Source of the DNA: Desulfocarbo indianensis | GTDB lineage: Bacteria > Desulfobacterota > Desulfarculia > Desulfarculales > Desulfarculaceae | DNA: 64,000 nucleotides | Reading direction: 5' to 3' | Assembly: GCA_001184205.1 (NCBI GenBank) | Contig: LBMP01000003.1 | Location: 434,001-498,000 of the forward strand | In this document: piece after piece, positions 1 through 64,000 of the stretch | How positions within the stretch are numbered: the stretch's first letter is position 1 | Layout: every line of letters starts with the position of its first letter | The notes under the pieces: generated by a model | Told to the model about the DNA's origin: nothing | Seen by the model: the letters and a program-made list of their open reading frames with translations, nothing else | Databases searched by the model: none | Made by a program: the position numbers and the translations under genes

Positions 1-130
1 CTTTCCGGGTTTCCTGGGCCAGTTCCCGGCACTTGGCGCCGCCCAGTTCGCTGGGCACATGTAGTATGGTCAGAGGCAAGCGATCCACCCAGGCTCTTGG
101 TTGCGAGCGATTTGGTCCAACATACCGCAT
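1..130 (-). CDS. N-terminal fragment of an unrecognised protein, cut by the left edge
   Basis: An open frame of 43 codons reads leftward from an ATG at 130 and is still open at base 1. The visible protein is basic and mixed (starts MRYVGPNRSQ) and has no motif I recognise. The base run just before the ATG (AAAAGGG) is purine-rich but too close for an ideal ribosome binding site, so the true start may lie elsewhere. Function unknown. Confidence 0.35.
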   Translation of the reverse strand, partial: MRYVGPNRSQPRAWVDRLPLTILHVPSELGGAKCRELAQETRK

Positions 131-195
131 CCCTTTTAACTGGTCCACGCTTTTGTCCGGCCGGGAGCCATAGCTTAGTGGTTATAAATAGTTGA

Positions 196-216
196 CCCGC
201 GCCACCAGGGCGCGGG
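196..216 (-). terminator. GC-rich hairpin downstream of the 98-aa gene
   Basis: An 8-bp perfect stem (CCCGCGCC / GGCGCGGG) closes a 5-base loop about 50 bases past the stop of the small leftward gene at 269-565. No T-run follows, so it may be a 3'-end stabiliser or weak terminator rather than a classic intrinsic terminator. Confidence 0.35.
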
Positions 217-268
217 CCGGGAGTGAGGGAGTTCGGCAGTCAGCCGGTTTGGAGTTTGGGGAGTTTTT

Positions 269-565
269 TTAAGCCGCCTGCACCTGGTGTCTGCTGGCCA
301 TCTCAGCCCCAGTCTTGCAGTTGCGGCAGGGAATCAAATTCATCTTGAATACGAAAATGGGAAACGGCTCGGCGCCTATGTTGGCCCAGCGGGGCTCGTT
401 GGCGGTCAGATACCGCTTGGCGCAAGCCTGGGGGGTCAGCTTGAGGTTGCCCGGTTGGTTGGGGCATTCAAAAAGGGCGTCGGGGTTCTTCCTCAACCAG
501 GCTTCGGTGTCCAGGTAAGGAATCATGGCAGGGGACTTGCCGCGCGACTTGATTCTGCGCCTCAT
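269..565 (-). CDS. Small Cys4 protein of unknown function, sigma54-type promoter
   Basis: A 98-aa basic protein that I do not recognise. It has four cysteines (C34, C48, C80, C83). The last pair is a CxxC in a C-terminal IPCRNCKTG context and the first follows LFE, so a small zinc-ribbon-like fold is plausible but unproven. The start is well supported: a GGGAG ribosome binding site lies 8 bases before the ATG. A sequence matching the sigma54 consensus lies about 65 bases upstream on the same strand, so the gene is probably switched on by an enhancer-binding activator. It has no obvious operon partner. It diverges from the receiver gene at 1032, which has its own sigma54-like promoter. Confidence 0.6.
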   Translation of the reverse strand: MRRRIKSRGKSPAMIPYLDTEAWLRKNPDALFECPNQPGNLKLTPQACAKRYLTANEPRWANIGAEPFPIFVFKMNLIPCRNCKTGAEMASRHQVQAA

Positions 566-628
566 CTTAGAATCTCCCTTGGTCCGGGTTTCTTATGGCT
601 GAACCCATTGTCTTTCTCAACCATAATG

Positions 629-643
629 GCAACTCTCGTGCCA
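629..643 (-). promoter_or_regulatory. Sigma54 (-24/-12) promoter for the 98-aa gene
   Basis: Read leftward the site is TGGCACGAGAGTTGC. This matches the sigma54 consensus TGGCACG-N4-TTGC at every fixed position and has the required GG-N10-GC spacing. The predicted start of transcription is near 617, giving an untranslated leader of about 50 bases that includes the GGGAG ribosome binding site of the gene starting at 565. Confidence 0.7.
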
Positions 644-956
644 AATACCCCACCAAAGTATTCCCCTACCATGATTAGTGGTTATTATTCCTAGAGTTGA
701 GCATAGGTTAGGTCATTTGAGGCAATATCATGGCCTGCTCCGCCGCTCTTGCCGTCACCCAACCGCCGCCTGTTGAGGCCTTCGCGAATACGTCGACAAT
801 AATACAGATGTCGTATTTGATGCATTATTATTTTTATTTTCATAATAGTAAGTTACCCGTCTTTTTTTGCAATACCAACCAATATATGTCGCAAACGATA
901 CAATACCATACAGCTTAGATTTGGCTAAACCCGTGGAATTATTTCCAGCCATACCC

Positions 957-971
957 TGGCACTCATATTGC
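957..971 (+). promoter_or_regulatory. Sigma54 (-24/-12) promoter for the receiver-domain gene
   Basis: The sequence TGGCACTCATATTGC has GG-N10-GC spacing and differs from the consensus only at the G after TGGCAC. Transcription would begin near 983, about 50 bases before the ATG at 1032. It is the mirror partner of the leftward site at 629-643. Confidence 0.65.
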
Positions 972-1031
972 TTATTGATTTAGCGGATGGGTGCATCCCC
1001 TACGCGCCTATCAGAGAGTAGAGGGAGGTTT

Positions 1032-1397
1032 ATGATCAGGGTCCTGGTGGTGGAAAGCGATCCGTCCCTGGCCTGGCTCTATCGAGAAGAACTCCAAGAC
1101 GCCGGCTTCTCGGTCGGCGTATGCCAAAACCTGACCTCGGCCTTGGCCCGCATGCGCGACAAGCCGGCTCATGTTTTGGTAACCGATCTCAATTCCGTGG
1201 GCGAAAATCCTGATTGCTGGTTACCTAGCCTGCGCGCGGTGTTCAATGGGCCCGTCCTGGCTCTGGGGGAATTGCGCAAGCAATGCCGGGAGGGCATACC
1301 CGTGGTGCCCAAGACCTCTGATTTGGGCCCTCTGATCAAATCACTGCGCGGCCATGCCCTGCGCGCCCGCTGGTACGCGGCGGCCGGCAACTGCTAA
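1032..1397 (+). CDS. Stand-alone response-regulator receiver domain protein
   Basis: A 121-aa single-domain CheY-like receiver with no output domain. The N-terminus (MIRVLVVESDPS) supplies the acidic pair, LVTDLNS carries the probable phosphoacceptor Asp, and PVVPKTSD carries the conserved Lys. The Thr/Ser position after beta-4 is less clear (LALGE), so switching may be atypical. I chose the ATG at 1032 rather than one 45 bases upstream because GGGAGG sits just before it. A sigma54-like promoter at 957-971 suggests it is made under a regulated condition. No kinase gene is adjacent. A hairpin follows at 1407-1424. Confidence 0.75.
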   Translation: MIRVLVVESDPSLAWLYREELQDAGFSVGVCQNLTSALARMRDKPAHVLVTDLNSVGENPDCWLPSLRAVFNGPVLALGELRKQCREGIPVVPKTSDLGPLIKSLRGHALRARWYAAAGNC

Positions 1398-1406
1398 TCG
1401 CCCAAC

Positions 1407-1424
1407 CCGGCCCTCTGCGGCCGG
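1407..1424 (+). terminator. Short hairpin after the receiver gene
   Basis: A perfect 6-bp stem CCGGCC / GGCCGG with a 6-base loop lies 10 bases after the receiver stop codon. There is no T-run, so terminator function is only possible. Confidence 0.3.
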
Positions 1425-1529
1425 TCTGCAACCCGCTCGACGCGGCCTTACCGTGGAGGGCGGGTTGTGTTATCCTCCTAAGCCGATAGCCTGCAAACTT
1501 GCCTAACGTCACCTTGGGAGGATAGGCGC

Positions 1530-3977
1530 ATGCCCAACAGCAACTTGGAGCCATTACGCCCCGCGGAACTCAGGCGCGGCTTCGACCCCAAAAAAGTCCC
1601 CTTTGAAACCAGCGACCAGGCCGCCTCCTGCCAGGAGCCGGTGGTGGGTCAGGCCAGGGCCAAGGAAGCCCTGGAATTCGGCTTGGCCATGCGCGACATG
1701 GATTATCACGTCTTTGTGGACGGCCCCCAGAACACCGGCAAAACCCACCTGGTGCGCACCTTTGTGGAAAGGATCGCCAAAGAGCAATCCCCGCCGCCGG
1801 ATTGGGTCTATGTGCACAACTTCCGCCAGCCCGACGAGCCGCGCGCCCTGCGCTTCCCCCCGGGAGGCGCCCAGGATTTCGCCCGCGACATGCGCGAACT
1901 GGTGGAAGCCCTGCAAAAGCGCATTCCGGAGATTTTCGAGAGCGAGGAACACGCCCGCCGCAAGGAGGAATTGCAGGCGAGCTTTAAAAAGCGCCGCACG
2001 GAAATATTCAGCGAGCTGGACCGTGGTTCCCGCGAGGAGGGCTATCTGCTCAGGTTCGAGCCCACCGGCATCGTGGTGGCTCCGGCCGACGCCGACGGCC
2101 AGCCGCTTTCGGAAAACACCATCCGCGAGATGAGCGAGGAGGAGCGGGCCGAGCTGCGCAAGAAAAGCGACGCCATCCAGGCCAAGGTCACGGAAAGCCT
2201 GCGGACCATCGCCGGCTTCGAAAAAGAGGTGAACCGGGCCCTGGCCGATTTGGACCGCGAGCTGGTCATGCAATCGGTGGGACATTTATTCGATGACCTG
2301 CGGGACAAGTACGCCGAGCAAAAAGAGGTGCTGGTGCACCTCCAGCAGGTCCGCGAACACGTGGTGGACAACTTCACCCAGTTCAAGAAAAAAGAACAGC
2401 CCGCCGGCATGCCTTTTCCCATGGCCATGGAGGAGCCCGACTTCCGCAAATACGAAGTAAATGTATTCATTGATAATTCGGAAATAGAGGGCGCGCCGGT
2501 GGTGGTGGAAAGCCACCCCACCTTCCCCAACCTCTTCGGCCGCATAGAGCGTCAGGCCCAGTTCGGGGCCCTGGTGACCGATTTCACCCTGCTCAAACCC
2601 GGCGCGCTGCACAAGGCCAACGGCGGCTATCTGGTAATCCCGGTGCTGGAGCTCTTGAAGCTCATGCTGCCCTGGGACGGCCTCAAGCGCGCCCTGCGCG
2701 AGCGCCGCGCCTTCATGGAAGACGCGGTGGAGCAATTGGGCTTCATGGTGACCCGCACCCTGCGCCCCGAAGCCATCCCCTTGGATATAAAGGTAATCCT
2801 GGTGGGGCATTCGCAGCTCTACAATCTGCTCTATGCCTATGACCCCCAGTTTTCCAAGCTGTTCAAGGTGCGGGCCCAGATGGCCGGACGCATGGACTGG
2901 CAAGACCAGGAAGCTGACAGCCTGCTTTCCCATCTCTGCCGCACCTGCGAAAGCAAGCGCCTCTTGCCCCTGCACCGCAGCGGCGCGGCCCGCCTCATCG
3001 AGTTGGCGGCCGAGCTTTCCGGCGACCGGGAAAGGCTCACCCTGCAAGTCTCGGTGGTGGAGGACGTGCTCAAGGAGAGCAACCATTACGCCAAAGCGGC
3101 CGGCCGCCCCCACATAAGCAAGGAAGACGTGGAAACGGCCATCGAAATGCGCATCCACCGGGTTTCCATGCTGGAGGAAAGGCTGCGCGAGGCCATCACC
3201 CGCGAATTCATCCTGGTGGAGAGCGAAGGCCAAAAGGTGGGGCAGATCAATGGGCTGGCCGTGTTGGACATGGGCGACCACGCCTTTGGCCAGGCCTCGC
3301 GCATCAGCGCCTCCCTGGGCCTGGGCAAGGAAGGCGTGGTGGCCATCGACCGGGAAAGCGACCTGTCGGGGCCCTTCCACACCAAGGGCGTCTTGATCCT
3401 CTCGGGCTTCCTGCGCAACCGTTTCGGCCAAAAAGGGCCGCTGACGCTTACCGCCAGCCTGGCCTTCGAGCAGAGCTACTCCACCATAGACGGCGATTCG
3501 GCCAGCCTGGCCGAGACGTTAGCCCTGCTTTCCCGCATCGCGGAAATTCCCCTGCGCCAGGATTTGGCGCTCACCGGCTCGGTGAGCCAGCAAGGCCAGG
3601 TCCAGGCCATCGGCGGGGTGAACCAGAAGATCGAGGGCTTCTTCCGGCTCTGCCAGGCCCGCGGCCTCACCGGCAGCCAAGGCGTGGTCATCCCCAAGGC
3701 CAACCTGAAAAACCTGATGCTGCACCCGGACATCGTGGCCGCGGCCAAGAAAAAGAAGTTCTTCGTATACGCCGTGGAGACCGTGGAAGAGGCCGTGGAG
3801 CTGTTCACCGGCAAGCCGGCCGGCCAGCCTAAAAAGGACGGCTCCTATCCCCAGCGCACGGTTTATTACCAGGTGGTGCGCCAGTTGGAGGAGCTGCGCG
3901 AACTGGCCCGCCAAGATGAAAAAAAGAAAAAGACCCGGCCCAAGGCCAAGAAAAAGGCTCCCGCCAAGAAAAAATAG
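1530..3977 (+). CDS. Lon-family ATP-dependent protease (COG1067 type)
   Basis: An 815-aa ATP-dependent serine protease of the Lon-like (S16) branch that lacks the classic Lon N-terminal domain. The AAA+ part begins near residue 40 with Walker A GPQNTGKT (65-72). A long coiled-coil-like charged insertion occupies roughly residues 115-290. The C-terminal proteolytic domain carries Ser657 in GDSAS and Lys700 in GGVNQK. The 43-residue gap equals that between the catalytic Ser and Lys of E. coli Lon. The protein ends in a Lys-rich tail of about 20 residues, an unusual feature that might bind nucleic acid. It is preceded by a GGGAGG ribosome binding site and followed by a strong intrinsic terminator, so it is probably transcribed alone. 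The cellular substrate is unknown. Confidence 0.9.
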   Translation: MPNSNLEPLRPAELRRGFDPKKVPFETSDQAASCQEPVVGQARAKEALEFGLAMRDMDYHVFVDGPQNTGKTHLVRTFVERIAKEQSPPPDWVYVHNFRQPDEPRALRFPPGGAQDFARDMRELVEALQKRIPEIFESEEHARRKEELQASFKKRRTEIFSELDRGSREEGYLLRFEPTGIVVAPADADGQPLSENTIREMSEEERAELRKKSDAIQAKVTESLRTIAGFEKEVNRALADLDRELVMQSVGHLFDDLRDKYAEQKEVLVHLQQVREHVVDNFTQFKKKEQPAGMPFPMAMEEPDFRKYEVNVFIDNSEIEGAPVVVESHPTFPNLFGRIERQAQFGALVTDFTLLKPGALHKANGGYLVIPVLELLKLMLPWDGLKRALRERRAFMEDAVEQLGFMVTRTLRPEAIPLDIKVILVGHSQLYNLLYAYDPQFSKLFKVRAQMAGRMDWQDQEADSLLSHLCRTCESKRLLPLHRSGAARLIELAAELSGDRERLTLQVSVVEDVLKESNHYAKAAGRPHISKEDVETAIEMRIHRVSMLEERLREAITREFILVESEGQKVGQINGLAVLDMGDHAFGQASRISASLGLGKEGVVAIDRESDLSGPFHTKGVLILSGFLRNRFGQKGPLTLTASLAFEQSYSTIDGDSASLAETLALLSRIAEIPLRQDLALTGSVSQQGQVQAIGGVNQKIEGFFRLCQARGLTGSQGVVIPKANLKNLMLHPDIVAAAKKKKFFVYAVETVEEAVELFTGKPAGQPKKDGSYPQRTVYYQVVRQLEELRELARQDEKKKKTRPKAKKKAPAKKK

Positions 3978-3996
3978 CCCGCCGCCGGTAGAATTA

Positions 3997-4030
3997 CCCC
4001 CCGCGCCCCCCGGGGCGCGGGGGTCGTTTT
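3997..4030 (+). terminator. Intrinsic terminator after the Lon-like protease gene
   Basis: A GC-only stem (CCCCCGCGCCCC paired with GGGGCGCGGGGG) is followed by TCGTTTT, 20 bases after the stop codon at 3977. It separates the protease from the transporter gene at 4061. Confidence 0.8.
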
Positions 4031-4060
4031 GAGTTCGCCCGTTGAGCAAGGTCTGTCGAT

Positions 4061-5269
4061 ATGATCGCTAAATGGTCTTCCTATGCCCGGCGCATGGGCC
4101 CGGCCTGGATCATCAGCGCCGTGGCCTGCGGCCCGGCCACCCTGGCCAGCGTCAGCATCGCCGGGGCCACCTATGGCTACCAGCTTCTGTGGGTGGTGGT
4201 CCTGAGCGCGGTGTTCGGCGCCACGGCCCAATATCTGGCCGCGCGCATCGGCATCATCGAGGGCCGGGGCATCATCGCCGCCACCGAGGCCCGCCTGGGC
4301 CGGGGCTGGGCCTGGCTGCTCACCATCGACGCGGCGCTGGCCACCTATCTGGCCGCCATTTTTCTCATGAACGCCCTGGTGGGGGTCACTTCCCTGATCA
4401 CCGGGCTGGACACGCCCTGGTGGGGAGTGGGTTACGCGGCTCTCATCGGCCTGGGCCTGAGCCGGGGCGGCTACCGCTGGCTGGAGATGGCCTGCAAGGT
4501 TTTCGTGGGCCTGGTGGTGGCCTGCTTCCTCATCACCCTGACCCAGGCGAAGGTCTCCCTGGAGGGCGCGATCCAGGGCCTGCTTCCCGGCCTGCCGCCG
4601 GACGTGGACGCCGCGCTCATGATGGCGGCCATCCTGGGCGGCGCGGTGCACGTGACCATCATCGGCATGCATACCTACAACACCAACGCCCGTGGCTGGG
4701 GCCGCAGCGAACTGGGCCTGGCCCGCTTTGACACGGTGTCCTCCATGGGCCTGGCCTTCGGGGTCTACAGCCTGGCCATCTTCCTGGTGGCCGCCTCTGT
4801 GCTCCACCCCCATCAAGTGGCCGTGCAAAGCGCCAGCCAGGCCGCCTTGAGCCTGGGCCCCCTTCTGGGCCGCGCGGCCATGGCGGTTTTCCTGGCCGGC
4901 CTGTGGGCGGCCACCTTTTCCACCATCCTGCCCACCTTTTTGGCCGGCATCTATTTCATCTGCGATTTGATGCACTGGCCGGCCCAGCGCGGCGACAGGC
5001 GCTTCACCGCCCTGGCCCTGGCCGGGGTGGGGCTCAGCGCCCTGGGGCCGTTCCTCAAAGGCGGCTTCTTCCTGCTCTTGCCGGTGATGCTGGCCGTGGG
5101 GCTTTGCGGCACCCCGCTCATCATCGCCATCATCCTCTATCTGCTGAACCGCAGGGAAACGGGCCGCGACCGCAACTCCCCGGCTCTCAACCTCATGGGC
5201 GGCCTGGCCCTGGCCATCACCACCTTCGCCGCAGTACGCTTCCTTCTCTCCCAGGCGGGGCTGTTGTGA
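4061..5269 (+). CDS. Nramp-related (SLC11-like) membrane transporter lacking the canonical metal motif
   Basis: A 402-aa polytopic inner-membrane protein with about 11 hydrophobic segments. The opening (RMGPAWIISAVACGPATLAS, then AGATYGYQLLW) matches the start of Nramp proteins. In the canonical family the first helix carries DPGN, whose Asp and Asn bind Mn2+/Fe2+. Here that position reads GPAT. The helix-6 metal-binding Met is also not recognisable (AVHVTIIGMHTYN). It is therefore a divergent member, possibly carrying another cation or a non-metal solute. The stop overlaps the GTG start of the next gene (GTGA), so the two are translationally coupled. A terminator at 3997-4030 isolates it from the upstream gene. 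Confidence 0.75.
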   Translation: MIAKWSSYARRMGPAWIISAVACGPATLASVSIAGATYGYQLLWVVVLSAVFGATAQYLAARIGIIEGRGIIAATEARLGRGWAWLLTIDAALATYLAAIFLMNALVGVTSLITGLDTPWWGVGYAALIGLGLSRGGYRWLEMACKVFVGLVVACFLITLTQAKVSLEGAIQGLLPGLPPDVDAALMMAAILGGAVHVTIIGMHTYNTNARGWGRSELGLARFDTVSSMGLAFGVYSLAIFLVAASVLHPHQVAVQSASQAALSLGPLLGRAAMAVFLAGLWAATFSTILPTFLAGIYFICDLMHWPAQRGDRRFTALALAGVGLSALGPFLKGGFFLLLPVMLAVGLCGTPLIIAIILYLLNRRETGRDRNSPALNLMGGLALAITTFAAVRFLLSQAGLL

Positions 5270-5820
5270 AGGCCCTGTCAGCGGTAAGTCTGACCCCGGC
5301 CCTCCTGGCCCAGCGCCGGACCCTGATCGTGGGCGAGGTAAAGACCGGCAAGAGCGCCCTGCTGGCCCGCCTGCTGCGCGATCACCTGGCCCAGGGCACG
5401 CCCGGCCTGGCGGTGATGGATTTGGCGCCGGAGGCAACGCGGGGGGTGGGCGGCAAGATGCCCCTGCCATCGCCCGCGCCAAGCCTGCGGGTCTATTCGC
5501 CGGAGATCGCGCCGCCCCGGCTGCGGGGCGGCGCGCCAGAGGAAGTCATGGCCCTGGCCCGAACCAACGGCCAGGCCATTGACCGGGTGTGGGAGCAATA
5601 TCTGCGCTCGCCAAGCCGGGTCCTGTTCATCAACGACGTTTCCATGTATTTGCATGCCTGGCCCACGGAAAGGCTCTTGGAGCGCCTGGCCGCCACCCCC
5701 ACCGTGATCATGAACGGCTACCGAGGCCAAAGCCTGGGCAGCGACCCCTTCAGCCAAACCGAGCGCCGCCGCATGGAGCGCCTGGCCGCGGCCTGCGATT
5801 ATCTGGTGGAACTGGGCTGA
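5266..5820 (+). CDS. Small P-loop NTPase coupled to the Nramp-like transporter
   Basis: A 184-aa cytosolic protein with Walker A GEVKTGKS near residue 25 and a probable Walker B strand RVLFINDVS. The C-terminal part (SQTERRRMERLAAACDYLVELG) is helical. I start it at the GTG of the GTGA overlap with the transporter stop; an in-frame ATG further upstream would lie deep inside the transporter gene. No NTPase family beyond the P-loop fold is recognisable. The overlap suggests that it works with the transporter, for example as a regulator or a nucleotide-dependent handler of the transported solute, but this is inference. Confidence 0.65.
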   Translation: MKALSAVSLTPALLAQRRTLIVGEVKTGKSALLARLLRDHLAQGTPGLAVMDLAPEATRGVGGKMPLPSPAPSLRVYSPEIAPPRLRGGAPEEVMALARTNGQAIDRVWEQYLRSPSRVLFINDVSMYLHAWPTERLLERLAATPTVIMNGYRGQSLGSDPFSQTERRRMERLAAACDYLVELG

Positions 5821-5861
5821 AGCGCCCCTCCGGGCCGCAGCCCAGCGGGACATTGGCATCC

Positions 5862-7355
5862 CTAGAGGCGCATACCCCCCTTTTCCAGGAAGCGGGCGTG
5901 GAACTTGAACACCTCGTCCAAGAGGTGCGGCTCGTGGCCTCCCCGCTTTTTGAGGGCCCGCTGGTAATAGTCCCACAAGAGATCGCGGTATTCAGGATGG
6001 GCGCATTTCCTGATGACGCCCTCGGCCACCTGGCGGGGGGTCAGGTTGCGGGTGTCCACCAGGCCCTGCTCGGTGACGATGATATCCACCGAGTGCTCGG
6101 AATGATCCACGTGGGAGACCATGGGCACGATGCAGCTTATGGCCCCGCCCTTGGCGATGGAAGGCGACACCATGAAGGAGACCGCCCCGTTGCGCTCGAA
6201 ATCGCCGGAGCCGCCGATGCCGTTCATCAGGTGGGAGCCGCACACGTGGGTGGAGTTCACCTGGCCGTAGATGTCTATCTCCAGGGCGGTGTTCACCGCC
6301 AGCACCCCCAGGCGGCGGACCACCTCCGGCGAGTTGGATATCTCGGTGGGCCTTAGGATCACCTTTTCCTTGTAGCGGTACAGTTCCTTGAAAAAGCGCT
6401 GGCGGGCCTTGGTGGAAAGCGTCATGGCCGAGCCCGAGGCGGCGCGCACCTTGCCCATGTCTATCAGATCCAGCACCGCGTCCTGCAGCACCTCCGAGTA
6501 CAGACTCAGGTCGTGGAAAAAGTCGTCCTCCATGAAACCGCCCAGCACCGCGTTGGCCACGTCGCCCACCCCGGATTGCCAGGGCAGGCCGGCGGGCAAG
6601 CGCCCCATCTTGATCTCGTGCTGCACGAAATCCAGGACCTGCTCGGCGATGAGCAGGGAGACCTCGTCGGGCTCGTTGAACGAGGCGCAGGTGTCCTCCT
6701 CCTGGCTGAACAGCACCGCCACCACCTTGTCCGGGTTGCACTCGATATAGGGCTTGCCGATGCGGTCCGAGGCGCGGTAGATGGGAATGGGCATGCGGTA
6801 GGGCGGGTCTTCGGGAATGAAGATGTCATGGATGCCTTCCAGCTCGGGCGGCTCCACGTCGTTCATCTCCAGGATGATCTTATCGGCCTGCTGCACATAG
6901 GTGGGGGTGTTGCCCACGCTCATGGTGGGTATCAGGTGGCCCTTTTCGGTCACGGCCAGCACCTCCACCACGGCCACGTCCACCTTGCCCCAATCGCCGG
7001 AGCGCACCAGGGGCGGCAGGCTGGAGAGGTGGTCGTCCTTGAAGAGAATCTCCTCGCGGTTTATCAGCTCCCGCATGGTGCGGTCGCTCATGTAGGGCCG
7101 CCGCCAGTTTACGATGCCCGCCTCGGCCATGATGCCGTCCACCTGGTCGCCGGTGGAGGCTCCCGCGTAGAAATTCACCTTGAACTTCTCCCCCGCCTTG
7201 GCCCTTTTCACCAGCTCGCGGGGGATCAGCTTGGGATAGCCCGCGGTGAAGCCGCTGATGAACAGGTTGGTGCCGTCGCCTATGTGGGCGGCGGCCTGGG
7301 CCGGATCGGTGATCTTTTCCTTCAAGGGCGCGTAGCGTATGCGATGACTGAGCAT
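5862..7355 (-). CDS. Acetyl-CoA hydrolase/succinyl-CoA:acetate-type CoA-transferase
   Basis: A 497-aa cytosolic enzyme of the class I CoA-transferase group that includes Ach1, Cat1 and AarC. It moves CoA between acyl-CoA and a free carboxylate such as acetate, succinate or propionate. The probable catalytic Glu is E288 in LYSEVLQD, matching Glu294 of Acetobacter AarC. Other family blocks are VNFYAGASTGD, LPWQSGVGDVANAV, IDIYGQVNSTH and GIGGSGDFERN. I chose the ATG at 7355, preceded by AGGAAG about 10 bases upstream, over an ATG 54 bases earlier, because the family normally begins close to the RIRYAPLKEKI block. It is monocistronic by position. It probably serves acetate or propionate activation in an anaerobe. 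Confidence 0.9.
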   Translation of the reverse strand: MLSHRIRYAPLKEKITDPAQAAAHIGDGTNLFISGFTAGYPKLIPRELVKRAKAGEKFKVNFYAGASTGDQVDGIMAEAGIVNWRRPYMSDRTMRELINREEILFKDDHLSSLPPLVRSGDWGKVDVAVVEVLAVTEKGHLIPTMSVGNTPTYVQQADKIILEMNDVEPPELEGIHDIFIPEDPPYRMPIPIYRASDRIGKPYIECNPDKVVAVLFSQEEDTCASFNEPDEVSLLIAEQVLDFVQHEIKMGRLPAGLPWQSGVGDVANAVLGGFMEDDFFHDLSLYSEVLQDAVLDLIDMGKVRAASGSAMTLSTKARQRFFKELYRYKEKVILRPTEISNSPEVVRRLGVLAVNTALEIDIYGQVNSTHVCGSHLMNGIGGSGDFERNGAVSFMVSPSIAKGGAISCIVPMVSHVDHSEHSVDIIVTEQGLVDTRNLTPRQVAEGVIRKCAHPEYRDLLWDYYQRALKKRGGHEPHLLDEVFKFHARFLEKGGMRL

Positions 7356-7623
7356 TGATACAGCTTCCTGTTCAAGGCGGGGCCTTGGGGGCCCCTCTTG
7401 TTTTGTCATGAATGTTTTTCGGCGATTGCCTTGCCAAGCCGCTTAGGGGCGCTGGTGCGCATTTTACAGGCAGGTTGCTGGGCTTTCACGCCCATAAATA
7501 TTAATCGCGCGCGGGCTTATGGCAAGCCGGCTCCAGGCGCGGCAGCGGGCCGCCCCCCCCGCCCCGCCTCGCCTTGCTACCAAAGCGCGCTCCCGGCTTA
7601 GGCTCGCAGGCGCGCAGCCTGAT

Positions 7624-9072
7624 TCAGCGGATGCCCCTGGCCCCGGCCGGGGGAGGCACGGCCAGGGCCTGGCCGCTGCCGTATTCATCTGCGCCTATGT
7701 CGAAGGCGCCCGAACGCGCGCCGCCGTCATAGTCGTAATAGGTCACCCCGGCCTGGCTGTAGGTATGGCCCGCGTCTATGCAGGGGCTGCCCGCGGCCAG
7801 GTGGTAGTCCTGGTCCAGGCCGGGGTCGCCCTGGCTGGAGCCGGAGTCGCCCCCGATGTGCCCCTGCCAGCCGCCCAAATCGCCGTTATAGGGGCTGGCG
7901 GGCCGCCCGTCCTGGAAACGGGCCGCGGCTCCCTGGGCGTGATAGCGATTGTTGCTCATCACCGGCATGCCGGCGAGCCCGTCCATGCCCAGGTGCTCGT
8001 CGGTGTGGCGGATGCTCACCATGGGCGCGGCCGCGGCGGCGGGGTCCAGTTGCTGCACCAGGTTGTTGCGCAGGCTCACGTTGACGCTGGCCGGGCACGG
8101 CACCGAGGCGTCCCAATCATGAAAGGGCACCCCGAAATAAAGCGCGGCGTGCCCGCCCTTGGCCACGTTGACCAGGGTGTTGTTGTAGATTTGGGCGTCC
8201 TTGGCCGCATAAATGCCGATGCCCGCGTAAACCGTGTCGATGATGATGCAGTTGCGCACCACCCCGCCGATGTTCTCGTAATAGCCGGGGTTGACGCCCG
8301 TGTCGAACCATTCCGGGCTGGTGTCGAACCCCACGGCCACGCCCAGGGCGCCGGCGTGCATGATCAGGCAGCGCTCTATGACGCAATCCATGGCGCCGCC
8401 CTTGGCGTAGACGCCGGTGGTGGCGGTGTCATGGATGTAGCATTCCTGCACCAGCATCCTGTCGCCGTTCACGTTGTCGATGCCTTCGGCGTTGCCGTCA
8501 TAGCGCAGGCCGGAGTCGAAAATCTCGCAGCGCCGGATGGTGACGTCGTCGCAGCCCGGCACGATCTTGATGCAGTCGCGCCCGCTGCCGTGAATGCGGC
8601 AGTCCTCGATGGTGAGCCGGCTGGCCGCCTGGAGGGAATCCTCGCCCCAATCCCAAGTGGATTCGGTCTTGATGGCGTAGTAATAGCCGCCGCTGATGTC
8701 CAGGCCCTGCAAGCGGCAGCCCGAGGCGTTGACGTAGAAGCGTATGACGTTGTCCAGGTCCTCGTTGTCGATGGGCGCGCTTATGGCCGCGGTTTCGCCT
8801 GGGTAGGAGCGGATGGTTATGTCGGGCTGGCGCACGGTGACCCCGCCGGCGTAGTCGCCGCCGCGCAGGGTGATGATATCGCCGGGGCCGGCCGCCTCCA
8901 GGGCGCGGGCCAGGGTGGCGAACGGCGCTTGCAGGGTGCCGCCGGCGCCGTCATTGCCATTGGGGGCCACCAGCCATTCGGCGGCCAGGGCCGGCAGGGA
9001 ACAAACGACGGTCAGCAATAGAAACGCCAAGATCGCGGCCGATCGACGGCCTGCCCGGGCCCGGTGCTGCAT
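7624..9072 (-). CDS. Secreted right-handed parallel beta-helix protein
   Basis: A 482-aa exported protein. The signal peptide spans about residues 1-30 (basic start, hydrophobic AAILAFLLLTVVC, ending PALAAE). The mature start WLVAPNGNDGAGGTLQAPFATLARAL is the DUF1565-type opening common in pectate-lyase-like beta-helices. The middle contains repeating rungs rich in IxxCxI and N/D turns (for example LTIEDCRIHGSGRDCIKI). The end (SPCIDAGH ... FDIGADEYG) is the choice-of-anchor Q-type finish of many secreted beta-helix proteins. The start at 9072 is backed by GGAG 8 bases upstream. It may bind or cleave an extracellular polysaccharide, but no catalytic residues can be assigned. Confidence 0.8.
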   Translation of the reverse strand: MQHRARAGRRSAAILAFLLLTVVCSLPALAAEWLVAPNGNDGAGGTLQAPFATLARALEAAGPGDIITLRGGDYAGGVTVRQPDITIRSYPGETAAISAPIDNEDLDNVIRFYVNASGCRLQGLDISGGYYYAIKTESTWDWGEDSLQAASRLTIEDCRIHGSGRDCIKIVPGCDDVTIRRCEIFDSGLRYDGNAEGIDNVNGDRMLVQECYIHDTATTGVYAKGGAMDCVIERCLIMHAGALGVAVGFDTSPEWFDTGVNPGYYENIGGVVRNCIIIDTVYAGIGIYAAKDAQIYNNTLVNVAKGGHAALYFGVPFHDWDASVPCPASVNVSLRNNLVQQLDPAAAAAPMVSIRHTDEHLGMDGLAGMPVMSNNRYHAQGAAARFQDGRPASPYNGDLGGWQGHIGGDSGSSQGDPGLDQDYHLAAGSPCIDAGHTYSQAGVTYYDYDGGARSGAFDIGADEYGSGQALAVPPPAGARGIR

Positions 9073-9501
9073 GCTCACGTCTCCAGCGATTAGGTATGGT
9101 GAAGAGGCCGGGCCACCCCCCAAAGCGGCTTTAGCCACAAACAGTTTATCGGCATTGCCATGCCCACGGCATTAATTTTAATTATCTTTCATGCGCGCCG
9201 CCTTTACCAGCGGCAACCGCGCTTCGCCTTTTTCAAGCCGCTCTTCACGCCCCGGACGGTCGGGGAGATTTAGGCGGATAGCAAAAAAGCATACGCTTGA
9301 TCTGTATCGCCAACATGCGGCTGCATATCGGGCAGGGATATCAGCGCTGACCTTCATGCATACGGTAGAGCTATTTGACCAGGGCGTTCAATGCCGCCTC
9401 CCTTGGCAAAGCCGTCCCCGCCCAAGACCTCCCAGCCGTCTCATGGCGCGTTCACGCGCTCACGCCCTGGACTGCTTGGCAATACGGCGGGGAGCGGGCC
9501 T
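9073..9501. other. Intergenic region without a recognisable gene
   Basis: These 429 bases lie downstream of the leftward sigma54 activator gene and upstream of the leftward beta-helix gene. Open frames here are Arg/Pro/Ser-rich and not protein-like. The stretch around 9165-9185 is AT-rich and could hold the beta-helix promoter, but I see no convincing -35/-10 or -24/-12 pair. Confidence 0.4.
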
Positions 9502-10926
<1,425 letters not shown>

Positions 10927-10932
10927 AAGATC

Positions 10933-11127
10933 TCACCTCTGCGATGTTTGAGGTTTGAGCGCGCAATCGGCGCAGGCCTCGGCCAAACCAAGCAAGGCCA
11001 GGTCCTGGCTTAATTCTGGCCGGGGCGTATGCCGGCCGGCGCACAGGCTGGGACCTTCCAGCCAGAGGCGCGGGCAGGTGCCGGCCCGCAGGTGCAGGCA
11101 TTGACTCCAAGGAGGATCGGACTGCAT
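10933..11127 (-). CDS. 64-aa cysteine-rich protein translationally linked to the sigma54 activator
   Basis: A short frame starting with ATG behind a clear GAGGAG ribosome binding site. It ends 6 bases before the TTG of the response regulator, so its last codons hold the regulator's ribosome binding site. The protein has five cysteines (C10, C18, C29, C52, C55) with a final ACADCA CxxC and a CLHLRAGTCPRL start. This spacing resembles small metal-binding proteins, but I know no named family. Good start signal, tight coupling and patterned cysteines argue that it is real. A sensory or metal/redox accessory to the regulator is plausible but inferred. Confidence 0.6.
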   Translation of the reverse strand: MQSDPPWSQCLHLRAGTCPRLWLEGPSLCAGRHTPRPELSQDLALLGLAEACADCALKPQTSQR

Positions 11128-11169
11128 GGCTCTCCTCTAGCGAAATCGCCATACGCTTCGGGGTGCTCC

Positions 11170-11199
11170 ATAATATCACCACACCAACGGGATTGCCAA
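11170..11199 (-). promoter_or_regulatory. Sigma70-type promoter for the 64-aa/NtrC-family operon
   Basis: Read leftward: -35 TTGGCA (11199-11194), an 18-base spacer, and -10 TATTAT (11175-11170). It lies about 45 bases ahead of the ATG at 11127. Confidence 0.45.
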
Positions 11200-11247
11200 G
11201 CGGCGGGACTTGCCAAGACGGGGCCTCCCACGGTAGGCTCCTGAGCC

Positions 11248-14118
11248 ATGATCGTGGCCGACCTGCACATACATTCGCGCTATTCCAGGGCCACCGCCCG
11301 CGACCTGGACCCGGAGCATCTCTGGATCGCGGCCCAGCGTAAGGGCATCGACCTCCTGGGCAGCGGCGATTTCACCCATCCGGCCTGGTTCGCCGAGCTA
11401 TCGGAAAAATTGGTGGAAACCGGCGACGGCGCTTACGTCTTGCGGCCGGATTTGCAAGGCGCGCTGGCCGGCCAGGTGCCCGCCCCCTGCCGGCGCGAGG
11501 TGCGCTTTTTGCTCTCGGCCGAGATCAGCTCCATATATAAGCGCGGCGGCAAGACCCGAAAAGTGCACAGCCTGATCCTCATGCCCGATCTGGCCTCGGT
11601 GGCCCGCCTGAACCAACGCCTGGGCCGCCTGGGCAACATCGTGAGCGACGGGCGGCCCATCCTGGGCCTGGACGCCAAGGACCTCCTGGAGCTTTGCCTG
11701 GAGGTGGAGCCCTCGGTGATCTTCATCCCGGCCCACATCTGGACGCCCTGGTTCAGCCTTTTCGGCAGCAAGAGCGGCTTCGACGCCATTGAGGAGTGCT
11801 TCGGCGAGCTGACGCCCCATATCCACGCCCTGGAGACCGGGCTCTCCTCGGACCCGCCCATGAACTGGCGGCTTTCCGCCCTGGACCGCTTCACCCTGGT
11901 GAGCCATTCCGACGCCCACAGCCCGGCCAAGCTGGCCAGGGAGGCCGACCTGCTCACCTGCCCGCCCACCTATGCGGACTTGGCCGCCGCCCTGGCCGGC
12001 CCGGCCGAGGCGGGCTTTCACGGCACCCTGGAGTTTTTCCCGGACGAGGGCAAGTATCACTTGGACGGCCACCGCAAATGCGGGGTGCGGCTCACCCCGG
12101 CGGAGACCCGCGAACACGGCGGCCGCTGCCCGGTGTGCGGCAAGCCCCTCACCGTGGGCGTGCTGAACCGGGTGGAAGAGCTGGCCGACCGGCCGGAGGG
12201 AAGCAAACCCGCCCGGCTCCGCCATTTCGAATCCCTGATTCCCCTGCCGGAGCTGATCGGCGAGGTGATGCGCCAAGGGCCGGCCACCAAGGGCGTGAGC
12301 CAGGCGCTGGAGGCCCTGCTGGAGCGCCTGGGCCCGGAGCTGCACATTCTGCGGGAAGCGCCCCTAGAGGATTTGCAGTCGGTGGGCGGGCCCATCCTTG
12401 GCGAGGCGCTGCGCCGCATGCGCCAGGGCCAGGTCATCACCGAGGGCGGCTACGACGGCGAGTTCGGCAAGGTGCACTTGTTCAGCAACGAAGAGCACGC
12501 CGAGCTGAAGGGGCAGAAGGGCTTCTGGAAGCTCGCGCCCAAGGCCGGGGCGCGGAGCCGCGCCAAAGCCGGTCCGGCCGCCCGGCCCAAGGCAAGCCCG
12601 CCGGCGGCGCCGCTCTTAAGCGCCCTGGACCCGGCCAGGGAGGGCCTCAACCCGGAGCAGGCCCTTGCCGCTGATTACCGCGGCGGGCACTTGATCGTGC
12701 GGGCCGGCCCCGGCAGCGGCAAGACCAGGCTTCTGGTGCAGCGGGCCGTGGGACTTTTGCGGGAAGGCGCGGCCGCGGAGGAGATATTGCTCATCACCTT
12801 CACCCGCAAGGCGGCGGGTGAACTGGGCCAGCGCCTGGCCGAGGCCTGGCCCCAGGGCCGCCAGCCCCTGACCGCCACTTTCCACGCCCTGGGCCGCCGG
12901 ATTATTTCCCAGGCCAGGGAGGGGGCCAACGGGGGCGATATGGCCATCGTGGAGGATGAGAAACGCCAGGCCCTGTTGAAACGCATCGCCGCCCAGGCGG
13001 AATGGAAGCCCAGCGACCTGGAGCTGGCCATCAGCCGTCACAAGCAAACCCTGGATCAGGAGCCGCCCTCCGATCTGGCTCCCTGGCTGGCGCTGTATCA
13101 GGAGGCCCTGGCCGGTGAGGGGCTTTTGGATCTGGACGACCTGGTGCGGGAGGCCTGCCTGGCCTTGCGCTCCGACGCGGAATTGGCCCGCTCCTGGCGG
13201 GAGCGCTTCCGGCATGTGCTGGTGGATGAATACCAGGACGTGAACCAGGCCCAGGTGGAGCTTCTCAAGGCGCTCACCGGGCCCCGAACCCAGGTGGCGG
13301 CCATCGGCGACCCGGACCAGGCCATCTACGGCTTCCGGGGGGCTGACCGCTCGTTCTTCGCCAGGTTCGCCCGCGACTTTGCCGGCGCGGCCGAATTCGG
13401 CCTGCAACAAAACTACCGCAGCAATGGCCCCATCCTGGCCGCGGCCCAGGGGCTCTTGGAAGCCGACCCCGACCCCAGCCGCCGACCGCTGCTGCCCCTG
13501 CGGCCGGAGGGCCCCTTGCCCAGCCTGATCGCCCTGGCCTCGCCCGAGGCCGAGGCCCAATGGGTGGCCGCGCGCATCGCGGAGCTGATCGGCGGCATGG
13601 ATTCGCGGCAGGTGGAGGGCCGGGCCGGCGAAAACCCCGGCGAATACGCGCCCAGGGACATCGCGGTGCTTTACCGGCTGCACGCCCTGGCCCCGGCCCT
13701 GCAAAAGGCCCTGCAAAAAGCCGGGGTGCCGGTGCAGGTGGCTGGGCGGACGCCCTTGGAGGAAACCGATCCCCTGGACTTCAAAGCCCAGCGGGTGAGC
13801 CTTCTCACCATGCACGCGGCCAAGGGCCTGGAATGGCCGGTGGTGTTCGTGGTTGGCTTGGAGGAGGGGCTCCTGCCCTACCTGCCGCCGGGCAAGCCGC
13901 CCTCCCCGGCCTCGGAGGAGCGGCGGCTGTTGTTCGTGGCCCTGACCCGCGCCAGGGAGCGGCTCTATCTTTCCCGCGCGGCCCGGCGCAGCCTGTTCGG
14001 CGAAACCCGCCAGCCGGGGCCCTCGCCCTTTTTGACCCAGATACCGGAGGGCCTTCTGAAAATAGAAAAGCCCCGCGCCCGCCGCCCAAGGGCCAGCCAA
14101 CTGGGGCTTTTCAAATAG
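11248..14118 (+). CDS. EndoQ-like PHP nuclease fused to a UvrD/Rep-type helicase
   Basis: A 956-aa DNA-repair-type fusion. Residues 1 to about 420 match endonuclease Q (COG1379): ADLHIHSRYSRAT gives the PHP metal motif, LLGSGDFTHP, SAEISSIYK and VSHSDAHSP follow, and a zinc-binding C..CPVC region lies at about 276-297. Known EndoQ enzymes nick DNA 5' of deaminated bases and abasic sites. A Pro/Ala/Lys linker covers about 430-460. The rest is an SF1A helicase: AGPGSGKT (about 485-492), ITFTRKAA, VLVDEYQDV, GDPDQAIYGFRGA, QNYRSN, LLTMHAAKGLEWPVVF and LFVALTRARERLYL. The stretch between motifs IV and V is much shorter than in UvrD or PcrA, so the 2B subdomain is reduced or absent. A 3'-5' helicase acting beside a damage-specific nuclease is the likely role. 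Confidence 0.88.
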   Translation: MIVADLHIHSRYSRATARDLDPEHLWIAAQRKGIDLLGSGDFTHPAWFAELSEKLVETGDGAYVLRPDLQGALAGQVPAPCRREVRFLLSAEISSIYKRGGKTRKVHSLILMPDLASVARLNQRLGRLGNIVSDGRPILGLDAKDLLELCLEVEPSVIFIPAHIWTPWFSLFGSKSGFDAIEECFGELTPHIHALETGLSSDPPMNWRLSALDRFTLVSHSDAHSPAKLAREADLLTCPPTYADLAAALAGPAEAGFHGTLEFFPDEGKYHLDGHRKCGVRLTPAETREHGGRCPVCGKPLTVGVLNRVEELADRPEGSKPARLRHFESLIPLPELIGEVMRQGPATKGVSQALEALLERLGPELHILREAPLEDLQSVGGPILGEALRRMRQGQVITEGGYDGEFGKVHLFSNEEHAELKGQKGFWKLAPKAGARSRAKAGPAARPKASPPAAPLLSALDPAREGLNPEQALAADYRGGHLIVRAGPGSGKTRLLVQRAVGLLREGAAAEEILLITFTRKAAGELGQRLAEAWPQGRQPLTATFHALGRRIISQAREGANGGDMAIVEDEKRQALLKRIAAQAEWKPSDLELAISRHKQTLDQEPPSDLAPWLALYQEALAGEGLLDLDDLVREACLALRSDAELARSWRERFRHVLVDEYQDVNQAQVELLKALTGPRTQVAAIGDPDQAIYGFRGADRSFFARFARDFAGAAEFGLQQNYRSNGPILAAAQGLLEADPDPSRRPLLPLRPEGPLPSLIALASPEAEAQWVAARIAELIGGMDSRQVEGRAGENPGEYAPRDIAVLYRLHALAPALQKALQKAGVPVQVAGRTPLEETDPLDFKAQRVSLLTMHAAKGLEWPVVFVVGLEEGLLPYLPPGKPPSPASEERRLLFVALTRARERLYLSRAARRSLFGETRQPGPSPFLTQIPEGLLKIEKPRARRPRASQLGLFK

Positions 14119-14204
14119 CCAAGGCCCAGCCCGTATATTTCACGAGGGGCGGGCGGCATTAAGCGACGAGTCAGTATTCATGGGACTAATATGAAAAAGG
14201 CCAC

Positions 14205-14387
14205 ATCATCGTCGAGGGACGGTTCGCACTCGGGCCCGGCGCAGCCAGCCGCCGGCAGACAAGGCGTCTGGCGAGCGAGGGCCGCAGGCGTAGCCAAAGC
14301 TACGTCAAGGCCCGAGAGCGGCCAGCAACGCAGGGTGCCGCTGGCTGGCGCAGCCGGACGGGCGGCCCTCGCGAAACATGCGGGCTA
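14205..14387. repeat. Long imperfect palindrome, possible mobile palindromic element or structured RNA
   Basis: The 266-base gap between two genes is filled by a nearly continuous inverted repeat. From the centre outward: CGTAGC/GCTACG with a CAAA loop (about 14289-14304), then GGGCC/GGCCC, CTGGC/GCCAG, GGCA/TGCC, CAGCCAGC/GCTGGCTG, and weaker pairing to about 14205 and 14387. It is GC-rich with no protein-like frame. The layout fits a REP/MITE-like palindromic repeat placed in a 3' region, or a folded RNA. It may also act as a terminator for the flanking convergent genes (helicase fusion rightward, lipoprotein leftward). Confidence 0.65.
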
Positions 14388-14615
14388 ATCTTCCTTCATA
14401 GACCTGATTTCCTTGACCGCGTCCTGGTTCAGGATCACCTTCTTGCCTTCCAAATCGTGGAAGGTGTAGGTTTTGGCGTCGTCGTCGTATTTGGGTTCTT
14501 TATCGCTGACGTACTTTTCGCCGCCCACCGTGGTGATGCTGTAATGGTTGGCCGCGCAGGCCGCCGCCAATGACAAAGCCGCCAACAGGCATATAAGTCC
14601 CAGCGCCTTTTTCAT
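14385..14615 (-). CDS. YgdI/YgdR-type small lipoprotein
   Basis: A 76-aa envelope lipoprotein. A lipobox (SLAAAC) near residue 20 ends a short hydrophobic signal, and the mature part begins AANHYSITTVGGEKYVSDKE. This matches the DUF903 (YgdI/YgdR) pattern, an SH3-like fold in which a G-x-x-Y/F strand set follows the lipidated Cys. The function of the family is poorly known; members sit in the outer membrane and are linked to envelope stress. AGGAG lies 7 bases before the ATG. It is a single gene, convergent with the helicase fusion across the palindromic repeat. Confidence 0.85.
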   Translation of the reverse strand: MKKALGLICLLAALSLAAACAANHYSITTVGGEKYVSDKEPKYDDDAKTYTFHDLEGKKVILNQDAVKEIRSMKED

Positions 14616-14736
14616 GACACACTCCTAATCAGTAACGCTTTTCACGGTAATCAGCCGACCAGGCGGCTTTACAGGAAGCATACGACGCCGGTCGCCAAGT
14701 CGCCAGCCGGGGTCGGGGAATTATTTCAGCCGGGCG

Positions 14737-15135
14737 CTAGTCATAGAGGTTGACGTGCTCCAGGCCGGGTTTCAGGAAAAAGGTGGACTGCTGCACCTTG
14801 TCCGCTCGCCGGTGATAGGTGACGATTATCTTGGAAGGGCATTCCACCCATTCCAGCGCCTTGAGCTTGGGCAACTCCACCAGGGGGTCCACGGCAAAGG
14901 CCGCCATCACCTCCGGGGGATGGCTGTCCGGTTTTATGCCCACCAGATCGATGCGGTCGCGGGTGGACTTGGGCGGCTGCCAGGCCGGCACCGGCAGCAG
15001 GCCCATCTGGCGCAAGGAGTCGGCCAAAAGCAATATGATCACTTGACGATCGACCTCATCCTGACGCATGGTCTGGGGAACGCGCTCCAGTTCCGCGCGC
15101 AGGGTCGCGGCCAATTGCTTTATTTGCTCCTGCAT
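14737..15135 (-). CDS. Conserved-looking protein of unknown function (132 aa)
   Basis: A 132-aa soluble protein that I do not recognise. The N-terminal half (MQEQIKQLAATLRAELERV ... RQVIILLLADSLRQMGLLP) is predicted helical. The C-terminal half (IIVTYHRRADKVQQSTFFL) looks like beta strands. There is no signal peptide. I start it at 15135 because AGGAGG lies 5 bases upstream; a longer frame adds 24 residues with no start signal. It diverges from the multiheme cytochrome operon across only 47 bases, so the two may share regulatory DNA. Confidence 0.6.
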   Translation of the reverse strand: MQEQIKQLAATLRAELERVPQTMRQDEVDRQVIILLLADSLRQMGLLPVPAWQPPKSTRDRIDLVGIKPDSHPPEVMAAFAVDPLVELPKLKALEWVECPSKIIVTYHRRADKVQQSTFFLKPGLEHVNLYD

Positions 15136-15182
15136 GGCTGCCTCCTGGTTGCTGTGACGCCCTTTGATAGCCAGGCTAACCC

Positions 15183-17375
15183 ATGACGCCTTCCGAGTCA
15201 AAGCCATCCGCGCCCGCCGGCCCCTGGCGCAAGCCCGCCTGGGCCATGGCCTACGCCCTGGCCGCCCTGGCCCTGGCCGGGGCCCTGGTTTTGGCCTGGC
15301 GGCTGGAAAGCCATCGGCCCTGGCATGAGGAAGTGGCGGCCATAAACCAGCGCCGCGCCGCCCTGGCCCAGGAGCGTCTTTTGGCCGACGGCGTTAAGCC
15401 CGGCCCGGCCGCGGCCCAGGCGGCCAAGATCGCCGCCCAGCCGCCTACGGTCAAGGAGATCGTGCCCGCCTTTACCGGCAAGCCGGAGCGCTGTCTCACC
15501 TGCCACCAAGGCCTCGCCCGGATCAGCCCCTCCCATCCGGTGGAGGCGGTGGGCTGCGTGGTGTGCCACGGCGGCCAGGGCCTGGCCCTCACCAAGGACG
15601 AGGCCCACCGGGGCCTGTTAGGGCGCAACCCCTCGGATTTGGCCACGGCCAGGGCCTCCTGCGGCGGCGGCCCGGATTTGGCGGGACGCTGCCACGCCGG
15701 GCGCGAGGAACCGGCGGCCAACCTGGTGGAGCGGGTGGAGCGCAGCATCATGGCCACCATGACCGGCGTCATCACCAGCCTGCGGGTCACCTGGGGCGCG
15801 CAGCATGATTTCACGGCCCGCTACGCCACGGCGGCGGTCAGCGACCCCGGCCTGCCCCAGCCGCCGCCCGCCGGGGCCCTGCCCTCCCTCCTGGCCCTGC
15901 CCGGCGGACCGCCCCGCGGATTAACCATGCCGGGCCTGGCCGACGACCACTGGCGCAAGTTCTGCGCCCGCTGCCATTTGCGCGCCCAGCGGGAAGCCGG
16001 CCCCAGCGTACACGGCGCGGGCTGCGCCGCCTGCCACGGCTCCCGGGCCGAGGACGGCCGCTATCACGGGGGCGACGCCGCCCTAAACCGCTTTGAGCCG
16101 GGCCACGCCGCCCGCCATGAACTCATCGCCACCCCCAAGGAGGAGGCCTGCCGCCGCTGCCACAACCGCTCGGCCCGCATCGGCCTCAACTACCAGGGCT
16201 GGATGGAGGACGAATCCGGCCGGACGCCCTGGCGCGGGGCCAATCCCCTTTACACCCTCTCCGGCGGCCGGGGCGTGCGCCGCCTGCTGCCCGACGCGCA
16301 CGCGGAAAAAGGCCTCTCCTGCATAGACTGCCACACCGGCCGCGAGATCATGGGCGATCACCGCATCTATGGCCGCATGCGTTATCAAACCGAGATACGC
16401 TGCGCCACCTGCCACGGCGGGCCGGGCAAGCCGCCCGCCTTTGGCCCGGCCGACGGCGCGGCCCGCTATGAAGTGGCCTACGGCCCTTTGCGGAACGCGC
16501 CCAGGCTCACCTCGGAGAGCCAGGTGGGGCTTACCGCCAAGGGCCGCTCCCTGGCCGCCCTGCGGCCCGGCGAAAAAGGGGCTCTGCTCCACCTGCGTTC
16601 CCAGGCCGGTCCGCCACGGCTTTGCACCGACATAAGCCGCGACCCCAAGCACGCCCTGCCCGGCCACCAGCGTCTGGCCTGCCAGGCCTGCCACTCGCGC
16701 TGGACCCCGCAATGCTACGGTTGCCACGATTACCGCCTGCAAGGCGGCAAGCTGTGGGATTACGCGGCGGGTGAACCCACGCCGGGCGGCTGGCATGAGA
16801 CCAGGGACCTGTACCGTTTCTTGGAGCCGGTCCTGGCGGTGGATTCCAGGGGGCTCATCACCACCTTCGTGCCGGGCTGCCAGGTGGCTTTAAGCCTGGT
16901 GGACAAGCACGGAGCGCCCCAGCCGGGGCGCAGCCGGGATATCCTGCGCCAGGGTCCGGCCGGCAACGGCATCGTCATGACGCCCATCGCCGCCCACACC
17001 ACCCGCCGCGAGGTGCGGCCCTGCGAGGATTGCCACGCCAATCCCCGCGCCCTGGGCCTGGGCTGGGGTCCGCGCCCCCTGGGCAAGATGGCCTCCCGGC
17101 CCTTGAGCGATTTGAGCGCATTCGCCTGGCCCGTGGATTGGACCGCGCTGGTGGATGAACAGGGCCGCGCCTTGCAGGGCATGAACCATCAGGGAGCCCG
17201 GCCCCTTAGCAAGGCCGAGATCGCCAGGGCGCTGAGGTTCGCCCGCTGCCTGCCCTGCCACCGCAAGCCGGAAGACCCGGTGCTGAAGGACCCGGCCAGG
17301 GCCTACGCGCGCATCGCGCCGGGCGGCGATCTATACGCCAAGCACCAGGCCCAGGAAGCCAAGGCGCTCAAATGA
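15183..17375 (+). CDS. Membrane-anchored multiheme c-type cytochrome with a candidate CX9CH heme site
   Basis: A 730-aa periplasmic electron-transfer protein held by one uncleaved N-terminal helix (about residues 21-41). It contains eleven standard CxxCH heme sites (CLTCH, CVVCH, CARCH, CAACH, CRRCH, CIDCH, CATCH, CQACH, CYGCH, CEDCH, CLPCH). It also has one odd site, C160-x9-C170-H171. That site aligns with a normal CGGCH in the paralog encoded just downstream, in matching surroundings (CxxCH spacing before, a WGA block after), so it probably still binds heme. The stop overlaps the start of the next cytochrome (ATGA). Partners could be a quinol oxidoreductase or an extracellular electron path; the sequence does not say which. 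Confidence 0.88.
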   Translation: MTPSESKPSAPAGPWRKPAWAMAYALAALALAGALVLAWRLESHRPWHEEVAAINQRRAALAQERLLADGVKPGPAAAQAAKIAAQPPTVKEIVPAFTGKPERCLTCHQGLARISPSHPVEAVGCVVCHGGQGLALTKDEAHRGLLGRNPSDLATARASCGGGPDLAGRCHAGREEPAANLVERVERSIMATMTGVITSLRVTWGAQHDFTARYATAAVSDPGLPQPPPAGALPSLLALPGGPPRGLTMPGLADDHWRKFCARCHLRAQREAGPSVHGAGCAACHGSRAEDGRYHGGDAALNRFEPGHAARHELIATPKEEACRRCHNRSARIGLNYQGWMEDESGRTPWRGANPLYTLSGGRGVRRLLPDAHAEKGLSCIDCHTGREIMGDHRIYGRMRYQTEIRCATCHGGPGKPPAFGPADGAARYEVAYGPLRNAPRLTSESQVGLTAKGRSLAALRPGEKGALLHLRSQAGPPRLCTDISRDPKHALPGHQRLACQACHSRWTPQCYGCHDYRLQGGKLWDYAAGEPTPGGWHETRDLYRFLEPVLAVDSRGLITTFVPGCQVALSLVDKHGAPQPGRSRDILRQGPAGNGIVMTPIAAHTTRREVRPCEDCHANPRALGLGWGPRPLGKMASRPLSDLSAFAWPVDWTALVDEQGRALQGMNHQGARPLSKAEIARALRFARCLPCHRKPEDPVLKDPARAYARIAPGGDLYAKHQAQEAKALK

Positions 17376-19231
17376 AAAGGCTGGTCTTCCTCATATTGAT
17401 CGCCCTGGCCGTGCCCTGGCAGGCCTGGGCCGCCCAGCAGCCGGACGCTGGCTGCCTGGGCTGCCACGCCGAAATGGCCGCGCCCATGCCGCCGCCGGGC
17501 CGGGCCGCCGCCTCGGCCCATGACCTGGCCTGCACCCGATGCCATCTGGGCGACGGCCAGGCCCAGCAGGCCAAGGCCGCCCACGCTGGCCTGGCGGCCA
17601 ATCCCTCGGCCCTGGACCAGGCCCAGCGCGCCTGCGGCGGCTGCCACCCCGGCTGGCCGGCCAAGGTTCAGCTCTCGCCCATGGCCACCAACATGGGCCT
17701 GATCAACCAGACCCGCTATCTGTGGGGCGCATCCAATGATGCCTTGCCCCGCTTCGGCGTCAAATCCGCGCCAGGGCTACTGGCCCTGCCGGAGCCCGGC
17801 CAGACCGGCGAGCCGGTGGATGATTTCCTGCGCCGCCGCTGCCTGCGCTGCCATTTGTGGAACCCTGGGGTTGATTTGGCCGGCGCGCGGCGTTCGGCCG
17901 GCTGCGCGGCCTGCCACCGGCCCTATGCCGACGGCCGGCCGCCCAAGGGCCACGGCCTGACCAAGCGCATCCCGGTGAGCCAATGCCTTACCTGCCACGC
18001 CTCCTGCGGAGCCGGGCCGGAATACGCGGGCCGCGTCCCCCGCGACGATCACCAGTCGGCCCGCTTTGACGAGCCCGCCCCTGGCCGCCCCCTGCTCTGG
18101 CAGGGCCGCTCCTGGCGGGCCATGCGGCCCGACCTGCACTACCAGGCCGGCATGGCCTGCATCGATTGCCACCCCCGCGGCGAGATCATGGGCGATGGCA
18201 AGCTGCGCGCCGCAGGGCTTATCCACGTGGGCCTGCGCTGCGCCACCTGCCACGGCCGGCCCGGCGCGCCCCCCCAGGAGGCGGTCACGGCCCTTGGCGC
18301 GCGGCTGAATCATGTGCGCCGCGCCGAAAACGGTTTGGTGCTGACCGGCAAGCTGGACGACAAGGAGCGCCGGCCGCCGGCCCTGGCCAAGGACCCCCAA
18401 GCGCCGGTGGCGCATCAGATAGCGGAGCACGCCAGGGTGGCCTGCCATGCCTGCCACAGCGCCACCAACCCGGCTGATTGGGGCATGATGGTGCAGTTGG
18501 AGACCCGCCCCGCCTATCACGTCTGGCAGCCCCTGGCCGCCCAGGGCGATCCCCAGGTGCTGGAGCTGCTGAGCCGCCCCCCGCCCCGGCCGCCGGCCCT
18601 GGCCATGCCGCCCATGACCCGCGACTACCTGAGCGGCGAGGCCCGGCCCGGCCTGTGGATCATGTCGCCCTTTTTCCGGCGCTTCGCCTGGAAGGTTTTC
18701 GGCCAGGCCCCGGACGGGCGCGCCATGCTCTTGGCCCCCCGCTTTCAATACGCGATCACCCGCCTGGACGACGACGGGCGGCTGCTCTCCCCGGCGGCCA
18801 TACCCCGGCCCGGCCTGGGAGTCGCGCCCTGGCATGCCCACACCACCAGCCGCGCCACCCTGGGCTGCGCCGATTGCCACGGCAAGGCGCGGGCCCTGGG
18901 CCTGGGGCTCACCTTCCTGCGTGAAGGTCCGGAATCAGCTAAGCCGGATTCCCGGCCCCGGCTCGCGCCCAACCTCTGGCAACCCCGGGCCGAGGGCCTG
19001 GACGCGCCGGACTGGACCCAGGTCACCGACCTGGACGGCAGGCCCCGCCAGGCCTTCCTCATACCCGGCGCGAGGCCCTTTCCCCGCGAAACCCTGCGCC
19101 GCCTTTTGAGGCCGGGCAAGGATTATCAGCGCTGGCTGCTGAAGGCTCTGGAGCAGGAATGGCCCTGGCGCGGGCAAGCCGGAGCCGCGCCGGAGGCGAC
19201 CAAGGATTCGCCTGGCATTAAAAAGCCTTGA
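17372..19231 (+). CDS. Secreted decaheme c-type cytochrome, paralog of its upstream neighbour
   Basis: A 619-aa periplasmic protein with a cleavable signal peptide (about residues 1-20, ending AWA). It has ten CxxCH sites: CLGCH, CTRCH, CGGCH (88-92), CLRCH, CAACH, CLTCH, CIDCH, CATCH, CHACH and CADCH. Shared blocks with the upstream gene include ACIDCH-x2-GEIMGD and LRCATCHG, and the AHTT...CxDCH..ARALGLG end. The pair therefore arose by duplication. Translation is coupled through an ATGA overlap. The two probably form one electron-transfer unit, one tethered and one soluble. The gene converges on the DUF89 gene with only 13 bases between stops. Confidence 0.88.
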   Translation: MKRLVFLILIALAVPWQAWAAQQPDAGCLGCHAEMAAPMPPPGRAAASAHDLACTRCHLGDGQAQQAKAAHAGLAANPSALDQAQRACGGCHPGWPAKVQLSPMATNMGLINQTRYLWGASNDALPRFGVKSAPGLLALPEPGQTGEPVDDFLRRRCLRCHLWNPGVDLAGARRSAGCAACHRPYADGRPPKGHGLTKRIPVSQCLTCHASCGAGPEYAGRVPRDDHQSARFDEPAPGRPLLWQGRSWRAMRPDLHYQAGMACIDCHPRGEIMGDGKLRAAGLIHVGLRCATCHGRPGAPPQEAVTALGARLNHVRRAENGLVLTGKLDDKERRPPALAKDPQAPVAHQIAEHARVACHACHSATNPADWGMMVQLETRPAYHVWQPLAAQGDPQVLELLSRPPPRPPALAMPPMTRDYLSGEARPGLWIMSPFFRRFAWKVFGQAPDGRAMLLAPRFQYAITRLDDDGRLLSPAAIPRPGLGVAPWHAHTTSRATLGCADCHGKARALGLGLTFLREGPESAKPDSRPRLAPNLWQPRAEGLDAPDWTQVTDLDGRPRQAFLIPGARPFPRETLRRLLRPGKDYQRWLLKALEQEWPWRGQAGAAPEATKDSPGIKKP

Positions 19232-19244
19232 TGATCAGGCGGGC

Positions 19245-20129
19245 TCAGGCCGGGCCGGGCTCGCGCCATTGGGCCCAGAAGCTCTCCGGCGGCGCGTCCC
19301 AAAGATCGCGCAGGGGTTGGCATTTGAGCTTGAAGACGAAAAAGCCGGGACAAGGCAATGCCTGCTCCAGGGTGCTCAGGTAGTTGGCCATGCCCTTGGC
19401 CACCAGCAGGTCGGCCTGCTCTATCAGCCCCCGCAAGCCGGGCGGAAGCGACCGCCATTCCAGGCCGGCCGCGTCCAGGCCGGTGTCGGCCACCTCGCCC
19501 GCCCGTTCCAGCAGGCCCTCGCGGGCCAGGTCTTGCCTTGTCAGATCGTTCTGGGCCGGGCCGCCCTTCACCACCAACACCACTCTCCGCGCCGCCAAGC
19601 GCAGGCGATCCAGAAGCGGCAGGTCGAAATATATCTCGCCCGCGTTGTCGCTGAAAAAAAGCATCAGCTTAGGCCCCTGAGCCAGAGCCTCTTCAAAACG
19701 CGCAATATCGTCATGGTGGAAGCGCACCTCGGGCGGGCCTTCGTCCGCCGGGCCGGCCAGGGCCGTGGCGGGGTCTTGAAAAAAGTCCAGGCTGTTGCCC
19801 AGGGCGGCCAGGGAGACCAAGCCGCGCAGATCATCCTGAAAAGCGCCGCTTAATCCTTGCGCCACCTGCTTGGCGTGCGCCATTTCCCTCGCCTTGAAAT
19901 CGGCGTAGGGGTCATCCACCCCGGAGAGGCGGCGCACCTCGCGCAGCATGCGGGTGGCGATGGCCGGCGAGCGCAGGCCTTCCTCCAGGCTCTGGGCCAG
20001 CACCCGGCGGGCGGCCCACTTGATCCTGGTTTCCAGCTCCGCATCGTCCCCGGCGGCGGCCTTGGCCGAGCCCACGGCCAGGGAGGCCAGGCAATCGCGG
20101 CATTGGGGGAATTGAGGACGCTCGGTCAT
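19245..20129 (-). CDS. DUF89/ARMT1-like metal-dependent phosphatase family protein
   Basis: A 294-aa cytosolic protein. The N-terminus carries a CRDC pair (QCRDCLASL) typical of prokaryotic DUF89 proteins. The C-terminal domain has the family signatures FFSDNAGEIYFDLPLLD, VVKGGPAQNDLT and LLVAKGMANYLSTL, which hold the metal-binding Asp/Asn and the Lys. Characterised members are damage-control phosphatases that clear harmful sugar phosphates or related metabolites. I start at 20129 rather than 28 codons upstream, because the extension is not conserved-looking; the ribosome binding site is weak. It may be transcribed with the secreted protein gene at 20218, which lies 88 bases upstream on the same strand. 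Confidence 0.8.
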   Translation of the reverse strand: MTERPQFPQCRDCLASLAVGSAKAAAGDDAELETRIKWAARRVLAQSLEEGLRSPAIATRMLREVRRLSGVDDPYADFKAREMAHAKQVAQGLSGAFQDDLRGLVSLAALGNSLDFFQDPATALAGPADEGPPEVRFHHDDIARFEEALAQGPKLMLFFSDNAGEIYFDLPLLDRLRLAARRVVLVVKGGPAQNDLTRQDLAREGLLERAGEVADTGLDAAGLEWRSLPPGLRGLIEQADLLVAKGMANYLSTLEQALPCPGFFVFKLKCQPLRDLWDAPPESFWAQWREPGPA

Positions 20130-20217
20130 GATTATCCAGCGGCGCGCGGCCGTTTCATGGCAGGCCCCCCTTCTCGCCAAACCGCCAAGGGGGGTTGCCC
20201 AGGACCCAGGCAAGCTT

Positions 20218-20649
20218 TCAGGGGCAATCCAGGATGATTTTCCTGATCCTGGCGAAGGGCACGCGCTCCTCGCCGTCCTTGCCCTGGCCCATGAGATAGG
20301 TGGAGCCGTTGAGCCCCAGCTTGTGCTTATCGTTTTTCAGGGTTTCCGCTTGGAATACAATCAAGCCGATCATGTCGCCAACGCCATGCTCCTCCAGGCG
20401 TTCGGCCTGCTTCAGCTCGGCGAAACTCAGCATGGTTATGTCGGCTCCCTCTTGTCCTATGAGATAGGGATATTGCTTTTCCAGCATGCCGTGGGTGACC
20501 TGCTTAAGGACCTGGGTGGAACCATCGATCAGCTCCACTTGGGCGTCGCAGGCGACGGCCCGGGCGCCGGCAATCATGGGCACACATAGCGACAGCACCA
20601 GGGCTGATAAGAACATCAAACGGCAAACCGCTCTCCAAGACCGAACCAT
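20218..20649 (-). CDS. Exported protein of unknown function (143 aa)
   Basis: A small exported protein I cannot assign. The signal peptide is clear (MVRSWRAVCRLMFLSALVL, ending about residue 31 at GARA). The mature part has two cysteines, one near its start (VACDAQVEL) and one at the C-terminus (IILDCP), which could form a disulfide. It also has a GKDGEERVPFARIRKI block. GGGAGG lies 7 bases before the ATG at 20649, which I prefer to a start 6 bases upstream. The next gene on this strand is the DUF89 gene. Confidence 0.65.
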   Translation of the reverse strand: MVRSWRAVCRLMFLSALVLSLCVPMIAGARAVACDAQVELIDGSTQVLKQVTHGMLEKQYPYLIGQEGADITMLSFAELKQAERLEEHGVGDMIGLIVFQAETLKNDKHKLGLNGSTYLMGQGKDGEERVPFARIRKIILDCP

Positions 20650-20955
20650 TAACAACCTCCCAGAGTGATGAATCGCGGCATTCTTTGATTAATATCATTA
20701 AAGCTATGCGTCTGGCTAGCCGTAGCTGCTAAAGACGTTGTTGTCTAATCGCGGGTAGCAAAGTCAAGCTCTCCCTGTTTTTTGTTACCTTGCGGAATCA
20801 TGGTTGTCTTCGGAGTCGGGACGTTGCCCGTTCCATCATGGTTTAAGAAGCTTGGGGCTCTCTATGTTCACAACGCAATTTTCTTAAAGAGATGGAAATT
20901 GCCACAACGTCCTCGAGATGTCTCCGGCCTCGTTTCCGCAGGGTTGTTTTTCGTT

Positions 20956-21601
20956 TTAGACGGAAACGGATTTTTCCGACCAACGGAAATCGGTTCCGTT
21001 CAACCACATACGGTGCATAATCACCGCAATTTTGCGGGCCACCGCCACCTTTGCCTTTTTGCCTCCCGAGCGTTCCATCAATTTGGTTCCCCAAGCCTTA
21101 AGCCGGGACCATTACTCCACCCGCATCAGGATGGTGTTGGCGGCCTCGTATAAATAGCTGCGCATGAGCCGGTCGCCGCATTTGGATATCCTGCCCGCTC
21201 TGTCCACCTCGCCGGACTGATAGCGCCGCGGCGCCAGACCCAGGTAGGCTCCCACACTGCTGGAGCTGGCAAAGCGCCTGGGGTCGTCGATTACGGCAAT
21301 GAAAGAAAGAGCCGTGATCGGTCCCACCCCGGGCACGGTCATGAGACGGCGGCAGAGCCCATCATCCCGGGCATGAGCCCTTATGCTCAGGTCCATGGCC
21401 TCGATCTGCAAACCGTTGACCGCCAGCCTTGCCGAGCACCAGACCGAAGGTTTTTAGTATGCCTCTCAGCTGGTTCATGATCTTTATTTTCATGCCCACC
21501 AGTTGCGATCGGGCTATGATCAAAGACCGGATCAAATGGCTGTCCATGCTTTTGACCTTCACTTCGCGATACCAGCCGGTGAGTATGAAAAACCAGGCCA
21601 A
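20956..21601 (-). pseudogene. IS110-family transposase relic (leftward copy)
   Basis: The frame starts mid-gene at ILTGWYREVKVKSMDSHLIRS and continues to NQLRGILKTFGL, then breaks. After a frameshift and apparent internal deletion, a second frame (21411 leftward) gives the transposase-20 block MTVPGVGPITALSFIAVIDD ... VGAYLGLAPRRYQSGE. A TAA follows NTILMRVE near 21112. Beyond it the same frame continues with the normal C-terminus (VAVARKIAVIMHRMW) to a stop at 20956. The N-terminal DEDD catalytic part is missing. The gene is dead: 5' truncation, frameshift and a premature stop. Confidence 0.8.
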
Positions 21602-22185
21602 AAATCAGCTTCGCGGCATTCTGAAAACTTTTGGCTTGGTGGTTGTTAAAGCCGGTGGCAAGTTATTTGAAAAGAGGGGCAGGGAAATCCGTGCAGAACA
21701 ACCCGGTCTTGATGTGGTGATCGATTCGATTCTTGAGGTGCCAAGGTGCATAACCTTGTAAATAGAAGAACTTGAGAAATGGCTGAAAACTTTATCCCGG
21801 CAAGATGAGGTATGCCGCCGCCTAATGACCGTGCCTGGTGTGGGCCCGATTACCCCTCTTTCGTTTATGGCGGTCATTGACGATCCCAGACGTTTTAAGA
21901 AGTCCAGCAGTGTGGGAGCATATCTGGGGCTGACGCCAAGACGGTATCAGCCCGGTGAGATGGATAGGTCAGGCAAGATATCAAAATGCGGTGACGGCCA
22001 AATGCGGAGCTATTTATTCGAAGCTGAAAATACCGTCATGGTGTTGGTCAAAAAGTGGTCGAAGCTTAAAGCCCGGGGAATACGCTTGGCCAAACGCAGT
22101 GGCGCGTAAAATAGCTGTGATTCTGCGCCGTATATGGCTGGATGGCACAGTGTTTCATTGGGCAGAAAAGCAACAAACTGCTTAA
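21585..22185 (+). pseudogene. IS110-family transposase relic (rightward copy)
   Basis: Recognisable from NQLRGILKTFGLVVVKAGGK onward, with a stop at 21761 after LEVPRCITL. The frame resumes at 21825 with MTVPGVGPITPLSFMAVIDD and VGAYLGLTPRRYQPGEMDRS. It then shifts frame near 22060-22085 into ARKIAVILRRIWLDGTVFHW, ending at 22185. The N-terminal half with the catalytic DEDD residues is absent. Its last 50 bases and 3' tail (22133-22397) recur at 36657-36921. Confidence 0.8.
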
Positions 22186-22397
22186 ATTACAACTCTTTCA
22201 ACGGAAACGAAGCAAGGGTGATCTCGAGACGGTTGTTGGGTTTATGGCAATTGCAAAGCCCGGTGTGAACATAGAGGCCCCAAGCTTCATATGCCATGTT
22301 GAGGCGGGCAAGGTCCCGACCCCGAAGACAACCATGAATCCGTTGGATCAAAAAGCCGGGTAAGGCTTGACAAGCAGGCCCGCGATTAGACAACAAC
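22133..22397 (+). repeat. IS110 3'-end segment, copy 1 (265 bp)
   Basis: This stretch, from TATGGCTGG to the end of the 19-bp terminal sequence, is repeated at 36657-36921 with only about four base differences that I can see by eye. A more diverged inverted version makes up the left end of the same IS block. The two close copies are in direct orientation and flank the whole 22.5-36 kb catabolic block. Confidence 0.85.
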
Positions 22398-22438
22398 AGC
22401 TAGCGCGCCTGCGTTGCCGCCCATAACCGGGGTGGATA

Positions 22439-22476
22439 TCTTCCGGATGATGAGCATATCCCGATCATCCGGAAGA
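22439..22476 (-). terminator. Strong hairpin downstream of the mmsA-like gene
   Basis: A perfect 13-bp inverted repeat (TCTTCCGGATGAT / ATCATCCGGAAGA) with a 12-base loop begins 12 bases past the stop of the leftward gene ending at 22488. No T-run is present. It probably marks the 3' end of the catabolic operon. Confidence 0.5.
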
Positions 22477-22487
22477 TCCAACTCCGC

Positions 22488-24092
<1,605 letters not shown>

Positions 24093-24125
24093 GGATGTGC
24101 TCCTAATGGCTGGTTAGCTGTTCAA

Positions 24126-24141
24126 TTGACTATGAAGTCAA
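24126..24141. promoter_or_regulatory. Short inverted repeat upstream of the mmsA-like gene
   Basis: TTGACT-ATGA-AGTCAA is a perfect 6-bp inverted repeat in the 124-base gap between the 2-hydroxyacid dehydrogenase stop and the mmsA-like start. It could be an operator or part of an internal promoter. It is too short to be sure. Confidence 0.3.
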
Positions 24142-24216
24142 AATATGGCTCTACGTTTTTTCCTATTGCGGTTCCCCGCGTTTAGCGGCCGCCGTTTCAG
24201 CGCGGCCACGTTGGTT

Positions 24217-25197
24217 CTAGCCGTAGATTTCCGGATTAATGCAATTGGGAGGGGTCGCGCCCTCCAAAAGCACCGCTATCAGGTTCCGGGCCGCCACCAG
24301 CCCCATCTCGGTGCGGGTTTCAATCGAGGCGCTGGCGATGTGAGGCAAAATCACCACGTTGTCCATCTGCTTCAGTTCCTGCTCTATGGCCGGTTCAAAC
24401 TCGAAAACGTCCAATCCGGCGCCGGCGATTTCGCCTTGTGTCAAGGCCCTCACCAGAGCCTTCTCGTCCACGATCTCGCCCCGGGCGGTGTTGATCAAAA
24501 ACGCCTCGGGCTTCATGGCCTCGAACTCGGCCTGGCCCACCAGGTGGCGGGTCTCCGGCATAAGGGGAACATGCAATGAAACAAAATCCGACTCGGCCAA
24601 AAGGGTCTGCATGTCCACATATTGCGCGCCCACCCGCTCTTCGATCTCCGCCGCCGCCGCGCGGGTGCTGTGGTAGAGAATCCGCATGCCGAATCCGGCC
24701 GCCCGCCTGGCCATGGCCAAACCGATGCGGCCGAAACCAATCAGGCCCAGGGTCTTGTGGTGAACGTCCGTACCCACGAACAAGAGGGGCGCCCAGCCCT
24801 CATACTTTCCGGCCCTGGCAAAGGCGTCGGCCGGCACCACTTTGCGGGCCACGCTTAAAAGAAGGGCCATGGCCAGATCGGCGGTGGTGTCGGTAAGGAC
24901 CCCCGGCGTATTGGTGGCTGGTATCTTGCGGGCCGTGCAGGCCGCCACGTCTATGTTGTTGAAGCCCACCGCGTAGTTGGAAACTACTTTGAGTTGAGGC
25001 CCGGCCGCATCCAAAAGCTCGCCGTCCACGGTGTCGGTTAGAAGCTGCAGCAGGCCGTCCCGGCCCTTGACCGCAGCCAGCAGTTCCTCACGGGTCATAA
25101 CGCGGTCGTGTGGGTTGCAGTCCAGCTTAAAGTTCTGTTCCAGAACCTGCATGGCTCCAGCAGGCAAGCGGCGGGTGAGGTAGACCTTGGGCTTCAT
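24217..25197 (-). CDS. D-2-hydroxyacid dehydrogenase (glyoxylate/hydroxypyruvate reductase-like)
   Basis: A 326-aa NAD(P)H-dependent oxidoreductase that reduces 2-keto acids such as glyoxylate or hydroxypyruvate. It has the family layout: VSNYAVGFNNIDV and TPGVLTDTTADLAMALLL, then the Rossmann motif LGLIGFGRIG, then the catalytic set Arg in LINTARGEIVD, Glu in GAGLDVFEFEP and His in VVILPHIASAS. Length is normal for GyaR/GhrB-type enzymes. It lies in the catabolic block directly after the TIM-barrel gene, with 22 bases between. Substrate choice within the 2-keto acids cannot be read from sequence. Confidence 0.88.
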   Translation of the reverse strand: MKPKVYLTRRLPAGAMQVLEQNFKLDCNPHDRVMTREELLAAVKGRDGLLQLLTDTVDGELLDAAGPQLKVVSNYAVGFNNIDVAACTARKIPATNTPGVLTDTTADLAMALLLSVARKVVPADAFARAGKYEGWAPLLFVGTDVHHKTLGLIGFGRIGLAMARRAAGFGMRILYHSTRAAAAEIEERVGAQYVDMQTLLAESDFVSLHVPLMPETRHLVGQAEFEAMKPEAFLINTARGEIVDEKALVRALTQGEIAGAGLDVFEFEPAIEQELKQMDNVVILPHIASASIETRTEMGLVAARNLIAVLLEGATPPNCINPEIYG

Positions 25198-25219
25198 GCA
25201 TGTATCCTTTCGGCGCGGC

Positions 25220-26143
25220 TCAAGCGGGGCTTCTGAGTCTGCCCCAGGCTTCGGCCAAAACCCGTAGCGCGCCGGCCAGCACCAGTTCCGGGTCCTGGCC
25301 CGGCAGGGGCTTTAACTCGAAGCTAACCATGGGCCGTTTGCCTTGTCCCAAAAAGCCGAGATCGAACAAGGTGTCCAGAAATTCAGCCGTCTCGGCCGCG
25401 CCGTTCACGCTGCCCGGCGTGCCGAAGGCGGGATGGTTGTCGCCATAGGCCGGCATGCCCTCGGTGAGCACGGCGTTGCCTAGATGAACCCCGATCAGCC
25501 AGTCGATCACGGGCTCCAGGGCCTGCCTGGGGCTTTCGCCCAAAAGCGGTATATGGCTCAGGTCCACCAGCAGGCCGAAGTTGTCATGCTGTGACGCCAC
25601 CTTTTGGGCCACCTCCGCGGCCAGGGGAGCCGGGCCCAGCAGGCAGCATTTATCAACATCGCAGTCGAACGCCTCGGCCACCACCTTGGGTCCCTGGCGC
25701 GCGGCCGAATAGGCGCACAGCTCGCCCAGGGAGGCGGCCAGGGCGGCCTTGGCCTCCTTGCGCTCTTTGGGTCCCGGGTCCTTGCCCGAAAGCACCACGA
25801 AGCTCTCGGCCTCCATGAAGACGGCCTCGTCGATCAGCTCTGACATGCGGGACACCGCCGCAGCCCGCTTCCCCTCATCCAGGGCGTTTAGATTAAGCCC
25901 CTGCCCCAGGATGATGGGGTGGGCCCCGAAGCCCACCGCAAGCCCGGCCAGGCGGCAGATGTCGCGCACCCTCTCCCTCTCGGCCGGGTCCTCTATATGG
26001 GTGATCTCGATGGCGTTGAACGACGGGTGCTTTGCGATAAGCTCCACGGTCTCGGCCCAGGGCCCTCGGCCGGAGCCCAACTCGGGCCAGGCCATAAAGT
26101 GCACCAGGCCCAGTCTCATACGGGTTGCCATGCTTTGGTCCAT
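25220..26143 (-). CDS. Xylose-isomerase-like TIM-barrel protein (sugar phosphate isomerase/epimerase family)
   Basis: A 307-aa cytosolic TIM-barrel protein. The start MRLGLVHFMAWPELGSG, the IEITHIEDP strand, VVAEAFDCD, LLVDLSHIPLLGE, IGVHLGNAVL and MVSFELKPLPG follow the strand-end metal-site pattern of COG1082 isomerases/epimerases such as IolE and hydroxypyruvate isomerase. I start at 26143 (AAAGG about 10 bases upstream). The frame stays open far upstream, but that part lies inside the permease genes and is not protein-like. In this cluster it probably rearranges the imported or hydroxylated compound. The reaction is unknown. Confidence 0.75.
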   Translation of the reverse strand: MDQSMATRMRLGLVHFMAWPELGSGRGPWAETVELIAKHPSFNAIEITHIEDPAERERVRDICRLAGLAVGFGAHPIILGQGLNLNALDEGKRAAAVSRMSELIDEAVFMEAESFVVLSGKDPGPKERKEAKAALAASLGELCAYSAARQGPKVVAEAFDCDVDKCCLLGPAPLAAEVAQKVASQHDNFGLLVDLSHIPLLGESPRQALEPVIDWLIGVHLGNAVLTEGMPAYGDNHPAFGTPGSVNGAAETAEFLDTLFDLGFLGQGKRPMVSFELKPLPGQDPELVLAGALRVLAEAWGRLRSPA

Positions 26144-26178
26144 TTTCTGATGCCTTTCTAGCCGGGCCCCGTGCATGC

Positions 26179-27024
26179 CTATGCCTCGATGGGCCGAAAA
26201 ATTAGCACTGCCGCCATTACCACGTACACCGCGGCGTCGGCGGCCGAGGATACGATGTAAACCGCGGTCAGGGAGTGGACCATGCCCAAGGCAAAGGCCG
26301 CTATGGTGGTACCGGTGAGGTTGCCCATGCCGCCCACGATCACCACCGCGAAGCACAGGATGAGAATCTCGAAACCCATGTAGGGGTCCAGGGTGGAAAG
26401 CGGGGCGTAGAGAGCCCCGCCCAGGGCTGCCAGCGCGCTGCCGATCACAAACACTATGGCGAAATGGCGCTCCACCTTGATGCCCAGGCTGCGCACCGCC
26501 TCGCGGTCCTGCAGGCCGGCCACCACGATCTTGCCCACCAGGGTCTTCTTGAAGAACAGGTTCAGCCCGATGAATATCAGCCCGGACAGGATTATGATGA
26601 TCAGGCGGAAGGCCGGCATCTGCAATCCGCCGAAGGTCCAAAGCACGCCCACCGGGTCTGAGATGGGCAGCGGGCTGGCGCCGTAGACCCATCTGAGAGA
26701 GTCCGCGCCGATCAGAAGCACCGCATAGGTGGCGATGATGGCGTAGTCGATGGCCTGGCCGTAGAGCCGGCGTATCACCAAGCGCTCGATCAGATAGCTG
26801 AGCGGAATGGATACCACGATGGCGGCCACCAGACCCAGCAGGTAGCCGGCCCCCAAAAGCTTGGCCACGGTGTAGACCGCATAGGCCCCCACGGCGTAGA
26901 CCAGGCCGTGGGAAAAGTTGACGATGCCCATGGCGCCGAAGGTGAGAGATAATCCCACCGAGATGATGTAAAGCACTCCACCGATGGTCAGTCCATAGAG
27001 CAATGACTGAATCAAGTTGATCAT
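26179..27024 (-). CDS. livH: Branched-chain amino acid-type ABC transporter permease (LivH family)
   Basis: A 281-aa inner-membrane permease with about eight hydrophobic segments. The start INLIQSLLYGLTIGGVLYIISVGLSL and the FGAMGIVNFSHG block are typical of LivH. GLQDREAVRSLGIKV is the cytoplasmic loop that touches the ATPases, and VIVGGMGNLTGT is the end signature. It pairs with the LivM-like permease encoded just upstream (33 bases apart). Many relatives carry amides, urea or aromatic acids instead of branched-chain amino acids, so the solute is open. Confidence 0.9.
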   Translation of the reverse strand: MINLIQSLLYGLTIGGVLYIISVGLSLTFGAMGIVNFSHGLVYAVGAYAVYTVAKLLGAGYLLGLVAAIVVSIPLSYLIERLVIRRLYGQAIDYAIIATYAVLLIGADSLRWVYGASPLPISDPVGVLWTFGGLQMPAFRLIIIILSGLIFIGLNLFFKKTLVGKIVVAGLQDREAVRSLGIKVERHFAIVFVIGSALAALGGALYAPLSTLDPYMGFEILILCFAVVIVGGMGNLTGTTIAAFALGMVHSLTAVYIVSSAADAAVYVVMAAVLIFRPIEA

Positions 27025-27057
27025 GTCCCCACAACCTCTTTCCCGGCCGCCGCTGGG

Positions 27058-27978
27058 CTATGCCCTGCGGGCATAACCCCAGATACCCTTGCGGAAGTAA
27101 AACGCGAAGAACAATAGTGCGATTCCCAGGAACATCTCCCACCTGACAATGTAGGCGGCCAGGTAGTTGCTTATGGTCATGTAGGCGGTGCCGCCCACCA
27201 CGGCGCCCATCACGCTGCCCGCACCGCCTATCAGAGCCGAGAAGATAACCTCCACGTTGCGGGTCGGCGCGATGAGGCTGGTGTTGCAATAGGCCAGGTT
27301 CACGCTGGTGAGCGCACCCGCCAGGCCGCACACCGCCCCGGAGATTATGAAGGTCACGTATTTATAGAGATAGGTGTTGTAGCCCAAAAAGCGGGCGCGC
27401 ACCTCGTCCTCCTTGATTGCCTTCAAAAGGTTGCCAAAGGGGCTGCGCACCAGACGCAGCAACAGGAAGGCAACCAGCAGAAGCACGGCCAGGCAAAAAT
27501 AAAAGCGGAATACGCTGTCGCCGAAATTGATGAAACCGTAGCTTTGGAAGAAAAGGCTCAGGCCGTCCTCGCCGCCGGTGATCCGGTGCATGGGACTGAG
27601 CACCAGATAGGCCCCCACCTCGTTCAAGGCGAGGTTCAGGAGGGCGAAAGCCGCGCCCCCGGTCTTCACCACCACCTGGCCCAGCAGCGCGGCAAGACCC
27701 GCTGCGGTCAGGATGCCCATCAAAATGCAGACAAAGGGATTGGGGCTGACATGATAGGCGAACATGCCGCAGCCATAGGCCCCTGCCCCTAGATAGAGCA
27801 TGTGGCCGAAGGAAAGCTGGCCCATGTGACCGTAAAGCAGGTCGAAGCCCATCACGAAGATGCAGAAGATGATGAAATCCGTGATGCGCGGCAGGCTGGT
27901 GGTGTAGGCGTAGACCAGAAACAGGGCCGCGATGAGGCCCAGGGTCAGCGCTTGATTTTTTTCTATCTTGGCGAACAT
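27058..27978 (-). CDS. livM: Branched-chain amino acid-type ABC transporter permease (LivM family)
   Basis: A 306-aa inner-membrane permease. Diagnostic blocks are FDLLYGHMGQLSFGHMLYLGAGAYG near residue 45, the cytoplasmic loop GNLLKAIKEDEVRARFLGYNT, and IGGAGSVMGAVVGG near the C-terminus. It forms the transmembrane pair with the LivH-like protein. Gene order in the direction of transcription is binding protein, LivG, LivF, LivM, LivH, all closely spaced. Confidence 0.9.
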   Translation of the reverse strand: MFAKIEKNQALTLGLIAALFLVYAYTTSLPRITDFIIFCIFVMGFDLLYGHMGQLSFGHMLYLGAGAYGCGMFAYHVSPNPFVCILMGILTAAGLAALLGQVVVKTGGAAFALLNLALNEVGAYLVLSPMHRITGGEDGLSLFFQSYGFINFGDSVFRFYFCLAVLLLVAFLLLRLVRSPFGNLLKAIKEDEVRARFLGYNTYLYKYVTFIISGAVCGLAGALTSVNLAYCNTSLIAPTRNVEVIFSALIGGAGSVMGAVVGGTAYMTISNYLAAYIVRWEMFLGIALLFFAFYFRKGIWGYARRA

Positions 27979-27993
27979 GGCCTTATCCGGTTC

Positions 27994-28686
27994 CTAGAGT
28001 TCTTCCTCGTAGTTAGATGGATTCTCGATGATTTCACGCTGGGTGATCTCCCGGGCCATTACGCCCTCTTTCATCACATAGATCCGGTCGGCCAGGCGGG
28101 CCACCGTGGCCAGGTTCTGCTCCACCACCACCATGGTGATCTTGCTTTTCATCTTTAGCAGGATGTCCACGATCTCTCCGATGATGATTGCCGCCAGGCC
28201 CTCGGTGGGTTCATCGATCAAGAGTAGCTGGGGATCGCCCACCAAGGCCCGGCCGATGAGCAATATCTGGCGCTCGCCGCCGGAAAGCCCCTTGGCTTTG
28301 GCGTCCAAAAGTTTTTTCATCTTGGGGTGAATGGCCACCAGCTTTTCTATGGCGCTGTCCATTGATTCGCCGGTGGGATAGGCGGCCAGCTCCAGATTTT
28401 CGCGCACGGTGAGATCTCCGAACACCCGTTTGTCCTGGTATACATACTTGATGCCTTTTTGAGCCACCTGCTCCAATGAAAGGCCGCTCATGGGCTCGCC
28501 CTTGAACACGATGTCGCCGGCCGATGGCTTCATGAAGCCGCCTATGGCGCGCAGCAGGGTGGTCTTGCCCGCGCCGTTGCGGCCAACAACGCAGACCAAC
28601 TCGCCTTCGGTCAGGCTCATGGAGGCTTGGTGAAGCACCTGGGCGTGTCCGTAGTGGATGTCGAGGTTATCGACGCTTAGTAGCAT
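27994..28686 (-). CDS. livF: LIV-type ABC transporter ATPase (LivF family)
   Basis: A 230-aa ATPase subunit. It has Walker A GRNGAGKTT, the YVYQDKRVFGDLTVRENLEL block, signature LSGGERQILLIG, Walker B LLLIDEPTEGLA, and the His-switch region VVVEQN. I take the ATG at 28686 (AAGGAAG upstream) over one 27 bases earlier. The start overlaps the end of livG by 10 bases, indicating translational coupling. It forms the nucleotide-binding heterodimer with LivG. Confidence 0.9.
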   Translation of the reverse strand: MLLSVDNLDIHYGHAQVLHQASMSLTEGELVCVVGRNGAGKTTLLRAIGGFMKPSAGDIVFKGEPMSGLSLEQVAQKGIKYVYQDKRVFGDLTVRENLELAAYPTGESMDSAIEKLVAIHPKMKKLLDAKAKGLSGGERQILLIGRALVGDPQLLLIDEPTEGLAAIIIGEIVDILLKMKSKITMVVVEQNLATVARLADRIYVMKEGVMAREITQREIIENPSNYEEEL

Positions 28687-29450
28687 ACCATGTCTTCCTT
28701 GCCCCAGTAGCACTCGCGCACGGTGGGATCGCAGATCACCTCTTGGGGGTTGCCGTTACAGACCAAGGCCCCCTCGTTGATCACGCACAGGCTCTCCACC
28801 AGATCCATGAGCTTGCTGATCTTGTGTTCGATGATCACGATAGTGAAGCGGCCCCTGAGCTTCTTGATCACCTCTGAAATGTGACCGATGTCCACCAGGC
28901 TCAAACCCGCGAAGGGCTCGTCCAAGAGGAGCACCTTGGGCGAAAGCGAGAGCGCGATGGCGATCTCCAACTCGCGCTTTTCCCCGTAACTCATGTCCGC
29001 GGTCCTGGTTTCGGCCTTGTCCGCGATGCCCAGGGTTTCCAAGGCCTGAAAGCATTCCTCTTCCAGGCGCCTGGTGCGCAGTTTGCCAAAAAAGAAGCGC
29101 CCCTTGCTGCGGTATTCCAGTCCCTGGCGCACCCGGGCCAGCATCATGTTTTCCATTACCGACATGGTATCGAACACCGACACCAGCTGGAAGGTGCGCG
29201 CGATGCCTATCATCACCCGCTGGTAGGAGCGGACCTTGGTGATTTCGCGGCCCTGGAAAAACACCTGGCCTTCGCTGGGCCGGTGGTATCCGGTCAGCAG
29301 ATTGAAGAAGGTGGATTTGCCCGCGCCGTTGGGCCCGATTATGCCCGAGGTTTCGCAGTCGCCGACCTCATAGGTGATGCCATCCACTGCCACCAATCCG
29401 TCGAAGCGCTTGGTAATGCCCTTGGTCGATAGTATGGGTTCCGCCATCAT
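28677..29450 (-). CDS. livG: LIV-type ABC transporter ATPase (LivG family)
   Basis: A 257-aa ATPase subunit with Walker A GPNGAGKST, Q-loop region RTFQLVSVFDTMSVMENMML, signature MSYGEKRELEIA, Walker B VLLLDEPFAGLS and His-switch VIIEHK. The long insertion between Q-loop and signature is normal for LivG. Two ATGs open the frame in tandem (29450 and 29447). An RNA hairpin in the gap to the binding-protein gene may lower its expression relative to that gene. Confidence 0.9.
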   Translation of the reverse strand: MMAEPILSTKGITKRFDGLVAVDGITYEVGDCETSGIIGPNGAGKSTFFNLLTGYHRPSEGQVFFQGREITKVRSYQRVMIGIARTFQLVSVFDTMSVMENMMLARVRQGLEYRSKGRFFFGKLRTRRLEEECFQALETLGIADKAETRTADMSYGEKRELEIAIALSLSPKVLLLDEPFAGLSLVDIGHISEVIKKLRGRFTIVIIEHKISKLMDLVESLCVINEGALVCNGNPQEVICDPTVRECYWGKEDMVCY

Positions 29451-29479
29451 GTTGCCGTCCCGCGCGTTTGGCTAAAATG

Positions 29480-29520
29480 GGCGGGGAGATCCGCTGAGGA
29501 TATCTGCGCGTCTCCCCGCC
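29480..29520 (-). promoter_or_regulatory. Intercistronic hairpin between the binding-protein gene and livG
   Basis: A perfect 10-bp stem (GGCGGGGAGA / TCTCCCCGCC) closes a 21-base loop, starting 11 bases after the binding-protein stop codon. There is no T-run. Such hairpins after periplasmic binding-protein genes usually protect the upstream message or partly terminate, giving an excess of binding protein over membrane parts. Confidence 0.65.
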
Positions 29521-29531
29521 GTCAGTGCCTG

Positions 29532-30782
29532 CTAGTAGCCCTCGGTCTTGAGCGGGGGCAGGTAGTCGTCGCCGGTGTAGGCGCCGATCACCTTAACCAG
29601 GTCCCACTTGCCCTTGCGCTCGGCCGGGCCCTTGCCCTTCACCACGAAAGCGCCGTACTTGAACGCAGGCTGATGGTCGATGCGCCAAGTGCCCGGCCCC
29701 TTCATGGAGGGGAAGGTGGGCTTGGCCATGATGGCTTTGGCAATGGCCATGGGCTCCAGCGACTGGGCGGCCTCGATGCCGCGGATCAGCTCCATGGTGC
29801 CCACATAGGCGATGCCCGCGTAGGGATCGGGCGGATCTCCGTAGACCTTCATGTATTCGCCCACAAAGGCCATGCCTTCCTGGATCAGCGTGGGATCGTC
29901 AAGGCCTTCCAGGTTCCAGTACCAGCTCATGAGCGAGTAGACGCCCTCCAGGGCTTCGGCGGGCACGCCGGAGCCGAAGACGTTGGTCATCCAGTTAAAC
30001 CATATCTTGGTGTGCTTTTTCAGGCCCAGTTCATGCGCCTGCTTGAGCACCGTAATGGCGCCGGTGCCCCACTGGGCCATCATGCAGATGTCCGGCTTGG
30101 CCTCGGCGATCTTCTGGATGTAGGGGGTGTAGTCGGCGGTCTTGACCGGCGCTTCGTCGTACATCACCTCCACGCCGTACTTGTCGAAGGCGGCCTTGGC
30201 ACCCTGGAACTGGTCGCGGCCGAAGGAATAGGCCGGGGCCAGGAAATAAACTTTCTTCAGTTTCAACTTGGTTGCGATATAGGCCGCGCCCGAGTATCCG
30301 ATGGAGTAGGCGGTGCCATGGATGCCGAAGGTGGTCGGGGCGAGTTTGCCCTTTTCGAACATGTCCATGGGTGCCACGCAGGCGCTTATGTAGGGCAGCG
30401 GCTGGTTGCGCGCCTGGTTGTTCAGGGCTTTGCTGATTCCGGCGAAGGTGGAGCCCACCAAGCCAACTACCTTGTCCTCGTTGCGCAGTTCCTTGAAACG
30501 GCGCACCGCCACATCTCCCTTGGTCTCGTCGTCCTTGACCACGGCCACCACCGGGATCATCTTGCCGCCCAGTTTCACGCCGCCGGCTGCATTGATTTCC
30601 GCGATGGCCATCTGGGCGCCCTTCAATTGCACCGGGCCGATGGGCGAGGCCGGACCGGTTAGCCCGAACATCAGGCCGATCTTGATCTTGTCCGGCGTTT
30701 CCGCCGCGCCGGCGCCAAAGGCGACCAGCGTCAGGCTGAGCGCCGCAAAGCAAATCAACAACACCCTAGATGTAGCTTTCAT
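29532..30782 (-). CDS. LIV-type periplasmic substrate-binding protein
   Basis: A 416-aa binding protein with a signal peptide (MKATSRVLLICFAALSL ..., cleaved near GAGA|AETPDK). The mature part opens IKIGLMFGLTGPASPIGPVQLKGAQMAIAEINAAGG and has VVAVVKDDETKGD, VVGLVGSTFAGISKAL and IAYVGTMELIRGIEAA, all typical of type I periplasmic binding proteins (LivK/AmiC/UrtA group). It delivers the solute to the LivHMGF proteins. Aromatic and aliphatic residues around the cleft (YSFGRDQFQ, WGTGAI) are seen, but they do not identify the ligand. Confidence 0.9.
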   Translation of the reverse strand: MKATSRVLLICFAALSLTLVAFGAGAAETPDKIKIGLMFGLTGPASPIGPVQLKGAQMAIAEINAAGGVKLGGKMIPVVAVVKDDETKGDVAVRRFKELRNEDKVVGLVGSTFAGISKALNNQARNQPLPYISACVAPMDMFEKGKLAPTTFGIHGTAYSIGYSGAAYIATKLKLKKVYFLAPAYSFGRDQFQGAKAAFDKYGVEVMYDEAPVKTADYTPYIQKIAEAKPDICMMAQWGTGAITVLKQAHELGLKKHTKIWFNWMTNVFGSGVPAEALEGVYSLMSWYWNLEGLDDPTLIQEGMAFVGEYMKVYGDPPDPYAGIAYVGTMELIRGIEAAQSLEPMAIAKAIMAKPTFPSMKGPGTWRIDHQPAFKYGAFVVKGKGPAERKGKWDLVKVIGAYTGDDYLPPLKTEGY

Positions 30783-30893
30783 GCAGAACCCTCCAATTGC
30801 TTAGCTGTTTTGGTTGCGTTCTATGCGCATTGGCCGGCAAACCGCGCATCCTTGCCTCCCTGTCCGCGCGGACCGGCTATTCAAGGCTACGAA

Positions 30894-33293
30894 TCAGTCC
30901 TGCGGCGGCCCTCCGAGTTCCCGTATGGCCCAGAACACAGCCTCCGGGTTGGCGGGCAGCGAGCGCACTCTTCCGCCGCAGGCGTTGGCCACCGCGTTGA
31001 TGACGGCCGGGGTGGCCGGAATGTTGGGCATCTCGCCGATGCCCTTGGCCCCGTAAGGCCCGTGCTGGTTGGTTTGCTCCAGGACCAGCGGCTTGAGATC
31101 GGGCATGTCGAGCATGGTGGGGATCAGGTAGTTCTGTAGCGACATGTTTTGGGGCATGCCATTCTCCAGCACCACTTTCTCCATCAGGGCGTACCCCAGG
31201 CCCATGGCCACGCCGCCCTCGATCTGGCCCTCCAGGGCCTTGGGGTTTATGGCCTTGCCCACGTCGAAGGCGGCCACGTAGTCGGTGACCGTCACCTCGC
31301 CGGTTTGAACATCCACCTCCACCTCCGCCATGTGGGTGGAGTAGGTGTAGACGAAATAGGGGCTGCCCTGACCGGTTTCCGGGTCCAGGGACGCCTTGGG
31401 CGGAGCCCACCAGCCTTGGCCGATCAGGCGCATGCCGGAGGCCATGGCCGCGGCCGCCACCTGGCGGAACTCCAGGGCTTTGCCGTCCGGGTTGTCGCGG
31501 TCAAAGACCTTGCGCCCGCAGAACACCAGTCTTTCAGGCTCCACTCCCAGCATCTCGGCCGCCTTCTGGTCCAAGGACTCGCGCACCTGGCGGCAGGCGA
31601 GAATTATGGCGTTGCCCATCAGGGTGGTGGAACGGCTGCCCACGGTGGGACCGGACTCCGGCACCAGGTCGGTGTCAGGTTTGACCAGGCGCACGTCCTC
31701 CAACTCCACTCCCAGGGCTTCGGCGCAGATCTGGGGCAGCACCGTGAAGGCCCCCTGGCCCATCTCGGTTATGCCGGAATAGAGAATCACCGAGCCGTCC
31801 TCGTGCACATGCACGTTGGCCCCGCAGGCGTCGCCGCCGGTGCCGATGCTGGTGCGGTACCAGCCCATGGCAACGCCCACGCCGCGGCGTTTGGTCTTGG
31901 CGGCGTCAACCCAGCCGGCGCTGTCCGACCGCTGGCTCCAGCCGAACCGTTCCTCGCAGGCGTCCAGGGTCTCTCTCAGGCCCACGCTCTGGTCCAGCAC
32001 CTGGCTGGTGGCGGTCTTGCTGCCCAGCTTGAACGCGTTCTTTCTCCGGATATCCACCGGGTCCATGCCCAATTCGGCGGCCAACTCGTCCATCATCTGC
32101 TCGTGGGCGATATGCACCTGGGGCGCGCCGAAACCGCGCATGGCCCCGCCGTAGGGGTGGTTGGTGTAGCAGAGGTAGGCGTCCACCCAGCAGTTTTCTA
32201 TCTCATAGGGTCCGGGGCTCATCACCATGGCGTGCACGTGAGACCCGCCGGCCGGGGGAATCTTGGGGCCCAGGCTGGCATAGGCGCCCTGCTCGTCGTA
32301 GACGGTGCTTTTGAAGGCGGTGAGCTTGCCGTCTTTGGTCACGCCCACCTTGAGTTCCATGATCATGGGATGGCGCTTGCAGGTCTGGAGCGTGACCTCT
32401 TCGCGCTCCAGGGAGATGCGCACCGGACGTCCGGTGTGCTTGGCCAGCACCGCCGCCCGGCAGCAGAGATCGATGGGCGAGTCCTCCTTGCCGCCGAAAC
32501 CGCCGCCCATGTGAATCTGGCGGGCGCGCACCATGTTGATGGGCACTCCCAAAACCGGGGCCACGTTGCGGCGCACGGCGAACGGCGCCTGCATGGGGCC
32601 TTCCACCATCATGGTGCCGTCGGGCTGGGGAATGGCCCAGCAGCAGTCCGGCTCCATGTAGGCGTGCTCCAAAAAGGGCACCTGGTAAGTGCGTTCCAAG
32701 ATCACGTCCGCCTGGGCGAATCCAGCTTCCACATCGCCCTTGCGCAGCTTGTCCAAGGATATCTGGTTGCCCGTTTCGTGGATCTTGGGGGCGCCCTCGG
32801 CCAGGGCGTCCCTGGGGTCGAAAACCGCAGGCAATTCCTCGTACTCCACCCGGATCAACTCCAGGGCTTTTTGAGCAATGCGTTCGCTCTCTGCCGCCAC
32901 CAAGGCCACGCCGTCGCCGATGTAGCGCACCTTGTCCTGGCATATCACCGGCTGGTCCGGCAGGATGGCACCGAATCCGTTGCGGCCGGGCACATCGCCG
33001 CCGGTGAGCGCGCACACTACCCCGGGCAGTTCCCGGGCCTTGGAGACATCGATTGATCTGATCAGGGCGTGAGGATAAGGGCTGCGCAGAATCTTGCCGT
33101 GCAAAAAGCCCTCCTGGGGATAGTCGGCGGCGTACTTAAGCTTGCCGGTGGCCTTCAGCACATCGTCGGTGCGGCGCACGCTGTCGCCCACGATGCGGAG
33201 ACCGGCCTCGCCTACCTTGACCAAACGGCCCAGGTCCAGCCGCTCGCGCTCCAGGGTCTTCACCTGCCTCTTTTCCTCGCTGTTTTGGCTCAT
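30894..33293 (-). CDS. Molybdenum hydroxylase large subunit (xanthine dehydrogenase/aldehyde oxidase family)
   Basis: A 799-aa molybdopterin-cytosine-dinucleotide-binding subunit that hydroxylates a carbon, usually in an N-heterocycle, aromatic CoA ester or aldehyde. It has the aldehyde oxidase a/b-hammerhead start (RIVGDSVRRTDDVLKATGKLKYAADY), the cofactor motif MGGGFGGKED, GGAMRGFGAPQ and the probable catalytic Glu in GAKGIGEMP. The CO-dehydrogenase active-site loop (AYRCSFR) is absent, so it is not CoxL. Its small subunits are encoded just upstream (31-base gap). The reaction would add a hydroxyl from water and pass electrons to FAD through the 2Fe-2S subunit. The substrate is unknown. Confidence 0.92.
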   Translation of the reverse strand: MSQNSEEKRQVKTLERERLDLGRLVKVGEAGLRIVGDSVRRTDDVLKATGKLKYAADYPQEGFLHGKILRSPYPHALIRSIDVSKARELPGVVCALTGGDVPGRNGFGAILPDQPVICQDKVRYIGDGVALVAAESERIAQKALELIRVEYEELPAVFDPRDALAEGAPKIHETGNQISLDKLRKGDVEAGFAQADVILERTYQVPFLEHAYMEPDCCWAIPQPDGTMMVEGPMQAPFAVRRNVAPVLGVPINMVRARQIHMGGGFGGKEDSPIDLCCRAAVLAKHTGRPVRISLEREEVTLQTCKRHPMIMELKVGVTKDGKLTAFKSTVYDEQGAYASLGPKIPPAGGSHVHAMVMSPGPYEIENCWVDAYLCYTNHPYGGAMRGFGAPQVHIAHEQMMDELAAELGMDPVDIRRKNAFKLGSKTATSQVLDQSVGLRETLDACEERFGWSQRSDSAGWVDAAKTKRRGVGVAMGWYRTSIGTGGDACGANVHVHEDGSVILYSGITEMGQGAFTVLPQICAEALGVELEDVRLVKPDTDLVPESGPTVGSRSTTLMGNAIILACRQVRESLDQKAAEMLGVEPERLVFCGRKVFDRDNPDGKALEFRQVAAAAMASGMRLIGQGWWAPPKASLDPETGQGSPYFVYTYSTHMAEVEVDVQTGEVTVTDYVAAFDVGKAINPKALEGQIEGGVAMGLGYALMEKVVLENGMPQNMSLQNYLIPTMLDMPDLKPLVLEQTNQHGPYGAKGIGEMPNIPATPAVINAVANACGGRVRSLPANPEAVFWAIRELGGPPQD

Positions 33294-33324
33294 GTTCAGT
33301 GTTCCTCTTTATGGAAGGCCGTCT

Positions 33325-33795
33325 CTATTTTCGGCAGGAGGCGTCCCTGACCGCCTGGACTATCTTGCGGTAGCCGGTGCAGCGGCACAGAACCCCTGAT
33401 AGAGCGTGCTTGATCTCGTCCTCGCTAGGGTTGGGATTTTTTTCCAGCAGCGACTTGGCCGTAAGCATCATGCCCGGGCTGCAATATCCGCACTGGATGG
33501 CCCCGGCGTCCATGAAGGCCTCTTGAATGTCGTCCAGGCTGCCGTCGGGCCGGGCCAGGCCCTCTATGGTGGTGATCTCCCGGCCCGCGGCCTTCAGGGC
33601 CGGCAGGATGCAGGAGTTCACCGGCATGCCGTCCAGAAGCACGGTGCAGGTCCCGCACTCGCCTTCGCGGCAGCCTGTCTTGGTTCCGGTCAGGCCCAAA
33701 TGCCCGCGCAAAAAGTCCACCAGCATGGTGTCCGGCTCCACCGGCAGAGACACCGGCCGGCCGTTTACCTTGCAGCTAAGTTCCACAGATTTCAT
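33325..33795 (-). CDS. Molybdenum hydroxylase 2Fe-2S subunit
   Basis: A 156-aa iron-sulfur subunit with two [2Fe-2S] sites. The plant-ferredoxin-type site has cysteines in GCREGECGTC and VNSC (about residues 40-62). The helical C-terminal site has CGYCSPGM and CRCTGY (about 100-140). It carries electrons from the molybdenum site to the FAD subunit. It sits between the FAD-subunit and large-subunit genes with gaps of 12 and 31 bases. Length is normal for the CoxS/XdhC-like group. Confidence 0.93.
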   Translation of the reverse strand: MKSVELSCKVNGRPVSLPVEPDTMLVDFLRGHLGLTGTKTGCREGECGTCTVLLDGMPVNSCILPALKAAGREITTIEGLARPDGSLDDIQEAFMDAGAIQCGYCSPGMMLTAKSLLEKNPNPSEDEIKHALSGVLCRCTGYRKIVQAVRDASCRK

Positions 33796-33807
33796 GTTGC
33801 GCCTCTC

Positions 33808-34731
33808 TCAGCTGAGTGCATGGCCGGCCAGGGCCAGCGAACGGGTCAGGCCGCGCTCCACAAACACGCGCACCATGGCCTGGCGGTAGTCGCAGGAGCC
33901 CCGCAGCAGCGAATCGCGCGGCGAGCATTGGCTTGATGCGCTTTCCGCGGCCTTGGCGATGATCTCCTTGCCGATGGGCTGGCCCAAGAGCATTTGCTCG
34001 GCCACCCGCTCGCGCATGGGCGTGGGAGCCACCGGTCCTAGGGACAGGGCCACCCCGGCAAAGGTCTTGTTTTGGGGATCCACCTTGACCAGCGTGGCGC
34101 AGGCAAGCATGGGCAGCACCAGGGCCTTGCGTTGGGCCAGGCGCTGGTAACAACCTCCCTGGTTTTCACCCAGGGCGGGAAAGCTGATGCCGGTCATTAT
34201 CTCCCGGCTGGGGTCGATGGCCGTCTTGCCCACGTCCAGGAAGAAATCTGACAGGGGCGTCCGGCGCTCGCCCTGCGGCCCGGCGATGGTGACCTCCGCG
34301 TCCAGGGCAAAAAGCGGCACGCTGGCGTCGGCCGCCGGTTGGCCGCTGACCAGGTTGCCGCCCACGGTGGCCACGTTGCGGATCTGGGGCGAACCAACCC
34401 AACTGCAGCCCTCGGCCAGCGGCGCGGCCTTGTCGCGGATCAGCTGGGAGGCGGCCACCCGGGCATGAGTGGCCAGGGGGCCCAGCCGGATGAATCCGCC
34501 CTCCTGCTCTATGCCGTCCATGTCCGGCAGGCGCGAAATGTCCACCAGGGCGGCGACCTTGGCTCTACGGCCGCGCAGTTCGGGCACCACATCGGTGCCG
34601 CCGGCGATCACCCGGGCCGAACCGTTGAACTCGGCCAGCATGGCCAAGGCCTGATCCAGGCTGTCCGGAACCAGGTACTGGTCATACTCCACGAAGCGGG
34701 ACCAGTGCAGTTTGTTGAATGGTTGTGCCAT
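33808..34731 (-). CDS. Molybdenum hydroxylase FAD-binding subunit
   Basis: A 307-aa flavoprotein of the CoxM/XdhB group. The FAD signatures are RVIAGGTDVVPELRG (about residue 40) and NVATVGGNLVSGQPAADA (about 115). It takes electrons from the 2Fe-2S subunit and hands them to NAD+, ferredoxin or another acceptor. It is the first of the three hydroxylase genes in the direction of transcription, 56 bases after the LacI-type regulator. Confidence 0.92.
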   Translation of the reverse strand: MAQPFNKLHWSRFVEYDQYLVPDSLDQALAMLAEFNGSARVIAGGTDVVPELRGRRAKVAALVDISRLPDMDGIEQEGGFIRLGPLATHARVAASQLIRDKAAPLAEGCSWVGSPQIRNVATVGGNLVSGQPAADASVPLFALDAEVTIAGPQGERRTPLSDFFLDVGKTAIDPSREIMTGISFPALGENQGGCYQRLAQRKALVLPMLACATLVKVDPQNKTFAGVALSLGPVAPTPMRERVAEQMLLGQPIGKEIIAKAAESASSQCSPRDSLLRGSCDYRQAMVRVFVERGLTRSLALAGHALS

Positions 34732-34766
34732 CTAAAATTCCCCGTGATTAACAAAGGGTGGTCATG

Positions 34767-34788
34767 CGGCCGAGCGCGGCCGTTTTTT
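34767..34788 (+). terminator. Terminator-like hairpin pointing against the operon
   Basis: A perfect 6-bp stem CGGCCG-AGCG-CGGCCG is followed by six T residues when read rightward, the shape of an intrinsic terminator. The flanking genes are all read leftward. It would stop antisense transcripts coming from the hydroxylase genes into the regulator gene. It overlaps the last base of the regulator stop codon. Confidence 0.4.
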
Positions 34789-35834
34789 CAAGCGTCTTCC
34801 TTGGGTTTGGCCCCGCAAGTGCGGCGCACGATCAGCTTGGGATCCATCACCACCTGCAAGGGCTTCTTGTATCCGCGTTTCTTTCTGATCAGCTCCAGCA
34901 GGCGTTCCGCGCCCAAGCGGCCCATTTCATGGGCCTGCACGTCGATGGTGGTGAGGCCTATGGTCTGCAGGGATGTGTAGGCCGCGTTGTTGAATCCCAC
35001 CAAGGCGAGGTCCTCGGGCACCTTTAGGCCGCTGTCGAGCGCGGCCTCGTAGGCGCCCATGGCCATATCGTCGTTGCAGGCGTAGATGGCCGTGGGCAAT
35101 TCCTTGTCCGGCACCTTGAGCATGGACAATGTCGCCAAATAGGACGGCTCCTTGGCGAATTCGCCGTACATTATCAGCTTCTCGTTAACCGGAACCTTGG
35201 CGTCGCATAGGGCCTGTAGGGCGCCCTGCAGACGGCCGAACCCGGTGGAGGTGTTGGGGGTGCCGGTGAGGATGCCGATGCGCTTGTGGCCCAGCTTCAC
35301 CAAATGCTCGCCCGCCAGATAGCCTCCCCTGAAGCTGTCCTCGGCAACGTAGTTGAGATGGTCCAGACCCTGCACCTTGCGCAGCACCGAGACCAGGGGC
35401 ACGCCCTCCTCCACCACCTCGCGCACCGCCCGGCTATCGAGCATGGCCGAAGAAACAATGATGCCGTCCACTCCCCGGCCTTGTGCCCGGGTCAACTCCT
35501 TGACCTCCAAGTCCGGGTCGTCATAGGTGGAGACGATGATCAAGGAGTAGCCGTTCGACTGCAGCACCTCCTCCACCCCAGATGCTATTTCCATGAACAA
35601 AGAGTTGCGCGCTTGGAGGATAGTCAAGGAAACAAGGTTGGTGTGTTGCTTGGCCAGGGAGCGGGCGGCTAAATTGGGCGTGAACTTGAGTTCGCTGGCA
35701 ATGCGCAGAATGCGGTAGCGGGTCTCCTTGCTGATTCCCTTTTTGCCGTTTAACACCAACGAGACCGTTGCCGGGGAAACCTCCGCGATGCGGGCGATGT
35801 CCTTTATGGTGATCTTTTTTGTGGTATTGGCCAT
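34788..35834 (-). CDS. LacI-family transcriptional regulator
   Basis: A 348-aa repressor-type protein. Residues about 8-55 are the LacI DNA-binding domain (ITIKDIARIAEVSPATVSLVLNG, then the hinge region ending ARSLAKQHTN). The remainder is a periplasmic-binding-protein-like sensor domain (VSLTILQARNSLFMEIASGVE ... IYACNDDMAMGAYEAALDSG) that should bind a sugar-like or acid effector. I start at ATG 35834; an upstream in-frame TTG adds 7 residues. It heads the leftward catabolic block, and three CG-centred operator motifs lie just upstream, so it probably represses itself and perhaps the whole block. Confidence 0.88.
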   Translation of the reverse strand: MANTTKKITIKDIARIAEVSPATVSLVLNGKKGISKETRYRILRIASELKFTPNLAARSLAKQHTNLVSLTILQARNSLFMEIASGVEEVLQSNGYSLIIVSTYDDPDLEVKELTRAQGRGVDGIIVSSAMLDSRAVREVVEEGVPLVSVLRKVQGLDHLNYVAEDSFRGGYLAGEHLVKLGHKRIGILTGTPNTSTGFGRLQGALQALCDAKVPVNEKLIMYGEFAKEPSYLATLSMLKVPDKELPTAIYACNDDMAMGAYEAALDSGLKVPEDLALVGFNNAAYTSLQTIGLTTIDVQAHEMGRLGAERLLELIRKKRGYKKPLQVVMDPKLIVRRTCGAKPKEDA

Positions 35835-35851
35835 GCTTGAAACCAACTTAC

Positions 35852-35889
35852 TCAAACGGTTTATTAAAACGTTTAACTAAAACGATTAA
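35852..35889. promoter_or_regulatory. Three tandem LacI-type operator motifs upstream of the regulator gene
   Basis: TCAAACGGTTTA, TTAAAACGTTTAA and TAAAACGATTAA follow one another with their central CG steps at 35857/58, 35870/71 and 35883/84, exactly 13 bases apart. The AAACG-type half-sites with a central CG are what LacI-family proteins bind. They begin 18 bases before the regulator ATG, so bound repressor would block its own transcription. Confidence 0.6.
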
Positions 35890-36276
35890 GTAGCATGTTG
35901 TGCAATTTCAGGTCAAGCCCCATATCGCATTTTTCGATATTTTTTTGCATTTAACGGGCAATCAGCCTATTGCAAGCCGTCGCATCAAACAGTTTCGCCA
36001 AAGCTCATAACGACCCCGGCGCAAACTGTACAGACGTCCAAGCCCCCGCCCACAGCAGCATAACCGCTCTACATTATTATGTTTATTTCATATAAGGCTC
36101 GAAGGAAGACCTGACAGGCAACGAGGGCAAGGCAATAGCTTGCGCTTGGTCTAGGCCTGTTAACACAATTTAAGTCCATCGGCGATGAACATCACATCGA
36201 GCTTTTCAAATCGTGATCCTGCCCAGGTTTTGCAGACACCTTGCTAAGCGAGTAGATTTCGCTGGAGAGGTGATCC
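35890..36276. other. AT-rich region without a recognisable gene, leading into the IS3 remnant
   Basis: About 390 bases between the LacI-type operators and the IS3 orfA. Short frames are not protein-like. The left end of the IS3 element should lie here, but I cannot identify its terminal repeat. Promoter elements for the LacI gene may lie in the first 100 bases. Confidence 0.4.
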
Positions 36277-36576
36277 ATGGTCAAGCAGAGGAATGGGCAG
36301 CCGGTGCCCCGTCGGCGGCACTCGGCTGAGTTCAAGGTGGAAGCTCTGGGCCTGGCCGAGCGCGTGGGCGTAGGCAGCGCGGCCAAGCAATTGGGGCTGC
36401 ATGAATCACAGCTGTACGACTGGCGCAAAAAGGCCCGCTACGAGGCCGACCGCAGCGAGTTGGAAAAAAAGCTCGCCGCCGAGAATGCGCGATTGAAGCG
36501 TCAGGTGGCCGAGCAGGCTGAGGAGCTGGCCATCTTAAAAAAGGCCGCGGCGTACTTTGCGAAAGGCCTGAAGTGA
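36277..36576 (+). CDS. IS3-family transposase OrfA
   Basis: A 99-aa DNA-binding protein. It has a helix-turn-helix (RRRHSAEFKVEALGLAERVG ... AAKQLGLHESQLYDWRKK) followed by a leucine-zipper-like helix (ELEKKLAAENARLKRQVAEQ AEELAILKKAAAYFAK), the classic IS3 OrfA design. The gene itself looks intact, behind a GGAGAGGTG ribosome binding site. Its partner OrfB is truncated after about 23 codons, so the element cannot transpose by itself. Confidence 0.88.
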   Translation: MVKQRNGQPVPRRRHSAEFKVEALGLAERVGVGSAAKQLGLHESQLYDWRKKARYEADRSELEKKLAAENARLKRQVAEQAEELAILKKAAAYFAKGLK

Positions 36577-36587
36577 AGTAGGCCTTT

Positions 36588-36656
36588 ATGCCTGATATTA
36601 CAGGCAGTTTCAGCATCAAGGCCCTCGGCGCGGCCTTCGGGGTTTCGCGCGCCGAA
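36588..36656 (+). pseudogene. IS3-family transposase OrfB, 5' stub
   Basis: The frame begins MPDITGSFSIKALGAAFGVSRAEYGW, similar to the normal OrfB opening in which a short helix leads to LGVSRSGYYAW. The homology stops at 36656, where the IS110 3'-end segment begins. The DDE catalytic core is missing. The join shows that an IS110 insertion or a recombination event cut this element. Confidence 0.7.
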
Positions 36657-36921
36657 TATGGCTGGATGGCACAGTGTTTCATTGGTCAGCAAAGCAACAA
36701 ACTGCTTAAATTACAATTCTTTCAACGGAAACGAAGCAAGGGTGATCTCGAGACGGTTGTTGGGTTTATGGCAATTGCAAAGCCCGGTGTGAACATAGAG
36801 GCCCCAAGCTTCATATGCCATGTTGAGGCGGGCAAGGTCCCGACCCCGAAGACAACCATGAATCCGTTGGATCAAAAAGCCGGGCAAGGCTTGACAAGCA
36901 GGCCCGCGATTAGACAACAAC
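36657..36921 (+). repeat. IS110 3'-end segment, copy 2 (265 bp)
   Basis: Nearly identical to 22133-22397, same length and same orientation, with about four differences seen by eye. It runs from TATGGCTGG into the 19-bp end CCCGCGATTAGACAACAAC. It contains only the last codons of the IS110 transposase plus its 3' tail. A frame reads through it from the OrfB stub but does not encode a real protein. Confidence 0.85.
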
Positions 36922-37033
36922 CTCCTTGACAACAACAGCTAGTTACATAAAGGTTAAATCGGCCTAAGTGTGTAAGTCAAAGATAATTGAACTCTTTTCA
37001 CGCAGAAACAAAGCCCTGCTTGGTAACTGGCCT

Positions 37034-37069
37034 ATAAAAACAAGCGCCTTGCCATAATGCGCAAGGCGC
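37034..37069 (-). terminator. Intrinsic terminator for the tRNA-Pro transcript
   Basis: Read leftward, a perfect 9-bp stem (GCGCCTTGC / GCAAGGCGC) with an 8-base loop is followed by TTGTTTTTAT. It lies about 140 bases past the tRNA 3' end. A second hairpin (GAAGGGGT / ACCCCTTC, 37146-37175) lies between them. Confidence 0.65.
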
Positions 37070-37207
37070 AAAAACATCACGGTCCCTTTCTGTTTGTACA
37101 AAGCGGCCCTTTGATTGCTCCTTCTATTGCTCCGCAACAAAGCGCGAAGGGGTCAGGCTTTCGCCCAACCCCTTCTTATATCAGCCTTTCGGCTTGTTTG
37201 CCTTTGG

Positions 37208-37281
37208 TCGGGACGACTGGATTTGAACCAGCGACCCCTTGAACCCCATTCAAGTGCGCTCCCATACTGCGCCACGTCCCG
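37208..37281 (-). tRNA. tRNA-Pro (anticodon GGG)
   Basis: A 74-base leftward cloverleaf. The acceptor stem is CGGGACG/CGTCCCG with discriminator A. The D arm has GCGC/GCGC. The anticodon stem CTTGA/TCAAG encloses the loop ATGGGGT, giving anticodon GGG. The T arm carries GGTTCAAAT. The 3' CCA is not encoded. Its 3' side faces the IS remnants, a common integration hot spot, but I see no duplicated tRNA end that would mark an integrated island. Confidence 0.93.
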
Positions 37282-37322
37282 ACGGCGGTTCTGTATTTAC
37301 CATTCAGACACCATACTGTCAA

Positions 37323-38525
37323 TCACGGGCTGTTCAACCCAGCCAGAAGCAACCCCAAGGCTTTCTCCAGGGAAATCAGGGTGGAGCCCAACTCGCCGCC
37401 CGTGCGGCGGGGCGCGGGAAACCAGCGCTCCAGAACGGCCAGCCCCGCCGGGTCCGGCCGGTCGCCGTCCATCAGCGCGGCCTGGGCTTCCAGCGCGGCG
37501 GAACCCTCTCGCCAAACCGGAGCCAGTTCCCCGGCCAGGCGCATGACCAGGCTTTCGTGCTCCTGGCCCGCCGCCCCGGCCAGGGCCCGGCAGAGCGCCA
37601 CCAGGCTCCAAATTTCCAGGCCCCTGGCCCCCCTGCGCCACAGGGGCATGGCGGGATGGCGCTTTTGCCAAAGGCCCAGGCTCAAGCCCTCGCGCCACAG
37701 TTCCTCGGCCCGGCTGGCCAGGTCTTCCGCCGCCGGCAAGCGGCGGGCAAGACCGGGAAAGGCCGGGCCGGGCTCCGCGCCCAGCCAGTGCCGCCAAAGG
37801 TTGCCCAGGCAGCGGGCGCCGTCGGCCGAGCCAGGCGTGTCCAGGTGGGGATAGGAGAGCACCGCCTCGCCCCGGCCCACCAGGGCCTGGATCAGGGCCG
37901 GCTCGCCGCGCAGCAGGACGGGGTCCAGGCGCATGCCGTACGCTTCCTCCAGGCCGGCCCAATCTTCCTGGGATTGCTCGTCCAGCTTGAGATCGGCGCT
38001 GCAAAAACCGGGCGCGGGCTCCCTGTAGCGGGCCAGCACGGTGACCGGGGCCTCATCCGTGGCCGCGAACTGGCCCGGCCACCAAACGTTGAGGCGCAAC
38101 GGCCCGCTCAGGCCTTGCCACAGGGCGTGGCCGCCGCCTTCCTGGGTGGCTTCCACCCACATCGGCCCGGAAGCCGCCGGCAGCCTCTGGGCGCGGGGAA
38201 TCCTGCCCAGTTTGACCAGGCCCATGCCGTCGCTGACCGCAAGCGCCAGGCCGGCCCCGCCGCAAAAGCCCAGGTAGCGGCCGCCTGCCTCCACGAAGCT
38301 GCGCACCTGGCCACAGCCCGCCTCGCCCAAAGCCTGTTTTTTAAGGGAGGGCCAGCCGCCGGGCACCACCAATAGCCCGGCCCCGCGCAAACCGCCCTGG
38401 GCCACCTGGGCGGCGCTGATGGGCTTTAAGGGCAGTCCCAGGTCTTGGCAAGCCTGCCAGGTCATCACGGACCACAGCCCGCCGGCGTCCCAAAGGAGGC
38501 GGGCGGGCTGCTTATCCATGGCCAT
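37323..38525 (-). CDS. Protein with BPL_N-type glutamine-amidotransferase-like domain, paired with TldD
   Basis: A 400-aa protein. Residues 1 to about 170 form a class I amidotransferase-like fold of the biotin-protein-ligase N-terminal type: LLWDAGGLWSVMTWQAC, then GAGLLVVPGGWPSLKKQAL and GGRYLGFCGGAGLAL, where the Cys occupies the nucleophile-elbow position. Residues from about 200 to the end are helical and unrecognised. It starts 8 bases after the TldD stop, so the two are co-transcribed. No glutaminase His/Glu pair is evident, so this may be a binding or chaperone-like domain. Function unknown. Confidence 0.65.
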   Translation of the reverse strand: MAMDKQPARLLWDAGGLWSVMTWQACQDLGLPLKPISAAQVAQGGLRGAGLLVVPGGWPSLKKQALGEAGCGQVRSFVEAGGRYLGFCGGAGLALAVSDGMGLVKLGRIPRAQRLPAASGPMWVEATQEGGGHALWQGLSGPLRLNVWWPGQFAATDEAPVTVLARYREPAPGFCSADLKLDEQSQEDWAGLEEAYGMRLDPVLLRGEPALIQALVGRGEAVLSYPHLDTPGSADGARCLGNLWRHWLGAEPGPAFPGLARRLPAAEDLASRAEELWREGLSLGLWQKRHPAMPLWRRGARGLEIWSLVALCRALAGAAGQEHESLVMRLAGELAPVWREGSAALEAQAALMDGDRPDPAGLAVLERWFPAPRRTGGELGSTLISLEKALGLLLAGLNSP

Positions 38526-38533
38526 GAGCGGGC

Positions 38534-39919
38534 CTAACCCTGGTGCAGGCCGCCCACCACCAGGCTGGGAATGCGCAAGGTGGGCTGGGCGTCGGCCACC
38601 GGGGCTCCCTGGCCGTCCTTGCCGCAGGTGCCCAGGGAATAACCCAGGTCGTTGGCCACCCGGTCTATGTCCTTGAGCACCTTGGGGCCGTTGCCGGTGA
38701 GGGTGGCCCCGCGCACCGGGCGTCCCACCTGCCCGTTTTCGATCAGATAGCCCTCGCTGACCTCGAACACGAAATCGCCGTTCACGGTGTTCACCTGGCC
38801 GCCGCCCATCTTGGCCACGTACAGGCCGCTGGGCGTGTCCTGGAGAATGGCCTGGGGGTCGTCGCCGCCGGGCAGAATGAGGGTGTTGGACATGCGGGGC
38901 ACCGGGCGGTAGCGGTAGGACTCCCTGCGCCCGTTGCCGGTGGGCGCGGCGCCCATCTTGAGAGCGGAGAGCCGGTCCTGCATGTAGCCTTTTAAGATGC
39001 CCTTTTCAATGAGCAAGGTGCGCTGGCTGGGCACGCCCTCGTCGTCAAAGCCGTAGGAGCCGCGCCGGCCCGCCAAAGTGGAATCGTCCACTACGCTCAC
39101 CAGGGAACTGGCCACGCATTGGCCGATCTTGCCCGCGTAGACGCTCATGCCCTCGTTGATGTGGTCGCCCTCCAGGCCGTGGCCCACCGCCTCGTGGATC
39201 ATGGTGCCGCCGGCCGTGGCCCCCAGCACCACCGGCATGGAGCCGCCGGGGGCGGGGTCCGCCTCCAATTGCAAAAGCGCCCGGCGGGCGGCGATGCGCG
39301 CCACCTCCTCGGGGCTGGTCGCCTCCAGAATCTCCAGGCCGCCCAGGCCGCCCGCGGTTTCATAGCCGGTCTGCACCAGCTCGCCGTCGGCCGCCACGCA
39401 GTGCACCGCGATAAGGAGATAGGGCCTTACGTCCTCCACCTCCACCCCCAGGGACGAGGCGATGAACACCTCTTGCATGCGGTCGGCGTAGGTCACCCGC
39501 ACCTGGCGTATGCGGGGGTCCAGGGCCCTGGCCGCCGCCTCGGCCGCGCGCACCATCTCCACCTTGAGCGCCGTGTCGGCCCGGTGGAAAGGCTTGAGCG
39601 CCTTGGCCTGATAGCCCGGCTGTATCTGGCCGGGCGGGGAGGGTTTGGCCGCCTGTCCGCCGGCCAAGGCGGCCAGGTTCCTGGCCAGGGGCAGCAAGCC
39701 GTCCTGGGTCTGGTCGTTGGTGTGGGCATAGGCGGTGCGGTTGTCGTACACCAGGCGCAGGCCGGCTCCCCGGTCCACGCCGCCTATGATCTTTTCCACC
39801 TTGCCGTCGTCCAGGATGATGGTCAGGCCGTTGCTGTTTTCCATGAAAAGCTCCGACCACTGGCCGCCGCCGGCCAGGGCGGCCTCCAGGATCGGCTGAG
39901 CCTTGGGTAGCTCGTTCAT
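38534..39919 (-). CDS. tldD: TldD-family metallopeptidase
   Basis: A 461-aa zinc peptidase of the TldD/PmbA family (U62). The metal site HEAVGH fits the family HExxxH motif and is followed by GLEGDHINEGMSVYAGKIGQ. Other signatures are GSYGFDDEGVPSQRTLLIEKG and MSNTLILPGG. In E. coli, TldD works with TldE (PmbA) to trim unfolded peptides, for example microcin B17 precursors and CcdA. No TldE gene lies next to it here; the neighbour is an amidotransferase-like protein. Length is normal for the family. Confidence 0.92.
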   Translation of the reverse strand: MNELPKAQPILEAALAGGGQWSELFMENSNGLTIILDDGKVEKIIGGVDRGAGLRLVYDNRTAYAHTNDQTQDGLLPLARNLAALAGGQAAKPSPPGQIQPGYQAKALKPFHRADTALKVEMVRAAEAAARALDPRIRQVRVTYADRMQEVFIASSLGVEVEDVRPYLLIAVHCVAADGELVQTGYETAGGLGGLEILEATSPEEVARIAARRALLQLEADPAPGGSMPVVLGATAGGTMIHEAVGHGLEGDHINEGMSVYAGKIGQCVASSLVSVVDDSTLAGRRGSYGFDDEGVPSQRTLLIEKGILKGYMQDRLSALKMGAAPTGNGRRESYRYRPVPRMSNTLILPGGDDPQAILQDTPSGLYVAKMGGGQVNTVNGDFVFEVSEGYLIENGQVGRPVRGATLTGNGPKVLKDIDRVANDLGYSLGTCGKDGQGAPVADAQPTLRIPSLVVGGLHQG

Positions 39920-40046
39920 GCTGCTTATTGCCTCCCGCCAAGGTTTGGGCTGGCGTTTCGTTTTTGGTAGCGAACCTTAGCATAGGCCCCCTGGGGGGTC
40001 AACGCGGGCCTATGAGCGGCCGCCTTTTAGGAAAGACACAATATGC

Positions 40047-40052
40047 TATAAT
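40047..40052 (+). promoter_or_regulatory. Consensus -10 element (TATAAT) upstream of the rhodanese gene
   Basis: A perfect TATAAT lies 80 bases before the ATG at 40132. The -35 region at 17-base spacing (CTTTTA) is poor, so the promoter may need an activator or be weak. Confidence 0.4.
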
Positions 40053-40131
40053 TGTCCAACTTTTTGGCCATCACGGGGCCGGCTACCGTTATCTGACCCT
40101 AACTATTCGATATTAAGAAGGATAATCGGCC

Positions 40132-40770
40132 ATGCCTAGAACTTGCCTCATATGGGCCCTTGCCGCGTTTCTTGCCCTGGCGCTCGGCAACGATGCGCCG
40201 GCCAAGGAAGCCAGGAACGCCGCCACCATAAGCGCCTTGCAGGCCCAGGAGATGCTGAGCCAGGAAACCAAGCCCGCCTTCATGATAGACGTGCGCACCC
40301 GGGCCGAATATGAGCTTTTGGGCCATCCCCCCAAGGCTTACAACGTGCCCTGGCGCTTTGCCAGCAATGATTTTCAGGTGCAGGACGGCCCCTACCAGGG
40401 ACGCAAGGCCGAGCACACCGGGTATCAGCTCAGCGCCCAGCCCAACCCGGATTTCGTGGGCGTGGTGCAGTCCCTGTTCAAGCCCGAGGACCGGCTGGTG
40501 GTCATCTCCGCCAACGGCGATGACGGAGCCGAGGCGGCCGACGCCTTGAACGCGGCCGGCTTCAAATACGTCTACAACGTCCGGCACGGCTTCCTGGGGG
40601 ACGCGCTCTCCGCGCCGGATCAGGAAAAGCTGGCGGAAAAATACTCGCCCCACAACGGCCTGCGCGGCCGGGTCAACGGCTGGCTCTATTGGGGATTGCC
40701 GGTGAGCCACGCCATAGACCCGCGCTATGTGTACCCGCCGGACCTGAAGCGCATGCAGCTCTTGCGCTAA
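40132..40770 (+). CDS. Exported rhodanese-like protein without the catalytic Cys
   Basis: A 212-aa periplasmic protein with a signal peptide (LIWALAAFLALALGNDAPA|KE). The rhodanese fold is seen in ISALQAQEMLSQETKPAFMIDVRTRAEYELLGHPPKAYNVPW and the strand RLVVISANGDDGAEAADAL. In active rhodaneses this strand ends in a Cys-containing loop (for example VYCRSG); here it reads SANGDD with no Cys, so sulfur transfer is unlikely. Binding of a partner or ligand is more likely. It converges with the cytochrome b/Rieske genes (20 bases between stops), which may or may not be related. Confidence 0.8.
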   Translation: MPRTCLIWALAAFLALALGNDAPAKEARNAATISALQAQEMLSQETKPAFMIDVRTRAEYELLGHPPKAYNVPWRFASNDFQVQDGPYQGRKAEHTGYQLSAQPNPDFVGVVQSLFKPEDRLVVISANGDDGAEAADALNAAGFKYVYNVRHGFLGDALSAPDQEKLAEKYSPHNGLRGRVNGWLYWGLPVSHAIDPRYVYPPDLKRMQLLR

Positions 40771-40790
40771 GGCGTAAGCGTTTATTTTTA

Positions 40791-41417
40791 CTAAAGATTG
40801 CCTAAGGGACGGCCATCGCGGCGGATGCGCCAGAAGTGATACATTGTTATGCTAAGTGTTATCACGGGCAGCCCCAGGCAGTGCAGCACGTAAAATCTGA
40901 GCAGCGAGGTCTCGCCCAGGGCCTCGCCTCCCAGAAGCAGCCGCTTCAACAGCCCGCCCAGCCAGGGAATCTCGCCGATGAGCCCGGCGGCCACCGTGGC
41001 CGCCGCCTTGGTGGGCTCGTCCCAGCGCAGCACGTAGCCGCTCAAATCCAGGGCCAGGGTCAGCGCCAAGAGCGCCAGCCCCACCAGCCAGTTCAGGCCC
41101 CTGGGCGGCAGATAGGCTCCGGTGGCCAGCACCCGCAGCATGTGCAGGATCAGGGCCGCCACCATGGCCTGTCCGGCCAGATAATGCAGCCTGCGGAAGA
41201 ACCAGGCAAAAGGCAGCGCGCCCGCCTCCTGGGCGAAAAAGGCGGCCGCGCCCTGGGGTGTGGGCACGTAGTGAAACATGAGGATGGCGCCGCTTAAGGC
41301 CAGCACCACGAACAAGAGAAAGGCGATGCCCCCCAGGCAAAAGGAGTAGCGCGGCCTTCCCCGTTCATAGGGCAGGCGCTGGGGGTGAATATGCTCCAGA
41401 AAACCCTGCCGCGCCAT
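40791..41417 (-). CDS. Cytochrome b N-terminal domain protein (cytochrome b6-like)
   Basis: A 208-aa membrane protein with four hydrophobic segments, the size of cytochrome b6. Two helices carry the heme-ligand His pairs: RRLHYLAGQAMVAALILHML and RFYVLHCLGLPVITLSITMYHFW. The Gly-containing FCLGGIAFLLFVVLALSGAIL helix and the LDLSGYVLRWDE loop (quinone-site side) are family hallmarks. Its ATG overlaps the Rieske stop (TGATG). With the Rieske protein and the subunit-IV-like protein encoded divergently it should form a quinol-oxidising bc-type complex. Confidence 0.9.
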   Translation of the reverse strand: MARQGFLEHIHPQRLPYERGRPRYSFCLGGIAFLLFVVLALSGAILMFHYVPTPQGAAAFFAQEAGALPFAWFFRRLHYLAGQAMVAALILHMLRVLATGAYLPPRGLNWLVGLALLALTLALDLSGYVLRWDEPTKAAATVAAGLIGEIPWLGGLLKRLLLGGEALGETSLLRFYVLHCLGLPVITLSITMYHFWRIRRDGRPLGNL

Positions 41418-41920
41418 CAGGCCTCCCCCGCCTTCAGGCGCGCCCCGGCCGGGGCCGGCCGCTGGGGATCGGCCAGGAGCCAGCCCCTGGCGTCGCGCTC
41501 CAGGGCGAGCTGGCCCAGGCCCTGTTGCGCCGGCCCCTTAAGCAGGGCACCGTCATAGGCAAAGGCCGAGCCGTGGCAGGGGCACAGGAAGCGGCCCTGG
41601 CCGGGGCTCCATTCCGGCCGGCAGCCCAGGTGGGGGCAGGTCAGGCCGAGGGCGAACAGGCCCGCCTGGTCGCGCAGGAGGGCCACCCCGCCTTGGGCCA
41701 GGACCTGGCCCGGCAGGGGCAGTTTTTGGGGATCAAAGGCCACCGGCCCGGCCGCGCCGGCGCTGGAGCCGGCGCCGATCAAACGCAGCGCCGCGCCCAG
41801 GGCCAAACCGGCGGCCGCCACCAGCCCGGCCCAGAGCAAAAGCCAAAAGCCCCGCAACAGGCCCCGCCGGGAAGGGCGGGCTTGGGCGGGGGCTGGGTTT
41901 TCTTGGCTGGCGTGTGGCAT
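41417..41920 (-). CDS. Rieske 2Fe-2S protein
   Basis: A 167-aa membrane-anchored iron-sulfur protein. A twin-arginine motif (SRRGLLRGFW) precedes one transmembrane helix. The Rieske motifs are CPHLGC and CPCHGSAF, 17 residues apart between first Cys and second block, giving two Cys and two His ligands plus the disulfide Cys pair. It moves electrons from quinol at the cytochrome b site to a c-type acceptor, which is not encoded here unless it is one of the multiheme cytochromes upstream. Overlaps the cytochrome b start by one base. Confidence 0.92.
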   Translation of the reverse strand: MPHASQENPAPAQARPSRRGLLRGFWLLLWAGLVAAAGLALGAALRLIGAGSSAGAAGPVAFDPQKLPLPGQVLAQGGVALLRDQAGLFALGLTCPHLGCRPEWSPGQGRFLCPCHGSAFAYDGALLKGPAQQGLGQLALERDARGWLLADPQRPAPAGARLKAGEA

Positions 41921-41985
41921 GGCTAAACTTACCCTGGGCCCGGCCCGCGCCGCAAGCCGGCTTGAATCGCGCCCCAGGCCCAGCT

Positions 41986-42372
41986 ATGATTCCAAGCATG
42001 AAGCCCGAGTTCATAAGCCGCGATCAGCTCCTGGCCGCCGAGGGCCTGGCCGCCATCCTGGCCCTGGCCCTCCTATGCCTGGCCGCCGCGCTCTATCCCC
42101 TGGAGCCGGTGGGGCAGGTCGCCTCCCAGGGGCGGGCGGACGCGCCCTGGCTGTTCTTGGGCCTGCAAGAGCTGCTGCGCCATTTGCCGGCCCTGTTGGC
42201 CGGGGTCCTCATCCCCTGCGCGGCGCTGGCCTTCACCGCGGCCCTGCCCTGGCTGGCCGGCGAAGGAAAGCAGGACCCACCCCACTGGCGGCGCGCCTGG
42301 CGTCCGGCCGAGTACGGGGCCTGGTTCATCACCGTCGCCTGGCTGGGCCTCACGGTCTATGCCGCGTTTTGA
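41986..42372 (+). CDS. Cytochrome b C-terminal (subunit IV-like) membrane protein, divergent from its partners
   Basis: A membrane protein of about 124-128 aa with three hydrophobic segments. The block DAPWLFLGLQELLRHLPALLAG corresponds to the PWYFLGLQE region of subunit IV/cytochrome b C-terminus at the quinol site, and ALYPLEPVGQVASQG precedes it as in PetD-type proteins. Start is uncertain: ATG at 41986 or 41998, neither with a strong ribosome binding site. It is encoded divergently from the Rieske/cytochrome b pair across about 65 bases, an unusual arrangement, since petB and petD are normally consecutive. Confidence 0.7.
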   Translation: MIPSMKPEFISRDQLLAAEGLAAILALALLCLAAALYPLEPVGQVASQGRADAPWLFLGLQELLRHLPALLAGVLIPCAALAFTAALPWLAGEGKQDPPHWRRAWRPAEYGAWFITVAWLGLTVYAAF

Positions 42373-42414
42373 CGGGGGCATCAACTCCGCCCACCGTTAT
42401 TTTCTAGTTATTGG

Positions 42415-42993
42415 CTATTCTTCGTCCAGGGGCGCGCCGGACCAGGGCTGGTAAAAGCCGTGCTCCACCCCCAAGAGGGCCAGGGCCCTGGCGGCGGTGT
42501 GCCGCGCCATTTCCTCGATGCTGGCGGGCCTATGATAAAGCGCGGGCACCGGCGGCATGATGAAGGCGCCCAGATCGGCGGCGCGGGCCATGAGCTCCAG
42601 GTGGCCCTTGTGCAGGGGGGTTTCCCGCACCATGAGCACCAGGGGCCGCCGTTCCTTGAGGTGAACGTCCGCCGCCCGGGCTATCAGGCCGCTGGCGTAG
42701 CTGTTGGTGATGGCTGAAAGCGTCTTGATGGTGCAGGGGGCCACCAGCATGCCTGCGGTGGCGAAGCTGCCCGAGGCGGGTGCGGCCCCCACGTCCTCCG
42801 GGTCGTAGGCCTTTTCGGCCAGGGCGGTGGCCCGCTCCCGGTCCAGGCCGGTTTCCAGGGACAGGGTGCGCGCCCCGGCCTGGCTGAGGATGAGATGGCC
42901 GGGACGGCCCAACTCCCGCAGCAGGCGCAAGGCCTCCACGCCGTAGATGGCGCCGCTGGCTCCGGTTATGGCCACCAGGATGGGTTTGGGCAT
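42415..42993 (-). CDS. ubiX: UbiX-type flavin prenyltransferase
   Basis: A 192-aa enzyme that joins dimethylallyl phosphate to FMN to make prenyl-FMN, the cofactor of UbiD-type decarboxylases. Family marks are ILVAITGASGAIYGVEALRLL at the start, AGMLVAPCTIKTLSAITNSYASGLIARAADV in the middle (FMN site and Ser/Cys region) and RPLVLMVRETPLHKGHLELM with the Glu/Arg pair. No ubiD gene is in the window, so the decarboxylase it serves lies elsewhere. GGGAG lies upstream of the ATG. Confidence 0.93.
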   Translation of the reverse strand: MPKPILVAITGASGAIYGVEALRLLRELGRPGHLILSQAGARTLSLETGLDRERATALAEKAYDPEDVGAAPASGSFATAGMLVAPCTIKTLSAITNSYASGLIARAADVHLKERRPLVLMVRETPLHKGHLELMARAADLGAFIMPPVPALYHRPASIEEMARHTAARALALLGVEHGFYQPWSGAPLDEE

Positions 42994-43045
42994 ACCGGTC
43001 TCCCAAGGTTCCGTTGTTATCTTGGACTATACCGGCGCGACCAGG

Positions 43046-43084
43046 AAAAGAAAAGTCCGCGCCTTCGCCTTGGAAGACGCGGAC
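43046..43084 (-). terminator. Intrinsic terminator after the 112-aa gene
   Basis: Read leftward, GTCCGCG/CGCGGAC with an inner CTTC/GAAG pair is followed by TTTTCTTTT. It begins 20 bases past the stop at 43104 and separates that gene from ubiX. Confidence 0.85.
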
Positions 43085-43103
43085 CCTTGGGGCCTGGGAT
43101 GCT

Positions 43104-43442
43104 TTAAACCACCGTGTCAAATATGGAGCCCGTTGGCTTCAGGCTGGAGCTGGCGCTCAGCCCGGTTCCCCTGCCCGGCCCGGTGACCAGAGCGGCGTTG
43201 GCCAGGTCCTTGAGGTCTTCCTTGAAAGCGGAACCTTGCAGGCGGTTTTCCGTGCCGCCGCTGCCCATGAGCTTGCTGACCAGGCCCGCCCCAGGCTGGT
43301 CATCCTCGCTGCCCATCATGTTGCTGATGGCCAACGCGTTGCCTTCGGTCTTGCCAAGGCCCAGGCTGCTGGCCTGGGATTGACCGATGGCCAGGGCGGA
43401 CTGGGTCTGCATATTGGCCAAACCGTTAAAAGTAATAGGCAT
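43104..43442 (-). CDS. Small protein of unknown function (112 aa), Ser/Gly/Ala-rich
   Basis: A 112-aa soluble protein without signal peptide. It starts MPITFNGLANMQTQSALAIG and ends SSLKPTGSIFDTVV, with low-complexity Ser/Gly stretches. I do not recognise it. The start at 43442 is backed by GGAGG 7-8 bases upstream; a longer frame adds 37 basic residues with no start signal. A clean intrinsic terminator follows, so it is a self-contained transcription unit, which argues that it is real. Confidence 0.6.
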   Translation of the reverse strand: MPITFNGLANMQTQSALAIGQSQASSLGLGKTEGNALAISNMMGSEDDQPGAGLVSKLMGSGGTENRLQGSAFKEDLKDLANAALVTGPGRGTGLSASSSLKPTGSIFDTVV

Positions 43443-43571
43443 AAGAGCACCTCCGACTCGGCGCCCTCCCTGGACGTATCTAGCCTTCCGTGGAGTTTTT
43501 TCAACAAGGCGTGTCAGCGCTTTCATAATAGCAATTAGAGCAGGGCTTGCCAAGCAATATCTTGATTTTCA

Positions 43572-43583
43572 TGAAACGTTTCA
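43572..43583. promoter_or_regulatory. Perfect 12-bp palindrome of LacI-operator type
   Basis: TGAAACGTTTCA, with a central CG, lies in the 254-base spacer between the divergent 112-aa and MetE-like genes. LacI-family regulators bind such sites, but one 12-bp palindrome can arise by chance. Confidence 0.3.
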
Positions 43584-43696
43584 GGTTGGCCAGGGTTATC
43601 GACATCGCCGATTGCGTAAGCCGCGTTACTCGGGTAATTATTATTGATAAGCCCTAATTCCTGCCAATGCTCAATCATCCTCCAGCGGAGCGAAGC

Positions 43697-44722
43697 ATGC
43701 CCATACCAGGCAATCTCTTGACCACCGCCATGGCCGTCATGCCCCACAAGGACGTGGACCGCGCCCTGCAGCAGGCCCTGAGCCTGGACATCCCCTATTG
43801 GCCCCAATTGCCGCACGTCAGCTATTACGAGGACATGTACGTGCAGGCCGCCGAGCATTTCCCCGGTACGGTGCTGGATTTGGAGGCCAACACCTTAAGC
43901 TTTTCCCATGACAAGTTCTACGCCGAGTTGGAAGAAACCCTGGCCCATTACGAGGAGCCCGAGTATTTCGACATTTCGCCAAGCTACTCGGTGGTCTATC
44001 ACAAGTTTCTGGAGCTGGACCTTTCCGGGCGGCCGGCCATCCGGGGCCAGTTGGAGGGCCCCATCAGCTTCGGCCTCAACGTGAAGGACCAAGACGACCG
44101 GCCCATCCTGTTCGACGACGAGGTGCGGCCCTTCATGCTGGAGGTAATGGCCAAGCGGGTGAACGCCCAGCTAAGCAAGCTCAAGGCGCTCAACCCCAAC
44201 GCCTTCATGTTCGTGGACGAACCCGGCCTGCAATTCATTTTCAGCGCCCTTTCCGGCTATAGCGACACCAAGGCCTTCGCCGACCTGGAAACCTTTTTCG
44301 GGGCCATCGAGCGCCCCCGCGGGGTGCATCTCTGCGGCAACCCGGATTGGGATTTTCTCCTGAAGCTGGACCTGGACGTGCTGAGCCTGGACGCCTTTTC
44401 CAACGGCGAGGTGTTCGCCTCCTACGCCAAGGCCGTGTCGCGTTTCCTGGAGCGCGGCGGCCGTCTGGTGTGGGGCATGGTGCCCACCAATTTCGAGCCC
44501 TACAGCCAGGAAGATATGGCTTCCCTGGAGGCGCGCCTGGCCGAGGCCTGGGGAGCCTTGAGCCGGCGGGGGGTGGACCGCGATTTCCTGCTTTCCCGCA
44601 GCCTGCTTTCGCCGGCCACCTGCTGCCTGGTCAACCCTGACGGCGAAAAGACCGTGGAAAAGGCCTTCGCCACGGTGCGGGCCCTGTCGCAGCGCCTGCG
44701 CGAGAAATTCCGTTTGGAGTAA
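43697..44722 (+). CDS. MetE-core-like protein (cobalamin-independent methionine synthase C-domain/UROD superfamily)
   Basis: A 341-aa single-domain TIM-barrel protein related to the C-terminal half of MetE (COG0620). Blocks include QLEGPISFGLN, PNAFMFVDEPGLQF, GVHLCGNPDWDFLL (possible zinc ligands His and Cys), LDVLSLDAF, LVWGMVPTNFEP and the final SPATCCLVNPDGEKTVEKAF (second Cys ligand). The folate-binding N-terminal half of MetE is absent, so the methyl donor is probably a methylcobamide/corrinoid protein or a methylated small molecule. The start at 43697 follows GGAG at 6 bases. The cupin gene lies 23 bases downstream and is probably co-transcribed. Confidence 0.8.
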   Translation: MPIPGNLLTTAMAVMPHKDVDRALQQALSLDIPYWPQLPHVSYYEDMYVQAAEHFPGTVLDLEANTLSFSHDKFYAELEETLAHYEEPEYFDISPSYSVVYHKFLELDLSGRPAIRGQLEGPISFGLNVKDQDDRPILFDDEVRPFMLEVMAKRVNAQLSKLKALNPNAFMFVDEPGLQFIFSALSGYSDTKAFADLETFFGAIERPRGVHLCGNPDWDFLLKLDLDVLSLDAFSNGEVFASYAKAVSRFLERGGRLVWGMVPTNFEPYSQEDMASLEARLAEAWGALSRRGVDRDFLLSRSLLSPATCCLVNPDGEKTVEKAFATVRALSQRLREKFRLE

Positions 44723-44745
44723 TTCCATTTAACAAAGGACCCGTC

Positions 44746-45105
44746 ATGCCGGAACTGATCAAGAACATCGACCAGGCCAAGGTGCTGGATTTCGCCGATT
44801 TGGTGCGGTATCAGGAGGGCCAGGTGGTGAGCCGCACTCTGGCCCAGAACAACGCCCTCAGCCTGACCCTGTTCGCCTTCCCTCCCGGCGAGGGCATCAG
44901 CGCCCACACCGTGCCGGCCGACGCCCTGGTGCAGGTCCTGGATGGCGAGGCCTCGGTGACCATCGACGGCGAGAAGTTCACCGTGGCCGCGGGCCAGGCC
45001 ATTGTCATGCCCCAGGGCAAGCCCCACGCCCTGGACGCTATCCAGAGCTTCAAGATGCTCCTGGTGGTGGTCAAGGCCCCCCAGCAGACCCTGGCCCAGC
45101 TCTAG
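44746..45105 (+). CDS. Single-domain cupin protein
   Basis: A 119-aa RmlC-like cupin. Motif 1 is GEGISAHTVPADALVQVLDGEA, and motif 2 is PQGKPHALDAIQSFKMLLV. Only some of the usual metal-binding His/Glu residues are present, which suggests a small-molecule-binding rather than catalytic role. AAAGGA lies before the ATG. It follows the MetE-like gene by 23 bases and ends at a bidirectional terminator. Confidence 0.85.
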   Translation: MPELIKNIDQAKVLDFADLVRYQEGQVVSRTLAQNNALSLTLFAFPPGEGISAHTVPADALVQVLDGEASVTIDGEKFTVAAGQAIVMPQGKPHALDAIQSFKMLLVVVKAPQQTLAQL

Positions 45106-45146
45106 GGCTTGAGGCGGTTCACACGCCAGCGATCGACGCCGGCCAT

Positions 45147-45178
45147 AAAAAAAGAGGCCCCCTGGGGAGCCACTTTTT
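45147..45178. terminator. Bidirectional intrinsic terminator between convergent genes
   Basis: GGCCCCCTGGGGAGCC forms the stem. It is flanked by a run of seven A on the left and five T on the right, so it works for the cupin operon rightward and for the monooxygenase-like gene leftward. Confidence 0.75.
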
Positions 45179-45211
45179 ACGATCAAGTTCCGGCTACCGA
45201 TGGCGGCGGCC

Positions 45212-45511
45212 TTAGACCGCGTCCACGGCGCGCCAAACGCCGATCTCCGGCGGCGCGGCCAAGAGGTCCTGGATGCTCTCGCTCATCTTGATCATGTGGG
45301 GCGTCTGGCCGTGGGCGGCGAGGGCCTCCTCGCTCTGCCATATCTCATAAAACAAAAACACGGGCTTGCCCTCGGCGCTTTGGTGCAGGTCGTAACGCAG
45401 GCAGCCGTTCTCCCGGCGGACCTGGGGAACCACGGCGCCGAGTTCTTTCTTGAGCCGCTCCCCGGCTGCTTCCTTGCCGGTGACCACGGCCGTCACATAT
45501 ACCAGAGGCAT
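45212..45511 (-). CDS. Antibiotic-biosynthesis-monooxygenase (YgiN-like) domain protein
   Basis: A 99-aa dimeric ferredoxin-like-fold protein: MPLVYVTAVVTGKEAAGERLKKEL, then ENGCLRYDLHQSAEGKPVFLFYEIWQSEEALAAHGQTPHM, the typical ABM pattern with the W near the end of strand 3. Relatives are quinol monooxygenases or simply ligand-binding. The start at 45511 has AAAGGAGG just upstream; the frame runs on further, but that part overlaps the radical SAM gene out of frame. It lies 17 bases after the radical SAM stop and is probably the last gene of that operon. Confidence 0.85.
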   Translation of the reverse strand: MPLVYVTAVVTGKEAAGERLKKELGAVVPQVRRENGCLRYDLHQSAEGKPVFLFYEIWQSEEALAAHGQTPHMIKMSESIQDLLAAPPEIGVWRAVDAV

Positions 45512-45528
45512 GCCCCCCTCCTTTGCGA

Positions 45529-46800
45529 TCAGTCCAGCTTGGGATTGAAATAGCCGTGCTTCAAGCGGGGGAAGCGGCGCTTCAGTTCGGAGATGAGGTT
45601 TTCCAGGCCCAGGCGCTCCTCCAGGGGGCTTAAGCCCAGCTCGGCCAGGTACACCTCGGGGTCTATGTTCAAGTTGCGCCACTGGATCAAATCCAGCTTG
45701 GTGCGCTCCACGAAATCGAAAAGCGCCTGAGCCTCTTCCGGGCGGTCGTTCACCCCGGGCAGGGTGAGCAGGTTGATCGAGGCGTGGCCCCCGGCCTTTT
45801 TCACCGCCTCCACGCTGGCCACCGCGTCCGCGAAGGACCAGCCCCTCGGCCGGTAGTAGGCCTGGTGCCGCTCCGGGATCAGGCTGTTGGTGGAGACCCG
45901 GATGGAGCTGAGGCCCTCCCGCATGAGCCGGGCCACGGCCAGCGGCTTGGAGCCGTTGCTGTTCAGGTTGATGGTGCCTTTGGGCCGCTTTTGCCGGATC
46001 AGGTTGATGGATTCGGCCAGAAGCTCTTCCTGCAGGAGCGGCTCGCCCTCGCAGCCCTGGCCGAAGCTCACCAGGGGATCGCGGGCGTTGCGCAAATGGT
46101 AAAGCGCAACCTCGGCCACCTCCCTGGCGCTGGGGCTGAACTTCATGCGCTCCTGGGTGCAGGGGAAACGCCCCTCCGGCTGATCGTTGAGGCAGCCCAG
46201 ACAGGAGGCGTTGCAGGCCGGGCTGGTGGGCAAAGGCCCTTCCCAGCGGCCCAGCATGAGGTTCTTGGCCGCCGGGCAGGAATAGGTTAAAGCGCAGGTG
46301 CCCAGATGCTGCCACAGCCGGTTGTGGGGGTTCTCGCGCAGCCGCCGGTTGGCCTGGCTGGACAGGCGCGCCGGGCTGGGGAAGCGCGCGGGGTCCTGCC
46401 GGGGCAAGGGGTCCACCCTGAGGCCGGTGGCCACGAAACGGCCCTCGTGAAAGCCCACCGCCGCATAGGAAAAAAGCGGCAGGTTGGGCGCGCCGGGCCT
46501 GGTCTGGTAGGCGGCGCTCAGGGTGGCGGCATAAGCCGGTGCCATGAAGGCGGCCACCGCGGTAACCGTGCGCCTTTCATCCGAGGGATCGGTCTCCAGC
46601 ACCTCGAACACGCCGCCCCGCCCCACCCCCACCGGCATGCGACCCGGCAAGAGAAACAGCTCGCTGCCCTCCGGCAGGGGGATGCACTGGTGCTCCTCCA
46701 CCGTTTCCCAGCGGCCCCCGGCCGCGCCGGCCAGGGCCAGGCCGGGGTGATCGAAGATGTTGCCGTCGAAGTCGGCGTATAAAAGGCGGGGGGCTTTCAT
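45529..46800 (-). CDS. Radical SAM protein with CxxxCxxC in mid-chain
   Basis: A 423-aa protein. The first about 190 residues form an extra domain with several beta-like stretches and CALTYSCPAAKN, which may bind another metal. The radical SAM site is CNASCLGC (about residues 195-202), followed by FGQGCEGEP (SAM-binding Gly motif region) and INLNSNGSKP, IRVSTNSL and INLLTLPGVND. Product and substrate cannot be assigned. Its start overlaps the DUF362 stop by four bases, so the two are made together. A YgiN-like gene follows. Confidence 0.82.
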   Translation of the reverse strand: MKAPRLLYADFDGNIFDHPGLALAGAAGGRWETVEEHQCIPLPEGSELFLLPGRMPVGVGRGGVFEVLETDPSDERRTVTAVAAFMAPAYAATLSAAYQTRPGAPNLPLFSYAAVGFHEGRFVATGLRVDPLPRQDPARFPSPARLSSQANRRLRENPHNRLWQHLGTCALTYSCPAAKNLMLGRWEGPLPTSPACNASCLGCLNDQPEGRFPCTQERMKFSPSAREVAEVALYHLRNARDPLVSFGQGCEGEPLLQEELLAESINLIRQKRPKGTINLNSNGSKPLAVARLMREGLSSIRVSTNSLIPERHQAYYRPRGWSFADAVASVEAVKKAGGHASINLLTLPGVNDRPEEAQALFDFVERTKLDLIQWRNLNIDPEVYLAELGLSPLEERLGLENLISELKRRFPRLKHGYFNPKLD

Positions 46801-48125
46801 GCTTGGGCTCCGGGCTGGTAATCAGCCGGGTCAAAGCCCCGCTCGGCCGGATAGCGCTTGCTGAGCCCGGCCATGAAATGCCGGAAGGAGTCCAGCTCGG
46901 CGGCCACGCCGGCCTGGCGCAGGGCGTCCTGAATATCTTGCAGCTTGGGCGGGCACTGGGGAAGCTTGATCACCCGGCCCAGGCGGGGGTCGCCCCCCAA
47001 CTCCTTGACGATGCACTTGCCCGCCAGGATGGAGACCCTGGCCCGGCCCGAGGGCTGGGCCGCCTTGCCGGTGAGGAATTCCACGCCGTCCAGATCCTTG
47101 CCCGCGCCGGCGGTCAAAAGCATCACCAGGGCGGGGTTGAAAATGAACGAGCAGCCCGTGCACAGGCTGGCGTCGTATTTGGGCATGAAAACGCCCTTGA
47201 CGCCGGCCTTGGCAAAGGGCGCCGGCGTCCATTCATCCGCCCAGGGGAAATCCCAGGGCAGATTCAGGCGCACGTCCTCGATGGCCACCCCGCCCAGCGG
47301 CCGGGGCAGGGTCAGATCCCGGCCCAGAAGCCGGGCCATCTCCACCAAGTGCGCCACCTGGCCGGGCTCCTGGCCTATCACCGCCGCGCCCACCAGGTCG
47401 GCGTCCAGGGCGTCGCGGGCGGCGATCAAAAGATCGGCGCGCTGGGCCGTGCCGAAATGCATGGGCCCCCTGGCCAGGGCGTAGCGCCCGTCTATGACGG
47501 CCAGGTCCGGGTAGAGCGCCTGGGCCATGAGCGCCACGTTGCGGTCCAGGTTGAGCCCCCGGTCGTGGCAGGCCGCCTTGGACTGGCGGTGCAGGCCGCC
47601 CTTCATGTTTTTCAGGGCCAGGGAAACCTTGCACTGGCCGTGGGTTTTTAACACCGGCAGGCTGATGACGAAATCGGCCTCCAAAAGCGGTTTGGCCAGC
47701 TTCAGCCTGAGTCCGTCCAGCGTCACTTCCTCGAAGGGCCCCTGGTTCAGGTCCACCAGCTCCAGGCCGTAGCGCCGGACCAGTTCCGGATAGCCCAGGA
47801 TGTCCATGGTGGCTTGCGTGCTGGTGCCGGCCTCCTTGTTCACCAGGCCGCCGTCGCCCAAAAAAAGCCGCGTCACGCCGTGATCCTTGAGCAGGCGGAC
47901 CAGGGCCTCCACCAGGGCGGTGGTGGTCACCACCCCAAAGGGCGGCACCGAAAATTTGCTGGGCAGGCCCACCAGATTGGGTTTCAGAAAAACCGAGCCT
48001 TGCTTGGGCAGATGGGCAAGCCCCTGGCATGAATCCAGGGCCTGGGCCAGGGCGTCCCGCACGTCGCCCTGCATGCGTATGAGGGCCGCGGGACCCCTGG
48101 GAGGCGTTTTGCGCTTGTTGATCAC
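46797..48125 (-). CDS. DUF362-domain protein
   Basis: A 442-aa protein of the DUF362 family. The start block VFLKPNLVGLPSKF, VVTTTALVEALVRLLKDHG, FVISLPVLKTHGQCKVSLALKNMKGG and VIDGRYAL are the family core. A CTGC near LCTGCSFIFNPALVM suggests partial iron-sulfur ligation, but the usual ferredoxin-type 2x[4Fe-4S] tail is missing. The family is common in anaerobes and its role is unknown. It is translationally coupled to the radical SAM gene (ATGA). Confidence 0.85.
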   Translation of the reverse strand: MINKRKTPPRGPAALIRMQGDVRDALAQALDSCQGLAHLPKQGSVFLKPNLVGLPSKFSVPPFGVVTTTALVEALVRLLKDHGVTRLFLGDGGLVNKEAGTSTQATMDILGYPELVRRYGLELVDLNQGPFEEVTLDGLRLKLAKPLLEADFVISLPVLKTHGQCKVSLALKNMKGGLHRQSKAACHDRGLNLDRNVALMAQALYPDLAVIDGRYALARGPMHFGTAQRADLLIAARDALDADLVGAAVIGQEPGQVAHLVEMARLLGRDLTLPRPLGGVAIEDVRLNLPWDFPWADEWTPAPFAKAGVKGVFMPKYDASLCTGCSFIFNPALVMLLTAGAGKDLDGVEFLTGKAAQPSGRARVSILAGKCIVKELGGDPRLGRVIKLPQCPPKLQDIQDALRQAGVAAELDSFRHFMAGLSKRYPAERGFDPADYQPGAQA

Positions 48126-48203
48126 CTGGTTGGTTTCCTTTGCCGATCGGGTGCGGGCCCCTAAGGATTAGCACCTAGTCCGGTCCCTGACAAGGCCGCA
48201 AAA

Positions 48204-50606
48204 TCACGGCTTGAGCAAAAGGCGGTGTTTGGCGTTCTGCTCGATGGCCCGGTCGCTGAACCACCAATAGCGCTTTACGCCGTTCATGAAGGCCGGAACC
48301 TGATCGCTCAAATGGGGGCTGAACAAGCGGCCGGTGACGCCGCCGGGCAGCACGGCCATGATCTTGTCCGGGTCGGCCAGATCCACCACTATGCGCAGGG
48401 CCGCGCTCACCGTGACCTGAAAGGGCCGGGCCGTGGAATACCTGGCCCGGTAAACGGTTTCCGAGGAGCCGCCCATGGGCAGAGGCCCGCTGCCCAGGAT
48501 TCCCTTGGCAAAGCCATCCCTGGCCAGGGGGTTGACCAGCTCCAGGTTGTGCACCGCGCCCCAGCGCCAGGCGGCCGGGTCGTCGCCCAGGCGCCGGCTC
48601 AGTTGGTCCAGGGCGGTCATGCCGGCCCGCCGGAATATATCTTCCGGGGTCTCGATCTTGCCGGTGGTGCGCCTGTCGTCGAACCAGGACGAACCGCCCG
48701 CCTTGATCATGGCCAGCAAGCGCTCCTGCCAGAAATAGATATTTTCAAGCAAGGCGTCGGTCAGCTTGGGGCCCAGGTCGTCCTCGAACACCTGACGGGC
48801 GAACTCCAGGAGCACCGCCTGGAACACCAGGGGCGCGGCCTGGTCCGCCTGGTCGCGCAGGTCCCATTCCCTCAGGAGCCGCGCCAGGGGCCGGGTCTTG
48901 GGGCCCCGCTCCAGGGCCGCGGCCATCAGGGGAACCAGTTCCTTGGCCAAGAGGTTCATGGTGTCGCGCTGGTATTCCCAATGGGCAGAGGCGGGCCGGG
49001 GCTCCGGCGCGGAGAGCAACTGCTTTATGCGGGCGTAACGAAAGCTGGAGGCGGCCAGGGAGGAATAATAATAGGGGAACCGGCCGTCCACCGTGTAATG
49101 GTTGGCCGTGGCCAGCCAGCCCCGTTCGGGATTCAGGGCGTGGGGCATCTCGGCCTGGGGAATCCAGCCGGTCCAGTTGTCCTGGCCGCTTGCCACCTTT
49201 TGGGGAAGCGCCGCCTCGCCCTGGGCGCGGATGGGCAGGCGGCCCGACACCCGCCAGCCTAGGTTGCCCTGGGAATCGGCGAACACCCAGTTGAGCACCA
49301 GCATGGAGACCCGTTGCAGGGCCTGGTCCAGTTGGGCCGCGTTCTGGACTTGCAAGACCCTCACCAGGCCGATGTCGGGCAACATGCTTTCCGCCGCGGC
49401 CCAGCGCAAGGTCATCACCCGGCCGGCGCCCAAACCCGGCAGCAGGCCGGAAACCACCGGCCCCCGCGTGGTCAGCCTGATGCTTATCTTTTCCTCGCGG
49501 AAGCTGTTCTCAGCCTCCGGGTCCTTGATACGCAGGGTTTCCTCGATGATCTCAAAGGGCTTGGACTGGCCGCCTTCCAGGTAGCGCTGCGGGTCCTGGG
49601 GGTCCAGGGTTTCCAAGTACAAATCCTGCACGTCGCCGTAGGCGTTGGTCATGGCCAGGGCCAGGCTTTGGGTGCGGCCGAGGACCATGCCCGGCATGCC
49701 GGGGATCATGGCCCCCACCGCCCGGGTCTCCGGCGTGATCAGGCCCAGGGGATACCAGGGGCCCGGCAGGATGCGGGCGTCCAGATGGGGGTCGCCGGCC
49801 ACGATGGGTTTGCCCGCCGGATTCCGGCGGGAAGACACGGCCCAGTTGTTGGAGCCCAGCCTGAGGGGGGAGTCTTCCTGCCAGCCCGCCAGGAGGCCAT
49901 CGGCCAGCACGCCCACCGGCCCCGCCCCCGCGGCCAGGGGTTTGGCCGGCGCGGGCGCGGGGGAGACGTCCGGGTTCACGTTCAGGGGCATTATCTCGGC
50001 GGCCCGCTCGGGACCCACCTTGTCCACCAGGGCCTGGGCCGTGATCTCGTGTTGCAGGTTGCCGGAGGTGGAAAAGGCCATCAGGTACAGAATCGAAAGC
50101 GAATCCTCCACCCGCCAGGGCTCGGCCGCTATGCCGGCCAGCTTGAACTCCAAGGGCAGGTCGCCGGGACAAAGCCGGATAAAGGCGTTCACCCCGTCCA
50201 CGTAGCGCTGGATCACCCGCCGGTTGCGCTGGTGCAAGATGGCGGTTTGCTTCTTGGCCAGGCGCAGGACGCCGATGGTGCGCATGCGGAGGTCCAGGTC
50301 GCGGCCTTTAGGTCCGATCAGCTCCGAGATGCGCCCCGCCGCGTAAAGCCGGGTGAGCTGCATTTGAAAAAGGCGGTCCTGGGCGGTGACAAAGCCCTGG
50401 GCCAGAAGGGCGTCGTCCAGGTTGGCGGCGTGGATATAGGCCATGCCCTGGGCGTCGCGCTTGACCGTGACCGGCGCGCTCAAGCCGGGGAGGGTGAGCT
50501 CGCCGTCTTTCTGGTAGCCGTTGAGCCAGGGCGCGGCCTCGATGACCGCCACCGCGGCCGCCGCCACGATCAGAGCCAGCCAGAGAAAGCGTTTCAGCCA
50601 CTTCAT
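48204..50606 (-). CDS. Penicillin acylase family (Ntn-hydrolase) protein
   Basis: An 800-aa periplasmic or membrane-anchored amidase precursor. One N-terminal hydrophobic helix (about 5-25) is followed by the alpha-chain region (PVTVKRDAQGMAYIHAANLDDALLAQGFVTAQDRLFQMQ). The autoprocessing site is LG|SNNWAVS, where Ser252 becomes the N-terminal nucleophile of the beta chain, followed by GDPHLDARILPGPWYPLGL. Family members cleave amides of aromatic or acyl side chains, including acyl-homoserine lactones. Substrate is unknown. A ribosome binding site is weak; a stem CTCCCC/GGGGAG lies in the spacer upstream. Confidence 0.9.
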   Translation of the reverse strand: MKWLKRFLWLALIVAAAAVAVIEAAPWLNGYQKDGELTLPGLSAPVTVKRDAQGMAYIHAANLDDALLAQGFVTAQDRLFQMQLTRLYAAGRISELIGPKGRDLDLRMRTIGVLRLAKKQTAILHQRNRRVIQRYVDGVNAFIRLCPGDLPLEFKLAGIAAEPWRVEDSLSILYLMAFSTSGNLQHEITAQALVDKVGPERAAEIMPLNVNPDVSPAPAPAKPLAAGAGPVGVLADGLLAGWQEDSPLRLGSNNWAVSSRRNPAGKPIVAGDPHLDARILPGPWYPLGLITPETRAVGAMIPGMPGMVLGRTQSLALAMTNAYGDVQDLYLETLDPQDPQRYLEGGQSKPFEIIEETLRIKDPEAENSFREEKISIRLTTRGPVVSGLLPGLGAGRVMTLRWAAAESMLPDIGLVRVLQVQNAAQLDQALQRVSMLVLNWVFADSQGNLGWRVSGRLPIRAQGEAALPQKVASGQDNWTGWIPQAEMPHALNPERGWLATANHYTVDGRFPYYYSSLAASSFRYARIKQLLSAPEPRPASAHWEYQRDTMNLLAKELVPLMAAALERGPKTRPLARLLREWDLRDQADQAAPLVFQAVLLEFARQVFEDDLGPKLTDALLENIYFWQERLLAMIKAGGSSWFDDRRTTGKIETPEDIFRRAGMTALDQLSRRLGDDPAAWRWGAVHNLELVNPLARDGFAKGILGSGPLPMGGSSETVYRARYSTARPFQVTVSAALRIVVDLADPDKIMAVLPGGVTGRLFSPHLSDQVPAFMNGVKRYWWFSDRAIEQNAKHRLLLKP

Positions 50607-50662
50607 TTAATGCTCCCCCCGCGCATGATGGTCTCCCCTCGGGGGAGCTTGCCCAAAAGGGC

Positions 50663-51178
50663 CTAAGCCTTGATCAACAGGTACTCCACCTCCAGCGCGG
50701 GCAGCATCCAGGCCAGGTGCTGCTCATAGGCTCCGGGGTGGCGGTTGGCCCAGGCGGCCAGGCCCAATTTGCCGTTGCGCCCGAAAATCAGGCGGCGGCC
50801 TTGCATTTTGAAAGCGAAATCCAGGGGCAGGAAATCATCGCCGGCCAGGCCGCAGAAATAATCCAGGCTGAAATAGCCCAGGTGGCGCTGATGGGTGGGA
50901 TCGGTAAAAGAGGCGGCCGCGGAAAAATGGGGGGTGAGGATCTGCACCTCGCCGCCGGGCTTGGTCACCCGGTGCACCTCGGCCAGGAAGCGCTTCAGGT
51001 CGGGCACGTGCTCCACGATGTGGCGCAAGCGCACCCGCGGAAAAATCCCGCCACTGAAGGGCAACCCTTGGCCCGCGTCGGCCACCACGTCCACGCCGGG
51101 GTGGCGGGCCAGATCTAAGCCCACCGCGCCGCCGGCCTTGTTGCGGCCGCAGCCTATGTCCAGGATGCTGGGCGGCAT
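50663..51178 (-). CDS. Class I SAM-dependent methyltransferase
   Basis: A 171-aa soluble methyltransferase. SAM motif I is ILDIGCGRNKAGG, motif II is around GVDVVADAGQGLPF, and RLRHIVEHVPDLKRFLAEVHRVTKPGGEVQI covers motif III and the post-motif strand. I start at 51178, where AAGGAGAGC precedes the ATG; the longer frame upstream is Arg/Gly/Pro-rich and overlaps the antiporter gene. The substrate may be a sugar or lipid, as often in glycan gene regions, but nothing shows this. Confidence 0.82.
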   Translation of the reverse strand: MPPSILDIGCGRNKAGGAVGLDLARHPGVDVVADAGQGLPFSGGIFPRVRLRHIVEHVPDLKRFLAEVHRVTKPGGEVQILTPHFSAAASFTDPTHQRHLGYFSLDYFCGLAGDDFLPLDFAFKMQGRRLIFGRNGKLGLAAWANRHPGAYEQHLAWMLPALEVEYLLIKA

Positions 51179-51234
51179 GCTCTCCTTGTTGGCGCCGGCC
51201 ACGCGGCCCCAGCGGGCCGTTCGACCTGCCGGCG

Positions 51235-52170
51235 CTAGAAAACCCCGCCCAAGGTGCCGATGAACAGGGCGAAAATCAATAAAAGGAACAGGCCGGGAGT
51301 GCGGCCGATGACCCCGCGCTGGGCAAAGACAAGAAACACCAGGCTCACCGCCAGCATGAAGGGCACGCCCACCCCCCACACCGAGGCGCTCACCGGCAGG
51401 GGCTTCACCAGGGCGGGGGCTCCCATCACCAGAAACGAATTGCAGATGTTGGAGCCCACCACGTTGCCCACGCTCAGGTCGTTGTAGTTTTTCTTGGCCG
51501 CGGCCAGGCTAACCACCAGTTCCGGCAGGCTGGAGCCCACCGCCACCACGGTGAGGGCCAGCACCGAGGCGTCGGCCAGGCCCAAGAGCGCGGTGAGCCT
51601 GGTCACGGCCTTCACCGTGAAATCCGCGCCGAAATAAACCGCCACCGCGCCGGCCGCGATCCAGACGACCATGGAGGCCTTGAACACGCCTTCCCTGGCC
51701 TCGGGCTGGGATCGGCGCTGCTCGCGCACGGTGTGGACCAGGTAAAGGCCGTACATGAGCAGCAAGATCACGCCCTCGCCCCGGCTGACCGCGCCGCTGT
51801 GGGCCATGAGGGTTATGACGAAGGCGGCCAGCAGCATGATGGGCAGATCCATGCGCATCAGCTTGGGGCTCACCGAAAACCCCCGGAAGGCTAAAGCCGC
51901 CGCGCCCATGATGAGGGTTATGTTGGCCACGTTGGAGCCGATCACCGTGCCCGCCACGAACTCGCCGGCCCCGGTGAACACCGAAACCAGACTGGCCGCC
52001 AGCTCCGGCAGGCTGGTGCCCAGGGCCACCAGGGTCACCCCCACCACGAAATCGGGCACCCCCAGGGCGCGGGCCAGGAGGGCGGCGTTATCCACGAACA
52101 CGTCCGCGCCCTTGAGCAAAACCGCCAGGGCGGCCACCAGCACCAGCGACCAAAGAAGAATATCCGGCAA
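51235..52170 (-). CDS. Calcium/sodium antiporter (CaCA family, YrbG-like)
   Basis: A 311-aa inner-membrane exchanger with two inverted alpha repeats: GTSLPELAASLVS...GSNVANI in the first half and GSSLPELVVSLAA...GSNICNS in the second. The Glu in each is a cation ligand. About ten hydrophobic segments. It exports Ca2+ in exchange for Na+ or H+. The start is TTG at 52170 with AAGGAG 9 bases upstream. A promoter-like pair lies at 52242-52270. Confidence 0.92.
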   Translation of the reverse strand: MPDILLWSLVLVAALAVLLKGADVFVDNAALLARALGVPDFVVGVTLVALGTSLPELAASLVSVFTGAGEFVAGTVIGSNVANITLIMGAAALAFRGFSVSPKLMRMDLPIMLLAAFVITLMAHSGAVSRGEGVILLLMYGLYLVHTVREQRRSQPEAREGVFKASMVVWIAAGAVAVYFGADFTVKAVTRLTALLGLADASVLALTVVAVGSSLPELVVSLAAAKKNYNDLSVGNVVGSNICNSFLVMGAPALVKPLPVSASVWGVGVPFMLAVSLVFLVFAQRGVIGRTPGLFLLLIFALFIGTLGGVF

Positions 52171-52241
52171 ACGCCTCTCTCCTTAATCAGGCCCGGCCCG
52201 CCAACGCGCGTCAGGCAAACCGCGCCGAGCCAGGAGCGGTT

Positions 52242-52270
52242 AGTATAACAAGGCGCTTGCCGGCAAACAA
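52242..52270 (-). promoter_or_regulatory. Sigma70-type promoter for the antiporter gene
   Basis: Read leftward: -35 TTGTTT, a 17-base spacer, -10 TATACT (five of six consensus bases). It lies about 70 bases before the TTG start at 52170. Confidence 0.4.
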
Positions 52271-52383
52271 CCGGACCCGGACCCCCGCCGCCCCCCGGCC
52301 GACCCCCGCTTGACTTGAGCAGGCTCAAAGTGTACTGCTTAGCCAAGCGGATTGGCAGCCCCACAATATTGGGAAGATTTCTC

Positions 52384-53478
52384 ATGCTTAAGCTAATGCT
52401 GGGCGGCCTCAAGGCCGGCCTGCGCCAGCCATATCTGATGCTGAACCGCCGCCGCCGCAGGGTGGTGCGGCCCTTGTTCCTGGACTACGCCGTGACTTGG
52501 CGCTGCAACTCACGCTGCGTCATGTGCGACACCTGGAAATCGGGCCCCGACGACCCGGTCAGCGGCGCGCCGGAGCTCTCCGTGGAGGAGTTGGACCACA
52601 TCCTCAAGCGCGACGCCGACTTCCTGGCCGCCATCAAAAAAGTGGGCATCACCGGCGGCGAACCCTTCCTCAGGCCCGACCTGGCCGACCTGGTGCGGGT
52701 GCTGCACGCCCGCCTGCCCAGGGCGCGCATGTCCCTGGTGAGCAACGGCCTGCTCACCCAGCGCATCCTGAAGACCCTCGGCGAGATCAGAAGCTTTTTC
52801 CCGGAGCTGGTCTTCAGCGTTTCCCTGGACGGCATCGGACAAATCCACGACACGGTGCGCGGAGTGCCGGGCGCCTACGACAAGGCCCTGGCCACCATCA
52901 AGGGAGCCCAGGGCCTGGGCTTCACCGTGACCAGCGGCATGACCATTTCCGAGATCAACCACGACCAGATAGAGCCGCTTTCCCAAATGCTCGGCCGGAT
53001 GGGCGTGGATTTCTCCTGCAACCTGCAAGAACGGGGGGCCAATTTTCACAACCGGGGCCAGGCCGGCGGGCTTTCGCCGGAGCAGCGCGCCAGGGTGCGC
53101 CAGGACCTGGCCAGGTTTTCCCACCACTTCTACATGGACAACGTGCGCCAGCAGTTGGACGGAGCCCAGCGCACCCTGCCCTGCTATTCCGGCTACACCA
53201 GTTATTTCCTGACCCCCTTCGGCGGGGTGGCGGTGTGCAATCTTTTAGGCGAGCCCCTGGGCAATTTGCGCGAAACCGGTTTTAGGGATATAGCTGACGC
53301 GCCCGAGACCTGGCAGCGCAGGGAGGAGCTGGCCGGCTGCACCTGCTGGTCGCAGTGCGAGGTCAAAAACGCCGCCGCCTCGGCGCCCTGGCATGTATTG
53401 AAATGGCTGGCGCGGAATCCCCATAAACGCGCCTTTTTGAAACACTACGCTAAAAAGGCAGGGGTCTTGCCCCGCTAG
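52384..53478 (+). CDS. Radical SAM/SPASM-like protein in a glycan gene cluster
   Basis: A 364-aa protein. The [4Fe-4S] motif CNSRCVMC lies near residue 40, with GITGGEPFLRPDL and FSVSLDGIGQIHD as SAM-binding blocks. The C-terminus has CYSGYTSYFLTPFGGVAVCN and CTCWSQCE, resembling a SPASM/Twitch auxiliary cluster site. Start choice: ATG 52384; a frame upstream to a TTG at 52315 is possible. The polyprenol-phosphate mannosyltransferase-like gene follows by 10 bases. It may modify a cell-surface or peptide substrate, but this is not shown. Confidence 0.85.
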   Translation: MLKLMLGGLKAGLRQPYLMLNRRRRRVVRPLFLDYAVTWRCNSRCVMCDTWKSGPDDPVSGAPELSVEELDHILKRDADFLAAIKKVGITGGEPFLRPDLADLVRVLHARLPRARMSLVSNGLLTQRILKTLGEIRSFFPELVFSVSLDGIGQIHDTVRGVPGAYDKALATIKGAQGLGFTVTSGMTISEINHDQIEPLSQMLGRMGVDFSCNLQERGANFHNRGQAGGLSPEQRARVRQDLARFSHHFYMDNVRQQLDGAQRTLPCYSGYTSYFLTPFGGVAVCNLLGEPLGNLRETGFRDIADAPETWQRREELAGCTCWSQCEVKNAAASAPWHVLKWLARNPHKRAFLKHYAKKAGVLPR

Positions 53479-53488
53479 CAGAGGTGCC

Positions 53489-54190
53489 ATGGAAGTCCTG
53501 GTGGTGGTGCCCACTTACAATGAAGCGGAAAACCTGCCCCGCCTGGCCGAAACCCTGCTCAGCCTGGAACTCGACTTGGGAATCTTGGTGGTGGACGACG
53601 GCTCGCCCGACGGCACCGGCCGCCTGGCCGATGAAATGGCGGCCGCCGACCCCCGGGTGCTGACCTTGCACCGCGAGGGCAAGCAGGGCCTGGGCACGGC
53701 CTATGTGCAAGGCTTTCAATACGGCCTGAAAAACACCGACGCCAAGCTCTTCGTGCAGATGGACGCGGATTTCTCCCATAACCCCTGCAAGGTGCCCGAG
53801 CTGGCGGCGGTGGCCCGCCAGGGCCAGGTGGCCATCGGCTCCCGCTACGTGAAAGGCGGCGGCGTCAAGAACTGGGGCCTGGGCCGGCGCATCCTCAGCC
53901 GGGGCGGCAGCCTGTACGCGCGCCTGATCCTGGGGCTTCCCATCAGCGACGTCACCGGCGGCTTCAAATGCTGGCCCAGGGAGGTTCTGGAGGACCTGGA
54001 CCTTGACTCCATCCGCAGCAACGGCTACGCCTTCCAGGCCGAGATGAGCTACCGCGCCAAGCGGAAAGGCCACTCTTTAAGCGAGGTGCCCATCATCTTC
54101 GTGGACCGCCGGGTGGGCCAATCCAAGATGTCGCCCGGCATAGCCCTGGAAGCGGTGTGGCTGGTGTGGCGCTTGCGGTTCGGCAAATGA
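53489..54190 (+). CDS. Polyprenol-phosphate mannosyltransferase-like glycosyltransferase (GT2)
   Basis: A 233-aa cytosolic GT-A enzyme like dolichol-phosphate mannose synthase. Signatures are VVVPTYNEAENLPRL, ILVVDDGSPDGTG (nucleotide-sugar DDG), FVQMDADFSHNP (DAD metal site) and DVTGGFKCWPREVL. It would transfer a sugar from an NDP-sugar to a lipid phosphate. The following GtrA-like gene overlaps its stop (ATGA). The lipid-linked sugar could feed the GT-C-type membrane enzymes downstream. Confidence 0.92.
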   Translation: MEVLVVVPTYNEAENLPRLAETLLSLELDLGILVVDDGSPDGTGRLADEMAAADPRVLTLHREGKQGLGTAYVQGFQYGLKNTDAKLFVQMDADFSHNPCKVPELAAVARQGQVAIGSRYVKGGGVKNWGLGRRILSRGGSLYARLILGLPISDVTGGFKCWPREVLEDLDLDSIRSNGYAFQAEMSYRAKRKGHSLSEVPIIFVDRRVGQSKMSPGIALEAVWLVWRLRFGK

Positions 54191-54672
54191 CTTCCGCCCG
54201 CCGCCAGTGCGGGCCGCGGCCCTCCACCCTGCTGCCTTTGAGGCCCTGGCTGCGCTGGGGCTGGCGAGGCCTGTTCATCTCGGGCCATGCGGCCAATCAA
54301 TTCATCCGCTTCTGTCTGGTGGGCGCCAGCGGGGTGGGCGTCAACGCCCTCGTCATGTGGTCCACCTTCCAGGTGCTGGATCAGCACTACGTGATCTCCT
54401 CGGTTTGCGCCTTTCTGGTGGCCAATTTCAGCAATTTCGTCCTGAACAAAATTTTCACCTTCGCCAGCCAGGGCTGGTCCTGGGCAAGGCTCGCCGGCCA
54501 ATACGCCCGCTTCCTGGGGGTGAGCCTGGTGGGCCTTTTGATCAATCTGGCGGTGCTGGTGGCCCTGGTGGAGTTGTTACAGATGAATCCGGTGTGGGCC
54601 AACCTGGCCGGAGTGCTGGTGGCCACGATAAGCAACTTCCTGGGCAGCAAATTCCTGGCCTTCCGCCCCTAA
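54187..54672 (+). CDS. GtrA-family membrane protein
   Basis: A 161-aa protein with four transmembrane segments. The core block FIRFCLVGASGVGVNALVMW, VANFSNFVLNKIFTF and ARFLGVSLVGLLINLAVL is the GtrA fold, thought to help move or hold polyprenyl-phosphate-linked sugars across the membrane. The start at 54187 is chosen from the ATGA overlap with the glycosyltransferase gene. Functional coupling with that enzyme is well supported by gene pairing elsewhere. Confidence 0.9.
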   Translation: MTSARRQCGPRPSTLLPLRPWLRWGWRGLFISGHAANQFIRFCLVGASGVGVNALVMWSTFQVLDQHYVISSVCAFLVANFSNFVLNKIFTFASQGWSWARLAGQYARFLGVSLVGLLINLAVLVALVELLQMNPVWANLAGVLVATISNFLGSKFLAFRP

Positions 54673-54685
54673 AGCCACGCCGGGC

Positions 54686-54715
54686 TTGACCCCCTGCCCA
54701 AGCCTCCGGTACACT
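54686..54715 (+). promoter_or_regulatory. Sigma70-type promoter for the PA14/glycosyltransferase operon
   Basis: -35 TTGACC (54686-54691), 18-base spacer and -10 TACACT (54710-54715), about 60 bases before the ATG at 54777. Confidence 0.4.
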
Positions 54716-54776
54716 TGGCGAGCTTCTATTTAACCATTCACTTTCACTGGCTATCTCTGGAACACAGGCTCAATGC

Positions 54777-57023
54777 ATGGCCATAATTAGGGCTTCTCTC
54801 CGCTCCTGGCTTTTGCTGCTCACGGGCCTCGTTATATTGACCGGCCTGGCCTGGTGGCAAGCCTGGGACGCCCGCCGGGCCGTGCTGGAATACGCTTCTG
54901 CCCATGTTCAAACCGGCAAGCGGGGCATGGGCGTCTGGCTTTACGACAACCCCTTCCAAACCGGCGAGGCCCGGTTTTTCACCAAGCCGCCGCCCAATCT
55001 GCACAAGGACCGCCTGCCCCCGCCGGAGCCCGGCCATTTGCCGGCCAAGCAACGGCCCTATCCCTTTGCCTGGCGTTGGATCGGCTTCATCAACGCGCCC
55101 GCCCAGGGCCAGTACCTCCTCGGCGTGTTCGCGCCGGAGGGCATCAGGCTTTATGTGGACGGCCGCGAGGCCATCGAGCGCTGGGAGGCCAAATCGCCCC
55201 GCGATGAAATGGCCTTGCTCAAGCTGGAGCCCGGACCCCATTTGATCGACCTGGCCAATGTGCAGCGCGAGCACCGCCTGGAGCTTACTCTTTTCTGGGC
55301 CCCGCCCGGCGCGCGGGACCGGGAGCTGATCCCAATTGATCTGGCCACGCCTCTGGCCGCCACGGCTTCTCCCCCGCGATTGGATGTGATGTATCAGGCC
55401 CTCCTGCGCTGGCGGGCCTTGCTTTGGCTCTTGCCCCTGGCCTGGCTGGGGCTGTGGCTCCTGGCCCTGAGAAACCCGCAGCGCACCCGGCGGCTCCTGA
55501 AAGAGCACCGCTGGTTCCTGGCCATCCTGGGCCTGGCCGCCCTGCTGCGCCTGGCCTGGGGCGCCACGGTGCACGGCATCAGCGGCGAGAGCGCCTTTTT
55601 CGCCTGGCGGGCCGAACTTGTCCTGCAGGGCGCCTGGCCCTTCCAGGGCATGAACACCAGGGTGGGACCTTTTTGGGATTACGTCCTCACCCTGCCCACC
55701 GTGCTTTTCGGGCCCACCGCCTGGGGCCTGCGCGCCATGGCCGCCGCCATGAATCTCCTGGCCATGGTTTTCGCCTACCGGGTGCTCTTGCGCGAGGCGG
55801 GCAAGCCCACGGCCCTGGCCGCCGCGCTCATGCTGGCGGCCTTGCCGGCCCTGGTCATGTTTTCCCGCATGCCGGTGGAGTTCATGGCCCTGGGTCCCTT
55901 GCTCTTTTTCGCGGGCCTGGACCTGTTCTCCCTGGCCCGCCGCAAGCCGCCTTTAGCGGTGCTGGGCGGCGTCCTGTGGGGCCTGGGCATGTTCAATCAC
56001 TCGGTGTTCGTCGTGTTTCCCGCCACCTTGGGCCTGGCGGCCCTGGCGGTTTCGCGGCTTAAAGTCCTGAAAAGCCCCATCCCCTGGGGCGCGGCCCTGG
56101 GCTTCGGCCTGGCCATGCTGCCGCGCCTGTGGGACCGCCTGAGCCATCCCGAGGTGCAGGACGACCTGAGCTTCCTGGACCCGGCCCGCCTGCGGGAGCT
56201 GGGCGGCTTCGTGATGAGCTACCTGAAGGCCCTGGACGGGGAACTGGTCTACCAGCTTTTCACCGGCCAGCTCCTGATCTTCACCTGGTGGGTCATACCC
56301 GCGGTTCTGGCGGCGGCGGCGCTGTTGCTTGTCTGGGGGCTGATTTTCCGGCGCGATGACGGCTCCTGGCTGGAGGCGGCGCTCATCATCGCCCTCGTGG
56401 CGTATTTGCTCATGGCGCCCCTGGGCGCGCCCACGGCCAATCCCCGCTATTTCGCCTACGCCCTCATTCTCACTGCGCTGATCCTGGGCCGGGCCTGGGC
56501 CAGGTCCTGGCAATGGAGCCCGCCCGCCATACGCAAGGGCGTCTTGGCCGGGCTCCTGGCCTTCTCCTGCTTCTGCCTGGCCAGCCTGGGGGTCAATTAT
56601 TTCTATGCCCATCTTGCCACCGGCGGCCTGCCCCTGGCATGGAATGACCCGCTGCTGGACCACACCTCCGACGCCTGGATGAATCACGATCTCCTGGCCC
56701 GTGAGCTGGCAAAGCGCGGCTATCCGGTGGTGGCCACGGCGGACTACTGGCACCACACCCTGCATCTGGCCCTGAACCTCTATCAGGGCCGCCCGTTGAA
56801 GTTCCAGGCGGTATCCTGGGCCTCGCGCTCCCACACCGAACGCGCGGCGGTTTTCTACAACAGCCCGGAGGGCCGCCGGATCATGCGGGAATTCATCGAC
56901 GGCCACAAGCCCAAGGAGTTCCGGCAATCCCCCCTTCCCCCCTCCCTGGCGAATAAGTATATTCTTTTGGAGAGGGTGGGCCCGGAGGTGGAGCACCCCA
57001 GCGACCTGGATGGTGTGTGGTGA
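54777..57023 (+). CDS. GT39-type membrane glycosyltransferase with an N-terminal PA14-like domain
   Basis: A 748-aa membrane protein. One helix (about 10-28) is followed by a periplasmic PA14-like sugar-binding domain (about 95-185: WRWIGFINAPAQGQYLLGVFAPEGIRLYVDG, LLKLEPGPHLIDLANV, LELTLFWAPPG). The rest is a GT-C fold with about ten helices. The first periplasmic loop (GISGESAFFAWRAELVLQGAWPFQGM) has the acidic residue at the position used by GT39 mannosyltransferases. The C-terminal periplasmic part begins near residue 620. It probably transfers a sugar from a polyprenyl phosphate to a glycan or protein. The next gene overlaps its end. Confidence 0.75.
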   Translation: MAIIRASLRSWLLLLTGLVILTGLAWWQAWDARRAVLEYASAHVQTGKRGMGVWLYDNPFQTGEARFFTKPPPNLHKDRLPPPEPGHLPAKQRPYPFAWRWIGFINAPAQGQYLLGVFAPEGIRLYVDGREAIERWEAKSPRDEMALLKLEPGPHLIDLANVQREHRLELTLFWAPPGARDRELIPIDLATPLAATASPPRLDVMYQALLRWRALLWLLPLAWLGLWLLALRNPQRTRRLLKEHRWFLAILGLAALLRLAWGATVHGISGESAFFAWRAELVLQGAWPFQGMNTRVGPFWDYVLTLPTVLFGPTAWGLRAMAAAMNLLAMVFAYRVLLREAGKPTALAAALMLAALPALVMFSRMPVEFMALGPLLFFAGLDLFSLARRKPPLAVLGGVLWGLGMFNHSVFVVFPATLGLAALAVSRLKVLKSPIPWGAALGFGLAMLPRLWDRLSHPEVQDDLSFLDPARLRELGGFVMSYLKALDGELVYQLFTGQLLIFTWWVIPAVLAAAALLLVWGLIFRRDDGSWLEAALIIALVAYLLMAPLGAPTANPRYFAYALILTALILGRAWARSWQWSPPAIRKGVLAGLLAFSCFCLASLGVNYFYAHLATGGLPLAWNDPLLDHTSDAWMNHDLLARELAKRGYPVVATADYWHHTLHLALNLYQGRPLKFQAVSWASRSHTERAAVFYNSPEGRRIMREFIDGHKPKEFRQSPLPPSLANKYILLERVGPEVEHPSDLDGVW

Positions 57024-57949
57024 GGGCGCGGCTGCCGGTGAAATGGCCCTGGCTGGTCCTGGGCGCGCTCCTGGCCGTGGCCAGCCAGATCGCTTGGCTC
57101 ATGGAGCACGGCTGGGCCGAGGCCCTGCCCCGCCTTATCGCCGGCCTGGCCGCGGGCGCGCTGCTCCTGGGCCCCTTTCTGGCCTGGGTCCTGCCCCGCC
57201 TGCGCCGCCGCCTGGGGCCTCCGGCGGCGCGCCTGGCCTGGCAACTGAGCGGCCTGGAGACCAGGGGCGGCCGCAAGGCCTGGCTGATATCGCTTTTGGC
57301 GCTTTGCCTGGCCAGCGGCGGCGGCATGTATTGGTGGTGGTACCGCCCCAACCAGGGCGCGGAAAAAATCCGGCAACTGTTCCTGGCCCACGCCGAGCAG
57401 ACCTCCAGCGGCCTGAGCACCCTGCTCTACCAGGGCCTGGAGATGACCGGGCCGGCCCTTGATCTGGGCGTCCAACGAGATTGGCGCATGCCGGCGCTGG
57501 AAGACCTGCCCGGCGAGGAACGGCGCAATTTCGTGGTGCGCTGGCTGGGGGTGCTCACGGTTCCGGCGGACGGCCGCTACGGTTTCGGCGGCGCGGTGGA
57601 CGACGGCTTGATCATCCTGGTGGACGGCAGGCAGGCGGCGGCGGATTGGCATGAGGGCCCGCCCCGCCAGGTGTGGGGCGCCCTGGCGCTGGAGGCCGGA
57701 GCCCACGCCCTGGAGATTCGCTACCGCCAGTTTCACGGCGGCGCCAGCCTGCATCTGTCCTGGCAGCCGCCGGGGCTGGAGCGGGGCCCCTTGCCCTTGG
57801 AGCGCTTGAAGCCCCTGAAGCCGGACCCGCCCTTGGCCGAGATGACCGGACTGCGCCTGAGATACGGCCTCATGCCCGAGCCGGTCCCCATCTACCCGCC
57901 GTATTTGGGCGGACGCTTTTGGAGGCTGCCTTGGTACGCGCTCCAGTAG
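57017..57949 (+). CDS. Membrane-anchored PA14-domain protein
   Basis: A 310-aa protein with three N-terminal transmembrane helices (about 10-30, 36-60, 88-108) and a periplasmic PA14-like domain at about 165-265 (VRWLGVLTVPADGRYGFGGAVDDGLIILVDGR, LEAGAHALEIRYRQFHGGASLHLSWQPPG). The domain resembles that of the upstream glycosyltransferase, so it is a related module without the catalytic part. The start is GTG at 57017 or 57020, overlapping the preceding stop. Probably a sugar- or glycan-binding partner of the flanking enzymes. Confidence 0.75.
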   Translation: MVRARLPVKWPWLVLGALLAVASQIAWLMEHGWAEALPRLIAGLAAGALLLGPFLAWVLPRLRRRLGPPAARLAWQLSGLETRGGRKAWLISLLALCLASGGGMYWWWYRPNQGAEKIRQLFLAHAEQTSSGLSTLLYQGLEMTGPALDLGVQRDWRMPALEDLPGEERRNFVVRWLGVLTVPADGRYGFGGAVDDGLIILVDGRQAAADWHEGPPRQVWGALALEAGAHALEIRYRQFHGGASLHLSWQPPGLERGPLPLERLKPLKPDPPLAEMTGLRLRYGLMPEPVPIYPPYLGGRFWRLPWYALQ

Positions 57950-60900
57950 ACCTGGAAGGCCGGCCCGCCGGCAGCGGCTTGCGGGCGGCGCTCCTGATGG
58001 CCCTGGCCCTGCTGGGCCTGGCCCTGGTGCAGACCCATCCCTTGTGGCTATTTCTCGGCGAGGGCATTCCCTACGGCTACCGGGTGGTGCCGGGCTACGA
58101 GGTGGTGCCGGCCATGCCCGGCGATCACCTCCAGTTTCTCTATTGGTGCTGGCTTCTGGGCGACAACCTTTTCGGGCCGTCGGCCTTTTTGAGCAACCCC
58201 TATGAGTTCAACACCTTTCTGACCCCCAACGGCCTGCCGGGCTTCGCCAATTTCCCCTTCTCGCTTTTGTACGTGCTGTTTTCGCCCCTGGGCCAGGCCC
58301 CGGCCTACAACGCCCTGGTGCTGGTCTCCTATCTGCTGGCCGGGCTCTGCGCCTATGGCCTGGCCGCCGAGGTGCTCAAGGACCGGGTGGCCGCCCTGCC
58401 CGCCGGCCTGATCTTCGCGCTCCTGCCCTTCCGGGCGGCCCAGGTGCTCTCGGGCCATCTTTACGGCTTCGTGGCTTTTCTTCTGCCCCTCATGCTCTAT
58501 TGCCTGGAACGGGGCTGGCGGCGGGCATCCTGGCTTTGGGGCGCGGGCGCGGGAGCCTGCCTGGTGGCCATGGGCCTCATGGAGCCCCACCTGGTCTATT
58601 ACAGCGCGCTGTTCCTGGGCCTCTACGTGTTGCTAAGGCTCTTGCTCATGCATCTGGAGGATTATCTCCAGGCCGGAGGCATTGGCGAGGCCTTGCCCGC
58701 CCTGGCCGGCGGCCTGGGCGCGGGCGTCATGGCCCATGTCCACCTTATCCGCGAGGGCGGCGAGTTTTTTTCCAGCGGCCTGGGGGAAGCCTTGGGGCTT
58801 TACGCGGCGCTGGCCCTGTGCCTTTGGCTGCTGGCCTCCTGGCTGATCACCGCCCTGACCACCCTGACCCTGGCCCGGGCCCGCGCGCTGGCCGCCAGGG
58901 GATTGCTGCCCTGGGCCGGCCTGGCGCTTTACGCGGCGCAGCTGAAGCTGGATGTTCCCTATTTGGGCAGCGTCCTCCTGGTGCTGGCGCCCATGGCTTC
59001 CCTTTACCTGACCCTGCCCCAAATTTGGCCCCACCGCAAATTGGCCCTGGGCATCGGCCGCCGCTGGCTGCCGGTGTGGCCCCTGGCCGTGGGACTGTGC
59101 CTCACCGTGGCCCGCATGCTCCTGGTCAAGGCCTCCAATTTCGATCAAAGCATCGCCGGCCAGGGCCGGGACCTGCACGAGGTGCTCCTGTTCGCGCCCC
59201 GGCTGCACGACCTCCTGGACATAAACAACCCGCACATGGAAAAGCTGGTGCATCTGGGCTGGGTTCTGGCGGGCCTAAGCCTCCTGGCCCTGGCGCTTTT
59301 GGCCCTGGCCAGGCCCGCCAAGGCGCGGCAGGCCTCCCTGGCCGCCATCTGGGCCTTTCTGGCGGCCCTCAGCGGCCTCTTGGCCCTGGGCCCCACGGTG
59401 AAGGCCGCGCCGCTCTATGAGCTGTTTTACGCCATAGTGCCCTTTTTCAATTTCCCCAGGGTCCCCGGCCGGCTCATCATCTTCGCGGTGCTCATGCTCT
59501 CGCTCCTGGCGGGCTGGGCCGTCCGGGAGCTGAGCGGCGGGCCGCGCCGCAAGGCCTGGCTGAGCGCCGCGCTGAGCCTGGCCCTGACCGCGGGCCTGGC
59601 CTGGGACCTGGGCCTGCCCGCGCGCACCGGCGTCAGCCTGCTCACCTCGCCGGGGCAGGTGGCCGCCGGCGTCACTAGCCAGATGATAACCGGCCCCGGC
59701 TCGCCGGAGAGGCTCCTGGGGCTGCCCATCTGGCCCGGCGATTCGCATCAGTCCTCGGTATACGAGCTTTTGATCACCCAGACCCGCGCCCAGATGGTCA
59801 ACGGCTATTCGCCGGTGGTGCCCCGCTCCTATGTAAAGCAGGTGTTCCAGCCCCTTTACGCCCTGGATTTGGGGCTGGTGGATAAAACCGCCCTGGAAAA
59901 CCTGGACAAGCTGGCGGTGAAGCTGGTCAGCTTTCACGACGATTCCCTGGTCTACTCGCCCAAGGTGTGCCCCTATCCGCCGGCTTTAGCCCGCCAGCGC
60001 CTCATGGCCTCGGGCGCTTTCTTCTACGTGGCCCGCCACGGCAATATTTTTCTGCTGAGCCTTAAATCCGGGGCCAGGCCCGACCCCGCGCCGGGCAAGA
60101 TAATCTCGCCGGTGACCAGCCTTTGGGAGGCCGAGAATCTGCCCCGCGAAACCGGTGAGCTGCGGGAAGAAAAAGAGGCGTCCGGCTGGGGGCTCTTGTT
60201 CCTGGACGCGGTGCGGGAGGGCCAGCCCCTGCCGCCCCGCCGGCCAGGGGCCGCCGGCAATGTGGTGCGGGCCCGGGCCGGCCGGCACCAAGCGGGCTTT
60301 CTCTGCTTCGGGCCCTACAAGGCCTTTCCGCCGGGCAGCTACGTGGCCAGCTTCCGGGTGCGCAGGCCCCCGGACAAGCCCGCCGCCAGCCCCGGCTGGG
60401 TGGAGGTCAGCGCCGACAAGGGCCAGCGCGCCCTGGGCAAGCTGACCTTGAGCCGGGAAATCCTGCCGGCGGACGGGGCCTGGCACGACGTGAAAATCCC
60501 CTTCAATCTGCCCGTCATCACCGAGCTGGAGCTGCGCTCCTTTTTCACCGGCCAGGAAGACCTGGACCTGGACGTGATCACCGTGGAATTCGCCGACAGC
60601 CTGCCCGCGGACGGCTTTTACCGGGCCCAGGATATGTGGCGGGAAACCGGCGAATTGATCGGCGACCGCTGGGTGGAGGGCGGCATGGCGGTGGAGGGCC
60701 GCGCCGGGCGCAACCCGCCGCTCAACCTGATGCAGGGCCCCCAGAAAACCTATGAGCCCGGCCGCTATCTGGTGAGCTTCCGCCTGGCCGCTAGCGGCCC
60801 GTCCTCCGGCAAGGAGGCGGCCGCCCATCTGGTGGTGGCCACCGATCTGGGCCTGCGCCCCCTGGCCGATAAATACGTCACGGCCGAGGATCTGACCGAG

Positions 60901-61071
60901 GTGTATCAGGATTTCAACCTGGAGCTTGATCTGAAAAGAAGATGCGAGCTGGGCTTAAGGGTGAAGTTCCTGGGCGCCGTCTCCCTGCGCCTGGCCGGAG
61001 CCTCGGTGATTCCCCTGGACAAGGGCGAAAAAAAGCCCGAGGACCCGTCGCTCTCGAACGGCGGAAGCTGA
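57931..61071 (+). CDS. Large GT-C/YfhO-like membrane protein with C-terminal carbohydrate-binding-like repeats
   Basis: A 1046-aa membrane protein. The first helix is followed by a periplasmic loop HPLWLFLGEGIPYGYRVVPGYE and then DHLQFLYWCWLLGDNLFGPS, the pattern of GT-C and YfhO-like proteins. About 13 helices end near residue 560. The periplasmic C-terminus contains two similar modules, each starting with an ETGEL box, with PPGSYVASFRVR / EPGRYLVSFRLA strands. These look like beta-sandwich carbohydrate-binding domains. The start TTG at 57931 is chosen because GGAGG precedes it; the frame is open further upstream but overlaps the PA14 gene. Overlaps that gene by 19 bases. Confidence 0.75.
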   Translation: MVRAPVDLEGRPAGSGLRAALLMALALLGLALVQTHPLWLFLGEGIPYGYRVVPGYEVVPAMPGDHLQFLYWCWLLGDNLFGPSAFLSNPYEFNTFLTPNGLPGFANFPFSLLYVLFSPLGQAPAYNALVLVSYLLAGLCAYGLAAEVLKDRVAALPAGLIFALLPFRAAQVLSGHLYGFVAFLLPLMLYCLERGWRRASWLWGAGAGACLVAMGLMEPHLVYYSALFLGLYVLLRLLLMHLEDYLQAGGIGEALPALAGGLGAGVMAHVHLIREGGEFFSSGLGEALGLYAALALCLWLLASWLITALTTLTLARARALAARGLLPWAGLALYAAQLKLDVPYLGSVLLVLAPMASLYLTLPQIWPHRKLALGIGRRWLPVWPLAVGLCLTVARMLLVKASNFDQSIAGQGRDLHEVLLFAPRLHDLLDINNPHMEKLVHLGWVLAGLSLLALALLALARPAKARQASLAAIWAFLAALSGLLALGPTVKAAPLYELFYAIVPFFNFPRVPGRLIIFAVLMLSLLAGWAVRELSGGPRRKAWLSAALSLALTAGLAWDLGLPARTGVSLLTSPGQVAAGVTSQMITGPGSPERLLGLPIWPGDSHQSSVYELLITQTRAQMVNGYSPVVPRSYVKQVFQPLYALDLGLVDKTALENLDKLAVKLVSFHDDSLVYSPKVCPYPPALARQRLMASGAFFYVARHGNIFLLSLKSGARPDPAPGKIISPVTSLWEAENLPRETGELREEKEASGWGLLFLDAVREGQPLPPRRPGAAGNVVRARAGRHQAGFLCFGPYKAFPPGSYVASFRVRRPPDKPAASPGWVEVSADKGQRALGKLTLSREILPADGAWHDVKIPFNLPVITELELRSFFTGQEDLDLDVITVEFADSLPADGFYRAQDMWRETGELIGDRWVEGGMAVEGRAGRNPPLNLMQGPQKTYEPGRYLVSFRLAASGPSSGKEAAAHLVVATDLGLRPLADKYVTAEDLTEVYQDFNLELDLKRRCELGLRVKFLGAVSLRLAGASVIPLDKGEKKPEDPSLSNGGS

Positions 61072-61115
61072 GGCGGCCCCTCGCCGGCGGCCCTGGGACT
61101 GCCTGCGCCGCGGGC

Positions 61116-64000
61116 TCACTTGATTTCCAGGGTGGCCAGTTCCACCTCCTCGGTGCCCTTGCCCTCGCCTTCCAGGATGGGCACGCCCTTGCCCGTGTGC
61201 TGGGGGTCCCACAAACCCACCACCAGACGGTAGCTCCCCGGCGGAATGTCCGCGGGGATGCGCATCTTGTAATCCTCGCGCACCACCTCGCCCACGTTCA
61301 GGTCGGCCATGTTGCGCTTGCCGTGGCCCAGCAGATGGTCATAGGTGAGCGTGCGGTCGGGGCCGCGCAGATGCACGAAGATGAAATAGTTCAACGGCGG
61401 CCGCGCCCAGCAGCGCCAATAATAGGCCACGTCCAGCTCCTGGCCGCGCTGGGCCTGGTTGGCCGAGATATCGTAGCCCAGGAGGGTGAGCCCGCCGGCG
61501 AAGCGCGCCTCCTTTTTCAGGGAAGGCCGCAAATGGGCCAGGCGGCTTTCCACCCTGGCCGCGTCCTCCGGCTTTTGCAGGGTCTGGTAAAGCTCGCGCA
61601 CCGTGTCCAGGCGTTGGGGTTGGTCCTTGAACAAATCCTCGGCCACCCGCGCCCGCGCCAAGGCCTCCTCGACCTTGCCCATGTCGGAAAGGGCCCGGGC
61701 CGAGGGGATGTAGGCCCGGCTGAAGCCGGGGTCCAGGGTCAGCAGTTTTTCAAAAGAGGCCACGGCCTCGGGATAGAGCTTGTCGCGCAGGGCCACGCGG
61801 CCCTTGGCGTCCAGATACCAGCGCAGCACGTGGCGCATATGGTCATGCAGATCAACCCCCACCGTGAGCCTGCCCACCCGCAGATTCCGGGTGGTGGCGT
61901 AATCCAGGCGGAACTCCAGGCGGGAGCCTTCCCAGGGCGTCAGCACGTGCAAGGAAATCAAGCCGCCGGCCTTGGCCAGGTCGGCCCCGGACAGCCGCTT
62001 GGCCGTCAAGAGCTTTCCCCCGTGGGGGCCGTAGGCCCAAATCTCGGCGATGGCCAGGGGCGCGTCGGCCGGCGCGGACGCTTCCAGGGCCAGATCGAAA
62101 TCCACCCGCAGGCTGGCCTTGGGAAAGGGAGTGTCCAGCCAGAGCCGCAGGCGTCCCTCCGGCTTGTGGGGCTGGCGCTGATAGGTGCCGTGGAATCCCC
62201 GGCCGCTTAAAGGCCGCTCCTTGCCGTCGGCCACGATGGGCGGCCCGTCCACCTCCACGCTGGATGAACAGGCCGAGCTCAAAAGATCGGGGTGATAGCC
62301 GGTGAACTCCTGGAAGGCTTGCCGCCAATCCGGCCCGGCCTCCGTTGCCAGGGCCAGCTTCTGATAGCGCTCCGCCGCCTCCCCCGGCATTTTCAGGAGG
62401 CCGGCCAGCACCTGGCTGGCCTGGTCGTATTTATCCTGGCTCACCAGGGCCTGGGCCAGCATGGCCCGCGCGTCGAAGCCGGCGCGCCCTTCTTCCAGCT
62501 CCCGTTGCAGTATGCGCTCCGCCTCCTCGTAGCGGCCGGATTCCAGGGCCCTGCGGCTCACCAGGAGGGGGTCCCATTGCAGCCTGGCCAACAGCTTGTC
62601 CCCCCGGCGCAACCGCACCCGCAAGGGGAACACGGAGCGGTTCATGGGCGGCCAGCGGCGGGGCTTCAAGTGCAGGTCGGTCTCCTGTCCGGGATAAAGA
62701 CTGAAGCTGTGCGACGGCCACAGGCCCTGGGCCACCTCGATCACCGCCAGGTCTTCGCCCAGATTGGCCAGCACCAGGCCCAGCTCACCCAAGCCCTCCC
62801 GGGCCACCAGCACCCGCTGCCCCAGGGAATCGCCCCCCCGGATGAGCATGGTGCCCTCATCCCGCGAATACGCGCCTTGCCCCGTGTAAACCACCGCGTA
62901 GCCGCGCTCCACCCCCACCGGCGGTTTCCAGAGGGCCAGGGGCTGGCGAACGTTAAGCGGCGGATAGGCCCCGTAGATTTCGACCTTGGGGCTCACCCAG
63001 CGGGGGAAGCCGGCGCCGCCGCCTTCCGGCGCCGCGCTCCAGCCCGCCTTCAAATCGAAGCGCTTCAAGAGCTGCAGCCTTTGCGCGGGGTCCACCGTCT
63101 GGGGCATGGCCTTGGGCGGCGACCAGTCCTGCCAGGGGTCGGCCTGGTCTTCCTGGCTCAGGCTGCTCACGGCGATGAAATCGCGGCCGGGCTTCAGTTC
63201 GGCCAGGCTGGTTTTCCGCGCCAGGTTTTGGGTGGCCACGAAAACGTTGAGCGGGGTGCGCGGGCCCACGTAGAGCTTGGCCCCGGCCGGCAGGTTGGCT
63301 TCCAGCCAGAAGCGGGCGGAAGTGAAGGTGTCTTGCTGCCAGAAAAGATAATCCACCCCCAGGGAGCGCCAAAATGGCCAGAGGCACAGCCCCAGGCCCA
63401 ACACCGCCACGCCGGTGACGGCCATGCGGTAATCCGGCAATTGCCGGCAAAGCCAGACCATGGGCCAGGCCGCCACCAGGGCCATTATGGGCAGCCAGGC
63501 CGCGGCCAGGCCCTCCACCGAGCCGCGCAACACCGTGACCCCGGCCAGGAGATACAGGAGAGGCACCGCCGCCAGGAGCAGCCGGCCCCATTTGCGGCGA
63601 TAGATGATGAGCCCCAGGCCCAAAATCCAGAGTACCAGCAGTTCGAGGCCCACCCGGCTGGCCACCACGGCCAGGGAATCGGTCAGCCTGGCGGCGGCGA
63701 AGCCCAGCCAGGCGCCGCCCGTGCCCGGAGGCAGGGTCAGGGAGCCCCGCAGCAGATCGGCGGTTTGGTCCGAGCGCACCACAAAGCCGGGGTAGCCCAC
63801 CACCAGCCCCACGGCCAGCCCCAGGATAAAGGCTCCCGGCCAGAACAGGAACAGGCGGTTGGGTTTGGGCCGGGCCTGCCGGGCTCCGATGATGAACGCC
63901 GCGGCCATGAAGAAAAAGGCCAGCACCCCGCTGGCCCGGGTGGTGATGGTGAGCCCCAGGATCAGCCCGGCCAGGGCCATGACCCGCGAGCGGGGGTATT
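61116..64000 (-). CDS. GT39-like membrane glycosyltransferase with TPR and beta-sandwich modules, N-terminus beyond the window
   Basis: The frame is open to the right edge (YPRSRVMALAGLILGLTITTRASG reads through 64000), so the N-terminus with the catalytic loop lies outside. What is present is 960 or so residues: the last helices of a GT39-like membrane domain (GLTITTRASGVLAF, LAVVASRVGLELLVLWILGLGL), a periplasmic part, TPR-like helices (ESGRYEEAERILQRELEEG; DKLYPEAVASFEKLLTLDPG), a beta-sandwich region, and a final domain PPGSYRLVVGLWDPQHTGKG. It converges on the preceding gene (44 bases between stops). Role in surface glycan assembly is inferred. Confidence 0.75.
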   Translation of the reverse strand, partial: YPRSRVMALAGLILGLTITTRASGVLAFFFMAAAFIIGARQARPKPNRLFLFWPGAFILGLAVGLVVGYPGFVVRSDQTADLLRGSLTLPPGTGGAWLGFAAARLTDSLAVVASRVGLELLVLWILGLGLIIYRRKWGRLLLAAVPLLYLLAGVTVLRGSVEGLAAAWLPIMALVAAWPMVWLCRQLPDYRMAVTGVAVLGLGLCLWPFWRSLGVDYLFWQQDTFTSARFWLEANLPAGAKLYVGPRTPLNVFVATQNLARKTSLAELKPGRDFIAVSSLSQEDQADPWQDWSPPKAMPQTVDPAQRLQLLKRFDLKAGWSAAPEGGGAGFPRWVSPKVEIYGAYPPLNVRQPLALWKPPVGVERGYAVVYTGQGAYSRDEGTMLIRGGDSLGQRVLVAREGLGELGLVLANLGEDLAVIEVAQGLWPSHSFSLYPGQETDLHLKPRRWPPMNRSVFPLRVRLRRGDKLLARLQWDPLLVSRRALESGRYEEAERILQRELEEGRAGFDARAMLAQALVSQDKYDQASQVLAGLLKMPGEAAERYQKLALATEAGPDWRQAFQEFTGYHPDLLSSACSSSVEVDGPPIVADGKERPLSGRGFHGTYQRQPHKPEGRLRLWLDTPFPKASLRVDFDLALEASAPADAPLAIAEIWAYGPHGGKLLTAKRLSGADLAKAGGLISLHVLTPWEGSRLEFRLDYATTRNLRVGRLTVGVDLHDHMRHVLRWYLDAKGRVALRDKLYPEAVASFEKLLTLDPGFSRAYIPSARALSDMGKVEEALARARVAEDLFKDQPQRLDTVRELYQTLQKPEDAARVESRLAHLRPSLKKEARFAGGLTLLGYDISANQAQRGQELDVAYYWRCWARPPLNYFIFVHLRGPDRTLTYDHLLGHGKRNMADLNVGEVVREDYKMRIPADIPPGSYRLVVGLWDPQHTGKGVPILEGEGKGTEEVELATLEIK

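Follow-up and report, generated by a model that had tools for sequence, protein, structure and literature searches.

An ExtM-like multiheme cytochrome whose third putative heme site varies in the spacing of its cysteines

A pair of multiheme cytochrome genes in the genome of Desulfocarbo indianensis, here called ORFs A and B, raises the question of what it means for a c-type heme site when its two cysteines are separated by nine residues instead of two. The pair was analysed within a stretch of 64,000 nucleotides (hereafter, the window). A reading of the sequence without database searches had counted 11 and 10 normal CxxCH sites in the two paralogs and had set C160-x9-C170-H171 in ORF A against C88-GG-C91-H92 at the matching place in ORF B; both statements are borne out by the open reading frames (Table 1). 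The 7-residue insertion in ORF A relative to its paralog is real, and the histidine is kept. The normal motifs of ORF A are at residues 104, 125, 261, 281, 323, 380, 407, 500, 511, 614, and 689 (n = 11), and only two cysteines, C481 and C566, fall outside the heme motifs. C481 is not conserved. C566, in turn, is invariant in 50/50 A-type homologs covering that column and is not seen in B; it could serve as a ligand or redox residue. ORF A has a predicted N-terminal helix (residues 16-43) as membrane anchor, and a 4-base overlap (ATGA) joins the two frames. As to the immediate surroundings, a 956-aa ORF upstream (11248-14118) appears, by eye, to fuse a PHP-type phosphoesterase domain to a UvrD/Rep-type helicase, and a protein with an ARMT1-like damage-control phosphatase domain (PF01937; 19245-20213, minus strand) is encoded directly downstream of B on the opposite strand.

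Table 1. Features of the window discussed in the text (columns: feature, position, strand, details).
ORF A, ExtM-like c-type cytochrome, predicted dodecaheme	15183..17375	+	730 aa; 11 CxxCH + 1 CX9CH
Putative third heme site of ORF A, C160-GGGPDLAGR-C170-H171 (CX9CH)	15660..15695	+	residues 160-171, CGGGPDLAGRCH
M190 of ORF A, Met-or-His-only column, candidate axial heme ligand	15750..15752	+	19 residues past H171
C566 of ORF A, cysteine outside heme motifs	16878..16880	+	invariant in A family
ORF B, decaheme paralog, signal-like N-terminal segment	17372..19231	+	619 aa; 10 CxxCH
ORF B counterpart of the third site, C88-GG-C91-H92 (CX2CH)	17633..17647	+	
Cytochrome b (ExtP-like), probable partner	40791..41417	-	NF040969, 205 bits, under cut-off 290
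Rieske [2Fe-2S] protein, probable partner	41417..41920	-	
Cytochrome b C-terminal-like (subunit IV-like), probable partner	41986..42372	+	PF00032, 21.1 bits, cut-off 20.7

Whether the wide motif is a genuine heme site can be judged from its conservation. Genome search hits, related loci and fetched regions were combined into an alignment of 58 A-type sequences, 56 of which cover the third site. Cys, Cys and His are kept in 56/56, whereas the exact spacing of nine is found in only 16 of them; the remaining sequences have spacings of 2 (n = 17), 4 (n = 19), 6 (n = 3), or 8 (n = 1). The other 11 sites of A-type proteins always have spacing 2 where both cysteines are present, and so does the third site in 24/24 covering sequences of the B family. 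Thus, an expanded heme motif with its histidine retained is well supported, and, judging from this conservation, a heme is presumably attached at site 3 of ORF A. At least eight spacing changes are required on an IQ-TREE tree of the 56 rows, which has the small weakness of including the columns of site 3 itself, compared to a mean of 29 after shuffling, which implies that the spacing is inherited yet repeatedly altered. Among the sequences involved, the neighbour of ORF A on the tree (L011) has spacing 6, and another member of the same family (L012) has spacing 8. An origin of the motif by chance or frameshift is ruled out by its conservation in 56 homologs and by the in-frame length changes; a C-x3..15-CH pattern arises in 0.6% of shuffles of the non-motif residues of ORF A.

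The proteins belong to the wider ExtM superfamily. The NCBIfam model NF040943 (ExtM, selenite/tellurite reduction operon) matches A with 367 bits (E 1.3e-109, profile positions 17-585 of 599) and B with 153 bits; both scores remain below the equivalog cut-off of 800 bits, which places both outside ExtM proper, and the physiological role of A may therefore differ from that of ExtM. Nevertheless, the homology of A is near full-length, with 12 heme sites in register. Matches above the cut-off were obtained in 8 genomes of the phylum sample, and these genuine ExtM proteins (L034-L041) have 12 CxxCH, the third with spacing 2, which implies that A retains all twelve sites, one of them stretched (11 CxxCH + CX9CH). 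In Geobacter sulfurreducens, GSU2935 contains 12 CXXCH motifs and the neighbouring GSU2934 contains 10, and their conserved cluster, which also encodes a Rieske protein along with a cytochrome of the b type, has been called bc-complex-like (PMC2825233; PMC5877670). An ext selenite/tellurite cluster would include the ExtI porin, the ExtKL selenoprotein and more ext genes; a check for such a cluster, confined to the 64-kb window, found no multiheme ORFs other than A and B, and a rhodanese-like gene at 40132-40770. A second model of the ext set, NF040968 (FeS_ExtO, 416 positions), agrees almost fully with the ExtN cytochrome model in both its matches and its scores; as ExtO has been described as a 14 kDa Rieske protein (PMC5877670), NF040968 may be mislabelled.

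Probable redox partners are indicated by the gene neighbourhood. Genes for a cytochrome b C-terminal-like protein, a Rieske protein and a cytochrome b are found close to A-B in 13/13 loci that hold the full pair or most of one (L064-L076). The corresponding genes of the window (40791-42372) are located about 21 kb from A-B, beside the rhodanese-like gene, and since they adjoin A-B in relatives, the module is split in this genome. By analogy with these relatives, the distant genes presumably operate jointly with A-B. The association suggests that a quinol-oxidising Rieske/cytochrome b complex passes electrons to the multiheme cytochromes. A larger module is seen in two Nitrospirota loci (L074, L076), where genes for the Rieske protein, cytochrome b, the cytochrome b C-terminal-like protein, an 8-heme and a 1-heme cytochrome, A, B, and further 1-heme and 4-heme cytochromes form one run; site 3 has spacing 4 in both.

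The explanation that we favour, with a probability of roughly 0.7, is that A and B are electron carriers of the ExtM superfamily fed by the Rieske/cytochrome b module, that A is a dodecaheme protein with its third site on a drifting loop, and that it is matured by the System II synthase CcsB/CcsA. A and B would be membrane-anchored or periplasmic multiheme cytochromes that replace cytochrome c1/f, accept electrons from the quinol-oxidising module, and relay them along a chain of hemes to acceptors in the periplasm or outside the cell; this electron-transfer role and the direction of flow are what we infer from homology and gene context. A would hold twelve c-hemes, the third of them bound by C160, C170 and H171, and attached by CcsB/CcsA like the others. 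The loop between the cysteines, probably at the surface, has drifted in length among lineages (2, 4, 6, 8, 9), while the heme and its histidine ligand would have stayed.

A different answer had been proposed by the sequence-only reading, namely that the stretched motif marks a special, perhaps catalytic, heme. Such a specialised site, catalytic or acceptor-trapping, might use the loop as a pocket, as reported for OmcZ and supposed for MccA/SirA. The expansion is indeed confined to one site of twelve, and variants of the motif are said to be usual in enzymatic multiheme cytochromes (PMC4429474). Moreover, the cysteines of OmcZ heme 1 flank a loop of 14 residues (PMC9473688), the deletion of which reportedly suppresses the reduction of soluble acceptors (PMC11208441). 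However, at this heme, genuine ExtM and all B proteins have a CX2CH motif, and the loop is conserved neither in sequence nor in length: the inserted residues are variable, rich in Gly (38%) and Ala (17%), and contain no His or Cys. In an AlphaFold2 model of A (mean pLDDT 86.4, pTM 0.83), pLDDT drops to 71 in the block 161-170, compared to 87 and 88 in the flanking blocks, as expected for a loose loop, and a position at the protein surface seems plausible. The column of M190, close to the site, suggests an ordinary axial ligand, as it is occupied by 50 Met and 6 His among A-type sequences and by 18 Met and 6 His among those of B type; the column of M390 shows a similar pattern (48 Met, 10 His), and such Met/His exchange would be the behaviour of an axial heme ligand. 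A vacant catalytic heme had also been considered by counting histidines, since the close group conserves 11 His outside the motifs; with the M190 and M390 columns, however, the candidate ligands number more than 12. Together, they suffice for twelve six-coordinate hemes, and no vacant site is indicated. As, in addition, site 3 precedes the NrfA-like core, a specialised heme at this position appears unlikely.

The machinery of heme attachment bears on the two other readings. The CX15CH motifs of MccA and SirA need dedicated lyases (PMC7096707; PMC6976685), and a comparable enzyme, like CcsA1 or SirEFG, could mature the CX9CH site. The window's genome contains three loci with PF01578 genes. In one, a CcsA adjoins ResB (System II); the second is a HemX next to hemA, and the third, on contig C111, is a divergent CcsA/ResB-like pair. 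CcmF was not found in this genome, and no lyase gene adjoins A-B. The divergent pair (G000:C111:646403-647688; L003, L100) is the one candidate for a dedicated lyase, and was rejected, as most genomes with the nine-residue spacing lack it: a close copy of its CcsA (at least 70% identity) occurs in only three of 33 genomes (G000, G003, G019). The pair adjoins frames that, by eye, resemble a chelatase of the CobN type and a binding protein. In nine genomes with the nine-residue spacing (G004, G008, G010, G012, G014, G158, G359, G376, G429; mostly drafts, with G010 in one contig), two PF01578 genes each were found, one a CcsA and the other, flanked by hemA and a siroheme dehydrogenase-like gene, a HemX, and neither CcmF nor a second CcsA lyase was detected. 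The search for a special lyase that the sequence-only reading had suggested thus failed to find a CcsA/CcmF-type enzyme conserved with the motif, which makes an MccA-like lyase for CX9CH unlikely, and the reading built on it is the most improbable of those considered here. The general synthase, in contrast, probably attaches the heme at site 3. CXXCH is the motif for which this synthase is mainly known, and, given that no extra lyase was found in the nine genomes, the heme might instead be held by a single thioether bond at C170 or bound non-covalently, with C160 as a structural residue. However, C160 is kept in every homolog across the spacing changes, the protein has only C481 and C566 as further non-motif cysteines, and, in OmcZ, a heme is held despite a wide cysteine spacing; an incomplete attachment therefore seems doubtful, if not quite as remote as a dedicated lyase. 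The favoured reading, with complete attachment by CcsB/CcsA, leads to a proposal to which we would give even odds: CcsBA might tolerate cysteines 2 to 9 residues apart, and the essential unit that it recognises might be the dipeptide of the second Cys and the His, not the CXXCH spacing, with the family as a natural length series.

Individual expanded heme motifs are already known, such as CX14CH in OmcZ and CX15CH in MccA. For a CX9CH heme motif, no relevant paper was found in the open-licence part of PMC, and a search of the open-licence literature with a few spellings returned no description of one homologous site that drifts through a series of lengths while the other sites are fixed. What the A family adds is such a graded series (2, 4, 6, 8, 9) at a single site, with eleven fixed neighbours and in genomes that apparently contain one heme synthase, so that the spacing tolerance of System II becomes testable through natural sequences. 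On the practical side, counting CxxCH motifs alone would undercount the hemes of the ExtM-like A family.

The comparison with known systems helps to place the protein. Like OmcZ of Geobacter, A would bind one heme via a lengthened inter-cysteine loop, but OmcZ is an 8-heme filament protein with a 14-residue loop, whereas A has 12 sites and a CX9CH motif and does not qualify as an OmcZ-type nanowire (octaheme, filament-forming, CX14CH); no sequence relationship was found either, as no OmcZ chain is among the profile matches of the A family. The likeness to the sulfite reductases MccA/SirA, first noted by the sequence-only reading for the CX15CH of MccA, holds at the level of one expanded CXnCH among normal sites and goes no further: these enzymes are octaheme proteins with seven CXXCH, one CX15CH and a dedicated lyase, whereas A, of the ExtM type, has 12 heme sites, and neither this number nor the single CcsA of the nine genomes agrees with MccA/SirA. 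No chain named MccA was among the profile matches of the A family up to E 1. The profile does match NrfA, with sites 5 to 8 colinear with four NrfA CxxCH (E about 0.002 for 4wjy and 1gu6, while over a whole chain 3ubr matches best, with E 1.3e-5). However, A has no CXXCK site, and its site 3 is located in an N-terminal extension beyond the matched region, which counts against this site being catalytic by descent. A fold comparison of the full model and of the N-terminal domain with the PDB gave no meaningful match; as secondary structure is scarce in multiheme cytochromes, this result is no sign of a novel fold. The closest counterpart is ExtM of Geobacter (GSU2935; NF040943), from which A differs by its CX9CH in place of the CX2CH at the third site of genuine ExtM, by its score of less than half the cut-off, and by a window that contains no further multiheme cytochrome gene; it shares with ExtM near full-length homology, the number (12) and order of the heme sites, an adjoining second multiheme cytochrome, and a cluster that includes a Rieske protein and a cytochrome b.

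Follow-up and report, generated by a model that had tools for sequence, protein, structure and literature searches.

A probable lipid-sugar-dependent glycosylation cluster with added lectin-type modules in Desulfocarbo indianensis

At the end of the window (the whole stretch of 64,000 nucleotides of Desulfocarbo indianensis analysed here) a gene cluster was found whose probable function is to modify a glycan of the cell surface with lipid-carried sugars. Such a scheme is known in general, the combination of parts is unusual. With a probability of roughly 0.6 we read the locus as a three-component glycosylation cluster of the periplasm with added lectin-type modules. Domain content, gene order, conservation and co-occurrence were determined with the tools described below. 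Surface glycans of this lineage appear to be little studied. The initial annotation had placed a radical SAM enzyme, a lipid-sugar synthase, a GtrA protein and module-bearing membrane transferases in this cluster, and every one of these parts was found:

52384-53478, + strand: radical SAM protein with SPASM-like C-terminal cysteines (PF04055)
53489-54190, + strand: GT2, polyprenyl-phosphate-sugar synthase-like (PF00535, match to 5mlz)
54187-54672, + strand: GtrA-family membrane protein (PF04138, scored on 54157-54672; start read from the sequence)
54777-57023, + strand: PA14-bearing GT-C (GT39-type) enzyme, the PA14-GT-C enzyme (PMT_2, PA14, model)
54921-55355, + strand: PA14 module of this enzyme, residues 49-193, without Asp-Asp (model match to 6qe7)
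57017-57949, + strand: PA14m, with N-terminal TM anchor and C-terminal PA14 (PA14 in Pfam; profile against solved PA14 domains)
57512-57775, + strand: PA14 domain of PA14m, residues 166-253, Asp-Asp present (Pfam range)
57931-61071, + strand: large multi-TM GT-C-like enzyme with two C-terminal beta-sandwiches, the sandwich enzyme (model; putative TTG start)
60253-60591, + strand: beta-sandwich 1 of this enzyme, CBM-like, residues 775-887 (match to 6yf6)
60610-61017, + strand: beta-sandwich 2 of this enzyme, CBM-like, residues 894-1029 (match to CBM4-2 4bj0)
61116-64000, - strand: TPR-bearing GT-C (GT39-type) enzyme, the TPR enzyme, continuing to 64553 past the window (PMT_2, TPR_19)
62352-62555, - strand: TPR region 1, residues 667-734 of the full TPR enzyme (PF14559 and PF13432 ranges)
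61626-61805, - strand: TPR region 2, residues 917-976 of the full TPR enzyme (PF13424 range, weaker than the cut-off)

From position 52384 the genes for the radical SAM protein, GT2, GtrA, the PA14-GT-C enzyme, PA14m and the sandwich enzyme form one run on the + strand. Only 10 nt separate the radical SAM gene from the GT2 gene, and the ATG of the GtrA gene overlaps the GT2 stop codon (ATGA). The genes of the PA14-GT-C enzyme and PA14m overlap by 7 nt, those of PA14m and the sandwich enzyme by 19 nt. The gap of 104 nt between the GtrA and PA14-GT-C genes holds a promoter-like site, at chance level. Scans for promoters and terminators were uninformative (2 promoter-like sites versus 1.2 expected, 10 terminator-like sites versus 8.1 expected). 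The TPR gene is located on the opposite strand, convergent to this run, and therefore belongs to a separate transcript. Separate regulation of the genes had been named in advance as evidence against a common system. It applies in part, through the TPR gene.

Families were assigned by Pfam bit scores in relation to the curated cut-offs, and NCBIfam was searched as well. GT2 reached 96.3 bits with Glycos_transf_2 (PF00535, cut-off 23.3). Its best match in the PDB was the dolichol monophosphate mannose synthase 5mlz (E 2.3e-32, residues 1-229 of 233), and the activity of a lipid-phosphate-sugar synthase, the first member of a three-component system, is predicted for it. The adjoining GtrA protein, with 96.8 bits for GtrA_DPMS_TM (PF04138, cut-off 26.1), is the putative flippase of such a system. 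No match for it was obtained in the PDB with phmmer at E 0.01. Among the loci examined, GtrA was located beside GT2 only in the window. As the third member, GT-C transferases were detected: PMT_2 exceeded its cut-off in two genes, and a GT-C fold is contained in the model of the PA14-GT-C enzyme. With NCBIfam, no match was found for GtrA, the PA14-GT-C enzyme, PA14m or the sandwich enzyme.

The PA14-GT-C enzyme (54777-57023) scored 44 bits with PMT_2 (cut-off 26.1) and 26 bits with PA14 (cut-off 24). Its model contains a PA14 fold at residues 49-193 and a GT-C fold at about 233-460; the PA14 module aligned with 6qe7 (Z 9.9, rmsd 3.0, 108 aligned). Whole-length trust in the models of this enzyme and of the sandwich enzyme was rejected (mean pLDDT 51.0 and 44.8). 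From both models, of low confidence overall, the beta domains were used and the GT-C cores only weakly. Foldseek alone gave nothing at E 0.001 or better for the PA14-GT-C enzyme. The separate membrane protein described as a repeat of the PA14 module could be confirmed as PA14m, which combines a TM anchor with a PA14 domain of 47.4 bits (Pfam cut-off 24); its profile matched solved PA14 domains with E 8.4e-22. The consecutive Asp-Asp of the calcium site of PA14 lectins is kept in PA14m (6/6 orthologues) and missing from the enzyme-fused PA14 (0/5 orthologues). PA14m may thus bind the sugar in trans on behalf of the enzyme. Recoding in PA14m of the relatives was dropped as a reading, because the reported in-frame stops sit at the gene end. 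One was read directly in the genome G002, and the sequences of the other relatives stop at the same place. The anchor module of PA14m is also borne by an arylsulfotransferase protein; inspection of its neighbours by eye at three loci gave no obvious link.

With the sandwich enzyme (57931-61071) no Pfam or NCBIfam family reached its cut-off, and membership in the YfhO family (PF09586) was rejected with 9.9 bits versus 28.5. Residues 12-603 of its model aligned with the oligosaccharyltransferase 6ezn (Z 13.0, rmsd 4.9, 289 aligned). The mean pLDDT is 44.8, and the match falls within the background stated for helical models. The same low-confidence model aligned with AftD 6wbx (Z 10.5, rmsd 5.0, 240 aligned). 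We call the enzyme GT-C-like, mainly from this model and the context. The two beta-sandwiches appear better supported than this assignment, with pLDDT mostly around 60-85 and CBM-type matches. Beta-sandwich 1 matched 6yf6 (Z 10.8, rmsd 2.6, 105 aligned) and beta-sandwich 2 matched CBM4-2 4bj0 (Z 11.5, rmsd 2.6, 123 aligned); the best Foldseek matches of the enzyme were other beta-sandwich proteins. Hence the modules, which might have turned out to be ordinary loops, are domains: PA14 by Pfam, by the profile match to solved domains and by the model, the CBM-like sandwiches by the model.

Extension past position 64000, as proposed in the initial annotation, completed the gene of the TPR enzyme (L004:1117-4554), which reaches to 64553 in window numbering. 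The enzyme scored 48.7 bits with TPR_19 (cut-off 25) and 32.1 bits with PMT_2 (cut-off 26.1). The PA14, paired beta-sandwich and TPR modules ascribed to three large membrane proteins are thus all present; their periplasmic location is deduced from GT-C topology. The presence of module-bearing GT-C enzymes together with GtrA and the lipid-sugar synthase agrees with a system for surface glycans. The initial interpretation is partly supported; the product may be an unusual surface glycan or glycoprotein.

The GT39-type enzymes may also be protein mannosyltransferases of the bacterial type. They would then glycosylate exported proteins, and the modules and TPRs would recognise protein substrates. 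The PMT_2 matches and the similarity of GT2 to dolichol-phosphate-mannose synthase agree with such protein O-glycosylation, and in Caldicellulosiruptor bescii the glycosylation of proteins depends on a GT39-type enzyme (PMC6151902). However, PMT_2 spans many lipid-sugar-dependent transferases, the PA14 and CBM-type modules point to a glycan and not to a peptide, and no gene of a protein substrate was identified. We consider this explanation improbable.

The radical SAM protein reached 66 bits with Radical_SAM (PF04055, cut-off 29.5), but its SPASM domain remained below the cut-off (19.6 versus 21.5 bits). Orthologues with 61-69% identity were found in 5 other genomes, and CX3CX2C, GGEP and the C-terminal cysteines are common to all 6 of the 6 aligned sequences. 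The similarity to the maturase SkfB (E 2.2e-14) and the SPASM-like C-terminus could indicate a maturase of a peptide (RiPP) that the neighbours glycosylate or export. In contrast, the + strand has no separate frame of at least 20 aa that begins in the stretch from the divergent upstream gene to the radical SAM gene, only the 10 nt mentioned lie before GT2 (at this locus), and no maturase model of NCBIfam reached its cut-off among the best 25 of 60 matches. On the evidence of this locus the RiPP reading was rejected as unsupported and is very unlikely. The gene is linked to the cluster, and its product may act in the pathway.

For comparison, 20 genomes of the family Desulfarculaceae were used. 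Orthologues of the sandwich enzyme were detected in 19/20 and the TPR enzyme in 19/20, mostly without the genes of the PA14-GT-C enzyme and PA14m (the PA14 pair), which were present in 6/20. Thus, the locus has two layers, the family-wide sandwich and TPR enzymes and the PA14 pair as an accessory cassette. The radical SAM gene co-occurs with the pair in 5/6 (hypergeometric 0.0022 over the 20 family genomes, shared ancestry ignored); it is present without the pair in G009, and the pair was found without it in G013 (70% complete). The two genes of the pair are adjacent in 6/6 holders, and the pair adjoins the radical SAM or the sandwich gene in 5/6. The cultured relative Dethiosulfatarculus sandiegensis has the radical SAM gene and both genes of the pair.

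The genes could also be independent neighbours with no common product: a family-wide sandwich/TPR pair serving a core glycan of the envelope, the PA14 pair as an accessory and a radical SAM-GT2(-GtrA) unit. Besides the distribution and the strand of the TPR gene, three genomes favour this. Radical SAM-GT2 stands alone, separate from the PA14 pair, in the sister genome G001; the pair is located away from both the radical SAM and the sandwich gene in G011; and only a deletion remnant of it is left in G007. Against this, in 4/6 holders the sandwich gene follows directly downstream of the pair, two of these with the radical SAM gene directly before the pair or before GT2-GtrA, and in the window the PA14m gene overlaps both neighbours. 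Related genomes share parts of this gene order, which shows that the genes are not clustered by chance alone. The cluster is not one unit, because the sandwich/TPR pair is family-wide, the PA14 pair accessory and the TPR gene on the other strand. Fully independent neighbours are a possible explanation, though a doubtful one.

In the preferred reading of a glycosylation cluster we propose the following for the donor and the acceptor, the direction in which the sugar is transferred, the functions of PA14m and the radical SAM enzyme, and a single glycan shared by all genes. GT2 would load a hexose onto polyprenyl phosphate in the cytoplasm, and GtrA would move or anchor the lipid-sugar. On the periplasmic side, the PA14-GT-C enzyme would then pass the sugar to an acceptor that PA14m holds. 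The sandwich enzyme and the convergent TPR enzyme would work on this glycan or on a neighbouring one. In the cytoplasm, the radical SAM enzyme would modify a precursor, which may be a sugar, a lipid or a protein. A tentative extension is a split lectin-enzyme. The PA14 of the enzyme might have lost sugar binding and now serve for docking. PA14m, translationally coupled to it and bearing a copy of the same TM-PA14 unit on a different membrane anchor, might give calcium-dependent sugar recognition and set the modified glycan end or the chain length; the radical SAM enzyme might produce an uncommon acceptor for the pair, either a sugar or a lipid. If the main reading is right, bacteria add sugar-recognition modules to lipid-sugar-dependent transferases, and the module type differs by lineage, PA14 versus F5/8 type C. 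The latter is carried by the GT-C neighbour of a homologous sandwich enzyme at two loci in another family. The PA14-GT-C enzyme and PA14m would then be a testable enzyme-lectin pair.

Fusions of PA14 and glycosyltransferases are in general not new, because PA14 is recorded in glycosyltransferases by PMC8621652 (citing Rigden 2004). In open PMC, no title on a bacterial PA14-GT-C fusion was among the literature matches listed. There, no paper was found on radical SAM with O-antigen, glycosyltransferase and SPASM, and by title nothing relevant on radical SAM with sulfate-reducing, glycosyltransferase and lipopolysaccharide; the titles for Desulfarculus and glycosyltransferase concerned other organisms only.

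The roles proposed here are the same as in the published three-component glycosylation scheme (PMC7389260 and PMC11127046). As in GtrA/GtrB/Gtr of enterics and CsbB/GtcA/YfhO of Gram-positives, a GT2 synthase, a GtrA-family protein and a GT-C enzyme share one neighbourhood. Unlike these systems, the locus contains several GT-C genes and a radical SAM gene, it has modules of the PA14 and CBM-like types, and one membrane PA14 protein is encoded separately; in contrast to CsbB/GtcA/YfhO, the sandwich enzyme does not belong to the YfhO family by score. GT2 matches the catalytic part of the archaeal dolichol-phosphate-mannose synthase of Pyrococcus (5mlz) over its length. We take 5mlz to be a fused protein including a GtrA/DPMS-type membrane domain. 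The gene overlapping GT2 carries the Pfam GtrA/DPMS transmembrane domain, but synthase and membrane part are two separate genes here.

AftD of mycobacteria carries carbohydrate-binding modules. GT-C parts with such modules in EmbC and AftD resemble the GT-C-like part with CBM-like beta-sandwiches suggested by our model; for EmbC a lectin-like module is named in the title of a work cited by PMC11127046. The sandwich enzyme differs in its two C-terminal sandwiches, in modules and lineage and in sequence families under cut-off. B4GALNT3 of animals is a Golgi enzyme and not a GT-C enzyme with lipid-sugar donor. As in the PA14-GT-C enzyme, a PA14 domain is attached to a glycosyltransferase, and this noncatalytic domain is required for activity according to PMC11254600. 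Unlike in B4GALNT3, the PA14 of the enzyme described here is without Asp-Asp and is accompanied by a separate PA14 partner protein.

In the proposed reading, two GT-C-type enzymes shared across the family form the core of the cluster, accompanied by an accessory PA14 cassette and by a radical SAM gene. The window corresponds to C222:434001-498000 of a 5.1 Mb genome (completeness 98.65%) and holds the following genes:

52384-53478, plus strand: radical SAM gene, first in plus-strand order
53489-54190, plus strand: GT2, polyprenyl-phosphate-sugar synthase-like, second
54187-54672, plus strand: GtrA, GtrA-family membrane protein, third
54777-57023, plus strand: PA14-GT-C, a PA14-bearing GT-C (GT39-type) enzyme, fourth
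57017-57949, plus strand: PA14m, a separate membrane PA14 protein, fifth
57931-61071, plus strand: sandwich enzyme, a large GT-C-like membrane enzyme, sixth (start inferred)
61116 to 64553, minus strand: TPR enzyme, a GT-C enzyme with TPR repeats, convergent

The radical SAM gene and GT2 are separated by 10 nt, GT2 and GtrA are joined by an ATGA overlap, and a gap of 104 nt precedes PA14-GT-C. The latter overlaps PA14m by 7 nt (together the PA14 pair), and PA14m overlaps the sandwich enzyme gene by 19 nt, given its inferred start. The TPR enzyme gene runs past the window end; extension beyond 64000, proposed in the initial annotation, completed it. On its 5' side, also on the minus strand, lie genes for a homocysteine biosynthesis enzyme, an Rrf2 regulator, MnmA and GT4. 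In a simple hydropathy scan, 10 transmembrane stretches each were counted for PA14-GT-C and the sandwich enzyme, 8 for the TPR enzyme, 2 for PA14m and 3 for GtrA; GT2 had none.

The PA14-like, paired beta-sandwich and TPR modules, first proposed from the DNA alone, were all recovered. Both PA14-GT-C and PA14m exceeded the Pfam PA14 cut-off, and the PA14m profile matched solved PA14 domains (E 8.4e-22). The PA14-GT-C model was of low confidence (mean pLDDT 51.0). In this model, residues 49-193 adopt a PA14 fold (6qe7, Z 9.9, rmsd 3.0, 108 aligned), and residues from about 233 to 460 a GT-C fold (8agc, Z 10.8, rmsd 5.1, 196 aligned; ArnT 5ezm, Z 8.5, rmsd 4.9, 193 aligned). Foldseek alone returned nothing at E 0.001 or below for it. 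The sandwich enzyme was modelled poorly (mean pLDDT 44.8). Its C-terminal 250 residues, with pLDDT mostly about 60-85, form two predicted beta-sandwiches matching carbohydrate-binding modules: residues 894-1029 resemble CBM4-2 4bj0 (Z 11.5, rmsd 2.6, 123 aligned) and residues 775-887 the sugar-binding domain 6yf6 (Z 10.8, rmsd 2.6, 105 aligned). The membrane part matches 6ezn, an oligosaccharyltransferase (Z 13.0, rmsd 4.9, 289 aligned), as well as AftD 6wbx (Z 10.5, rmsd 5.0, 240 aligned), both matches lying within the background of helical models. For the TPR enzyme, one TPR region exceeded the cut-off.

As had been suggested, PA14m repeats the module of PA14-GT-C. In a profile comparison, columns 92-289 of PA14m align with columns 5-198 of PA14-GT-C (probability 99.3, E 3.1e-20). 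The aligned stretch takes in the membrane segment preceding PA14 as well as PA14 itself. Thus, the common unit is the transmembrane segment with PA14, not PA14 alone. Residues 1 to about 80-100 of PA14m form a different membrane module, which recurs on family proteins of about 520-550 residues. This module (window 57017-57320) was seen at the N-terminus of L027:3984-5555, L024:9327-10892 and L077:5684-7318. A scan of the first of these proteins revealed an arylsulfotransferase domain (PF14269, 111.8 bits). One anchor hence seems to bear two different outside domains, PA14 and arylsulfotransferase.

In PA14 lectins, calcium and sugar are coordinated by two consecutive aspartates (PMC8092209; PMC8621652). 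Asp-Asp was retained in all six PA14m orthologues, whereas the aligned position of PA14-GT-C lacked it in 5/5 orthologues; the sixth, from the sister genome G001, is cut by a contig end and was not counted. As control, five other PA14-bearing proteins of the family were compared, two of them from G018 and one each from the own genome, G007 and G009; all five kept Asp-Asp. No other observation points as specifically to the working of the pair as the absence of Asp-Asp from PA14-GT-C together with its presence in the coupled PA14m. Sugar binding by PA14m is putative; Asp-Asp by itself is no proof of binding.

Full-length PA14m was found in 6 of 118 genomes, the own included, all Desulfarculaceae (any match: 17). 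The same six, of 148 genomes, hold PA14-GT-C, one copy being cut by a contig end (any match: 11). Two peptide patterns, which may miss divergent copies, gave six loci in a collection of 84,980 species, five from Desulfarculaceae and one a weak partial acidobacterial match. When 395 genomes of the phylum were searched with a profile, 39 had a match. Apart from the copy in the window, which was matched over its full length, all matches were partial and mostly confined to the PA14 part or to the anchor at the N-terminus. None of the five remaining known holders is among the genomes with matches; hence they evidently lie outside the sample searched. In G007 (L070, about C118:2770-3044), the start of PA14-GT-C abuts the end of PA14m in a different frame. 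This suggests a remnant after internal deletion of nearly the whole pair, and G007 was not counted as a holder.

The sandwich enzyme was matched in 29/148 genomes, including 19 of the 20 family genomes, and the TPR enzyme (E <= 1e-50) in 19/40, all within the family (19/20). GT2 (E <= 1e-25) was detected in 10/21 genomes and the GtrA family in 12/21, 11 over the cut-off. In G004, G008, G010 and G012, a distant TPR enzyme paralogue is encoded some 3-5 kb away from GT2 orthologues with 63-64% identity, a second hint that GT2 works for TPR-type GT-C enzymes.

Nine of 20 loci examined, as well as L018, L020 and the window, have the sandwich and TPR genes as convergent neighbours. Upstream of the TPR gene, on its strand, the nine loci carry the homocysteine, Rrf2 and MnmA genes. 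The remaining 11 comprise five loci from other families and six from the family. These six, some of them short or near contig ends, either lack the TPR gene or, in G003, have a distant relative running in the same direction. In G011 (L059:4759-11181), both genes are broken over several frames, by decay or assembly errors.

In the window, G001, G016 and G013, the PA14 pair immediately precedes the sandwich gene; G002 and G011 carry it elsewhere. The radical SAM gene comes before the pair in G016, G002 and the window, where GT2-GtrA lies in between, and adjoins a sandwich gene in G011 and G009. In G001, radical SAM-GT2 lies apart from the pair, close to a contig end, and GtrA was not found in this 71% complete genome. 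Radical SAM orthologues (E <= 1e-60) occur in 6/60 genomes, five of which also hold the pair (hypergeometric 0.0022 for the 20 genomes of the family, without correction for ancestry). In G009 the gene occurs but the pair does not, and in G013 (70% complete) the reverse holds. The least certain step is the assignment of all parts to one system, and independent neighbouring systems are a main rival explanation.

Comparable loci were found in other families. In f15, GT39-type proteins (L048:11938-14394 and L049:12395-14797; the scan covered these two of three loci, the third being L050) are divergent neighbours of the sandwich enzyme homologue. They carry an F5/8 type C domain (45.2 and 44.0 bits), a lectin-type module of another kind at a similar place; PMT_2 scored 35.5 bits in L048 and 22.3, below the cut-off of 26.1, in L049. 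In f18 (L051:3-5446 and L052:6647-12025), a distant radical SAM gene (about 25% identical) lies one gene from the sandwich homologue, the gene between being GT4 in L051. The own genome has a second glycan-type region (L065, G000:C1:187000-203000), where a 687-residue PA14 protein (34.8 bits) is flanked by two PMT_2 proteins, with GT4-like genes close by.

Protein O-glycosylation is the other main rival to the reading as a core with an accessory PA14 cassette. On the donor side, the window GT2 is similar to dolichol-phosphate-mannose synthase 5mlz (E 2.3e-32), but here the GtrA-type membrane domain is split from GT2. GT2/GtrA and the GT-C enzymes fit the three-component scheme of PMC7389260 and PMC11127046. 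A precedent for PA14 on a glycosyltransferase is animal B4GALNT3, for which PMC11254600 reports that PA14 removal greatly lowers activity. Because of this match and this precedent, the cluster is read as a variant of a known scheme.
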